Below the pieces are notes generated by a model, which saw only the letters and a program-made list of their open reading frames with translations, was not told the origin of the DNA and searched no databases. Source: a virus. From it: 38,212 bases of DNA. The stretch covers positions 1-38,212 of the IMG/VR virus record IMGVR_UViG_3300035682_000087. The stretch is one strand, 5' to 3'. The position numbers were made by a program, and so were the translations under genes. Each line of letters begins with the position of its first letter. Positions within the stretch are counted from its first letter, which is position 1. Below are positions 1-38,212 of the stretch, one piece after another.

Positions 1-120
1 GCCGACCAGCATGCCGACCAGCATGCCGACCAGCATGCCGACCAGCATGCCGACCAGCATGCCGACCAGCATGCCGACCAGCATGCCGACCAGCATGCCG
101 ACCAGCATGCCGACCAGCAC
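1..120. repeat. 12-bp tandem repeat array, left end
   Basis: Ten tandem copies of GCCGACCAGCAT; the tenth (109-120) ends in AC instead of AT. Each unit contains the palindrome GCATGC. The array continues the one at the right end (38105-38212): the first 99 bases equal the last 99, so the contig closes on itself. The unit length is a multiple of three and contains no stop in any frame, so all six frames are open; the MPTS-repeat reading is therefore not evidence of coding. Iteron-like protein-binding function is possible but unproven. Confidence 0.95.
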
Positions 121-330
121 GAGCGCCACGAGCGCCACGAGCGGCAGCGCACGAGTAGCACGGCGCACGCTCCACGCTCCACGAGCTCCACGCGCTGCCT
201 ACGCTGCCTACGCTGCCTACGCTGTCGCTGTCGCGCCACGTAGGCACGTAGGCACGTAGCCACGTAGCTACGTAGGCACGTAGCTAGTAGCTAGTGGCTA
301 GTGTCTAGTGTGTCTAAGTGACACAGCCTA
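121..330. repeat. Graded low-complexity repeat cascade
   Basis: Directly after the 12-mers the sequence passes through successive short, imperfect tandem repeats: GAGCGCCAC twice, CACGCTC twice, TGCCTACGC three times, TGTCGC, ACGTAGGC-type units, then 7-mers of the form CTAGTNN at about 283-312. A GTGTC/GACAC inverted pair lies at its right edge. Together with 331-574 this is a gene-free interval of about 570 bases. The remainder (331-470) is unique GC-rich DNA with more CTAG sites at about 425-455 and shows no recognisable RNA or gene. Confidence 0.8.
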
Positions 331-492
331 CTATAGGCACGTGCGCGGGGGCGAACGGCGTGACAGTGTGGCGCACCGGAAGCTGGGGTCACCGCCCCAC
401 GCACTACCGCAAGCGTAGCGCGACCCTAGCCACTAGATAGCGCATAGTCCTAGTAGGCTCAATAAATCCTTGCACGTACACACATTTACTAT

Positions 493-520
493 TGCGTATG
501 CTGATGGATGGCCGTATACA
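493..520 (+). promoter_or_regulatory. Possible promoter of the rightward arm
   Basis: TTGCGT (493-498), a 16-base spacer and TATACA (515-520) could be a sigma70-like promoter. The predicted leader contains a direct repeat GTGCCGGA before the first gene. Only four of six positions match in each box, so this is a weak call; position before the first rightward gene is the main support. Confidence 0.3.
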
Positions 521-574
521 TAGGGTGTGCCGGATGTGCCGGACCTTTTACCTCATTAGATAGGATATCGCCAT

Positions 575-760
575 ATGACGCAAGCACAGCGGGACCGCAT
601 CGCCGGTGCGGTCAATCGTTTCACCGATGCTCGCATCGCTCTAGCAAACGCACGTTATGCGAAGAAAAACGGCAACGTTTCCGCGATCGTCGGTTACGTG
701 CGGCGCGCCAAGATGATGCACGCTATCGGGTTGCGTGATCTTCGCAGCGGCTCGAAATAG
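575..760 (+). CDS. Small helical basic protein, unknown function
   Basis: This encodes 61 residues, rich in Ala, Arg and Lys, predicted largely helical, with no membrane segment or known motif. The ATG follows an AGGAT Shine-Dalgarno at a good distance, which favours this frame over the overlapping reading frame that starts at 508. It is the first gene of the rightward arm and lies 43 bases before the clamp gene. I do not recognise a family; a small nucleic-acid-binding or host-takeover protein would fit its basic composition, but that is only inference. Confidence 0.6.
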   Translation: MTQAQRDRIAGAVNRFTDARIALANARYAKKNGNVSAIVGYVRRAKMMHAIGLRDLRSGSK

Positions 761-803
761 TACACACTGTCCACATTCCCCCTCTCGCCACCAGGTCCCC
801 ACT

Positions 804-1412
804 ATGTCCAAAGTCACGTTGTCCCTCCGTTCCCTCCGCTACGTCCTTCCGCACGTGTCTACCGAAGCGTCACGGCCAATTCTAGGTGGCGTCCTACTCG
901 AACCGTCCGGCGTGATCGTCGCCACCAACGGGAAGACACTTGTCTCGTATGCTCACGCTGTGTCCGGTGTTACTCGTCCGATTATCGTCGCATTCCCGAA
1001 GCTTGCAGCGAAAGGCGATACGCTGGAATTCACGATGCCGGCGGAAAACGACAACACTCCGATTGTGGCACGTGTGCTAACAGACCGCGGTATGGAAATT
1101 GAGCGCGTGATCCTCCGCGAAGTGGAAGGGCCGTTCCCGAACTGGCGCAACGTTTTCCCGGCAAGCGACGCTAAACCGATTCCGGCGGTTGGAGTCGATC
1201 CCGAACTACTGGCGCGGTTCTATGTGAAAGGCTCAAAAGAGCTTGAGTCGATAGTGCTTGAATTCTTCTCCCCGGAAAGCGCCATTCGTGTCACGTACCC
1301 AAAGCGCCCCGAAGTTGCCGGGCTCATCATGCCGGTGCGGGTGACGATAACACCCGATACGGGTTGGGTGATGCGAAGTGCTGCCTGGGAACCGGTCCCG
1401 CCTGTCGACTGA
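804..1412 (+). CDS. DnaN-like DNA sliding clamp, short form
   Basis: This 202-residue protein resembles the bacterial DNA polymerase III beta subunit. RPILGGVLLE (24-33) followed by VATNGKTLV matches the first clamp domain; EGPFPNWRNVFP (108-119) matches the FPDYRRVLP segment that opens the third domain; LIMPVRV (174-180) matches the C-terminal MPMRL signature. Bacterial DnaN has about 370 residues and three domains, so this looks like a two-domain clamp, as in T4 gp45 or PCNA, which are trimers. The ATG at 804 follows an AGG and is preferred to 735, which overlaps the upstream gene. No phage DNA polymerase is seen, so it probably serves or redirects the host polymerase. The family call rests on motifs only. 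Confidence 0.75.
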   Translation: MSKVTLSLRSLRYVLPHVSTEASRPILGGVLLEPSGVIVATNGKTLVSYAHAVSGVTRPIIVAFPKLAAKGDTLEFTMPAENDNTPIVARVLTDRGMEIERVILREVEGPFPNWRNVFPASDAKPIPAVGVDPELLARFYVKGSKELESIVLEFFSPESAIRVTYPKRPEVAGLIMPVRVTITPDTGWVMRSAAWEPVPPVD

Positions 1413-1415
1413 CTA

Positions 1416-1479
1416 AGGCGAAACTAGGGACGTGCAAGCGTCCCTAGTCTGTCCGGTAGATACCGGCACTGATGAGCCT
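1416..1479 (+). ncRNA. Type II hammerhead self-cleaving ribozyme
   Basis: All invariant parts are present in order. Stem II 3' strand AGGC (1416-1419) is followed by GAA (1420-1422). Stem III is a perfect 10-bp helix (1423-1432 with 1439-1448) closed by UGCAAG and starts with the required A15.1-U16.1 pair. Cleavage nucleotide C17 is 1449, giving the classical GUC site. Stem I is UG/CA, a bulged U, then CCGGU/ACCGG around AGAU (1450-1468). The core CUGAUGA is 1469-1475, and stem II 5' strand GCCU (1476-1479) pairs with AGGC, including the conserved G10.1-C11.1. The molecule is open in stem II, hence type II. It begins 3 bases after the clamp stop codon and should cut the transcript between 1449 and 1450. 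Confidence 0.92.
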
Positions 1480-1498
1480 ACGCCCCGCACACCCCACT

Positions 1499-1612
1499 AT
1501 GCGCCCACACACAACCGCTCGCCCATTCCTTGAACGTCGCCCTGGTGTCGCCGTTATCGGCCTTTTCGCCCTTTGGGTGGCTACTGGAATCCTAGAAGGG
1601 TTGGGCCTCTAA
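1499..1612 (+). CDS. Micro membrane protein A1 (37 aa)
   Basis: A 37-residue peptide with an Arg-rich N-terminus (ARPFLERR) and one hydrophobic helix (GVAVIGLFALWVATGILEGL). It is a paralogue of the peptide at 2218-2319: both share RP-x-FLERR, a G-rich start of the helix, GLF-x-LW and (I/V)LEGLG at the C-terminus. The paralogy is the main evidence that it is coding. Its TAA overlaps the next ATG (TAATG). There is no clear Shine-Dalgarno; an in-frame ATG at 1472 inside the ribozyme core would give nine extra residues. Inner-membrane location is likely. Holin-like, lysis-inhibition or superinfection roles are possible; none can be shown. Confidence 0.7.
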   Translation: MRPHTTARPFLERRPGVAVIGLFALWVATGILEGLGL

Positions 1613-1851
1613 TGACCACGACTGACACTATCCGCGCGAAAGTCGCAGACAGTCGCGCCGTAACCAAATTCCGCGACGCACCTAGCGAGCTTGCGGCCGC
1701 TCATCCTGAGCTTGCCCGGCGCGCCACTGTTGCGCGGCAGACAAGTGGCATGCTAGGCACTACGTACACGTACCGGCTTCACGCGGATAGGACGGCCGCG
1801 CACAAATACGCGAACGGGCAGGACAATAGCGTACGGCTCGTTATCCCGTGA
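1612..1851 (+). CDS. Hypothetical protein (79 aa)
   Basis: The ATG at 1612 overlaps the TAA of the preceding micro membrane gene, with AGAAGGG about 12 bases upstream. The product starts MTTTDTIRAKVADSRAV and contains an Ala-rich stretch (SELAAAHPELARRATVARQ) followed by a more polar C-terminal half with several Tyr, His and Arg residues. There is no membrane segment and no recognised family. Translational coupling to the membrane peptide suggests a joint role. The longer frame starting at 1573 would overlap the paralogous peptide and has no better start signal. Confidence 0.65.
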   Translation: MTTTDTIRAKVADSRAVTKFRDAPSELAAAHPELARRATVARQTSGMLGTTYTYRLHADRTAAHKYANGQDNSVRLVIP

Positions 1852-1858
1852 TTAGCTA

Positions 1859-1887
1859 TTGACGCCTGCAACGCTCGCACGTACTAT
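1859..1887 (+). promoter_or_regulatory. Sigma70-like promoter
   Basis: TTGACG (1859-1864), exactly 17 bases, then TACTAT (1882-1887), placed just after a stop codon and about 45 bases before the next ATG. This would drive the cluster starting at 1934. The same box geometry recurs upstream of the replication operon and the glycosyltransferase gene. Confidence 0.55.
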
Positions 1888-1933
1888 GATCTTGACACTG
1901 GACCACACACCACACCACACCAATAGGTGACGT

Positions 1934-2221
1934 ATGACCACGTACAACGGCTGGCAGAATTACGAGACCTGGCGCGTGAATCTGGAAATGCTCGATGGAC
2001 AGACAGCGGACGACTTCGGCGTTTCCGCACGCGACGTAGAAGACGACAAGGACGGCGCAACGGCGCGACTCGCCACGGCGCTTGAAGAAAGCGTAAACGA
2101 GTTTGTAGAGTCGCAATCGTCCGGGTTTGCGCTCGGCTTGGCGCAGTCGTTTTTGAGCGCCGTAGACTGGGCGGAAATCGCGGAACACTTCATAGATGAC
2201 CTAGATGAGGCCGGACGATGA
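1934..2221 (+). CDS. YNGWxNYETW-family small acidic protein (95 aa)
   Basis: The N-terminus reads MTTYNGWQNYETWRVNLEM, the hallmark of a widespread family of small phage and plasmid proteins of unknown function, usually recognisable by YNGWxNYETW. The C-terminus, VDWAEIAEHFIDD, also matches the family, whose members often end in a similar W-x-EIAEH motif. The middle is acidic (VEDDKDGA). AGGTGA sits at good distance before the ATG and a promoter lies at 1859-1887. Its TGA overlaps the ATG of micro membrane protein A2. Members are often found near anti-restriction or early mobile-element genes; no activity can be assigned here. Confidence 0.85.
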   Translation: MTTYNGWQNYETWRVNLEMLDGQTADDFGVSARDVEDDKDGATARLATALEESVNEFVESQSSGFALGLAQSFLSAVDWAEIAEHFIDDLDEAGR

Positions 2222-2319
2222 GCCGGCCCTCGTTCCTTGAGCGACGCCAGGGCGGCGCTATTTTCGGCTTGTTCGTGCTCTGGCTTGCGCTCGGAGTGCT
2301 TGAAGGGTTGGGCTACTAG
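2218..2319 (+). CDS. Micro membrane protein A2 (33 aa)
   Basis: A 33-residue peptide with MSRPSFLERRQGG followed by a single hydrophobic helix (AIFGLFVLWLALGVLEGLGY). It is a paralogue of A1 at 1499-1612 (shared FLERR, GLF-x-LW, VLEGLG). A TGAGG site stands 7 bases before the ATG. The start overlaps the previous stop as ATGA, and the TAG shares its G with the GTG start of the next gene. The positive N-terminus before the helix predicts the N-terminus in the cytoplasm. Conservation of both ends between copies at divergent DNA sequence argues for selection on the protein. Confidence 0.75.
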   Translation: MSRPSFLERRQGGAIFGLFVLWLALGVLEGLGY

Positions 2320-2489
2320 TGGCCCGCAACGCCCCCCATCGCAGCAACGCAACCCCAGCGGAGTACCCGCTGGGAACGCTTAAGCAAGAGCCCTTGCAAG
2401 AGTCTGACGAAATCCAGCAGCTTGCTCGTTCGCTTGCGGCTGATGGCTATCCGGACCTCTTGCGAGTCTTGCACGTTCCCATATATTGA
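2319..2489 (+). CDS. Hypothetical protein, GTG start (56 aa)
   Basis: The GTG shares one base with the TAG of micro membrane gene A2. The product is 56 residues; its C-terminal part, ARSLAADGYPDLLRVL (residues 36-51), matches ARSLSADSYPELSRYL in the protein encoded at 3490-3675, so the two are paralogues over this helix-turn segment. The shared motif supports the GTG start and the coding call. Function unknown. A promoter for the next cluster appears to overlap the end of this gene. Confidence 0.6.
   Translation: MARNAPHRSNATPAEYPLGTLKQEPLQESDEIQQLARSLAADGYPDLLRVLHVPIY
2460..2487 (+). promoter_or_regulatory. Sigma70-like promoter overlapping gene end
   Basis: TTGCGA (2460-2465), 16 bases, TATATT (2482-2487; five of six). 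Predicted transcription start near 2494 would place a perfect stem-loop at the very 5' end of the transcript. Confidence 0.45.
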
Positions 2490-2497
2490 CACAATAG

Positions 2498-2520
2498 CCG
2501 GACGGTATCGCGCCGTCCGG
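2498..2520 (+). promoter_or_regulatory. 5' leader stem-loop
   Basis: CCGGACGG (2498-2505) and CCGTCCGG (2513-2520) form a perfect 8-bp stem with loop TATCGCG. No U-tract follows, so it is not an ordinary terminator. At the start of the predicted transcript it could protect mRNA from decay or bind a regulator. Confidence 0.6.
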
Positions 2521-2546
2521 ACACCACAACTCGCCAGGTGATCGCC

Positions 2547-2771
2547 ATGATCATTTACACAAAGTCTCTCCCCTCGTTTTCGTTTTCCGGCGTTCGCACC
2601 TATCGCGCCGGTGAACTTGTCGAGTATACCGGTGAGTATGTTCGCGAGAACGATGGCACGATTCTCTTCTCGCTGGTCATTATCGGAGACTCTTACCGCG
2701 TCGGAGCCCCGCTTGTGACCTATACCGCGCCTGAACTCGCGTGCGACATTTACCCGGCCGCAAGCCGGTAA
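2547..2771 (+). CDS. Hypothetical protein (74 aa)
   Basis: The ATG at 2547 stands about 7 bases after CAGGTGA, which favours it over the in-frame GTG at 2538. The product begins MIIYTKSLPSFSFSG and is rich in beta-prone residues (VRTYRAGELVEYTGEYV, ILFSLVIIGDSYRVG), suggesting a small beta-barrel or SH3-like fold. No membrane helix, no zinc ligands and no recognised family. First gene of a cluster that probably starts at the promoter at 2460-2487. Confidence 0.65.
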   Translation: MIIYTKSLPSFSFSGVRTYRAGELVEYTGEYVRENDGTILFSLVIIGDSYRVGAPLVTYTAPELACDIYPAASR

Positions 2772-2800
2772 CCCCATCACAACCAGCCAAGAGAACCAAC

Positions 2801-2992
2801 ATGACCACCGATTATGCATTTGTGTGCGGCACACGCAAGGTGATCCAGACCGTGACCACGGTGCCGTACTGGGTCGTGGTCTGTGCCACATGTGGCGGGT
2901 ATGGCAAGAAACGGCACACCACTCGCAAGAGTGCGACCGACGCATGTATTCGTGACAGCGGCCGTCCGTGCCCACTGTGCGGCGCATCATGA
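2801..2992 (+). CDS. Small zinc-ribbon-like protein (63 aa)
   Basis: The product starts MTTDYAFVCGTRKVI and contains CATCGGYGKK (about residues 29-38) and a C-terminal CPLCGAS, two CxxC knuckles about 28 residues apart; the CxxCxGxG form of the first resembles DnaJ-type zinc motifs. A single zinc ion bound by four cysteines is the likely fold. ATG at 2801 has a purine-rich GAGA upstream and avoids overlap with the previous gene. Its TGA overlaps the next ATG. Nucleic-acid or protein-binding adaptor is the usual role of such peptides; the target is unknown. Confidence 0.7.
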   Translation: MTTDYAFVCGTRKVIQTVTTVPYWVVVCATCGGYGKKRHTTRKSATDACIRDSGRPCPLCGAS

Positions 2993-3234
2993 CCACCTGG
3001 ACCACTGCCGCAAAGCTTGACGCCATCCGCGAAACGCTTGCCGACGCGCTTGAAGCCGAAGCCGATTTTCGGCACCTAGGCGCTTTGATTTATGCGCGTG
3101 AAATGGCACTGGTGGCGGTAACGTGCCGCGAGCAGATCGCCCGCCTCGAAGCCGAAACGCCGCGCCGTCGCTTGCTGACCGCCGGGCGCATTCCGGCCCG
3201 CTCATCCATCACCACAACCGGAGAAGCCAAGTAA
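2989..3234 (+). CDS. Hypothetical helical protein (81 aa)
   Basis: The ATG overlaps the previous stop (ATGA), and the TAA overlaps the next ATG. The product, starting MTTWTTAAKLDAIRETLAD, is a long amphipathic helix or helical hairpin (ALEAEADF, CREQIARLEAETPRRR), probably coiled coil, with a polar tail. No family recognised. Confidence 0.65.
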   Translation: MTTWTTAAKLDAIRETLADALEAEADFRHLGALIYAREMALVAVTCREQIARLEAETPRRRLLTAGRIPARSSITTTGEAK

Positions 3235-3503
3235 TGACCGCCCCGTACGTGCTCCCCACAATCAACCTCAACGGGTCGAGCGTTCGCGACCTGCTCGAAG
3301 AGCAAGTAGCAGTCCTCCGGGCCGTCGGAACGCTCCGGAGCGCATTAGCGCAAGCGTGTCCGAATGGTCGCGATTATCAGCACGCGCCGGAAACGTACCC
3401 GGCGGCGCGCCTCGAATGGGAAGCCGCCATGCAGCACCTTGAACGCATCCGCGACCGGGCCGAGTGCATCGCCGACCATATCGCCGATCATGACCGCCGG
3501 TAA
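3234..3503 (+). CDS. Hypothetical helical protein (89 aa)
   Basis: GGAGAAG stands before the ATG, which overlaps the previous TAA (TAATG). The product starts MTAPYVLPTINLNGSS, then forms helices (VRDLLEEQVAVLRAVGTL; AMQHLERIRDRAECIADHI) with a polar centre. No recognised family and no membrane segment. It overlaps the next gene by 14 bases. Confidence 0.65.
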   Translation: MTAPYVLPTINLNGSSVRDLLEEQVAVLRAVGTLRSALAQACPNGRDYQHAPETYPAARLEWEAAMQHLERIRDRAECIADHIADHDRR

Positions 3504-3675
3504 GCCGCCCCGCTGGTCCGAAGTCTTCACAGCCCGTCGCATGCAAGCGGGTTGTGAAGACGTGGCAACCGCCGCCCGGCACGATGCCCTAGACGACTTG
3601 CACGCTGTCGCCCGAAGTCTGTCTGCCGATAGCTATCCCGAGCTCTCGCGCTACCTATCCCGTCACCTGGACTGA
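3490..3675 (+). CDS. Hypothetical protein (61 aa), paralogue of 2319 gene
   Basis: The ATG at 3490 lies inside the end of the preceding gene. The product starts MTAGKPPRWSEVFTARRMQ and ends with ALDDLHAVARSLSADSYPEL, matching the C-terminal ARSLAADGYPDL of the protein encoded at 2319-2489. The N-terminal halves are unrelated, so a short C-terminal module has been kept in two contexts. Function unknown. Confidence 0.65.
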   Translation: MTAGKPPRWSEVFTARRMQAGCEDVATAARHDALDDLHAVARSLSADSYPELSRYLSRHLD

Positions 3676-3679
3676 TCCT

Positions 3680-3877
3680 ATGCCACGTTATCAGATCACC
3701 GCCATCGACAGCCGGACCGGGGAGTCCCAGCTGTCCCGCGAAGTACTGGGAGACGCCTACGGGCGCTCCTACGCAAGCCGGAAGGCTGCGGGTCGGGAAT
3801 GTCTGCATATGACCCTCGACACGGCCACTAACGGCCTGGTCTACGCACGATACACGGTCGAGGAGGTGGGCGCATGA
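3680..3877 (+). CDS. Hypothetical protein (65 aa)
   Basis: The product starts MPRYQITAIDSRTGESQLS and reads as alternating beta strands and one helix (RSYASRKAAGRECLHMTL), ending YARYTVEEVGA. It resembles a small alpha/beta domain but no family is recognised. The stop overlaps the next ATG (ATGA), so the two are probably co-translated. Confidence 0.65.
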   Translation: MPRYQITAIDSRTGESQLSREVLGDAYGRSYASRKAAGRECLHMTLDTATNGLVYARYTVEEVGA

Positions 3878-4068
3878 GTATGTACGACGATAACTTCGGG
3901 CACTGGTCCGGCGACAACGACGCCGACACGCACGAGTTCTACGCACACATCCAGCGTACCAACATCTCGAAAGTGTGCGCGGGCTGCAAGCGCCGGGTGA
4001 AGATCCAGCCCCACTACAGCTACTGTAACGCCTGCGCCGACGTGATCGAGCGCGGGGGCGAGTTTTAG
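3874..4068 (+). CDS. Small zinc-finger protein (64 aa)
   Basis: GAGGTG precedes the ATG. The acidic N-terminal half (MSMYDDNFGHWSGDND) is followed by CAGCKRRVKIQPHYSYCNAC, two CxxC pairs 13 residues apart, a classic zinc ribbon. The basic residues between the pairs could contact nucleic acid or mimic a ribosomal/RNA-polymerase zinc ribbon. Last gene of the cluster before the terminator at 4178-4207. Confidence 0.7.
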   Translation: MSMYDDNFGHWSGDNDADTHEFYAHIQRTNISKVCAGCKRRVKIQPHYSYCNACADVIERGGEF

Positions 4069-4177
4069 CGCCGTAGCGCACTCCCCGGCGGGCCGATATA
4101 TTGCGGCACGGCGTGACTGTGGTGGGCGCGTCGGACAGGCTGGGGAGCCTGGCGGGGAAGGGAAGGACAACAGAAAG

Positions 4178-4207
4178 CCCCTTAGCGTACGCGCTAAGGG
4201 GTTTTTT
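4178..4207 (+). terminator. Rho-independent terminator of rightward arm
   Basis: CCCCTTAGCG, loop TACG, CGCTAAGGGG, then six T. The stem is a perfect 10 bp. It closes the rightward cluster about 110 bases after its last gene. Confidence 0.95.
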
Positions 4208-4600
4208 GCGTGCGGTCGGCGCGTTTGACGCTATCGCCAGAGCGGGTTACTTTTCGGTGGGATTCTGACACCGTTACCTGCTCGGCCACCCCCTCTGGCC
4301 GATCAAATAACGGGATGGAGCATCACCACGAACACAATAAATCCACGAACAGACCTTGCCCTGTCTTTCGTGGTCGGCGGGTTGGGTGATGTGGCAGGAA
4401 CGGGCGGTCGAGCGTACCCGGGTTCGGATGGCATTGTGCCGGAGCAGCACCGCGATGATAAGCGGGTTAGCACCATCCCGACTAAACTGTGGCGTTAGAG
4501 GGTTTTGCTTTCGATGCGAGCGGGGAGTGAACGACACGCCGTGAGGCAGTTTCGGGACTACCGCCGGAGAAAAAGGGCCTTATCACGTTCTTGACCGACG
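4208..4600. other. Interval without a confident gene
   Basis: About 390 bases. Open frames on both strands here lack good starts and have implausible composition. One tiny basic frame, 4514-4594 (+), begins MRAGSERHAVRQFRDYRRRK and ends 7 bases before the next gene, so it could couple translation to it; support is weak. No tRNA or clear promoter was recognised. Confidence 0.5.
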
Positions 4601-4933
4601 ATGGCACAATCTCAGCGGCAAATCGAACAGCAGCAGATTGACAAGGCCACCCGCGTGCAGAACCAGGCCCACCACAAGGCCGTTCGGGAGTTCCTGCACG
4701 GGAAGGAAACTCGGAAAGAACAGGTGCGGCGGGTCCGTTCGCCGGAACGGGCGCAGGAAGCCGCTCAGGCCGCAGCGAACCGTGAACTGGCCCGAAAATA
4801 CCGTGAACTGGCGAAACAGGTCGAGTCGAGGGGCGAACTGATCCACGAACCGGCGAAGGAAGGCTACCAGCCAATGGTTCGCCGGAGAGTGATGCCAATA
4901 CGGAACCCCACCGACCCGACACCGACCCTATAA
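4601..4933 (+). CDS. Charged helical protein (110 aa), unknown
   Basis: The product is strongly charged and helical: MAQSQRQIEQQQIDKATR, HHKAVREFLHGKETRKEQ, then RAQEAAQAAANRELARKYRE, followed by a Pro-rich tail. It is probably an extended coiled coil. An in-frame stop stands two codons before the ATG, and no strong Shine-Dalgarno is visible. It is separated from the rest of the arm by the terminator at 4178-4207, so it should have its own promoter, which I cannot see, or depend on read-through. No family recognised. Confidence 0.6.
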   Translation: MAQSQRQIEQQQIDKATRVQNQAHHKAVREFLHGKETRKEQVRRVRSPERAQEAAQAAANRELARKYRELAKQVESRGELIHEPAKEGYQPMVRRRVMPIRNPTDPTPTL

Positions 4934-4979
4934 CGCACACAACCCCAGCGACTCGCACGAGTGCTGAGGTTGCGCGTTT
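4934..4979. terminator. Hairpin between convergent genes
   Basis: An imperfect inverted repeat (ACGC, ACAACC, CAGC and ACTCG against CGAGT, GCTG, GGTTG and GCGT) fills the 53-base gap between the rightward gene ending at 4933 and the leftward gene ending at 4987. It probably acts as a bidirectional terminator; the U-tract is short on both sides. Confidence 0.5.
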
Positions 4980-4986
4980 GTGGGCT

Positions 4987-5652
4987 TCACGAGCTTCGTA
5001 TCGGGTTGCCAAAGTCCTTCGGGAGCGGCCTGGCGATCAGTTTCTGGACCGGCGGCTCGTTTGCCGGCTGACCAAGTGCCCGCGCCCGGATCGGGTTGAT
5101 CCACTTCGGGCTGGCGTCGTCGGACGGCTTGCGCTTTGGCAAGATACAGTCATCTATCGGCACGAAATCGTGTGCATATACGTCGATATGCTTCGCGCCA
5201 GACTTAAATGCCGCATGATCGGGGATATACGCCACGGCGGACACCTCGTGTGTCTCTAGCTGCACCTTCCGGTTAAAAAACGTCACGCTCGGTCGGTCAA
5301 ACTCCAGCCGCTCGAACGTGCACCCGTCACGTGTCCGTACACGGTACGCACCAGCGTGCCGGAGCATCACCTTGCCGCTGCTGGGCTTCCGGGCAGGCTC
5401 AAACGGCACAAACACCCACGCAAAATTCTCGACGTTCCGGCGCGTCACGGCAATGATGCCGAATTGCCGCAAGCGGGTCATGACGTGCTTGAGATACGTC
5501 GGTGTGACCCCCCGGCGGTCCTTTTCGAGCGCCGTCGCAATCTGAGACTTCGTGACCGGGCCGGAGTCCTGCACAATCTTGATAATCCACGCGGCCACGT
5601 CTCGGCCAAGAAAGCCCGCGTCGATGCGCGGGTCCGGTTGGGTCACAGCCAT
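4987..5652 (-). CDS. Hypothetical protein with winged-helix-like N-terminus (221 aa)
   Basis: Residues 18-75 (AWIIKIVQDSGPVTKSQIAT, then LKHVMTRLRQFGIIAVTRR) look like a winged helix-turn-helix. The middle is beta-rich and contains KVQLETHEVSAVAYIPDH; the tail is Pro- and basic-rich. The start ATG lies in the last codons of the upstream micro membrane gene (10-base overlap). It is the last gene of the leftward replication/accessory operon. A DNA-binding regulatory role is inferred from the N-terminus only. Confidence 0.65.
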   Translation of the reverse strand: MAVTQPDPRIDAGFLGRDVAAWIIKIVQDSGPVTKSQIATALEKDRRGVTPTYLKHVMTRLRQFGIIAVTRRNVENFAWVFVPFEPARKPSSGKVMLRHAGAYRVRTRDGCTFERLEFDRPSVTFFNRKVQLETHEVSAVAYIPDHAAFKSGAKHIDVYAHDFVPIDDCILPKRKPSDDASPKWINPIRARALGQPANEPPVQKLIARPLPKDFGNPIRSS

Positions 5653-5780
5653 CGGTGCAGCGCCTCGGCAGCGCGTCTGGCAAGGTATCTGACGACATCC
5701 TCTAGGCAGAACAGCGCGTGCACAGCCCCCAGCAGCGCGAGACAGCCCAGCGGCCAGAGAAACGGCTCGGGGATCATCAT
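5643..5780 (-). CDS. Micro membrane protein B1 (45 aa)
   Basis: GGAGGTG precedes the ATG. The product starts MMIPEPFLWPLGCLALLGAV and continues as one hydrophobic helix (residues 7-26) followed by an amphipathic, Arg-rich tail (RYLARRAAEALHRWL). It is a paralogue of the 46-residue product of 8427-8567: both share IP-x-P-(F/Y)LWPLGCLA, VHA-x-F, ED, and a terminal RW. The C-terminal positive charge predicts a cytoplasmic tail. Function unknown; holin, pinholin or host-membrane modulator are options. Confidence 0.8.
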   Translation of the reverse strand: MMIPEPFLWPLGCLALLGAVHALFCLEDVVRYLARRAAEALHRWL

Positions 5781-5845
5781 GGCTGCACCTCCAGCGCGGC
5801 GGCGAGGCCAGTATAATCCAGTATAATCTCGTCTGCTGTTGTCAT
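5777..5845 (-). CDS. Possible 22-residue leader peptide
   Basis: The ATG overlaps the stop of the upstream gene (ATGA), and its own TGA overlaps the ATG of micro membrane gene B1. The peptide starts MTTADEIILDYTGLAAALEV. It may exist mainly to keep ribosomes moving from 5842 to 5780. A 10-bp duplication (CCAGTATAAT twice on the plus strand) lies inside it. No independent evidence of function. Confidence 0.35.
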   Translation of the reverse strand: MTTADEIILDYTGLAAALEVQP

Positions 5846-6048
5846 ATACCGATCCCGATTAAACGAGCCGCCGCCGCGACCCGCGTTTCAATGTCTTTGA
5901 CCGCTTTCTCAACCCGTGCGGGCGGCACGGGCACGCCGAATACCTCACCTCGCGTTATCACGTCCTCAACCGCTCGACACCGTGCGCTGATCGTCTCACA
6001 GTGCTGCGCGAGGGTGCGTACATGCTTGCGGAGCTGTGCGTCGGTCAT
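5842..6048 (-). CDS. Hypothetical helical protein (68 aa)
   Basis: The ATG overlaps the TGA of the methyltransferase gene. The product starts MTDAQLRKHVRTLAQHCETI and is helical, with Arg-rich faces and a short Pro-rich turn (VPVPPARVEKAVKD). No family recognised. Being directly coupled to the methyltransferase it may be co-expressed in fixed ratio with it. Confidence 0.65.
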   Translation of the reverse strand: MTDAQLRKHVRTLAQHCETISARCRAVEDVITRGEVFGVPVPPARVEKAVKDIETRVAAAARLIGIGI

Positions 6049-7295
6049 GCGATGGCCTCCTTGAGCCGTCGCCCGATCCACTCGGCGCACACGCTGCCGA
6101 CGCCGTTCCCGCACAAGCGGTAGCGCGCCGTGTCACTCAGCGCGTACTCGGTTCCGTTTTCCTTGCGCCCCGTGGCGGTCCACTGGTCCGGCCATGACAT
6201 GAGGCGCTCGCATTCCAACGGGGTGAGGCGGCGAGGGCGAGCGTGGATTACCGTGCTTTGCAACCCGCCGTTCATGTAATTCCTCGGGCCTTTCGCGTCT
6301 CGCGCCATAATCGGCGGCAGCGTTTCAGGCCACACAACAGCCTGGTCTAGCACCCCCATGCCATCGGTCGGACGACCGATGGCGGGCGACACGTCACCGC
6401 TGATCGGCGTCTGCGTGTGGTGGAAGGCGAGGACACCGTTGCGACCCCCGCCGCTCTTGCCACGGGCCATTGATGGCCCGTGGGTTTCCGTGCTCGCGTT
6501 CAGTTCGCTGTCCCACGCGATGACGCCCGCTTCGGAACTGCTGTTAACGCGGACGGTTGAGGAAGTCGTTTCAACCGTCCGCTGGTAGCTGTTGTACGCG
6601 GTTACACCGCCCTCAACGCCGCCTCCAGTGCTGGCGGCAGCGATTTCCCTCGACTGCTGGCGCGGCGAATGATGCCCGCACACGCCTTCGCGGAGAGCCA
6701 GAACTTCGGCGGGATCGACGCCGCCGGTTCGAGCAGCGAGGATAAAGACACGCACCCGGCGCTGGGGAGGCCCAAAGTGCTGCAAGTCAAGCACACGCCA
6801 CGCGGCCACGGCGGTAGGTCCCACTGCTCGACCGCCCCGAAGGTATTTGACCTTTCCGTGCTTGTCGGCTCGAAGAGCGCCGTCTGCGACCAGATCGCGC
6901 CCGACGATGGTAGAGAGAACTTCGGCAAAGTCATGCCCGTTGTTGGAAGAGAACGCCCCGGCCACATTCTCCCAGAGCAGGTACGGCGCGTCAGATTCGC
7001 GCCAAATGCGGACTTGCTCGTGGAACAGTGATGACCGTGCGCCGGTCAACCCTGCGCGTTTGCCAGCGACGGACAAGTCCTGGCACGGCGAACCGCCCGA
7101 GAGCAGCGTAATCCCGCGATAGTCAGCCCCGTTGATCTGTGTCACGTCGCCATCAAGCCGCGTGTCAGGCCAGAGATGGCGCAGCACGGCGCGGGCGTGT
7201 GGCTCAATCTCGGCGTGTGCCGCCGCATGGAATCCCGCGGCCTCTAGGCCAAGCGAGAGCCCCCCAGCGCCAGCGAATAGCTCGGCGTAGGTCAC
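6045..7295 (-). CDS. DNA (cytosine-5)-methyltransferase
   Basis: This 416-residue protein has the C5-methyltransferase motifs in order: motif I ELFAGAGGLSLG (5-16) for S-adenosylmethionine, motif IV GGSPCQDLS with catalytic Cys71, motif VI ENV (109-111), motif VIII QRRVRVF (178-184), a variable target-recognition region (about 185-345), motif IX RLTPLECERLMSWP and motif X GNGV (396-399). It methylates cytosine C5 in a DNA site set by the target region. The start is GTG at 7295, overlapping the previous TGA (GTGA); no in-frame ATG fits. No restriction endonuclease partner is nearby, so it is a solitary enzyme, most likely protecting phage DNA against host restriction. Confidence 0.95.
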   Translation of the reverse strand: MTYAELFAGAGGLSLGLEAAGFHAAAHAEIEPHARAVLRHLWPDTRLDGDVTQINGADYRGITLLSGGSPCQDLSVAGKRAGLTGARSSLFHEQVRIWRESDAPYLLWENVAGAFSSNNGHDFAEVLSTIVGRDLVADGALRADKHGKVKYLRGGRAVGPTAVAAWRVLDLQHFGPPQRRVRVFILAARTGGVDPAEVLALREGVCGHHSPRQQSREIAAASTGGGVEGGVTAYNSYQRTVETTSSTVRVNSSSEAGVIAWDSELNASTETHGPSMARGKSGGGRNGVLAFHHTQTPISGDVSPAIGRPTDGMGVLDQAVVWPETLPPIMARDAKGPRNYMNGGLQSTVIHARPRRLTPLECERLMSWPDQWTATGRKENGTEYALSDTARYRLCGNGVGSVCAEWIGRRLKEAIA

Positions 7296-7603
7296 GATGC
7301 CATCTCCGCTGCTTTGAGCGCTGTGACAGCGGACAACAACATGTCTTGTCGGCGCACGATCTCTGCCCACCGAAACCCGTCGTCCCACGTCTCTGCGTAC
7401 GCGACGGCAGCGGTAAGGACCACCTTCTCGGCGTGATCGACTGCCGCCCCGCGCTCGGCCTCCGTGCCCGCGCTTGCCCGGTGCATCGCGGCCCACTCGT
7501 CTTTGGTCATCCGCTCTGGCAGCCCGCCCGCCTCTGCCTCGGCCAGCGTCAGCGGGCGGCGAGCGTCACCCGTGCCCGTTGCGACTCGGTCGCCGGACTT
7601 CAT
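7292..7603 (-). CDS. Hypothetical protein (103 aa)
   Basis: The ATG overlaps the upstream stop (ATGA), and its TGA overlaps the GTG of the methyltransferase gene. The product starts MKSGDRVATGTGDARRPLTL. The C-terminal half is helical (HAEKVVLTAAVAYAETWDDG, then EIVRRQDMLLSAVTALKAA). No recognised domain. Confidence 0.65.
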   Translation of the reverse strand: MKSGDRVATGTGDARRPLTLAEAEAGGLPERMTKDEWAAMHRASAGTEAERGAAVDHAEKVVLTAAVAYAETWDDGFRWAEIVRRQDMLLSAVTALKAAEMAS

Positions 7604-7926
7604 GCGCTCACCTCCTCACACGGGTTGGCGATCAGGTCCGCGATCACGGCGAGGTGCCGACCGTGGACCCACACTGTCTCACGCCATTCACCGTCGCCCT
7701 GCCGGTACTCGACCACCCCCGCCACACAGCGGTAGCTGTGCCCCGACACGGTGACCACGCGCCAGACCGGCGGCAGCGGCGGGACCACGGCTTCAGCGTT
7801 TCTTCGTGTGTCCGTGCGGCCCGAGTAATAGCCCGCCTTTGCAATAGCCTGACAGCACAAGTCCACCACCGCCGCACGCAGCTCGGCGGGCGTGGTGGCG
7901 TCGTAGATGGATAGGGTCGAGTTCAT
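7600..7926 (-). CDS. Hypothetical protein (108 aa)
   Basis: AGAGGA stands before the ATG. The product starts MNSTLSIYDATTPAELRAAV, then has a basic, beta-rich centre (PVWRVVTVSGHSYRCVAGVV) and ends with ADLIANPCEEVSA. An N-terminal helix followed by a small beta sheet is likely. It is coupled to the next gene through ATGA. No family recognised. Confidence 0.65.
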   Translation of the reverse strand: MNSTLSIYDATTPAELRAAVVDLCCQAIAKAGYYSGRTDTRRNAEAVVPPLPPVWRVVTVSGHSYRCVAGVVEYRQGDGEWRETVWVHGRHLAVIADLIANPCEEVSA

Positions 7927-7955
7927 TCTGTGTCCTCTGGTGGCGGGGTGGGTGG

Positions 7956-8117
7956 TTATCTCGGGGTGTCTTGCAGCGCAGCGTTGGCAGCACGGAGGCG
8001 GTCAATCTCCTCTATCAACGCCCAGCCCTCGCCGCAGTACCCTTCGCGTCCGTCGCACCACCGCTGCCAACGCTGACAACAGTAGTAGGGCAGCGGCGAG
8101 GCGTTCGTAGGTGTTAG
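7956..8117 (-). other. Open frame with Cys-rich and coiled-coil features, no start codon
   Basis: A 53-codon open frame lies in the same DNA as the small membrane frame 8002-8121 but shifted by one base. It reads CCQRWQRWCDGREGYCGEGW followed by ALIEEIDRLRAANAALQ, which looks like real protein (four Cys in a compact block, then a heptad coiled coil) and reaches a stop close to the next gene. It has no ATG, GTG or TTG; CTG at 8093 is the only near-cognate choice. A frameshift from the 8121 start could also supply it. Confidence 0.35.
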
Positions 8118-8121
8118 TCAT
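8002..8121 (-). CDS. Possible micro membrane protein (39 aa)
   Basis: The ATG at 8121 lies just inside the end of the HTH gene. The product starts MTNTYERLAAALLLLSALAA, one short hydrophobic helix, then a very basic tail (RRTRRVLRRG). The Shine-Dalgarno is weak. It overlaps, in another frame, the Cys-rich open frame at 7956-8117; only one of the two, or a frameshift fusion, may be real. Confidence 0.4.
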   Translation of the reverse strand: MTNTYERLAAALLLLSALAAVVRRTRRVLRRGLGVDRGD

Positions 8122-8425
8122 GGCTTGTGTCCGGTGGTATCTCTGCTGCCCGTTCTCGACACGCTCGGGCGTAGGTATCGCGTATCTGTGTCGCACTCAC
8201 GCCGACGATGGCCCCAATTTTGGCATAGGACAAGCCAGTGTGCCGCAACTCCCACACCCGATCAACGCGAGCCTGTGTCCGTGGCGAACGAGACTTTCTC
8301 CCGCCCCGCCAACGAGCGTCCTTCGCGGCAGGATATAGCGTGATGGACTGGCTGGAAAAATCAATGACGTACAGCCGACAGTCTGTTAGATTCGGCTCCC
8401 CGATAATCAGTTCTGCGTTGGTCAT
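8114..8425 (-). CDS. HTH DNA-binding protein (103 aa)
   Basis: GGAGGGAG stands close before the ATG at 8425. The N-terminus (MTNAELIIGEPNLTD) is beta-like. Residues about 50-95 contain VWELRHTGLSYAKIGAIVGV followed by SATQIRDTYARACRER, a helix-turn-helix of the sigma70 region-4/resolvase type. It lies one base from micro membrane gene B2 and is likely a phage regulator. Confidence 0.7.
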   Translation of the reverse strand: MTNAELIIGEPNLTDCRLYVIDFSSQSITLYPAAKDARWRGGRKSRSPRTQARVDRVWELRHTGLSYAKIGAIVGVSATQIRDTYARACRERAAEIPPDTSHD

Positions 8426-8426
8426 G

Positions 8427-8567
8427 CTACTCCCTCCATCGCTGCACTGCGTCGATAGACCTATGCACGATATGGTGCAGCAAGTCTTCGATGAAGAACA
8501 CGGCATGAACCAGCCCGATCATCGCTAGGCAACCAAGCGGCCAGAGGTACGGGGTAGGGATGGTCAT
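8427..8567 (-). CDS. Micro membrane protein B2 (46 aa)
   Basis: A long AGGAGGAGGAGG run precedes the ATG, and the ATG overlaps the previous TGA. The product starts MTIPTPYLWPLGCLAMIGLV; one hydrophobic helix (7-26) is followed by ED and an amphipathic tail with His and Arg, ending VQRWRE. It is a paralogue of B1 (5643-5780), sharing the LWPLGCLA core. The strong Shine-Dalgarno predicts high expression. Confidence 0.82.
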   Translation of the reverse strand: MTIPTPYLWPLGCLAMIGLVHAVFFIEDLLHHIVHRSIDAVQRWRE

Positions 8568-8737
8568 GCCTCCTCCTCCTCTAGCGGCTCCTCAAACAGC
8601 AGCGGGTCCAACTCCATGCCCGTGTCCCGATCTTCCAGCGCTTGCATCTTCGCGTGACGTTTGATTGCGGCGTCCTGCGCCCGCTCGTACGCGAACTCGT
8701 CGTCCTCTAAGCGGATGTCCCAATCGTCGTAGCTCAT
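8564..8737 (-). CDS. Small acidic protein (57 aa)
   Basis: The ATG overlaps the upstream TGA (ATGA), and its TGA overlaps the ATG of B2. The product starts MSYDDWDIRLEDDEFAYERA, has a short basic helix in the middle (IKRHAKMQALEDR) and ends in a Glu run. Net charge is strongly negative, as in DNA-mimic or inhibitor proteins, but no family is recognised. The start/stop couplings on both sides support it being a gene. Confidence 0.7.
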   Translation of the reverse strand: MSYDDWDIRLEDDEFAYERAQDAAIKRHAKMQALEDRDTGMELDPLLFEEPLEEEEA

Positions 8738-8892
8738 GTCTCCACTCCCAGTAACGCCACGATCAAGTGCGTGGCAAGGTGCGCCCGCTGCACGTGCAGC
8801 GAGCGGAGTTCTGCCGTCAGCACGGCAATGCGCGTGTCGATGTCTTGTAGCGCCTGCGGTGCGTGATCTTCAATAGCTCGCGCAATGTTCAC
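8734..8892 (-). CDS. Small coiled-coil protein (52 aa)
   Basis: GGAGGG stands just before GTG at 8892, the preferred start; a TTG at 8919 would add nine residues. The product begins VNIARAIEDHAPQALQDI and continues as a heptad helix (TRIAVLTAELRSLHVQRAHL). The stop overlaps the next ATG. Function unknown. Confidence 0.6.
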   Translation of the reverse strand: MNIARAIEDHAPQALQDIDTRIAVLTAELRSLHVQRAHLATHLIVALLGVET

Positions 8893-8919
8893 CGCCCCTC
8901 CAGTATCCAGATGTGACAA

Positions 8920-9795
8920 CTAGCTTTCCCAAAACGGGATGATGCTAGACAGTTTTTTGGCGATCTCTTTGTACGCTTTTTCTCCGACCAACCTGACGTC
9001 AACAGATGGGTGATACTTTTTCATGCGCTTCAGCTTCGTGGCGCTTTTCTTGTCCATCCACCCCTTCACCTCATCGTACCACACGCTGCCATCTATGCCG
9101 TACACCTTGAAGTCTGGCGTGTACGAACGCACCCCGCGACGTATCTTCTCAAACCAGAACGTGTCTACCTCAAACTCCCACCGCAAGATGTGCCCCTGCG
9201 CGATCAGCAGGTTGAGATACCGCGCATAGTTCGCTTCCCATCGCGACCTAAAAAAGATTTTGCCAAGGTCGTCTCGGTATCCACGCTTGGCGTGAGAGTA
9301 AATGGAGTTTGGCGCGAATTTCACACGCTCGATTAATCGTCGCGATGCGGCGGTAAGCTGCTTCTGTGTCTTCTTCAGGAAATGGTGCGTCCCATCCTGC
9401 ACTTTCTGACGACTTCGGCGGCTTTGCTCCGCACAGAACTCAGCACTGTGCTTTTTGCCAAGCATCCCCCTCGCGTGTTGCTGCTCACCGGATGCCAGCC
9501 GCTCGGCGTATGCTTTCCCGCGCTTCTTGGCAACTTCAGGACTAGGCTTGACGATCTTCCCTTCCAGCCAATTCTTTTTCATCACTGCACTCTGATCGTG
9601 CAGCCTTGCCTTCCCCTTGCGAACCCACTTGACCTTGTTCCGGTACGCCCACATCACAAGGCCGCGATACGAGAACGGAGGGCCAAGCATATCGGCGCAC
9701 AATGTCGGCCCGAAATCTCCGTAATGTTCACGCAACCATTGCGCGACTTCTGGTGGGTACGTGGCCTTACTTTGTTGCTTCTCTTCTTCAGTAAT
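8920..9795 (-). CDS. Homing-type endonuclease (NUMOD3 plus PD-(D/E)XK-like domain)
   Basis: The N-terminal part, YPPEVAQWLREHYGDFGPTL, looks like a helix-turn-helix; GMLGKKHSAEFCAEQSRRS resembles the NUMOD3 DNA-binding motif of homing endonucleases; the C-terminal half has FRSRWEANYARYLNLL, SYTPDF and YDEVKGW, an E...PD...ExK nuclease layout. It should cut a DNA site, perhaps in related phages. The coherent N-terminus needs codons upstream of the first TTG (9735). The frame opens after TAA at 9844-9846, and the only start with a Shine-Dalgarno (GGAGG) is ATT at 9795, giving 291 residues. An AUU start, or a sequence error, must be assumed. Base composition is more AT-rich than in its neighbours, suggesting a mobile gene. 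Confidence 0.7.
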   Translation of the reverse strand: MTEEEKQQSKATYPPEVAQWLREHYGDFGPTLCADMLGPPFSYRGLVMWAYRNKVKWVRKGKARLHDQSAVMKKNWLEGKIVKPSPEVAKKRGKAYAERLASGEQQHARGMLGKKHSAEFCAEQSRRSRQKVQDGTHHFLKKTQKQLTAASRRLIERVKFAPNSIYSHAKRGYRDDLGKIFFRSRWEANYARYLNLLIAQGHILRWEFEVDTFWFEKIRRGVRSYTPDFKVYGIDGSVWYDEVKGWMDKKSATKLKRMKKYHPSVDVRLVGEKAYKEIAKKLSSIIPFWES

Positions 9796-9878
9796 ACTGC
9801 CTCCGTGTGTTTTTAAGTGTCCACGGCTACACAGTACAGTAAATTAAAGTCCCGCGCAATCCCCAAGTTCAAGTATCA

Positions 9879-11627
9879 TCAATTCCGCTCCTTCCATCGT
9901 GGAATCATCGGGCCATGCACTTCTTCGGCTTCCCGAATGCTGACCGTGCGCTGTGTCAAGCGCAGGGTGCGGAAGTCCCACTGGACAGGGATGTCGCACA
10001 CGCCGCCCATGCGATTCTTGTCCACGATCAGCCAAGTGTCGGCCAAGTTGCCAGCGCGAGTAAAGCGCGAGTGATCGAACAGCAGCACCTGGTGTGAATC
10101 GTTCTCAATCGCACTGCCACCCATCAACCCCTGACTAATCGGGCGCTCCGATCTCGCCGCGCTGGTCTGGCGGTTGAACTGGCTTAACGTCACCATCCGC
10201 ACGTTCAAGCTCTGCGCCAACTCCCGTAGTTGGTGCGATACCGCTTCGATGCGGTCATGGATGCTGACCAGATTGCTCACCGACGCGAGTTGGATGTAGT
10301 CCATGATGAAGTAGCTGGACCCACTCACCTCGGCATGATGTTTGATACACGCGGCGACATCGGCCATGCGCGACAAGGGGCGACGGTTGACCAGCACATG
10401 ACCACCCGTGCGCTCGCGGATCTCGTTCAGCGAGCGAGCGGCCCTGCCGTACGCCGCTTGGTCAAACGACGGCCCCTGCTCCAGCAGCGTCACCGACTCG
10501 TTGCTCACCACCGACAGCAGCCGTGTTGCCAACTCACTGCGCCCCATCTCCAGCGACAGGAACGTCACCGTCTCACCGTGTTCGATGGCGCGAGCGGCGA
10601 GGTTGATGCCGATCAACGACTTGCCAGTGCCCGTGTTGGCCCCGATGGTAATCAGCCAACTCTTGGCGATGCCCACGCCGCCACCGCTGGACCCGCACAC
10701 ACGGTTCCACTGATCGAGCGGCGTCGGCACGGCGTCCACAGGAGCCAGCTTCTCGGTCAGCATCTGGTCCAGCGTGTCGCCCGTGATGCTGTCAAACGCC
10801 ACGGCTGGCGGCTCGGCTCCAATAGGGGTGGTGGTGCTGATGATCCCCTGCCACACCGTCGCCCAGTCATCCCCATGCGCCTGCACCGACTGGTGCAAAT
10901 CACAGAGGTCTTTCATGATCTGCTCGCGGTGCTTCACGTCGCGCAGGATGCGGGCCTTGGGGAGGGATGCGGAGATCGCCGCCACCATCGTCGCGCCTCC
11001 CTCGTCAGGCTCCTGCCACACGATCACCTCACGCCCTGACAACAGCGCAGCGTAGTCTGGCTTCCACTGCGAAGCGCCAGGGAGGCCCACCACCGTCACG
11101 CCACGCTGCCAGCCGGCATGACAGTCAGACTCCCCTTCTACGATCAACACGGGGCCGGTAGATGCGGCCAGCACGTCCTGCCCGTACAGCGGCGTCCCTT
11201 CCCCGTCCCGATCCCAGAACGTGCCCTTGCGGGTGCGGCACTTGGTGCGGATGGTGGTGCCATCGGCGCGACGGTACGGCATGGCGACAATCGCATCGCC
11301 ATACTTTCCGATTCTCTCTTCAACGCCTGCCTTTGCCAGCCCTGCCAGCGCCAACCCCTTCCGCTCGGCGTACTCATGCAGCGTCAAGCCGCTCGGCGCG
11401 GCATCGTCTGGCAACGCCACGCCCAACGCCTCGCCCAAGGTCGCCAGCGGCTCGGTGAAGCCACAGGCCGCACAGCCCCATGCATGGTCGCCAAGCCATG
11501 CGCTGCTGGTGCTGTCGTTGTGCCGAGTGCAGCGGAAGGCAATGGCTTTCCCGCTCTTCTTCGCGCCATGACGGCCACGAAGGAGAGCAGACTTGAGAAG
11601 GCCGTGCGCGTCGAGCGTGTTCACCAC
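9879..11627 (-). CDS. Primase-helicase (T7 gp4-like)
   Basis: This 582-residue protein joins three parts. An N-terminal zinc motif C33-H36-C52-C55 reads the template. A Toprim primase domain has VLIVEGESDC near residue 160. A RecA/DnaB-type helicase has Walker A GANTGTGKS (about 328-336), LSLEMG, Walker B YFIMDYIQL and the SQFNRQ loop. It unwinds the fork 5' to 3' and makes primers. The start is GTG; two adjacent GTG codons overlap the upstream TGA, with AAGAGGA just before. It lies between the small gene at 11621 and the endonuclease gene, in the replication operon with the initiator-like gene. No DNA polymerase accompanies it. Confidence 0.95.
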   Translation of the reverse strand: MVNTLDAHGLLKSALLRGRHGAKKSGKAIAFRCTRHNDSTSSAWLGDHAWGCAACGFTEPLATLGEALGVALPDDAAPSGLTLHEYAERKGLALAGLAKAGVEERIGKYGDAIVAMPYRRADGTTIRTKCRTRKGTFWDRDGEGTPLYGQDVLAASTGPVLIVEGESDCHAGWQRGVTVVGLPGASQWKPDYAALLSGREVIVWQEPDEGGATMVAAISASLPKARILRDVKHREQIMKDLCDLHQSVQAHGDDWATVWQGIISTTTPIGAEPPAVAFDSITGDTLDQMLTEKLAPVDAVPTPLDQWNRVCGSSGGGVGIAKSWLITIGANTGTGKSLIGINLAARAIEHGETVTFLSLEMGRSELATRLLSVVSNESVTLLEQGPSFDQAAYGRAARSLNEIRERTGGHVLVNRRPLSRMADVAACIKHHAEVSGSSYFIMDYIQLASVSNLVSIHDRIEAVSHQLRELAQSLNVRMVTLSQFNRQTSAARSERPISQGLMGGSAIENDSHQVLLFDHSRFTRAGNLADTWLIVDKNRMGGVCDIPVQWDFRTLRLTQRTVSIREAEEVHGPMIPRWKERN

Positions 11628-11839
11628 TCCTCTTGCAGCAGCAGTTCAGGGGAACGGTGGGCAAATCGCTGCATCAGTTCTGTGTAGGTCGTTGCACAGA
11701 AATTGAAATGGTATCCCCCGAATGGCGGATCAACTTCCACCACAGCAGACCACCCATGCCCGTGCATGAACGACACATGAAGCAAGGTGTTGGTATCCGG
11801 CAGCCAGAACAGCCGCTCAGTGAAGTATCTCTCGTTCAT
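11621..11839 (-). CDS. Hypothetical protein (72 aa)
   Basis: The ATG at 11839 overlaps the TGA of the upstream gene (ATGA); a start at 11851 is less likely. The product starts MNERYFTERLFWLPDTNTLL and is rich in aromatic and beta-prone residues (HVSFMHGHGWSAVVEVDPPF), ending in an acidic LLLQEEW. Probably a small beta domain. No family recognised. Confidence 0.65.
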   Translation of the reverse strand: MNERYFTERLFWLPDTNTLLHVSFMHGHGWSAVVEVDPPFGGYHFNFCATTYTELMQRFAHRSPELLLQEEW

Positions 11840-12393
11840 TCGGCGTACCAAATTTGGGCTTGCCGCTTGATCGGCGGGATGCCGTCAATCACGGTGAAGC
11901 TGGAGTCTTCGATCAGCATCCGGTCTTGCGGCAGCAGCATGAGCGCATGGTCCGCTTCTCTCTCCACGATCCACAGGTGCTTGTGCTGCTCTGGGGCCAT
12001 GCTGTACCCATCGCCCATGTGGTCGATGCAGAACCACAGGGTGCCCTTCCCTATGATCTGCTTGTGATCGGGGCTCAGAATGGCGCAGGAGAGCCCAGAC
12101 AGCACTTCTGGCTGCCATGCCTCGGCGCTCCAGCCGTAGCAGTCCCACGAAACAATATCCGAAAGCTGGAGCGGGCTGTGTTCCACCATCGCGCCACGCA
12201 GGGCATGGAGCGGGACATCAACGACCAGCGCCCCGTTCTCCAGCAGGACGTGACAGCCGATAGAGCGACCGGGGGTGACGCTGACGCCCACCCAGACAGC
12301 GGGGATCAGCGCCGTACGGAACGGGTCGCGCAAGACGAACCTCGGCACGACGTACACGTAGCGGTGGGTGGGCAAGCTGATGTTATGGCTCAT
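11836..12393 (-). CDS. Hypothetical protein (185 aa)
   Basis: The ATG at 12393 has AGAGGAA upstream and overlaps the TGA of the micro membrane gene, so I prefer it to 12420. The product is beta-rich: HRYVYVVPRFVLRDPFRTAL, then VGVSVTPGRSIGCHVLLENG and VDVPLHALRGAM. The conserved-looking WDCYGWSAEAWQ follows. No signal peptide, membrane helix or known catalytic motif. Its place between the initiator and primase-helicase genes suggests a role in replication or takeover, by context only. Confidence 0.65.
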   Translation of the reverse strand: MSHNISLPTHRYVYVVPRFVLRDPFRTALIPAVWVGVSVTPGRSIGCHVLLENGALVVDVPLHALRGAMVEHSPLQLSDIVSWDCYGWSAEAWQPEVLSGLSCAILSPDHKQIIGKGTLWFCIDHMGDGYSMAPEQHKHLWIVEREADHALMLLPQDRMLIEDSSFTVIDGIPPIKRQAQIWYAE

Positions 12394-12533
12394 CGACGGT
12401 TCCTCTTGTGTCGTTCCCATGCGTCCAGAAACAGCACCCCTATAGCAACGGGAATGGCAAGTGCCAGAAAAAACAGCAAGACCATGGCTTCAAATTCCAG
12501 AAACACCGTAAGCCAGCGAGGGAGTTCAAGCAT
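12390..12533 (-). CDS. Micro membrane protein C (47 aa)
   Basis: The product starts MLELPRWLTVFLEFEAMVLL and has one long hydrophobic segment (about 17-38: VLLFFLALAIPVAIGVLFL) followed by a positively charged tail (DAWERHKRNRR). The ATG lies inside the end of the initiator gene, and the TGA overlaps the next ATG. It is not similar in sequence to families A or B. The basic C-terminus should remain in the cytoplasm. Unknown function. Confidence 0.7.
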   Translation of the reverse strand: MLELPRWLTVFLEFEAMVLLFFLALAIPVAIGVLFLDAWERHKRNRR

Positions 12534-13239
12534 TGCTCACCCCCGCCAGTCGATCAAACTCTGCCACATCCTGCCCAGAACGTGCCCACTCGTCGCGGGT
12601 ACGGCCACCGACGATGTGAACGCAGAACGCCTTCCACGACTCGTCCATATAGAAGCGGTGGATCGTCTTCACGAACTTCGGCTCGGTGCCACTCTTGGCG
12701 GCGTAGGCGGCATAGCCCTGCGCGGATTGGGCGATGTCATCGCACGGCACGCCAGCCATGCGGAGCGCCGTGAAGGCGGCAATGAACGCCGGGTACGGGC
12801 TTGGCACATCGCGCTTCGGGAAGGTCTCCCAGCAATACTTCATGCACTGCGTGTCGTCACTCGTTAGGATATACCGTTCCTTTACTCGTTTGGGTGACTG
12901 CGTAGTCAGGGGTGTGGTGACTCCTGTGTCACCCCCCAGTGACTCCTGCGTCACCCCCTGCTCGTGGGAGTGATGCCCTTGCAGCACCACTTCATACACG
13001 GTCGTCCGTCCGATGCGGGGCATATTCCGCAGGTAGCCTCGCGCAATCAGCACGGGCAAGGCCCGCTGCACGGAGCGCGGGTTGAGGTTGCACTGCTTTG
13101 CCAGCGTTGCCACAGATGCCCAGACGTTGCCGCCGAGCCTATTCGTGAAGGTGCCAATGGCGCACAGCACGCGAACCTGTGTGTCGCTCAGGTCTGGGTC
13201 CGCTATCGCGGCGGCAGGGATGATGCAGAGGGAGGACAT
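12526..13239 (-). CDS. Replication initiator/helicase-loader-like protein (237 aa)
   Basis: Residues 16-75 form a winged helix-turn-helix typical of phage replication proteins (LSDTQVRVLCAIGTFTNR, WASVATLAKQCNLNPRSVQR, ALPVLIARGYLRNM). A linker (about 88-120) is encoded by a repeated palindromic DNA element (12917-12960). The C-terminal region has YPAFIAAFTALRMAGVPCDD and FVKTIHRFYMDESW, the layout of DnaD/lambda O-like loaders. It probably binds the origin and recruits the helicase encoded two genes downstream. As in lambda O, the repeats inside the gene may be the origin. Start ATG at 13239. Confidence 0.7.
   Translation of the reverse strand: MSSLCIIPAAAIADPDLSDTQVRVLCAIGTFTNRLGGNVWASVATLAKQCNLNPRSVQRALPVLIARGYLRNMPRIGRTTVYEVVLQGHHSHEQGVTQESLGGDTGVTTPLTTQSPKRVKERYILTSDDTQCMKYCWETFPKRDVPSPYPAFIAAFTALRMAGVPCDDIAQSAQGYAAYAAKSGTEPKFVKTIHRFYMDESWKAFCVHIVGGRTRDEWARSGQDVAEFDRLAGVSNA
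12917..12960. promoter_or_regulatory. Two GTGAC-N6-GTCAC palindromes inside initiator gene
   Basis: Two 22-bp direct repeats, GTGACTCCTGTGTCACC and GTGACTCCTGCGTCACC, each with GTGAC-N6-GTCAC dyad symmetry. The same palindrome occurs between the terminase genes at 37428-37463. Placement in the linker-coding part of a replication gene mimics lambdoid origins. Candidate initiator-binding sites. Confidence 0.5.
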
Positions 13240-13260
13240 GGCGGGGGAGAGGGTGGAAGG

Positions 13261-13494
13261 TTATTTCTTGCGACGGCTGTGCGACCCAGTGGAGCCGCCG
13301 TGCCCACGAAGCTGAACGCCGGATCGTCGGAGCATGGAATGGACGGCTTGGAAGGTGACCCCCATGCGCTCTGCCACCTTCCTGGTGGACAACCCCGTGT
13401 TGTACAGCATCCGCACAATCTGTCGCTTCTCTTCGTTCGGCTTGTTCCCCGTATTCGGGAAGTAGCCGAACCGCACTACTTTCTTCTCGGTCAT
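13261..13494 (-). CDS. Small HTH DNA-binding protein (77 aa)
   Basis: The ATG at 13494 overlaps the upstream TGA (ATGA). The centre, MLYNTGLSTRKVAERMGVTF then QAVHSMLRRSGV, is a helix-turn-helix of the resolvase/sigma-4 kind, followed by a basic tail (HSRRKK). Likely a regulator or DNA-architectural protein in the replication operon. Confidence 0.7.
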   Translation of the reverse strand: MTEKKVVRFGYFPNTGNKPNEEKRQIVRMLYNTGLSTRKVAERMGVTFQAVHSMLRRSGVQLRGHGGSTGSHSRRKK

Positions 13495-14324
13495 GGCTTC
13501 TCCTTGGCCCACTGGGCACAAAAGGCCGACACATCGCAGTACATGGTGCATCGCTTCGCTTCGCCCTTCCGCTCAACGATCTCGTAGCCTTCGCCAGCTT
13601 CGCCCAAGTCCTCCTCACGATCCGCCACCCGCACGGCCCGCTTCGCTCCCGGCTTCATCAGCGCAAACTTGGATGAGGACATCCACCGCTCCTCGTCCGT
13701 ACACTGAATGTCCACGCCATTGCTCGCAGCCCGATGGATCGCCACACGCTCCATGACGTACTCCTCGGCCTCCTCAAGCGTCCACAGTGGGACGTGGATA
13801 GACTGGATCGCCGCCTGCGGGTAGCCTGGATCGCGCAGTGCCTCTGACTTGCGCCAGTCGCGGAAGATGCCGATCACCTCCAGCGTGTTGATCGTGTGCC
13901 CGTTCTTGTGGGCCAGCCAGCGCAGGACGTTCAACTGGCGCGTCCACGAGTCGCTGCCGTTCTTCTTGAACACCGTCGTCACCTTGTAGTCCGACAGCTT
14001 GTGCATCTCAAGGTGCATGGAGTCCACCTGACCAGAAAGCTGCCACCCGCCAACGTCGGCGTACAAACGCTCCTCGACGACCATGCCATGCTGACGCAAC
14101 CCTGCTCGCTCAAGGATGGTATGCACCGCTTGACCAAGCAACGCCCAGACACGCTCGGAAACGTCCACCGAGATCGCGTCCTTGTGCTTGGATGACAGCA
14201 CGCGGATGCGCGGACTGTCGATGAGCTTGGTGACACTGACATCGCCGCCCCCGATGTAGGGGTCATTCTGCACAGCCGCAACGATCGCGGCTGGCAGGTT
14301 GTGCACGTTCGTGATATTCGCCAT
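13491..14324 (-). CDS. Cas4/RecB-like PD-(D/E)XK exonuclease
   Basis: This 277-residue protein has the RecB-type nuclease motifs: GQAVHTILE (H in motif I), GQVDSMH (motif II Asp) and SDYKVTT (motif III D-x-K), followed by a QLNVLRWLA helix that corresponds to the QxxxY-like motif. Four cysteines, one in IQCTDEER and three in RCTMYCDVSAFC, could hold an iron-sulphur cluster as in Cas4, AddB and Dna2. It may resect DNA ends for recombination. The ATG at 14324 overlaps the upstream TAA (TAATG), and the stop overlaps the HTH gene. Confidence 0.8.
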   Translation of the reverse strand: MANITNVHNLPAAIVAAVQNDPYIGGGDVSVTKLIDSPRIRVLSSKHKDAISVDVSERVWALLGQAVHTILERAGLRQHGMVVEERLYADVGGWQLSGQVDSMHLEMHKLSDYKVTTVFKKNGSDSWTRQLNVLRWLAHKNGHTINTLEVIGIFRDWRKSEALRDPGYPQAAIQSIHVPLWTLEEAEEYVMERVAIHRAASNGVDIQCTDEERWMSSSKFALMKPGAKRAVRVADREEDLGEAGEGYEIVERKGEAKRCTMYCDVSAFCAQWAKEKP

Positions 14325-14557
14325 TAGCTGATGATCTCCAGCTTCCGTGGGGTGTCCTGCTCGGCAGCCTTCGCACTGACCGCCGAGAGCATATCCATCG
14401 TTTCCTTCGCCATCGCCTCTACCTCGGGGGCACTCAACATAGTGGCGAACCCTTGGGCCGACTCCTTGTCGTTCTGCATAACGGCCACACCCAAGCCCGC
14501 CAACCCCGACAGCACTGCGAACATATGCGGGGACATGGTTACCGTGATCGGCTGCAT
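14324..14557 (-). CDS. Hypothetical protein (77 aa)
   Basis: TAATG overlaps join it to genes on both sides. The product starts MQPITVTMSPHMFAVLSGLA and has a moderately hydrophobic first third, then a helical, Met/Ala-rich second half (EVEAMAKETMDMLSAVSAKA). No family recognised; a small partner of the nuclease downstream is possible from the coupling. Confidence 0.65.
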   Translation of the reverse strand: MQPITVTMSPHMFAVLSGLAGLGVAVMQNDKESAQGFATMLSAPEVEAMAKETMDMLSAVSAKAAEQDTPRKLEIIS

Positions 14558-14751
14558 TACTTCGCCTCTGGGGAAACGGCCCCAGCATTCACGAACGCCT
14601 CAAGGTCCGCAGGCTTGTAGAACACCATGCGGCCAATCTTGACGTAGGACGGGCCTTCCTTCTGGCACCGCCACTTGTTCAAGGTCTGGGGCTTCATGCG
14701 GAGGTAGGCCGCTGCTTCGTGCGTCGTGAGCAGGTTCTGATTCGTAGACAT
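14557..14751 (-). CDS. AlpA/excisionase-type HTH protein (64 aa)
   Basis: LLTTHEAAAYLRMKPQTLNK followed by WRCQKEGPSYVKIGRMVFY and KPADLEAFV is the standard MerR-like HTH_17 fold of AlpA and Xis proteins over the whole chain. Such proteins bind and bend DNA as excision factors or regulators. With no integrase in the window, transcriptional control is the more likely role. Coupled by TAATG to neighbours on both sides. Confidence 0.9.
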   Translation of the reverse strand: MSTNQNLLTTHEAAAYLRMKPQTLNKWRCQKEGPSYVKIGRMVFYKPADLEAFVNAGAVSPEAK

Positions 14752-15215
14752 TATCGAGTCGCCTTAATGAAGAGGGTGGCCGCAGCGGCCTGAATGGCCG
14801 ACGCATCAAACGGCACGCCCGCTTCCTCGCACTTCATGCCCAACGTCGCCATCGCAATGCTGACGCACTCGCTGTACAGCACGGCCAACGCGGCGAGATC
14901 AACGGGAGCCTTCGGAGCCGCGACCGGAGCCGATGCGGTGGCAACCGGCGTCTCTGCTGCGCCTTCGCCGGCGCGGTCCAGATTCGTGAAGGTCTTGCCA
15001 TCCTTCTTGACCTGCGAGAAGCGGATCGTCATGCCGATCACCGACTCCATGTCCAGCGACAACCGCTCCAGCCCACGCTGCGCCGGTGACTCGTTGACGT
15101 ACACGCTGGTGCCGTCAATGCCCGTGAAGCACACCTGTGGACCGAAGTTCCCCATGCTCTCGACCGCAGACTCGATCTTCAACACGCACGGGCCATTTGC
15201 GAGCTTGTGAATCAT
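14751..15215 (-). CDS. Probable OB-fold/ssDNA-binding-like protein (154 aa)
   Basis: The first 85 residues are beta-rich (MIHKLANGPCVLKIESAVES, FGPQVCFTGIDGTSVYVNES, then GMTIRFSQVKKDGKTFTNLD), consistent with an OB fold as in phage single-stranded DNA-binding proteins. An Ala/Pro linker (about 90-108) leads to a helical C-terminal domain. Position in the replication operon beside nuclease and primase-helicase supports a DNA-binding role. It lacks a classic acidic SSB tail, so the call is tentative. Confidence 0.5.
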   Translation of the reverse strand: MIHKLANGPCVLKIESAVESMGNFGPQVCFTGIDGTSVYVNESPAQRGLERLSLDMESVIGMTIRFSQVKKDGKTFTNLDRAGEGAAETPVATASAPVAAPKAPVDLAALAVLYSECVSIAMATLGMKCEEAGVPFDASAIQAAAATLFIKATR

Positions 15216-15225
15216 GTGCTGCTCC

Positions 15226-15411
15226 TTAGTTGACGTACTTGATAACGGCTACTCCCGACGCATTCGCGCCGGAAAGGTCTTGCACCAGGGTCGCTAGCTC
15301 GTCCACGACCTTGCTCTGCTCGTACATCACCAGCAACAGCGCCTCAAGTTTCTGTTTCATGATGAGGGTTTGCGCTTCTAGCGCGTGAATCCGCTCAGAG
15401 TCAGTCATCAT
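15226..15411 (-). CDS. Small coiled-coil protein (61 aa), first gene of replication operon
   Basis: The product starts with two Met (MMTDSERIHALEAQTLIMKQ) and forms a coiled coil up to about residue 48, ending GVAVIKYVN. ATG at 15411 or 15408; there is no clear Shine-Dalgarno. It follows the promoter/operator at 15441-15474. Function unknown. Confidence 0.6.
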   Translation of the reverse strand: MMTDSERIHALEAQTLIMKQKLEALLLVMYEQSKVVDELATLVQDLSGANASGVAVIKYVN

Positions 15412-15440
15412 AGTGGCAGGCGGTAAGTATGGCGGGTGAG

Positions 15441-15474
15441 AGTCAACAGTAACTAGCGTTGACTTGGGGCGCAA
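15441..15474 (-). promoter_or_regulatory. Candidate operator-promoter of the replication operon
   Basis: A 7-bp inverted repeat AGTCAAC/GTTGACT separated by 10 bases spans 15441-15464. On the minus strand TTGCGC (15474-15469), 17 bases and TACTGT (15451-15446) could be the promoter boxes, so the dyad would cover the -10. The same TTGCGC-N17-TACTGT pattern lies before the endonuclease gene (9859-9831). This suggests repressor control of the leftward replication operon. Confidence 0.5.
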
Positions 15475-15479
15475 GTAGC

Positions 15480-15512
15480 AAAAAGCCACTGAGATCATCC
15501 CAGTGGCTTTTT
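15480..15512. terminator. Bidirectional rho-independent terminator
   Basis: AAAAAGCCACTG and CAGTGGCTTTTT form a perfect 12-bp stem around a 9-base loop. On the minus strand it ends the late operon after the glycosyltransferase gene and insulates the replication operon. Confidence 0.95.
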
Positions 15513-15529
15513 GTCATGTTTTGGTAGGG

Positions 15530-16501
15530 CTACGGCATATGTGGCCCTATTGCCCTCGCAATGCCGTGGTCAATCGTCCTTGCTCTGTAATCGACACCGC
15601 TGGCCTTGGCGTAGTCGTCAAGGGACCGAGCGGTCCCAAGCCCGTACACGCCGCAGGAAGCGTCCTGCTCGCACAACTGGCGCTGACGGATATAGGACCG
15701 CTTGTCACGCTCCCACCAGCGAACCGCCCGTGCGGCATCAAGGTCGTCATCCCAGTGCAGGGGTCGAGTACCCCCAGCGTTGTACAGATGCGCGATCGGC
15801 ATCCCAACGGGGTGCCAGATGTCCCACCCATGCGTGAAGATGCGGAGCGCCAAGCTCTGCTCTTCGCCAGCGAAGTACATAAAGGGATCGCACGGGAACG
15901 CTTCCACGAAACGACCTGGCGCAATGAGGACCGCCGCCGAGAGGTGATAGCCACGGATCGGGGCAGCACGTTCCGTGATAAGGCAGCCCTCGTAGGTCAG
16001 GACCATGCCTTTGCCGTCCTCGAACGCCGCTTCCTTGTGCGGAGCGTGGTGGACCACAGAGTCCTCCTGCCACTGCTCAATCACCGGGACATCATCGGTC
16101 ATGGCAAACGACGGCGGGTAGCTGGACAGCACGACGTTGCTGTTCGTTGCCATGCGGTCAAACAACGACCACTCAACCCAGTTATCCCATCCCTGCTTGA
16201 ATGCCATGTGAGCATCAAACTGGACGTAAATTTCTTCGCCTTCCCAAAGCGATTGAGCAACGTTGCGTGCCCAGCATACGCCTCGGGCAGAGGCCGCATC
16301 TACCGCGCAATAGGTGATTGACGCGGACAATGCCGTGTCCAGCGCCGGCCACGCCTTCTGTGGGTCGCACTGGTCAACGATCCCGAACCGTACCCGTTCT
16401 GGGTGCGCCGCCATGTGGAAAGCGTGCAGGACGGTCTGGACTAGCATCGCATCGCGGTACGAAGCAATGGCAACAAAAATGCGCGGGCGGCGGGTTGGCA
16501 T
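15530..16501 (-). CDS. GlcNAc-transferase-like glycosyltransferase (323 aa)
   Basis: The N-terminus PRIFVAIASYRDAMLVQTVL, then PERVRFGIVDQ, WARNVAQSLWEGEEIYVQFD with AH in place of the usual SH, and GWDNW follow the pattern of Pfam GlcNAc (Skp1/hydroxyproline GlcNAc-transferase type) enzymes; FAGEEQSLALRIFTHGWDIW matches their C-terminal GEE...R...GYD motif. FDAH is the likely DxD-like metal/nucleotide-sugar site. It would transfer a sugar to a virion protein, DNA base or host surface; the acceptor cannot be told. AAGGAG precedes the ATG. Its own promoter may be at 16526-16554. Confidence 0.8.
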   Translation of the reverse strand: MPTRRPRIFVAIASYRDAMLVQTVLHAFHMAAHPERVRFGIVDQCDPQKAWPALDTALSASITYCAVDAASARGVCWARNVAQSLWEGEEIYVQFDAHMAFKQGWDNWVEWSLFDRMATNSNVVLSSYPPSFAMTDDVPVIEQWQEDSVVHHAPHKEAAFEDGKGMVLTYEGCLITERAAPIRGYHLSAAVLIAPGRFVEAFPCDPFMYFAGEEQSLALRIFTHGWDIWHPVGMPIAHLYNAGGTRPLHWDDDLDAARAVRWWERDKRSYIRQRQLCEQDASCGVYGLGTARSLDDYAKASGVDYRARTIDHGIARAIGPHMP

Positions 16502-16525
16502 ACGGCTCCTTATGCGGGGAACCGT

Positions 16526-16554
16526 AGACTACGCAACCTTGCCGCCGCCGTCAA
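16526..16554 (-). promoter_or_regulatory. Possible promoter of the glycosyltransferase gene
   Basis: On the minus strand TTGACG (16554-16549), 17 bases, TAGTCT (16531-16526), about 25 bases before the start codon. The -35 and spacing are good, the -10 weak (three of six). Confidence 0.35.
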
Positions 16555-16565
16555 CGCATGGGAAT

Positions 16566-17081
16566 TTACAGCGCGCTTACTGCGTGCCAGACGGCGACCA
16601 GCCCGCCGCTTTTGTTGAGTTCAATCGCCTTGCTGGAAGGGCTTCTTCGCATGGCTCCCCACTGGATGTGCGGGCGGTCCATGAACGTTTCGTCGCTGAT
16701 CGACCAGTCGCCATTCCAGTCGCCACCCCACACCAGCCCGTGCCGCCGAGCACTGCACCCCAGCACGTGCCAGAAGTCTGGCGCAGCAGACCACTTCCTT
16801 CGCATACAGATGATGTCCACGGCCAAGCCGTAGCCGTGCCAGGTGTCATGCGCGGTGGCGCTCTGGGTGACCATCCCACGGCCATCGTCGTAGTCCCGCC
16901 CAAAGCCGTACAGGAACGTCTGCCGTTCGTTGGTGCGGAGGGTCTCAAAGACCTGCGGGGTGTATCCCCACGCCTTCATGTCTGCAATGACCCGGTTGAC
17001 GGCGTCCTTGAATCGAGGAGCCAGCGCGAGGATATCCGACTGCACCGGCACTTCGGCAGGAGGAAAGGGGAGTTTACTCAC
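16566..17081 (-). CDS. Endolysin, peptidase M15 family (171 aa)
   Basis: ETLRTNERQTFLYGFGR, then HDTWHGYGLAVDII, DFWHVLGCSARRHGLVWGGD and DRPHIQW give the H-x6-D ... D-x2-H zinc-peptidase signature of VanY/T5-type L-alanyl-D-glutamate peptidases. It cuts peptide bridges in peptidoglycan. The GTG start overlaps the TGA of the holin-like gene, so lysis genes are translationally coupled. No signal peptide, so it needs the holin for release. Confidence 0.92.
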   Translation of the reverse strand: MSKLPFPPAEVPVQSDILALAPRFKDAVNRVIADMKAWGYTPQVFETLRTNERQTFLYGFGRDYDDGRGMVTQSATAHDTWHGYGLAVDIICMRRKWSAAPDFWHVLGCSARRHGLVWGGDWNGDWSISDETFMDRPHIQWGAMRRSPSSKAIELNKSGGLVAVWHAVSAL

Positions 17082-17347
17082 CGCTCGATCCTCCCTTCCA
17101 TCTTGGACACGCGGTCGCTGATCTCGCGGCTGAGATTGTAGATGTCGCGGATGTCCTCTCTCATGCCCTTTACGTCCCGCTCGACGACCTTCACCGTGAC
17201 CCGCATCATCCCCCACGACACGGCGATGCCAATGATGCCTGACACGATAGGCATGGTCATGCTGCCTGCTGGGCTGGTCTGAGCAAAGGCCGTCCCAGCG
17301 GCAGATGCGGCACCGATCAGCAGTGCGGTACTGGTTTCAGCGGTCAT
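17078..17347 (-). CDS. Holin/XhlA-like membrane protein (89 aa)
   Basis: Two hydrophobic segments (STALLIGAASAAGTAFA and MPIVSGIIGIAVSWGMM) are followed by a charged coiled coil (VERDVKGMREDIRDIYNLSR, ISDRVSKMEGRIER), as in XhlA-type holin accessory proteins. It lies directly before the endolysin gene with a GTGA overlap. ATG at 17347. The best lysis-membrane candidate by position; a second candidate is at 35253. Confidence 0.7.
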   Translation of the reverse strand: MTAETSTALLIGAASAAGTAFAQTSPAGSMTMPIVSGIIGIAVSWGMMRVTVKVVERDVKGMREDIRDIYNLSREISDRVSKMEGRIER

Positions 17348-17348
17348 G

Positions 17349-18737
17349 TTATTTCTTCCCGCGAGACGCGCCAAAGCCCGTTCCAGTACGCTGCATCATC
17401 GTCTGGGCGAATGAAGGGGAACCACCAAGCTGGGCTACGGTCGATGCAATATCGCCAACACCCTTTGTCGCCGTCAGCAATGACTTCAGCACCCCACCGC
17501 CCATCTCTGAGCGACCTTCGCGGATGGAGGAGATCAATGCCTGTGCTGCCGCTTGTCGCGCTTCAGGAGATGTGAACTGACCAGACATCTTTTGTATCAG
17601 CATTTCAGGGGACACCTTGAGTGGGTTGCCAGCCCCAGTACGCAGGTACTTCCCAGTCGCTGCCCCAGCTTCAGCCCCCTTCAGCTTTGACCCAGCCTTT
17701 GCATAGGCTTGAATGCCAGGAGACAGTGGGTACTTCTTCACAACACCGTTTGGCAGTGTGACCGACGACGCATTGTCGATCTCTTTCAGGAACGGCTTGA
17801 GAATTTGATCTCGGAAGACAGGCGTTGCTTCGCTAGTCATTTTGCTGTATGCCTCAGCCAAGACACTGGGGTCTGTTGCCGGAAGCCCCAAGGCTTCAGC
17901 CGTTTCATTGACGGCATCACGCAGCACCTTGGACCGAGAGTACAGATTGGCAAGCCCTGTGGAAAGCGTCACTGTGGCATTCTCTCGATATGCGTTGATC
18001 TGCTTGCCAGCTTCAGCCATCTCGTTTTTGGCTTGTGCGCCAAGAGATCCAAGTGTCGGGCCAAGCTTCCCTGCCGCATAGGTGCCAACCACTTCACCAG
18101 CCTTGCCAAAAGCCAGTCCTTTCCCAACGCGCTCTAAGGCGTTCTGTGCGGGATTAGTCGTTGAATCGGCAGAGACTGCACCGCGTGCCCCTTCAATAGC
18201 CGCAATTTCTGCGGCTGTCTTTGCGGAAGACGGCAACAGCTTCCCAAGCAATGGGACTTTCTGCGCCATCTTATAGGCGGCACCAGTCGCTTCTGCGGCT
18301 CTGGCAACCTTGGGTATTCCTGCCATCGCACCACCCATCGCACCACCCATCACTCGACCAAGGGGGGCAACATACGGCAACACATCGCCAACAGTCGAGG
18401 CAACGCGAGACGCGCCTGGCTGTCTGCTCTTGTACTCCGCAATGTACGACGCCAGCTTTTCTGCTTCCGCCTTCCCGTCGCCACCAAACATCCCACTCAG
18501 TGCGCCAACGGCTTTGGGATATGTCCCGCCCATCAGCGCATCTGCCGCCACCCGCGTCATGCCAGTGACATTGCCCATTAGCGTCATGGGCTGTTCCTTC
18601 GCTTCGGATACTGGCTGTTTGGTTTGCGCTAAAGCCGTTTGCTGTGCGTCATGTGCCGCTTTGTCTTTTTGATACTGCTCATACAACGCCTTGTCCTTTT
18701 CGTATTGCTTCCTCAGTAAATCATCCTGTTCTGACAT
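17349..18737 (-). CDS. Internal virion/DNA-ejection-type protein (462 aa)
   Basis: The N-terminus is a charged coiled coil (EQYQKDKAAHDAQQTALAQ). Ala/Gly-rich segments with glycine-zipper character follow (GRVMGGAMGGAMAGIPKVAR; GTYAAGKLGPTLGSLG), then helical regions with KNEMAEAGKQINAYREN. It is the last of four large Ala-rich genes between the fibres and the lysis genes, the place of ejection proteins in podophages. No enzyme motif is seen. The base composition is visibly less GC-rich than in the capsid genes. The specific role is inferred from position and composition. Confidence 0.55.
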   Translation of the reverse strand: MSEQDDLLRKQYEKDKALYEQYQKDKAAHDAQQTALAQTKQPVSEAKEQPMTLMGNVTGMTRVAADALMGGTYPKAVGALSGMFGGDGKAEAEKLASYIAEYKSRQPGASRVASTVGDVLPYVAPLGRVMGGAMGGAMAGIPKVARAAEATGAAYKMAQKVPLLGKLLPSSAKTAAEIAAIEGARGAVSADSTTNPAQNALERVGKGLAFGKAGEVVGTYAAGKLGPTLGSLGAQAKNEMAEAGKQINAYRENATVTLSTGLANLYSRSKVLRDAVNETAEALGLPATDPSVLAEAYSKMTSEATPVFRDQILKPFLKEIDNASSVTLPNGVVKKYPLSPGIQAYAKAGSKLKGAEAGAATGKYLRTGAGNPLKVSPEMLIQKMSGQFTSPEARQAAAQALISSIREGRSEMGGGVLKSLLTATKGVGDIASTVAQLGGSPSFAQTMMQRTGTGFGASRGKK

Positions 18738-20176
18738 TACTGGCCTCTGGATTTTTTGTATTCGTCAAATGACATATATGACGAAGATGCCGAGGGGGAA
18801 GGCTTTACAGATGGCAACAGTGTCTTCGTTGCATCAGACGGTTGTGTCGCAGGAGATGGGGTTAACTGTTTTCTTTGTTCTGCTGCTCGTTGCAGTTTTA
18901 CATCAATGCCAGAAGCAGCCAATGCGTCTTGCAAAGACTCGTTAATGGTCTTTCGCATGATTCTTGCCCGCGCAATGTCCGCAGGGTCTCCACCGCCCCA
19001 TGCTGAACTCACAAGCTGCTGCTCTGCTTGTTGCAGCAAGTTGCTACCACCACGCGCTGCCACCATGCGGATCGCTGTAGAGTGCTGTTTAGCAAAAGAC
19101 ATGTAATCCTGAAGTTCTTGCATAGTCTTCGCATCCACAGATGCTGGATTGTACGAACTCCCCCATACAGCAGCTAATGCTTTGTTCAGACTAAGACCTT
19201 TCCCTTCCATGAGTTCTTGGACTGCGCCAACATCCATCGCCCCAATCTGTGGCTTTTTCTTTAGCCATTTTTCTTCGATAGCAGACATATTTGTTTCAGC
19301 AGTCGTAGCCGCAGCTATACCTTCTGAAAGCCTTGCCAGTTCAGGACCACTAAGAGGCTTTTGCGTATCAGATTTATCCAGCATGGCTTTGATCTGTGCG
19401 TTCTTTAATCGCACATCAAGCGCATCAAGCCTTTGCTGACGCTTGTTCGCTGCAATCTGTGATGGCGTAAGAATCTCAAGGCCAATGTCTTCTGGATTAA
19501 TCCCAGAAGCGAGTGCATCAACCTGCTGTGTCGTTGCCTTTGGATATGCGCCAGCATACACGCTTTTCATGCGTGTCCGTTCTATGTCTGCGGTGCTTGT
19601 GTCAAACGACCGTTCAAACTCTTTATCTGCTCGTTTCTCATCAAGCCTCCTTTTTGCTATCTGCTGTTGCGATTCAGGCGCATTAAACCGCATCGCGCCC
19701 ATGCCTCCCGGCAGATCAACAGACGCCGCAATCGCTTCCTGTGCTGGGCGAGTAGACGCAGCGCGTTCAAACATCCCCGTCATGGGCGTAGCCTTGCTGT
19801 CCAACGCCAGCGGCTCTGCGCCGAAGCCGGGGCGCGACATGGACGGCTGGGTGGTGTCCACGCCCATCCCACGGCTCAGCGCAGCCGACAGCGCCCCTCC
19901 CGCCCGTGCGCCTGACGACGGGGCGGCTGACGGCATCTCCAGCGGCGGCAAGACAGATCGTGCCGCAGGGTCTTCTGTGGTGTATGCCTCTGGCGCAATG
20001 CGGAAATTTGACTGCATCAAGAACCGCGCTCGGTCCATTGCGTCGATGCCCTGCTGCCGTATCAGCGCATCGTTCAGCCGCTTCTTCTCATCTTCGGCGG
20101 CCCGCTGCTGGGATAGACCTTCTAGCCCACCAACGGCACCGCCGAGGACGTAATCAAGTATCCCTCGGCGAGCCAT
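18737..20176 (-). CDS. Internal virion-type protein (479 aa)
   Basis: It begins MARRGILDYVLGGAVGGLEG, a short glycine-rich hydrophobic start, then helical charged regions (RRLDEKRADKEFERSFD, DVRLKNAQIKAMLDKSD). A Ser/Pro/Ala-rich linker lies at about 70-130, and the C-terminus is low-complexity Ser/Pro. Stop and start of adjacent genes overlap by one base. Likely a structural protein carried in the head and ejected with DNA, by context. The 18.8-19.6 kb part drops to about 42-50 percent GC. Confidence 0.5.
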   Translation of the reverse strand: MARRGILDYVLGGAVGGLEGLSQQRAAEDEKKRLNDALIRQQGIDAMDRARFLMQSNFRIAPEAYTTEDPAARSVLPPLEMPSAAPSSGARAGGALSAALSRGMGVDTTQPSMSRPGFGAEPLALDSKATPMTGMFERAASTRPAQEAIAASVDLPGGMGAMRFNAPESQQQIAKRRLDEKRADKEFERSFDTSTADIERTRMKSVYAGAYPKATTQQVDALASGINPEDIGLEILTPSQIAANKRQQRLDALDVRLKNAQIKAMLDKSDTQKPLSGPELARLSEGIAAATTAETNMSAIEEKWLKKKPQIGAMDVGAVQELMEGKGLSLNKALAAVWGSSYNPASVDAKTMQELQDYMSFAKQHSTAIRMVAARGGSNLLQQAEQQLVSSAWGGGDPADIARARIMRKTINESLQDALAASGIDVKLQRAAEQRKQLTPSPATQPSDATKTLLPSVKPSPSASSSYMSFDEYKKSRGQ

Positions 20177-20188
20177 GTGGTTCTCTCC

Positions 20189-21910
20189 TTATTTCTTCGT
20201 GGGAGCCTTGTACCCAAGACGGCGCAGCGCGTCTGGGTCCATGCCAGACTGTCTTACCAGCATATCCCAATCTTCCGCGTCAACCGCTCCACTGCCGATT
20301 TTCTCCGCAAGACCCTGCAAGAAGTTGCCTTGGTTAATCGACAGCGTGCCACTGGCAATCAACTCGCTTGCCTTGTTTGAGCGGGCTGCCTCGTCCGCTT
20401 CCCTGTTCCGAAGATCAAGCTGGGCATCGTCGTACGCCTTCTTGTCGTCGATCTCAATGCCGCGCAACCGTGCGTCGGCCTTGATCTGCTCGGCCTTGAC
20501 CTGAATCTCGTACAAGCTAAGGCCGGACTCAATGGCAAGACGGTTCTGCTCTTGCGTCATGTTGGCCCGAGCAATGTTCTCACGCGACGAAATCTCGGCG
20601 TAGCCTTGTCGCAACTGTCCGTTCTGGTACTGTGCTGTCGCCTCATCTCGGGCCTGCTGCAAGTTTAGAGAGCGGCCTTGGATTGCGGCTTCCTGCTGAA
20701 GCTCGGCAGCCCTGAACTCAATATCGGCCTGCGCTTGCTGTGCTTGCGTGTTCGCCTGGAACGTCCCTAAGTCCTGTGTCCCGGCCAACCCAGCCAAGTC
20801 GGACATGGTGGTCAAGTACAACTGACGGTTCTTCGCTTCTGCGTCAGCCTGCTGCTGCATCAGCTCTGCTTCAAACGATGCAATGGCTCGCGCCTGCTGA
20901 CCCGCTAGGTCACCGTATCTGCCGCCACCGATAGACGAGGCGCTCAAGCCGCGTGCGGCCAGTTCCTCTTCCAGCTTTGACCGCTCTGCCCCATACTGCG
21001 CGGACAAGTCAGCGGACTTTGCGGCTCTCGCCGCTTCGTACGCTTGATTCTGAATCTCAGCCGGACCCTTGGCAATCACACCAAGCTGCTCCTCAAGCAT
21101 CTTCCGAAGCGCCATCGCCTGCTCGCTGCCCATGTACTTCTCAAAGTCTGGGATCGACTTCCGAAGTTCGTCAATGTTCGGCAACCCAGACAGCGGCGGC
21201 GGGGCCTTGTACGTAACGCTATCGCCCGTAGGGATTGCCGTTCCCGGCAACGTGACCGCCTTCGTCACCGCAACCGTAAGCGTCGGGATGTTTACCGTCG
21301 TATCCGTAGGCTTCCGTGTGGTGACCGGAGGGCGTGTCGTAGCGACAACCGTTGGCGTGGTCGTAGGAGGAAGCGTCTGAATAGGATTGGTAACGCGAGG
21401 CGTTCCCGTTCCTGTCGGAGTAGGGGTTGGTATTGGAGTCACAACTGGGCGAGAAACCTTATCGTCCGTTCCTTTGTCCCAATCTCCGTCGCTTTTAAGC
21501 GGGGCCACCTGCGCTTGCACTTTATCCAAGAACGACGCCCCTGTTGGGGGAGCCGCGCCTTGAGGCGGCGTTTCGCCACCTTGATACGAGAACGACGACG
21601 GCGCACCGCTAAAGTCGATGCCGCCAAGAGCGTTTGGCGCAACGTTCTCTGCGGGAATGTTCAACTGCTGCGCGAGTCTTTGCGCGAGCGTTGGCTCGCC
21701 AAGGACAGGCGCGGTCGTCACAGGCGCAGGGCGAGCAATCCCCTGCTTCTGCATATCCGCAAAGTTCTGCGTGCCACCCATAATCGGGGCTGATTTTGGC
21801 TTTGCTCCAGCAGCCTTCGGGCCCCCAAGGGCGGCACTGGCCCCCTTGTTCCCGTATAGCTGCTGCTCTGGGCTCGGCAGTGAACCGAAGGCGGTGTTAA
21901 AGGTTGCCAT
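20189..21910 (-). CDS. Large helical internal virion-type protein (573 aa)
   Basis: An N-terminal Ala/Gly/Pro region is followed by a Thr/Pro low-complexity linker (about 155-215: PTPTGTGTPRVTN, TTTPTVVATTRPPVTTRKP) and then by some 300 residues of Gln/Ala-rich coiled coil (AGQQARAIASFEAELMQQQA; IEFRAAELQQEAAIQGRSLN). The C-terminus, SGMDPDALRRLGY, is polar. Such architecture fits an elongated ejection or tail-needle-like virion protein. No homologue is recognised and no enzyme motif seen. Confidence 0.5.
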   Translation of the reverse strand: MATFNTAFGSLPSPEQQLYGNKGASAALGGPKAAGAKPKSAPIMGGTQNFADMQKQGIARPAPVTTAPVLGEPTLAQRLAQQLNIPAENVAPNALGGIDFSGAPSSFSYQGGETPPQGAAPPTGASFLDKVQAQVAPLKSDGDWDKGTDDKVSRPVVTPIPTPTPTGTGTPRVTNPIQTLPPTTTPTVVATTRPPVTTRKPTDTTVNIPTLTVAVTKAVTLPGTAIPTGDSVTYKAPPPLSGLPNIDELRKSIPDFEKYMGSEQAMALRKMLEEQLGVIAKGPAEIQNQAYEAARAAKSADLSAQYGAERSKLEEELAARGLSASSIGGGRYGDLAGQQARAIASFEAELMQQQADAEAKNRQLYLTTMSDLAGLAGTQDLGTFQANTQAQQAQADIEFRAAELQQEAAIQGRSLNLQQARDEATAQYQNGQLRQGYAEISSRENIARANMTQEQNRLAIESGLSLYEIQVKAEQIKADARLRGIEIDDKKAYDDAQLDLRNREADEAARSNKASELIASGTLSINQGNFLQGLAEKIGSGAVDAEDWDMLVRQSGMDPDALRRLGYKAPTKK

Positions 21911-22683
21911 TATGCGACCGCTCCACCCGTGAACATGGCGCGATACTTTGCGCGGTTCGCACGGATGCGCTCGGCTTCCTTCTGCTTCCGCTCTTCTTCA
22001 GCCGCGTCAAGCCCATAGTTCCGGCCAAACTCGCTCTCGCGCTGCTGCATCGTTTCGCTGAACTGACGCTTGTTTTCCGCTGCGGCCTCATCGGCGGCTT
22101 GCTGGGCAATATCTTCGCTTCGCACGCCCATAATGCCTTTGCCAAGGCCAGTCAGCAGCGTCTTGTTCTGCTCGATCTTCCCTTCTTTGCCAAACAGCCC
22201 GCCAAGGCTTTCAAGGCTAAACCGCTTGCCAGGCACAGAGATATTCCCAGCGCCACCCAAGGTCGGCTGATAGCTGCCAATTGCGCCGTAAGACGACGGC
22301 CCACCAGATGTCATCGCAACCTTTGGTGCGCCGGTAATCGGGTTCAGCATGGCAGGAGAAGCGGATGCACCAGCAGCGGGGGCGACCCCGCTAGACGCAG
22401 CCCCAGTAAACAGCTTGGAGAGGCCACCCTGCGCGGATTCGCCCATCTTGCCGCCCGCGTACCCAGAAAGGCCACCAAGGGCCGCGCCTTTTACGTCAAG
22501 CCCGATGCCTCTCTTGCCAGGGCGATCCAAGCCGCCCATCGCCGCGCCAAGACTAGCACCGATCCACGGAGCCATGGCAGCATTCACGCCAGGGATAAAA
22601 GCAGCGGCCATTGGCGCAACCGCCTTAATCACTTTCTTGTTGCGGTCCCACATCCCCGCCAACCCACCACGCTTCCGTGCCAT
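21910..22683 (-). CDS. Glycine-zipper virion protein (257 aa), possible ejection channel
   Basis: After a basic N-terminus (MARKRGGLAGMWDRNKK) comes a hydrophobic, glycine-zipper region (AVAPMAAAFIPGVNAAMAP, IGASLGAAMGGL, GAALGGLSGYAGGKMG), then a Gly/Ser linker, and a charged coiled-coil C-terminus (AAEEERKQKEAERIRANR). This combination is common in podophage head-internal proteins that enter the cell envelope. TAATG-like abutment with its neighbour. Role inferred. Confidence 0.5.
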   Translation of the reverse strand: MARKRGGLAGMWDRNKKVIKAVAPMAAAFIPGVNAAMAPWIGASLGAAMGGLDRPGKRGIGLDVKGAALGGLSGYAGGKMGESAQGGLSKLFTGAASSGVAPAAGASASPAMLNPITGAPKVAMTSGGPSSYGAIGSYQPTLGGAGNISVPGKRFSLESLGGLFGKEGKIEQNKTLLTGLGKGIMGVRSEDIAQQAADEAAAENKRQFSETMQQRESEFGRNYGLDAAEEERKQKEAERIRANRAKYRAMFTGGAVA

Positions 22684-22701
22684 GTGCGCTCTCCTCTTCG
22701 G

Positions 22702-23427
22702 TTAAATCTTTTCGATGGTCGCAATGATCGACGCCGTTGACGGCGCGAATGCTGGAGCAGGAACCGCCTGCAACGAAACGGACAAGTTTCCAACGGCCCA
22801 GTACAGTTGGATGTAGTCGTTGGCGTTCAACGGCAGATAATAATTCCAGCTTGGCAAGCTGTGCCCGTCTGCTGACCCATGACGCTTTGGCACAGAAACC
22901 TGACCGGCTGACCCAACGACATTCGCGCCGTTCTTGCGAATCCAAACCCACACGTCCTGCTCGCTGGAGTCCGTGTTGGTAAACTGGCCGCTCCACTGAA
23001 GGTTGTAGGTGCCTCCAGATGGCACGATAATCCTTGAGCTAGACGCCAGCGTTACGCCAGACTCCACGTCAATCGTGTTGAACGTGAACAGTGTCGGGGT
23101 ATTGATTGCTGAAACCACTTGATCTGTGGTGTCTTGCCATGCGCCGTACGAAGATGGCGTTCCGCCAACTTGGTGCCAGCTTCCCCCAGAGTAAAAATAC
23201 AACTCGTCTGTATCCGTAGCGACATACATCCCCCCGTCTGGCAAACTTACCGGACGAGCAGAAAGTAGCCCAGACTGGACGTGGATAGACGGGTCAGCGT
23301 CATGCGCGTTGTACGCGGTGCGGAGGGTGTTGTCGTTCCCCCGCACCACGTTGGCATCAACTAGCCCAGACGCCGCAATGACCGGCCCAACAAACGTGTT
23401 GACTGCGTGTGAGCCGACCGTTGCCAT
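22702..23427 (-). CDS. Tail fibre/receptor-binding protein with C1q-like head (241 aa)
   Basis: Residues 1-90 form an N-terminal module with VRGNDNTLRTAYNAHD, IHVQSGLL and GGMYVATDTDELYFYSGGSW, shared with the protein at 25733-26689. The C-terminal 140 residues (VTLASSSRIIVPSGGTYNLQ, VWVWIRKNGANVVG, YYLPLNANDYIQLYWAVGN) match C1q/TNF-type jelly-roll domains found in phage fibres. It probably binds a surface receptor as a trimer. Confidence 0.8.
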   Translation of the reverse strand: MATVGSHAVNTFVGPVIAASGLVDANVVRGNDNTLRTAYNAHDADPSIHVQSGLLSARPVSLPDGGMYVATDTDELYFYSGGSWHQVGGTPSSYGAWQDTTDQVVSAINTPTLFTFNTIDVESGVTLASSSRIIVPSGGTYNLQWSGQFTNTDSSEQDVWVWIRKNGANVVGSAGQVSVPKRHGSADGHSLPSWNYYLPLNANDYIQLYWAVGNLSVSLQAVPAPAFAPSTASIIATIEKI

Positions 23428-23429
23428 CG

Positions 23430-23666
23430 TTACGCGGGCACCGCAGCAACCGCCACATCCTCAACCGGGACACTCAGCGCCACCGCAACCGCCGCACAGA
23501 GTTCCGCGTCAGTCCAGTTGTTCGGAAGCGTCGAGGATACCAGCGACACCACCTGCTGTACGGTCGTCGCACCAGCCACCGTGTCGGCCACAATCACGCA
23601 ATGCGCGTCCGTCGTGCCAGTGCCGTACTGAATCGAAGCCGTCTGAATCGTAATCGGGGCGCTCAT
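23430..23666 (-). CDS. Small virion-associated protein (78 aa)
   Basis: The ATG at 23666 overlaps the TGA of the S74 fibre gene. The product starts MSAPITIQTASIQYGTGTTD and is Ala/Val/Thr-rich with a helical C-terminus (DAELCAAVAVALSVPVEDVA). Fibre assembly factor or minor structural protein by position; no family recognised. Confidence 0.55.
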   Translation of the reverse strand: MSAPITIQTASIQYGTGTTDAHCVIVADTVAGATTVQQVVSLVSSTLPNNWTDAELCAAVAVALSVPVEDVAVAAVPA

Positions 23667-24847
23667 CGTCCTAGCTCCTGCTTCAGGGTTTCCACCGTGG
23701 CGCTCAACTGCTGCACCGCATTCACTAGATACCACAACACCGCGTCCGTGCTCACGCTCTTCACGCCGTCGCTCGTCTCATTCACGCACTCGGGCAGCAT
23801 CTCTTGTGCGATGACGCCCAGCTGTACGCCCGGCTTGTCAATCGCGGCAGAGGCGGGAAGCTCGGTGACTTCACTCGCGGGACGATACGTGAAGTTCCGC
23901 ACACGGATCGCGTTGATCTTATCCAAACCATCGTGGTTGTCCGCGATGTCGCGCTTGAGTCGCTCGTCCGACGTGACTTCCCACGTCGTCACGTTCTTCT
24001 CGTTGTACGCGCCCGCAGTGCCACCGATAAACGCCGTATTGTCGCCCTTGCTCACCAGCGCCTCACCGATCACAATTTGGTCAACGGCCCCGACTGCCGA
24101 CACGCCGGCCTGCCTGCCAATGATTGTGTTGCGGCTGCCAGTCGTCAGCGTGCTTGCTGCGCTACGGCCAATGATGGTGTTTTCCCCACCAGTTGTAACG
24201 GCTACGCCAGCCGACCGACCAATCGCGGTGTTGTCGTTGCCAGAAGTCGCAACATTTAACGCAGCAGCTCCCAAGGCAGTGCAGGCATTCCCTCCGTTTA
24301 ACCCGGACAATGCGCCCGCCCCAATAGCTGTTGCGCTGCCTGTCGCGCTAGAGTTTGTCAGCAGTGCGTTGTTGCCGACTGCTGTACACCCCGTTGCTGT
24401 AACGTTTGACTGCATCGCGCCAGCGCCAATCGCAATGTTTTCGTTGCCCGTCGTATTTGCGTTTAACGCGTTTGGGCCAACTGCCACGTTGGTGGCAATA
24501 GCCCCTGCCCCTCGCCCAACACGAACGCCAGCCGCAAACACGTCAGCAGACGTGTACACGTTGCGCGGTCGAGCCGACGCCACTGCGCCGATGTCGTGCG
24601 TCGCGTCAGCCAAGAACGACACCGCGCCGCGCAATGTGGTCGTGCCCGTCACGTTGAGCGTGGCGCAGGTCAGGTCGTCAAAGACGGGATCAATCGTGCC
24701 ACCCGCCAGTACATAGTCCTGCAACTGCGAAAGCGTCAGCGAGTAGGTGTTACTGTCTGCGGTGTTGTAAAACGCCACCTTGTCGGCTGCTGAGATCAGC
24801 GCGGTAGGCGTAGGGTTTAGGCTATCAATGTCACTAGCGTTGTTCAT
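23663..24847 (-). CDS. Tail fibre with S74 intramolecular chaperone (394 aa)
   Basis: The middle (about 95-285) has YadA-head-like repeats (GNENIAIGAGAMQSN, GNDNTAIGRSAG, GGENTIIGRSA, GSRNTIIGRQAG). The C-terminus TSDERLKRDIADN, LGVIAQEMLPE and AVLWYLVNAVQQL is the peptidase S74/endosialidase chaperone, which trimerises the fibre and then cleaves itself off just before the Ser of SDERLK. The N-terminus attaches to the virion. Confidence 0.92.
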   Translation of the reverse strand: MNNASDIDSLNPTPTALISAADKVAFYNTADSNTYSLTLSQLQDYVLAGGTIDPVFDDLTCATLNVTGTTTLRGAVSFLADATHDIGAVASARPRNVYTSADVFAAGVRVGRGAGAIATNVAVGPNALNANTTGNENIAIGAGAMQSNVTATGCTAVGNNALLTNSSATGSATAIGAGALSGLNGGNACTALGAAALNVATSGNDNTAIGRSAGVAVTTGGENTIIGRSAASTLTTGSRNTIIGRQAGVSAVGAVDQIVIGEALVSKGDNTAFIGGTAGAYNEKNVTTWEVTSDERLKRDIADNHDGLDKINAIRVRNFTYRPASEVTELPASAAIDKPGVQLGVIAQEMLPECVNETSDGVKSVSTDAVLWYLVNAVQQLSATVETLKQELGR

Positions 24848-24869
24848 CTGTCCTCCTTGGGTGCCAAGG

Positions 24870-25736
24870 TTAAAGATTGCCTACGTTCGTAGACGGGAAC
24901 GACCGACCACTCCCCCACAGAATGCGAACGGCTCCACCCGCTCCGCTGCCGCCAGCGTAGTCGGTAGCTGTACTGTCGTCATATGCGCCACGCCCGCCGC
25001 CTCCGCCATATAAGCCTCCAGCGCCTCCTAAGAAGTCATCTGGCGCACTCCCTCCGCTTGCTCCACTTGACCCACCACCACCACCACCACCGCCTGCTGC
25101 GCCAGCGACACCGTTGCTGCCTTGCCCAAGCAGTCCAACGCCACCACCACCGCCGCCGGGGTAGTTGTAGTTCGGCGCAGTCCCTCGATCTCCACTCCCG
25201 CCACCACCGCCACTCCCACCAGTGCCAGCAAATCCAGCTTCTCCGGGGTCACCATAAGACGGGGGGTTATCTCCACCCGCCCCACCGTTCCCAGCGTAGC
25301 CTGCCGCACCACCTCCACCGCCGTTGCCAGTGCCTGCGCCTCCGACGTAGCTCACCGAGCCCACGTTGGCACTGGCACTGCCACCGCCCTTGGCGCGGAG
25401 CAGGGCAGTCCCCCCGCGAGCAATGCTTGAATCGCCGCCATTAACGCGGGTTCCAGTAGCCCCAGCCCCACCAGCGCCAACTGCAATGGTCAAGGACTCG
25501 CCAGGGGTGACGGAAAGCGCGTTGTTGTACGACAACGACCCGCCAGCGCCGCCCTCGTACGTCCTCCCGCCCTGACCACCGCCAACCGCAAGCACGATCA
25601 GCGACGTGGCGCTATTCGGCACAAGCACCGTGTAGGTGCCAGCGGTGGTGTACGCGAACTGCCCAGAGGCTGCATCATCCAACGAGCGGAACCCGTTGGC
25701 CGATGCTGCCGCAAACGTCCCGACAACAGGGCTCAC
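24870..25736 (-). CDS. Glycine-rich adhesin (288 aa)
   Basis: After a beta N-terminal part with YTTAGTYTVLVPNSATSLIV, the chain is dominated by Gly-rich runs (residues about 90-260) resembling the polyglycine-II sandwich of T-even gp38/S16-type adhesins and other glycine-rich phage tips; it ends GAGGAVRILWGSGRSF, typical of this class. Receptor contact is its likely role. GTG start at 25736 overlaps the previous TGA (GTGA). Confidence 0.8.
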   Translation of the reverse strand: MSPVVGTFAAASANGFRSLDDAASGQFAYTTAGTYTVLVPNSATSLIVLAVGGGQGGRTYEGGAGGSLSYNNALSVTPGESLTIAVGAGGAGATGTRVNGGDSSIARGGTALLRAKGGGSASANVGSVSYVGGAGTGNGGGGGAAGYAGNGGAGGDNPPSYGDPGEAGFAGTGGSGGGGGSGDRGTAPNYNYPGGGGGGVGLLGQGSNGVAGAAGGGGGGGGSSGASGGSAPDDFLGGAGGLYGGGGGRGAYDDSTATDYAGGSGAGGAVRILWGSGRSFPSTNVGNL

Positions 25737-26689
25737 TTGTACTGGCTCCGAGACGCCAGCAGCGTAAACCCGCCAGACGTGCGAATAGCCGTGTAGGTGT
25801 ATGCGTCAATGGCGCTGGGGTTGCCAGCGATAACCGCGACCCCGCCAACCCACTTTGGCGTGATGGACGACCCGTCGATCTGGTGGGCAGACGGGTAGTA
25901 TGCCGTGGCTCCGTTTGTGGCGAGGAACACCACCGTCAGGCTCTGCCCGACCGACATCATGGTTGATAGTGCCACGCCAGACGACCCGCGCAGATTGAAC
26001 GTCCAGTTGCCAGAGGCGTCGGTCGTGTAGTACAACACCGCCTGCGTCAGCGCATCGTAGTTGATGGTGCCTGTTGCTGCCGTTGCCGACACCGTGACCT
26101 TCTCTAGCGCCTGCTGCAACGTCAGCGTGTTGGACAGCGACGTGGCTGCCAGCGTTGACGCTCCGCTGACAGCTAGAGACGTGAGCGTCCCAGTGCTCGT
26201 CAGAGAGGACGTGACGATACTCGAAGGGAGCGTCGTCCCCGTCAGGCTTGAGGAAGCCAATGTGCCAGCCAAGCTGGTTGCGGTCACAGACCCAGCAATG
26301 GTGGCGTTGCCCGACAGGAACAGATTGCGCCATCGCGTAGCCGTCACGCCAACGTCATACGTGGCAGTTGCTGACGGCAGGATGTCTGACGCAATGACGG
26401 CAAAGTACCCGGCGTTGAGATATGAAATTTCTTGCCACGCCGACCCGTTGTCGTACCACAGCTTCACGCTGCCCGTGTCGGTGGTCAGCCACTTCCGGCC
26501 AATTGTGCCCGCCGCAGGGCGAGAGGCGAGGGCAGACGACTGAAGGTGAATGCCTCCGTCGTCGTCATGCGAAATGTACGCCGCTCGCATCGTGTTGTCG
26601 TTGCCTTTGACAATCCCGGCGTCTAGCGGGTCACCGTTTGTTGGGTTAACAAATGCAGCCAACCCGTGCTGCCCAATTGTTTCTGCCAT
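25733..26689 (-). CDS. Tail fibre protein (318 aa), shares N-terminal module
   Basis: The N-terminal 90 residues (MAETIGQHGLAAFVNPTNGD, VKGNDNTMRAAYISHDDDG, LTTDTGSVKLWYDNGSAW) are homologous to those of the protein at 22702-23427. Thr/Ser/Leu-rich repeats follow (about 130-190, SLTSTGTLTSLAVSG), then a beta domain with GVALSTMMSVGQSLTVVFLA. It ends SGGFTLLASRSQYK. A short fibre; receptor unknown. Confidence 0.8.
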   Translation of the reverse strand: MAETIGQHGLAAFVNPTNGDPLDAGIVKGNDNTMRAAYISHDDDGGIHLQSSALASRPAAGTIGRKWLTTDTGSVKLWYDNGSAWQEISYLNAGYFAVIASDILPSATATYDVGVTATRWRNLFLSGNATIAGSVTATSLAGTLASSSLTGTTLPSSIVTSSLTSTGTLTSLAVSGASTLAATSLSNTLTLQQALEKVTVSATAATGTINYDALTQAVLYYTTDASGNWTFNLRGSSGVALSTMMSVGQSLTVVFLATNGATAYYPSAHQIDGSSITPKWVGGVAVIAGNPSAIDAYTYTAIRTSGGFTLLASRSQYK

Positions 26690-26691
26690 CG

Positions 26692-28215
26692 TTAACGCCT
26701 CCCAAGGGCAAAGGTCTGAAGCTGAAAGCGGCTAAACGTCGGCAGGTACGTGCTTGTGTCGATAATGCTGATGTCCACGTAATACCCTGTCCCGCCCATC
26801 TGCACGCGATAATTTTGGCTGCTTGCTCCGCTCCACGATGCGCCTGTGGTCCATGTGCCAACTCCCCACGTTCCAGACGTTGAAGGGGGCAAGGTTTGGC
26901 TTTCGGCAATCGTCCCGGTGCTCCACCCGACCGAGCAGGACGCAGACCCGTTTAACTGCGCGGTGAGGTACGCATAGCGATACGCTTTTGCCATCGCTTC
27001 GTCCCCGCAGTACATCCGACGAAGCTGGGCCACCATGCTGTACGCTGTCCCGCCCGTGCCGTCTGCGCTGACGTTATCCATGTTGATCGACGGCGCGTCA
27101 CAGCGGCTCACCCAGCCAGACGCATCGCCACGCAGCATGATTGGCAAGCCCGAGGTATCGGACGCCTCAAACAGGGCCGTCGTGTCAGGACTGATCCATC
27201 CCGTATTCCACGGGCCGCTCCACGATTGCAGCAGCGTGTGGTACTGGTAGCAGCCAACCGTGGGGATCGTGATCCACAGCTCACGGGTTGCGCGATTAAT
27301 GCCAGCGCGAATCTGGCTAAACTGTGTGGTGCTTAACGAGCGCAGAATCGGGAGCAGCGGGTCTGGCGTCTGCACGGTGGCGACTGGAGCGACTTCTGCT
27401 TCGTTGCAGCGGTACATCCCGCGCTCCGAGATAAAGTACGCCACCGATCCCACGGGGACGATGCTCTTTGGCGCGATCAGCCCCACGTCTGACGCAATGC
27501 CAGCCGGCGAAACGGTGATGTCGTCCTGGCCGTATCCGGTCAAACGGGACACGCCGCGACGGTGGAAGATCAGCAGCGACGTGGCAAGACTGACAAGCCC
27601 GACCACCCCTTCGTTGCCAAACGTCCGTACCACGATCTGCCCGCCGCCAGACGAGCCGTTGCCCAGCGTGTCGCCATTGTTGAGCGACGAGTAGAAGATG
27701 CTATTGGGGAACGAGGCGTTGCCAGCAGACCACAGGCGTTGATTGTGAACGACACAGATGTCGCTGTTGACCGTGTCAGCAATGTCCACCGTTAGCGTCG
27801 TGCCGTTCCACTTATTGAGCAACCCGCCGTCGCTGATGTACACCACGTCGGCAGAGCTATCGCGGAACTGCGAGAAGGCAGGCTGCGTTGAGGTGGAGAG
27901 CGCCCCAGATCGTGCCGTCCACGCCATTGGCAAACTGGCAAAGGTCGTCGTGTACAGACCGCCGTTGACCACGGCCATGATCTGCGACGTACCGTCGGCC
28001 TTGTTCCACGTAAACCCGTTTGCCACGGGGAACGCCGCAATAGCCGCCGTAGACAGGCGCTGCGTCCCTCCACGCTTGGTAATCGCGCCAACGTCTGTCA
28101 GTCGCGCATTCTCGGTACGGCGAAGCTGGTTTGGCTGAAGGGCTGACACGTCACTGACCGTGTTCAGCCCACCATCCATGCTCATCTGCGCGTCCTGAAC
28201 CACCTCACGCGCCAT
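26692..28215 (-). CDS. Tail tubular protein B/stabilisation-like protein (507 aa)
   Basis: The N-terminus has QMSMDGGLNTVSDVSALQPN and TENARLTDVGAITKRGGTQR, the opening typical of podophage tail hub/stabilisation proteins (P22 gp10/T7 gp12-like). Repeating beta blades (VVYISDGGLLNKWNGTTL, HRRGVSRLTGYG, YFISERGMYRCN) suggest a beta-propeller. It forms the tail nozzle. ATG at 28215 overlaps the previous TAA. Confidence 0.75.
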   Translation of the reverse strand: MAREVVQDAQMSMDGGLNTVSDVSALQPNQLRRTENARLTDVGAITKRGGTQRLSTAAIAAFPVANGFTWNKADGTSQIMAVVNGGLYTTTFASLPMAWTARSGALSTSTQPAFSQFRDSSADVVYISDGGLLNKWNGTTLTVDIADTVNSDICVVHNQRLWSAGNASFPNSIFYSSLNNGDTLGNGSSGGGQIVVRTFGNEGVVGLVSLATSLLIFHRRGVSRLTGYGQDDITVSPAGIASDVGLIAPKSIVPVGSVAYFISERGMYRCNEAEVAPVATVQTPDPLLPILRSLSTTQFSQIRAGINRATRELWITIPTVGCYQYHTLLQSWSGPWNTGWISPDTTALFEASDTSGLPIMLRGDASGWVSRCDAPSINMDNVSADGTGGTAYSMVAQLRRMYCGDEAMAKAYRYAYLTAQLNGSASCSVGWSTGTIAESQTLPPSTSGTWGVGTWTTGASWSGASSQNYRVQMGGTGYYVDISIIDTSTYLPTFSRFQLQTFALGRR

Positions 28216-28898
28216 TAGCCGCCACCCCACTCGTACATACTGTCAGGGTAGGCCATGCGCGTCGGGCTAATCGTACGACGACGAATATCGTCCAGTAGAG
28301 CCTTCCGCTCATCGTCGGCCAGGCGCTTCAAGTCTGCCGCTGCGCGAGACTCTGCGCCGCCCTTCAGCAGCAACTGCGCTGCCGCTGCCCAGATAAGGAT
28401 GTACTCGGCGTTGTCCGGGTAATCCACCGTAGACGTGACGCTTGCCAACTGCGTTAACGTTGTTGGCTTGTAGTTCACGGCAACGTACACCGATGTCCCG
28501 GTTGCCACGGGCAACAACTGAATCGCCTGCCCAGCGACGTAGTACAGTCGCGGGTAGGTTGGCAAATAGGTGGTCGTCGTCGCCAGCGGGACACTTCGGA
28601 AATCCGTTTCCGTGTACAACACACTCCCGTCGTTGACCGACAGGATGCGGTACATATTCTGCTGTGTGTCGCCGCTGCCGCTGTTCATGGTGCTAAACGC
28701 AATCTTCCCGTCTGCGTCAGTGGACAGCAAACGCTGAGAAAACGTGTAGTACGGAGCCGCGTTAAGGATGTTTGACCATTCTGCGTCAAACACCGAGTTG
28801 AGCACCGCTTTGACAGTGCTGGTGGACCAGCGAGGGGACGACTCTGCGTCCATGTACTCGACTGTCCCGTCTATCAACGTCTGAAACGTGACCGCCAT
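28215..28898 (-). CDS. Head-tail adaptor/tail completion protein (227 aa)
   Basis: GGAGAGAG precedes the ATG at 28898. The product starts MAVTFQTLIDGTVEYMDAES and continues with an adaptor-like mix: helices (AVLNSVFDAEWSNILNAAPY), a beta domain, and a C-terminal helix pair (ILIWAAAAQLLLKGGAESRA, LKRLADDERKALLDDIRRR). The position between connector genes and the tail nozzle fits T7 gp11/P22 gp4-type adaptors. Confidence 0.6.
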   Translation of the reverse strand: MAVTFQTLIDGTVEYMDAESSPRWSTSTVKAVLNSVFDAEWSNILNAAPYYTFSQRLLSTDADGKIAFSTMNSGSGDTQQNMYRILSVNDGSVLYTETDFRSVPLATTTTYLPTYPRLYYVAGQAIQLLPVATGTSVYVAVNYKPTTLTQLASVTSTVDYPDNAEYILIWAAAAQLLLKGGAESRAAADLKRLADDERKALLDDIRRRTISPTRMAYPDSMYEWGGG

Positions 28899-28908
28899 GC
28901 GCTCTCTC

Positions 28909-29355
28909 CTACGAGATGATCTTGCGAGGACGGCCTCGACCACGCCGAGCCGTGGACGGGTCGGCGCTATCCAGCATATCGCCAATGGCTTCTTCCACGG
29001 CGCTGTTCACCACGCTGGTGTTGTAGCTCTCCACCGAGTTTGACAGCCGCTGGATGTCCTCCCGTGGGAAGGCGCGGACCATCTTGCTCAAGTACGCTGG
29101 CGCTTCGTCTACGGAGCAGCCAAGCGGAAGATACCCGATAATGTCGTACGCCATCTGGGCGTCATAACTCTCGTTCTGTACCCACTCCCAGCGACGGTCG
29201 TCAGGCTGCCACTCCATGCAGACGCCCCATGTGGGGACACCTGTGTCAATCAGTCGCAACTTCAACCCGCCATGCACCTCCCGAAGCCGCCGCTGAATTT
29301 CAGGCGACGGCTCGGGGATGCCCGCAGGATTCACCAGAATCACGGGCGACGGCAT
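28909..29355 (-). CDS. Virion-associated protein with C-terminal AT-hook-like motif (148 aa)
   Basis: The product starts MPSPVILVNPAGIPEPSPEI. The middle (GVCMEWQPDDRRWEWVQNES, then AYDIIGYLPLGCSVDEAPAY) is mixed alpha/beta. The C-terminus ends ARRGRGRPRKIIS, a good AT-hook (RGRP flanked by basic residues), which can bind the minor groove. Position among head-completion genes suggests contact with packaged DNA. ATG at 29355 follows the upstream TAA by one base. Confidence 0.6.
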   Translation of the reverse strand: MPSPVILVNPAGIPEPSPEIQRRLREVHGGLKLRLIDTGVPTWGVCMEWQPDDRRWEWVQNESYDAQMAYDIIGYLPLGCSVDEAPAYLSKMVRAFPREDIQRLSNSVESYNTSVVNSAVEEAIGDMLDSADPSTARRGRGRPRKIIS

Positions 29356-29356
29356 C

Positions 29357-29788
29357 TTACTCGGCAACCAGCAGTTCAACCACGACAACAACGTCATCGG
29401 GCTGCACCGTCACGGACCCCACGGTCACCATCGCAACGCGAAGGCTGTCAGCCTGCGTTAACGTGCGCTGGGCATCCGTGGTCGTGGTTAGGAACACAAA
29501 CTGCAACGGCGTGTCCGCCGTCTTCGTGTTGATGTCCAGCCCAGCCGTCAAAGCTACCGCCGTTGCGCCAGTCATCTTAAACAGCGTAACCACGCACGAC
29601 GTAGCTGCTGTCGGGAACGTCCCAGCGCACAACGACGCACGGTTGATGTACGACTTGGCAGGGAACCCGCCAATGTTGTGATTGTCCGTACCCGCCGACA
29701 GCGTTCCCGTATTGAGACGCCCGCTTGTCAAGGGAACAGGCAGCGTCCCCAGCCGTCCGGGCTTCGGCGCAAAAAAGTTATAAGCCAT
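29357..29788 (-). CDS. Probable virion protein (143 aa)
   Basis: The product starts MAYNFFAPKPGRLGTLPVPL and is Thr/Val/Ala-rich and beta-sheet-like (GATAVALTAGLDINTKTADT, VTVQPDDVVVVVELLVAE). It lies directly after the capsid gene, separated by a strong hairpin (29814-29846). A head fibre, decoration or connector protein is plausible. Confidence 0.55.
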   Translation of the reverse strand: MAYNFFAPKPGRLGTLPVPLTSGRLNTGTLSAGTDNHNIGGFPAKSYINRASLCAGTFPTAATSCVVTLFKMTGATAVALTAGLDINTKTADTPLQFVFLTTTTDAQRTLTQADSLRVAMVTVGSVTVQPDDVVVVVELLVAE

Positions 29789-29813
29789 CTGAAGTCTCCG
29801 TAGTGATCCCAAT

Positions 29814-29846
29814 GGGGGGCAGCAGCCGAAGTGCTGCCACCCCCCA
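29814..29846 (-). terminator. Hairpin after the capsid gene
   Basis: On the minus strand GGGG, GGCAGCA, a C(TTCG)G tetraloop, TGCTGCC and CCCC form a long GC-rich stem with one or two bulges, 8 bases after the capsid stop. No U-tract follows, so it may attenuate or stabilise the capsid message rather than fully terminate. Confidence 0.55.
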
Positions 29847-29853
29847 CCGCGAC

Positions 29854-31164
29854 TTAGATGTGGCTGTAGCGAGCCGTATCGGTGTAGCCTACAATCGAGC
29901 CGTGCGCGTTACGCGCCAGACACGCGAGGTTGCCGTACCAGCCGTACGTCGTTTCGAACGCGTCGCGGCCCTGCAACCAGCGCCACGGACCCGCGCCTTC
30001 GAACTCGACGAAGCCCCAGTCCTTCGCGTCCACCCACGCCAGCGACGGGATGTGCAGGAGGTAGATCGTGCCAGCCGGGACGTAGTAGTCCGTCACGCAC
30101 GGGATACCACAGACTTCGATGGCCTTGTAGCCGCCCTTGATCGTGGTGCCAAACTCGCCAGCGGTAAACCGGCGCTGCGACACCATCGACTCCATGAGCT
30201 TCTTGGCAAGACCGGGGGTGGTCATGAGCAGGAAGTCCTTGGGCTTGACGTTGGCGTCCTTGCCAGAGCGGCCAGAGATACGCTGGATCAAGTCCCAGAT
30301 GTCCGATTCGGTCGGCTGCGTCGCATCCGGCGTGTCGGTGCCAGCCGTCAGGCGCGTCGCATCCCAGATAGAATAGGTCGCGTTGCTGATGTTGTGCAGC
30401 GAAGCGTAGGCGTTGCCACGGTTCGTGATGTTAATCAGACCGTTCATCGCGCCATTAAACGACGTGTCGCTCGCGGTCGCCTTGACGATCTTGTCCGTCG
30501 CCGCCATGCCAGAGATGGCCGTGCCCAGCGTCAGCGTCGCGTTGTCGCCGCTATTGGTGATCGCCGTGATCGACGAACGGCCAAGCACCGCGTTGGATAC
30601 CGACGTATCCAGTACCGCGATATAGTCGCCCACCGAGAGGAGCAGCGCACCCTGACCCGCGTTCGCCACGCCGTACGGCGAGGACACGATGATCTCGGTC
30701 GTGCTGGTCACTGTGCCAATCAAGGCCACTACGCCGTCAGCCTTGTTGTGGAGCGCCTGCTGCATGAGCAGCATGGAGGCGTCCTTGATTTCTTCCATCG
30801 TCTTGGTGGCGATGGTCGTAAAGGCCGCATCCTTGGACTGCGTGCCGACAAACGCCAAGCCGTCCACCTGACGGGTCGTGTAGGCACGAACCACGCCGAC
30901 GTTAGCCTGCACTTCCGTCGCCGTCGTATCGGGCGGGAAGTAGCCACCAGCCGAGAACGTCGCGCCAGACGGACGACCAGTTACCACGTCGAAGAACACG
31001 TTGTTGCCGCCCCAACGCATATTGCGCGGGCCACCAGCACGTCCCTTCTCCAACTGCGCGAGCAAGGGCGTCACGAGGTTCTGCACCTTCTCACGGAACT
31101 GCGAATACACGTTCTTGAGCAGACCAGTCAGCTCGGTATCGGTAATCAGAGTGGGGTTAGCCAC
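29854..31164 (-). CDS. Major capsid protein (436 aa)
   Basis: The order portal, scaffold, this gene identifies it as the coat protein. The N-terminal helix (ELTGLLKNVYSQFREKVQNL), the beta-hairpin region (MRWGGNNVFFDVVTGRPSGA), the spine helix (TKTMEEIKDASMLLMQQALH) and the long beta/A-domain fit an HK97-fold coat of podophage type; an insertion of about 60 residues (GTVTSTTEIIVSSPYGVANA) resembles an extra surface domain. Similar size to N4/P22-like coats. Confidence 0.88.
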   Translation of the reverse strand: MANPTLITDTELTGLLKNVYSQFREKVQNLVTPLLAQLEKGRAGGPRNMRWGGNNVFFDVVTGRPSGATFSAGGYFPPDTTATEVQANVGVVRAYTTRQVDGLAFVGTQSKDAAFTTIATKTMEEIKDASMLLMQQALHNKADGVVALIGTVTSTTEIIVSSPYGVANAGQGALLLSVGDYIAVLDTSVSNAVLGRSSITAITNSGDNATLTLGTAISGMAATDKIVKATASDTSFNGAMNGLINITNRGNAYASLHNISNATYSIWDATRLTAGTDTPDATQPTESDIWDLIQRISGRSGKDANVKPKDFLLMTTPGLAKKLMESMVSQRRFTAGEFGTTIKGGYKAIEVCGIPCVTDYYVPAGTIYLLHIPSLAWVDAKDWGFVEFEGAGPWRWLQGRDAFETTYGWYGNLACLARNAHGSIVGYTDTARYSHI

Positions 31165-31184
31165 GGTAAACCTCTAGTGTCAAA

Positions 31185-32240
31185 TTATCGGAAGGATGAC
31201 AACGCCGAACTTAGCGCACTTGCCACGGCGTCATCGACGGTCGTACCAGACCCACTAGCACGCGGTTTGCCAGACGGCCTCCCTGCGCTACCAACGGGCA
31301 CCATCTTCTGTCCTACGGCACGCTTGGCCTTCTGCGCTTCCACACGCGCACGATCCCGTTCGGCTAACGCCTGCTGAGTCTCCCGTTGAGGAGCCGAGGT
31401 GGTTGTCCGAAGGCGACGGCCATGTTGAGCCTGTGCCCATACTGCCAAGTCGTCGAGGATGTACTGTCTGACAGCATCGTAGCGTGACGCCGGGATATAC
31501 GCCTCTCCGTTTGGAGCGCGTTCGGCGTGCGCGTACATCGCCATCTGAAACTTCTCGGCAAGTTCTTCTATGGAAACGGATGGCAGTGCCCCGGCAATCG
31601 TCTCGAGGGCTGGCATCACTTCGCCTTCAAAGAATTGCTTACCTGTCCCCACAATCGCAGACATCTGCTGTTCGACCCGAAGGTCTTCAACTCGCTGTTC
31701 TGCGCGTGTGGCCCTCTTTTCCGGCGAGTTCTCTTCGCCGTATGCATCACGAACTGCAAACAAGAAGTCGTCGTCCAACAACAACTTCTCAATCTGCGAC
31801 TCTCGTTCCGACAGCAACGCAGCAAGTTGCTCGCGCTCTTCATGGACCTGTTGAGCCATCTGCTCAACTTGATACACCTTCTGCTCGCGTTCTTGGTTGT
31901 AGACGCCCCACTGAGCCAGCTTCACCACCTGGTCCAGCCGATCTTTCCGCATCTTCCCGTTGGCTTTGTACTCAACGGTCAGCGCGGGGACTTCAACCTC
32001 TCCATCGTCGTCACGGAGAATAAACTCCGTTGCCAATTCGCCCATAACTGTAGGGACAGCGACATATCCTTCTGGCAAACTAGATGGAGCAGCATCGTCC
32101 GACGATTCGTCTGATTCTGCGTCATACCCCTCTTCTGCGGGCGCGTCGAGCGTCTCGTCTACGTCATTCGCCGCCACAGTGTCCTGTGCCGGTGGAAGGG
32201 CGCTTTCGATGGCGCTTGAAATGGCTTCACCGATGTCCAT
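31185..32240 (-). CDS. Scaffolding protein (351 aa)
   Basis: It has an acidic N-terminus (AEEGYDAESDESSDDAAPSS), a central coiled coil (YQVEQMAQQVHEEREQLAAL, LSERESQIEKLLL), further helices, and a basic C-terminal helix region (RDRARVEAQKAKRAVGQK) with a Ser-rich tail. This composition between portal and coat is that of a head scaffolding protein, whose basic C-terminus usually binds the coat. Confidence 0.85.
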   Translation of the reverse strand: MDIGEAISSAIESALPPAQDTVAANDVDETLDAPAEEGYDAESDESSDDAAPSSLPEGYVAVPTVMGELATEFILRDDDGEVEVPALTVEYKANGKMRKDRLDQVVKLAQWGVYNQEREQKVYQVEQMAQQVHEEREQLAALLSERESQIEKLLLDDDFLFAVRDAYGEENSPEKRATRAEQRVEDLRVEQQMSAIVGTGKQFFEGEVMPALETIAGALPSVSIEELAEKFQMAMYAHAERAPNGEAYIPASRYDAVRQYILDDLAVWAQAQHGRRLRTTTSAPQRETQQALAERDRARVEAQKAKRAVGQKMVPVGSAGRPSGKPRASGSGTTVDDAVASALSSALSSFR

Positions 32241-32249
32241 GCAGCGATC

Positions 32250-34544
32250 CTATTGCTGTCGGGATAAGATGTCGGCCTGCTGCGCGGCTTGTTCCTCTTC
32301 TGGGATGCCAGCCAAGCTCTGTTGGAGCAAGTTGGTGACCCCAATGGGAGGATTGTTGGCAGCAAGTGGCAACTGTCCCGGTGGGAAATTTGGTACGCTG
32401 GCAGCGGGAGGTCCGCTTTCTGGGCCAGCACCAGTGGGGGCGGGGGTACCCTGACCTTCGGGGCCACCACCTCCCTGCTTCTGCTGCGCTTGGTTTGCAA
32501 GCGCAATCCACCGCTCCTGTGCGGCGGCAATAATTGCGGGTTCTACGTCGTCTTGGAGCAGCAGCTCGCGTTCTAGCACGTCCTGGTGGATCGACTCGTT
32601 GTCCTGCCACCGCATCTCTGGCACGGGCGTCTGCATCCGAATCGCGTCAGCCACACGCTTGGCACGCGCTTCTTGATCTTCGTCTGGCGTTGCAATATCG
32701 CGGGATACCGCGAACATCTGCCGACGACGGTACTCCTTCATGTCGATCACGCCCGTCTGCAACCAGTTGTCCAGCAAATACATACGGAACGACAGCGGCA
32801 TGGGCATCATCGTCGCAGCTTCCACCTTTACGTCGCTTTGCCCATCAAAATCCGACGACGACACAGCGCGAGCGAGGTCAGGACGGCCTTTGCCAATTGC
32901 GCCGAGCGAGCGCGGCATATCGTAGCCCCATGCCATGCCTGCCAACGTGATCTTGCCCCAGTCCGTAAACGCCATCGACAGCGCACTCACGCACGGGCTA
33001 AACACGCGCTCCAACTGTTCGCGGCTGGCAATAATGGCACGGCCCGATTCGCCAGTTACCTGCCCTCGGCTGACCGTATTCCAGCCAGAAGCGTTCTCAA
33101 AGGCGCTTTTCTCTAGCGCCAACGCTTCTTTGACATCGTTGCCAACGCTAAACCCGTTGACCGGCTGGATGCTATCCGACATCGGACCAGCGCCACGAAT
33201 TTCGATCATGGACGTAACGCCGCCCATGAAGGTTTCGGTGGCAATGGCGTTCGGTCGCGTCAGGAATCGACCACCCGCGTTTACGCGGATGTTTTCGATC
33301 CACTTTGATAGCAACGCATTGACGCGCATCTGGTGGTCTATCCACTGCTCCATGATGGGGCGAGGATAGTAACTGGGGTCGCTGGAACCGTCGCGTACAG
33401 GGACCAGTGGAATCACGTTCCACATCAAGGGCGAGGGTCCGAACACGACTTCATCGCCAACGACCACCATCTGCAAGCCTTCGGGCAGCACATCTGGATG
33501 CGGCTCTAGATACACCGTGAACCGCTCCGTCACGTCCTCATCGCGCAGGCGTTGGCCTTCGCCAATCGTCGTCTGCGAGAGCACCCATGCGCCAATGCCT
33601 TCGGACCCGCTGTACGTTGGCCCGTTGCTGGTGGACATCATCGTATTGGCGGCATCCAATCCCGTAATGCCGTACCGATACGCGGCTTCGGAACGCGAGA
33701 TCACCTCCCGAATAATGACCCAGTGGGGCTTCTGTGTGGCTGTCGCATTAGGCGAAACACGAACCTGCTCCACCCGAAGCGTCTGGGAACTGATATCTCC
33801 CATAGGCTTCTTCTGCCCCGCGAGGTCGCCCATGCGCTCGTCCCACGGTCCACGATTCGGGTTCCAGTATTCGTGCCAGAAGGAAATGCCGTCCGTTTGT
33901 GCCCAAAACGAAGCTTCCCGTGCCATGCGCGGCATCTCTTGCTGCTCATACTGGTACTCCAAGGCCATCTGTTGAGCCTGTGCCTTCCGACGATCCTCAG
34001 GGTCTTGCGTGACGGGCGTGACGGAGAAGCCGGGCTTCTGGTCCATCATGATCTGGAGTCGCTGGTCGAGCGCCTTGTCAATCATGTTGTACACCACGCG
34101 AGCCGCATCACGCGGACGGGCCGGTTCACGCCACGGGCCAAGCCCCTGCGCGGAAATCCACTGCTGCCCAGCGCGGAAGAGGCGGTTGCGCTCTACCAAG
34201 TGCAAGTGCATCTGCACCGCTTCGCGCCGGCTGTCCCACAAGCCACGGCACCACGACGACCACGCGGACGGGTCGATGTCCTCTACGTCGTCGGCGGCTG
34301 GGAAGTCGTGTCCGTATAGCGCACGACGCAGCGAAGCGTCATTCTCTGACGCCGTGTTCGTGTTATTTGCTGGAGGATTCGGTGCAACCTTTTCGTTCGG
34401 GCCAAGCGGGTTGTTTGATAGGCCTTCCATCGCACGGGCGAGTTCTGTCTCCAGAATCGGACCTTCCAGCGTCGGTACCGTCGCGCTGCCTTCATCAAGC
34501 ATCCCGAGTGGATCGTCCCCGCCGAAGTACACTGGACCCGTCAT
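32250..34544 (-). CDS. Portal protein (764 aa)
   Basis: A P22-size portal. Recognisable are FRAGQQWISAQGLGPWREPA, NMIDKALDQRLQIMMDQKPG, RKAQAQQMALEYQYEQQEM, HWVIIREVISRSEAAYRYGI and a wing domain with PRPIMEQWIDHQMRVNALLS, followed by helical, Pro/Gln-rich C-terminal barrel. It forms the dodecameric vertex ring for DNA packaging and exit. It lies between connectors and scaffold as expected. Confidence 0.9.
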   Translation of the reverse strand: MTGPVYFGGDDPLGMLDEGSATVPTLEGPILETELARAMEGLSNNPLGPNEKVAPNPPANNTNTASENDASLRRALYGHDFPAADDVEDIDPSAWSSWCRGLWDSRREAVQMHLHLVERNRLFRAGQQWISAQGLGPWREPARPRDAARVVYNMIDKALDQRLQIMMDQKPGFSVTPVTQDPEDRRKAQAQQMALEYQYEQQEMPRMAREASFWAQTDGISFWHEYWNPNRGPWDERMGDLAGQKKPMGDISSQTLRVEQVRVSPNATATQKPHWVIIREVISRSEAAYRYGITGLDAANTMMSTSNGPTYSGSEGIGAWVLSQTTIGEGQRLRDEDVTERFTVYLEPHPDVLPEGLQMVVVGDEVVFGPSPLMWNVIPLVPVRDGSSDPSYYPRPIMEQWIDHQMRVNALLSKWIENIRVNAGGRFLTRPNAIATETFMGGVTSMIEIRGAGPMSDSIQPVNGFSVGNDVKEALALEKSAFENASGWNTVSRGQVTGESGRAIIASREQLERVFSPCVSALSMAFTDWGKITLAGMAWGYDMPRSLGAIGKGRPDLARAVSSSDFDGQSDVKVEAATMMPMPLSFRMYLLDNWLQTGVIDMKEYRRRQMFAVSRDIATPDEDQEARAKRVADAIRMQTPVPEMRWQDNESIHQDVLERELLLQDDVEPAIIAAAQERWIALANQAQQKQGGGGPEGQGTPAPTGAGPESGPPAASVPNFPPGQLPLAANNPPIGVTNLLQQSLAGIPEEEQAAQQADILSRQQ

Positions 34545-34822
34545 GCGTCAATTCTCCCGACGTTGAAGGCGCTTCGCACCAAGTTCCAATCACGGAGCGC
34601 GTCGTACTTCTCCCGAATCGCCTTCATCATGTCTTCCTGTGCCCATCCGTCAGGATATTGCATCGCCACGGCGACCAAATCCTCTGGGACCACAATGCTG
34701 TACGCATCGTCCTCGTCGTTCTGCTCGACCGGCACTGGCGCAAACAGCGTCACCGTCTCGCAAATGCGGTGGACGGCGTAAATCGCCGCCAGCGGCCAGA
34801 GGACAAGGAGGATGTCCGTCAC
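34541..34822 (-). CDS. Small protein with N-terminal membrane helix (93 aa)
   Basis: MTDILLVLWPLAAIYAVHRI is a hydrophobic N-terminal anchor. The acidic middle (VEQNDEDDAYSIVVPEDLVA) and a helical C-terminus (EDMMKAIREKYDALRDW) follow. Stop and start overlaps couple it to the portal gene and to the upstream gene. Function unknown. Confidence 0.6.
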   Translation of the reverse strand: MTDILLVLWPLAAIYAVHRICETVTLFAPVPVEQNDEDDAYSIVVPEDLVAVAMQYPDGWAQEDMMKAIREKYDALRDWNLVRSAFNVGRIDA

Positions 34823-35148
34823 GATCCGACGTAGCGCACCGTCAAAACAGGCGATACGCTGGCAAACGTGCTACACCGCGCACGAATCGACGCATAGCCG
34901 CCCGAGTTCACCGTCCACACGCCCACGGCCGTTGCGGTCGATGCAGTCGTTGCGCTATTCGATGGCAGGCAATTCACCGCCACCCAATTGGCGTTATCTA
35001 CCGTGCCCTCAAACGTGATCGTCGTACCCGTCATCGTGCCCGTGATCTGGATGCCAACTGCGCCAACGCTCGGCAAGCCAAACACCGTCGCGGCACTGTT
35101 CGCTGCGGTGACGGTAGTGGTTTCTTTGAGCAAGGTTCCGACAGACAT
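34819..35148 (-). CDS. Probable virion decoration-type beta protein (109 aa)
   Basis: CAGGAGA precedes the ATG. The product is Thr/Val/Ala-rich and predicted all-beta (ETTTVTAANSAATVFGLPSV, GTMTGTTITFEGTVDNANWV, ending SVSPVLTVRYVGS), with the look of a small beta-sandwich found in head-decoration or fibre proteins. Context: between holin-like genes and portal. Confidence 0.55.
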   Translation of the reverse strand: MSVGTLLKETTTVTAANSAATVFGLPSVGAVGIQITGTMTGTTITFEGTVDNANWVAVNCLPSNSATTASTATAVGVWTVNSGGYASIRARCSTFASVSPVLTVRYVGS

Positions 35149-35163
35149 CGCTATCTCCTGACG

Positions 35164-35251
35164 TTAGTTGCAGTCCCACGCACGAAGCGACTTGTTAATG
35201 CGCGAGTCTGGATCGTTTGCCTTCTTTGCGTGTCCATGCGGGCGAGGCCAT
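35164..35251 (-). pseudogene. Possible frameshifted 28-residue gene
   Basis: After the holin-like stop, ATG at 35251 opens a frame that ends quickly. If one base in GGCCTCG (about 35243-35248) were removed, the frame would read MARPHGHAKKANDPDSRINK followed by SLRAWDCN and stop at 35164, a compact and protein-like peptide with high use of charged residues. Either a sequencing error, a real frameshift mutation or chance. Confidence 0.35.
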
Positions 35252-35252
35252 G

Positions 35253-35558
35253 TTACTTCTTGGCCTTGAGTTGCTTGTGCTGCTTGATCGCAATGGCGAG
35301 GAAGCCTGCGACCAGCGCCTTGACCACTTCGCCGTCCCACAGCGCCAGTTCGGTCGGAATGTCCGTTCCCACCAGATTTGCCAGCGCGGTTGCCAGCGAG
35401 GCAATGGCGATAGCCAGCCCCTGCTTGGCATACGCGGGGAGTCCGTCGATCACCGCACTGGTTTGCTTGATCCCGTCGAGCACAAACGGCGTAACCAGAC
35501 CGATCAAAATAGGCGATAGCAGCTTGACGGCGAGGGTGAGCATGGTGTTTTCAAACAT
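35253..35558 (-). CDS. Holin-like three-helix membrane protein (101 aa)
   Basis: Three hydrophobic segments are visible (LTLAVKLLSPILIGLVTPFV; GLAIAIASLATALANLVG; VVKALVAGFLAIAI), followed by a Lys-rich tail (KQHKQLKAKK), the layout of class I holins. Two in-frame Met (1 and 6) offer a dual start. It lies in the packaging region far from the endolysin, so it may instead be a structural membrane protein. Confidence 0.6.
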   Translation of the reverse strand: MFENTMLTLAVKLLSPILIGLVTPFVLDGIKQTSAVIDGLPAYAKQGLAIAIASLATALANLVGTDIPTELALWDGEVVKALVAGFLAIAIKQHKQLKAKK

Positions 35559-35908
35559 CAGTCTTCTTCCTCCTCGTCCATCTCGTCGTCGTCAGACTCA
35601 CCGGACAGCTTGGCTTCTAGCGCATCCATGCGCTCCATCAGCGCGTCGAGCTTGGCGCTCAAGCCTTCAAGGCTCGCCTCCTCCACCTGCTCGTCTTCGC
35701 CGCCCTGCTCGTCCGTCGGGTAGCCTTTCTCGTCGCGCTTTGCCATCGCGCCACGATTCCGCATCGGCTTGCCCATGCCAATGACGACGGTCATGCCCGA
35801 TTCCCTCATCGGGCTGCTGTCAGACAAGCCTTTCCGCTTGAGCATGGGCTTGCGACCTAGCTTTTTGCCAAGCTTGCTCAGTACCGCTTCCATGCCGACT
35901 TTCTCCAT
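35558..35908 (-). CDS. Charged protein with acidic C-terminus (116 aa)
   Basis: The N-terminal half is basic and Met-rich (LSKLGKKLGRKPMLKRKG, MGKPMRNRGAMAKRDEK). The C-terminal half is a coiled coil (LEGLSAKLDALMERMDALEA) ending in a long acidic run (SDDDEMDEEEED). It is coupled by a one-base overlap to the holin-like gene. The bipolar charge suggests a nucleic-acid or protein chaperone. No family recognised. Confidence 0.6.
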   Translation of the reverse strand: MEKVGMEAVLSKLGKKLGRKPMLKRKGLSDSSPMRESGMTVVIGMGKPMRNRGAMAKRDEKGYPTDEQGGEDEQVEEASLEGLSAKLDALMERMDALEAKLSGESDDDEMDEEEED

Positions 35909-35913
35909 GTGCG

Positions 35914-37248
35914 TTACCAGCCCGATCCGGGCAGTTGCGATTGAAAGTCTCCTGACGGCTGAAACACCCGCGCAGGGCCATCCTCTGGAGAAACATACGG
36001 GTCATCGCTGATCAAACGCAACCCTGGTGGTGCTTCAGGCACCGCTCCCTGTACCCGATCCCAGCCATGCAGCGCCAAGGCCACCGCCATCACGCCGTCG
36101 TCGTGGAACCCGCTTGGGGCTTCATAGCGGACACCTGTGGCGGTGTAGATAAACTCAAAGGCTTCCATCTCCGACGTGAGCCATCGGTAGTCATCTCCGT
36201 CAGGCAACGTCAACTCCTTGCCTTGAAACGCCGCGACCAGTCGCTGCATCAAACGCAGCTTGGAGCTTTGCGTAAACACATGGGGCGTGACGTTGACCCC
36301 CATCCCCTGCAAGTCGGCCACAATGGCGTCACCGACACCCGTCGCGTCAGCCACGATAGGCGTGTCCCCTACCTTCCCCCTTACCCGCGCCTTTGTGACG
36401 GCCCACGGGGCCTGCCAGCGGTCCAGAAAGGCCACACGGCGGTAGGCGTCGAACCCGACGAGCACGGTAAAGTCCATACTCCGCGCCAAGTCCACACCGT
36501 AGACCACGACGGGCTGGTCGGACAACGGGCCTACGCTGGCTCGGATGGCTTCTAGGCCAAAGGGGTTTGCGCCATCGTCGGTCGGGATGCCTTCAAATTC
36601 TTGGGCAAAGACTTCGGGTGGCAACTCTTTTCGGGCCGCTTCGACTTCCTCGGCAGGGATATACGGGTTTTCTAGCGTCGAGGCGCGGAAGCTGGCCCAA
36701 TCGGGGTCTTCGCCCAGTCCTCGGTTAAAGAGGACGACAAATCCGTGCCGACGACCCTTTGGCGTGCCCAAGATCAGCGCCCGACCCTTGAGATCGACCA
36801 GTGTCGGTCGAATGGCGGACTGCCAGACTTCCATCAAGTCTCGCGTAATACCGGCCTCGTCGATGACCACCAGCGCGTACTTGCGACCTCTGGCAGGGTC
36901 TGGGGTGTCCAGCGTCCAAACCTCAATCACTCCGCCGGTCACGAGTTCTAGTCGCTTGTCTTGCTCGTTCATGCGGGCCGTGATGGGAGCCAAGCGATCC
37001 ACCAACTCCCGCCATGCCTCCAGCGCCAGTTTGTACGATGGCGCAAACCAGCCGACCGGCTGTCCTTGGAGCGCCACATCGCACGCTTCCCGAATCCCAC
37101 AGGCCGACTTCCCCCACCGCCGTCCGCACATCACCACCCGGAACCGTGCCGGATGGCTGGCAATGGCGACCTGCCCAGGATGGCGTTTGTGCAGGCGAAC
37201 CTCCACCTCCCCAGCGCCTTTTTTGTGTTTTCCCCGTACCGATGCCAT
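35914..37248 (-). CDS. terL: Terminase large subunit
   Basis: This 444-residue packaging motor/nuclease has Walker A CGRRWGKS (41-48), Walker B YALVVIDEAG, a coupling motif in LILGTPKG, and an RNase H-like nuclease with VYGVDLARSMDFTVLVGFD, PIVADATGVGDAI and FHDDGVMAVALAL (three acidic metal ligands). It pumps DNA into the prohead and cuts it. It follows the small subunit across a 215-base spacer filled with repeats, an unusual gap for terminase genes. Confidence 0.95.
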   Translation of the reverse strand: MASVRGKHKKGAGEVEVRLHKRHPGQVAIASHPARFRVVMCGRRWGKSACGIREACDVALQGQPVGWFAPSYKLALEAWRELVDRLAPITARMNEQDKRLELVTGGVIEVWTLDTPDPARGRKYALVVIDEAGITRDLMEVWQSAIRPTLVDLKGRALILGTPKGRRHGFVVLFNRGLGEDPDWASFRASTLENPYIPAEEVEAARKELPPEVFAQEFEGIPTDDGANPFGLEAIRASVGPLSDQPVVVYGVDLARSMDFTVLVGFDAYRRVAFLDRWQAPWAVTKARVRGKVGDTPIVADATGVGDAIVADLQGMGVNVTPHVFTQSSKLRLMQRLVAAFQGKELTLPDGDDYRWLTSEMEAFEFIYTATGVRYEAPSGFHDDGVMAVALALHGWDRVQGAVPEAPPGLRLISDDPYVSPEDGPARVFQPSGDFQSQLPGSGW

Positions 37249-37290
37249 TGCTTCTCCTAGAGACTCGTGTACTCAGTGACTCGTTGCTCA

Positions 37291-37388
37291 GCTACTAGCT
37301 ACTAGCTACTAGCTACTAGCTACTAGCTACTAGTTACTAGGTACTAGCTACTAGGTACTAGCTACTAGCTACTAGGTACTAGCTACTG
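37291..37388. repeat. 7-bp tandem repeat array (GCTACTA-type)
   Basis: Fourteen contiguous heptamers: GCTACTA mixed with GGTACTA (37340, 37354, 37375) and GTTACTA (37333), ending GCTACTG. They create many CTAG sites, usually rare in bacterial and phage DNA. Related heptamers in opposite orientation (CTAGTNN) lie at about 283-312, so the arrays flank the small terminase gene and genome junction as inverted partners. Candidate packaging (pac) or regulatory region. Confidence 0.9.
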
Positions 37389-37427
37389 AGTTACTCCTTA
37401 CTCTTAACTAGATACCGTTAGGGTGAC

Positions 37428-37463
37428 TGGTGAGTCACCCCTGACTGGTGAGTCACCCCCCCC
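37428..37463. promoter_or_regulatory. Two GTGAC-N6-GTCAC type palindromes between terminase genes
   Basis: GTGACTGGTGAGTCACCCC is followed at once by CTGACTGGTGAGTCACCCC. The core GTGAC-N6-GTCAC matches the pair inside the initiator gene (12917-12960), though the inner six bases differ. The array ends at the stop of the small terminase gene. Confidence 0.55.
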
Positions 37464-37951
37464 TACCCCACTACTCCTGCGCCCAAAGACAAGGTTGATG
37501 CTACCATCGCGCTTTGCAATGCCTTGACGTTCCTAACCGGCGCATCATCCTCCACCACCTTCACCTGTAACGTCTGCGTTCCCTGATGCTCTACGGTCTG
37601 TTTCTCCCCATACTCCACGGGGTTGGCCTTCGCTGCCGCCCACTTGAGCGTTTCAATCAGCACGCGGTCTGTCGCTGTCGTGCTACTCGTACTCTCTCGC
37701 GCTACCAGAATCGCTTCCTCCGCAAACGCCTGCCCCAACAGCGTCTTGGTGCGCTGATAGCGCAGAAACCACTCGTCCTGCGCCACAATCCAGCGCCGTA
37801 CCACGCCAGGCGTCAGCGCCTCCCCACGCAACCGTGCCACGCGCTTCACAGTCTCCTGCAACGTGTGTCCCTCCGCCATCTCCTCCAGCACGATCTCGAC
37901 AATCTCCGCTTGCTGGGCGGCAGTCTTGGGCTTGCTCACTGTCTTTGACAC
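37463..37951 (-). CDS. terS: Terminase small subunit
   Basis: The product has an N-terminal helix-turn-helix-like region (VLEEMAEGHTLQETVKRVAR, TPGVVRRWIVAQDEWFLRY), the central oligomerisation helices (AFAEEAILVARESTSS, TDRVLIETLKWAAAKANP) and YGEKQTVEHQG, the common pattern of PBSX/P22-type small subunits. It recognises the packaging site. AGAGGAGG 7 bases before GTG at 37951 fixes the start (162 residues); an upstream GTG at 37984 lacks such a site. It is the first gene of the late operon. Confidence 0.85.
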   Translation of the reverse strand: MSKTVSKPKTAAQQAEIVEIVLEEMAEGHTLQETVKRVARLRGEALTPGVVRRWIVAQDEWFLRYQRTKTLLGQAFAEEAILVARESTSSTTATDRVLIETLKWAAAKANPVEYGEKQTVEHQGTQTLQVKVVEDDAPVRNVKALQSAMVASTLSLGAGVVG

Positions 37952-37990
37952 TATCTGGCCTCCTCTGTTTTTTGCCACGCGCACCTAGGC

Positions 37991-38018
37991 AAGATAGCGT
38001 AGCGGCTGATCTTGACAA
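37991..38018 (-). promoter_or_regulatory. Candidate late-operon promoter
   Basis: On the minus strand TTGTCA (38018-38013), 16 bases, TATCTT (37996-37991). The predicted start is about 35 bases before the terS GTG. All genes from terS to 15530 point leftward, so this could drive the whole late operon. Confidence 0.5.
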
Positions 38019-38104
38019 GTAACGAGGTGCGTCTGACCGGAAGGGGGTGGGATAGAGATCACCATCGCCAGCGCCGGGGGATACCCTCCCCCCCCCTCCC
38101 CCCC

Positions 38105-38212
38105 GACCAGCATGCCGACCAGCATGCCGACCAGCATGCCGACCAGCATGCCGACCAGCATGCCGACCAGCATGCCGACCAGCATGCCGACCAGCATGCC
38201 GACCAGCATGCC
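38105..38212. repeat. 12-bp tandem repeat array, right end
   Basis: Nine perfect copies of GACCAGCATGCC run to the last base; a poly-C stretch (CCCTCCCCCCCCTCCCCCCC type, 38085-38104) precedes them. The last 99 bases equal the first 99 of the window. On the minus strand the array reads as repeated MLVG in one frame, but all frames are open and nothing supports translation. Confidence 0.95.

Follow-up and report, generated by a model that had tools for sequence, protein, structure and literature searches.

The window, as we call the whole stretch of viral DNA analysed here (38,212 nt), carries near its start a cluster of genes in which a predicted type II hammerhead ribozyme lies in the gap between a sliding-clamp-like gene and a gene for a 37-aa protein. 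The features discussed below are as follows.

804..1412, plus strand: 202-aa upstream gene, sliding-clamp-like (labelled DNA polymerase processivity factor or RusA-like; PHROGs phrog_947, 8.7e-11, and phrog_3007, 2.9e-16)
1416..1479, plus strand: predicted type II hammerhead ribozyme, whole motif (sequence, RF02276 match, scan and fold)
1416..1419, plus strand: stem II 5' strand AGGC, forming 4 bp with GCCU at 1476-1479 (sequence)
1420..1423, plus strand: core G12, A13 and A14 (1420-1422) and A15.1 (1423) (sequence; aligned to the RF02276 consensus GCGAAAC)
1424..1447, plus strand: stem III hairpin, 9 Watson-Crick pairs and 1 G-U pair, GCAA loop (sequence; fold)
1448..1449, plus strand: U16.1 and C17, with predicted cleavage after C1449 (sequence; RF02276 alignment)
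1450..1468, plus strand: stem I hairpin, 6 bp, bulged U1452, loop UAGAUA (sequence)
1469..1475, plus strand: core CUGAUGA, C3 to A9 (sequence)
1476..1479, plus strand: stem II 3' strand GCCU (sequence)
1499..1612, plus strand: 37-aa protein gene, one hydrophobic stretch (homologues in relatives L124 and L141)
1612..1851, plus strand: 79-aa gene, its start overlapping the stop of the micro-protein gene
1934..2221, plus strand: DUF7249 gene, which follows the hammerhead both here and in L151 (Pfam PF23907, 1.3e-8)

An earlier note on this DNA had called the 202-aa protein a clamp, an assignment that is plausible but uncertain: the protein matches the PHROG for processivity factors at 8.7e-11, but has a better match to a family labelled RusA-like. 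Its phage homologues are annotated either way, as clamp or processivity factor or as RusA-like, and one of the two PHROG labels that match it is probably wrong. The description of the cluster as an early operon is drawn from gene order only. Two paralogous micro-proteins are encoded in this cluster, at 1499-1612 and 2218-2319 (FLERRPGVAVIGLFALWVATGILEGLGL and FLERRQGGAIFGLFVLWLALGVLEGLGY), and homologues occur in the relatives L124 and L141, both of which lack a hammerhead. Cultured phages gave no match in a distant DNA search with the ribozyme, and a protein search with the micro-protein gave none either. At positions 1-120 of the window a 12-base repeat, GCCGACCAGCAT, forms an array of about ten copies. 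In contig L035, which is the same phage, window position 38208 is joined to position 14, which makes the record circular or permuted and puts the array inside the genome.

The intercistronic motif reads AGGC GAA A CUAGGGACGUGCAAGCGUCCCUAG U C and then, past the predicted cleavage site, UGUCCGGUAGAUACCGGCA CUGAUGA GCCU on the plus strand, in the strand order of a type II hammerhead, with stem II open and stems I and III closed by loops. The invariant core is present in full (CUGAUGA, GAA, A15.1-U16.1, G10.1-C11.1 at 1476/1419, and C17 at 1449), and every coordinate and core position that the earlier note gave for a type II hammerhead holds in the sequence. A15.1 (1423) pairs with U16.1 (1448) and, together with nine Watson-Crick pairs (1424-1432 with 1439-1447), makes up the perfect 10-bp stem III described there; a U1433-G1438 wobble extends the helix and closes the GCAA loop. 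Stem I is formed by U1450-A1468, G1451-C1467, C1453-G1466, C1454-G1465, G1455-C1464 and G1456-C1463, leaving U1452 bulged and UAGAUA (1457-1462) as the loop.

Scanning both strands with a type II pattern gave one match in the window, at 1416-1479, and none in 100 simulated sequences of window length (order-1 Markov samples with the dinucleotide frequencies of the window, not exact shuffles), which backs the claim of a complete type II hammerhead. Neither a second type II hammerhead nor a type I/III stem II hairpin on CUGAUGA was found in the window. For the isolated 72-nt RNA, the minimum free energy and centroid structures are both the native three-helix hammerhead (-31.3 kcal/mol, z -4.0). 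The Rfam model Hammerhead_II (RF02276) aligns to the motif from end to end at 24.2 bits, with E 0.005 when 201 nt were compared with all families and E 2.3e-4 for the whole record. The identity of 1416-1479 as a complete type II hammerhead is thus well supported from its sequence, and the motif is probably functional as a ribozyme.

A default Rfam scan of the window returned nothing, the 24.2 bits lying below the RF02276 gathering score of 37, which is a curation threshold and not a structural feature. The half of the earlier note's refuting condition that concerned a covariance-model hit would have been too strict, since a match at or above gathering is not expected for the short-loop sub-type described below. 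Rfam scores phage short-loop type II hammerheads mostly at 15-35 bits and gives the intact hammerhead of L151 only E 0.1, thereby missing it, so a score below gathering is no evidence against the motif in the window. Members of RF02276 have the same core and the same stem II-open strand order and are intergenic in phages and prophages (PMC3088659); the window motif differs from them in its short stem I hairpin (19 nt, with a 6-nt loop), a stem II of 4 bp and the absence of a clear pseudoknot between loop I and the 3' tail, and these differences account for its score below the cut-off. Such a pseudoknot, described in 2011 (PMC3088659), is common but not universal in type II hammerheads, and the window offers only a 4-nt complement, GUAG/CUAC.

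Type II hammerheads had been called uncommon in phages, which is wrong: one strict pattern finds at least 119 stretches in viral contigs, a few of them chance matches without stems and most of them clear hammerheads (see also PMC3088659). Among the matches listed, 153 distinct motifs with good stems split into two groups, one with a long loop (118) and one with a short loop (34). The long-loop motifs among the matches listed mostly have a 3-bp stem II and a loop I that pairs with the tail 3' of stem II, with at least four complementary bases in 76% of them versus 28% when tails were shuffled among sequences; the short-loop motifs gave no such signal (9% versus 11% shuffled). Short-loop motifs among the matches listed have a stem I hairpin of 17-18 nt, mostly a 4-bp stem II (29 of 34) and often UA after GCC, and their helices I and III differ in sequence yet stay paired across all 34, pairing being in part a selection criterion.

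The window motif shares a 6-bp stem I, a U-starting loop of 5-6 nt, a 4-bp stem II, UA after GCC, and C17 with this group, to which, its bulged U apart, it belongs on these sequence traits. The short-loop hammerheads of other IMG/VR phages (L011, L020, L008 and L151) likewise have the 6-bp stem I, the U-starting 5-6-nt loop, the 4-bp stem II, often the GCCUA tail, and a placement at gene junctions; the loop UAGAUA recurs in L011, and similar loops, UAAAUA and UAAAUG, in L020. The extra bulged U is peculiar to the window, and was unseen among relatives with a 17-18-nt stem I in the matches listed. Two MAFFT alignments (A1 and A2) placed stem I inconsistently.

This bulge, unique in its length class, would fit a decaying or inactive hammerhead, its core kept by recent ancestry and its useful cleavage blocked by the bulged stem I or by a competing structure. 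Indeed, in a 181-nt context fold stem II is broken and its strand pairs instead with the end of the clamp gene, and the patchy distribution of the hammerhead among relatives points the same way. No core base has been lost, however, and in its loop and stem II the motif conforms to the sub-type. The same folding model disfavours most phage hammerheads, so context folds say little about the copy in the window. Nor did we find a conserved hairpin further upstream by which stem II could be switched off, the complementarity being present in 11 of 121 hammerheads versus 11.3 with shuffled partners. As most phage hammerheads are affected alike and the competing pairing occurs at chance frequency, we regard the context fold as a caveat and not as a switch, and consider an inactive hammerhead unlikely.

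Relatives of this phage were found through their terminase, and 32 of them have at least 4 kb upstream of that gene in view. A hammerhead is present in only one of these, L151, and the absence from the other 31 indicates that it is dispensable. The terminase of L151 is 78% identical, and this phage has an intact short-loop hammerhead in the same gene cluster, spaced 5 nt from the stop codon before it and 25 nt from the start codon after it. It lies upstream of the DUF7249 gene with one 82-aa gene between them; in stem sequences and in neighbouring genes it departs from the window. Among the matches listed, the only other copy of the exact ribozyme of the window is identical.

In L124 (about 870-900) and L141 (about 5370-5395), both without a hammerhead, strong G+C hairpins lie in gene gaps soon after stop codons, and these are possibly a non-catalytic counterpart of the hammerhead. 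That relatives encoding the same micro-protein have plain G+C hairpins in nearby gaps is consistent with a role of the hairpin without cleavage, in which stem III, long and ending in GCAA, would terminate transcription or form a barrier at the 3' end behind the clamp stop codon. Stem III lacks a following T run, however (the next bases are UCUGUCC), and a terminator scan does not list it. Such a role would also leave unexplained a complete catalytic core of which 0 of 100 simulated windows gave an example, and we find it decidedly improbable. An intrinsic terminator at stem III was rejected, there being no U run directly after a G+C hairpin.

The motif lies tightly between its neighbouring genes, with spacings as first reported: three bases separate the clamp stop TGA (1410-1412) from position 1416, and 19 bases separate position 1479 from ATG 1499. 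Both are typical for the class. Among the matches listed, with 119 phage hammerheads, a stop codon lies -1 to 10 nt upstream of 51%, and a start codon 10-35 nt downstream of 82%; both occur together in 42% of these hammerheads versus 1.3% of random same-strand positions, and in 1.7% when the same intervals are read antisense. This stereotyped placement at gene junctions favours the separation of the two messages that the earlier note had proposed; the change in message stability that it had added may follow.

Since the frame of the core AUG (1472-1474) is open through the 37-aa gene, that codon could instead start a 46-aa version of the protein encoded there, with folding of the ribozyme controlling its translation. 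This is very improbable: among the 121 hammerheads in the matches listed, the frame is open for at least 25 codons in 65, versus 63 for a control frame, and the typical start in the matches listed lies 20-30 nt downstream of the hammerhead. The L124 and L141 homologues start later, near the residue corresponding to ATG 1499, which is therefore favoured over the in-frame ATG 1472 within the core.

Hammerheads in gaps between co-directional genes, as in the window, are also found in cultured phages, where each genome has an array of ten long-loop hammerheads as against one in the window. Streptomyces phage Celia (MN062705) has ten type II hammerheads within 41297-49021 of its record, occupying 10 of the 12 gaps of at least 37 nt in the 41-49 kb gene cluster as annotated by the depositors; the gaps measure 60 nt or more, apart from an annotated gap of 37 nt that a hammerhead overlaps, and one hammerhead also overlaps an annotated gene start. 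Celia gene 73, OCR-like antirestriction, has one hammerhead on each side. Streptomyces phage VieEnRose likewise has ten, but hammerheads are absent from the related Likavirus phages Aaronocolus and Hydra.

Hammerheads work in pairs in eukaryotic retrozymes and viroid-like RNAs (PMC7761336), and this precedent, along with the sporadic distribution, could suggest that the hammerhead is the mark of an RNA element, mobile or circular, and not of mRNA processing. With one hammerhead found in the genome there is no unit bounded by two, and placement follows gene junctions, which makes this reading barely credible.

We suggest, at a probability of roughly two in three, that the hammerhead in the intercistronic gap cuts the mRNA of the clamp-like and 37-aa genes, and that the two messages are then translated and decay independently. 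Hammerheads cleave 3' of position 17, leaving a 5'-OH and a 2',3'-cyclic phosphate, by an established mechanism in which C17 attacks, G12 is the base and the 2'-OH of G8 the acid. Here, the 2'-OH of C1449 would attack the phosphate to U1450, with G12 (G1420) as base and the 2'-OH of G8 (G1474) as acid. The upstream message would keep its stop codon and gain a 3' end made of the stem III hairpin and a 2',3'-cyclic phosphate, while the downstream message would open with a 5'-OH and the hairpin of stem I, its new end being 49 nt from AUG 1499. By what is generally known of RNA decay in bacteria, both new ends should withstand the usual exonucleases and the decay that depends on a 5'-monophosphate, and we infer that the ribozyme would be active in the cell and affect expression or message stability.

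For tandem hammerheads, published work showed self-cleavage in vitro and in E. coli and suggested a role in processing long transcripts of phages (PMC3088659); our reading invokes processing of that kind, cleavage having been demonstrated there for other members. The roles of hammerheads in prokaryotes have been called open (PMC6155905), and their function in phages is a question standing since 2011. A literature look-up on a possible aminoglycoside link returned nothing on phage hammerheads. The window provides a clean case of a single ribozyme, unremarkable within its class as to both kind and placement, and the class gains a quantified signature, a stop codon just before and a start codon 10-35 nt after. 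With ten hammerheads each, Celia and VieEnRose can be set against relatives that have none, which makes the processing hypothesis directly testable. More tentatively, and with the odds somewhat against it, phage type II hammerheads, including the short-loop sub-type without a pseudoknot, may be general intercistronic "cut and cap" modules that replace ordinary junctions; if so, they would turn one transcript into separate messages with protected ends.
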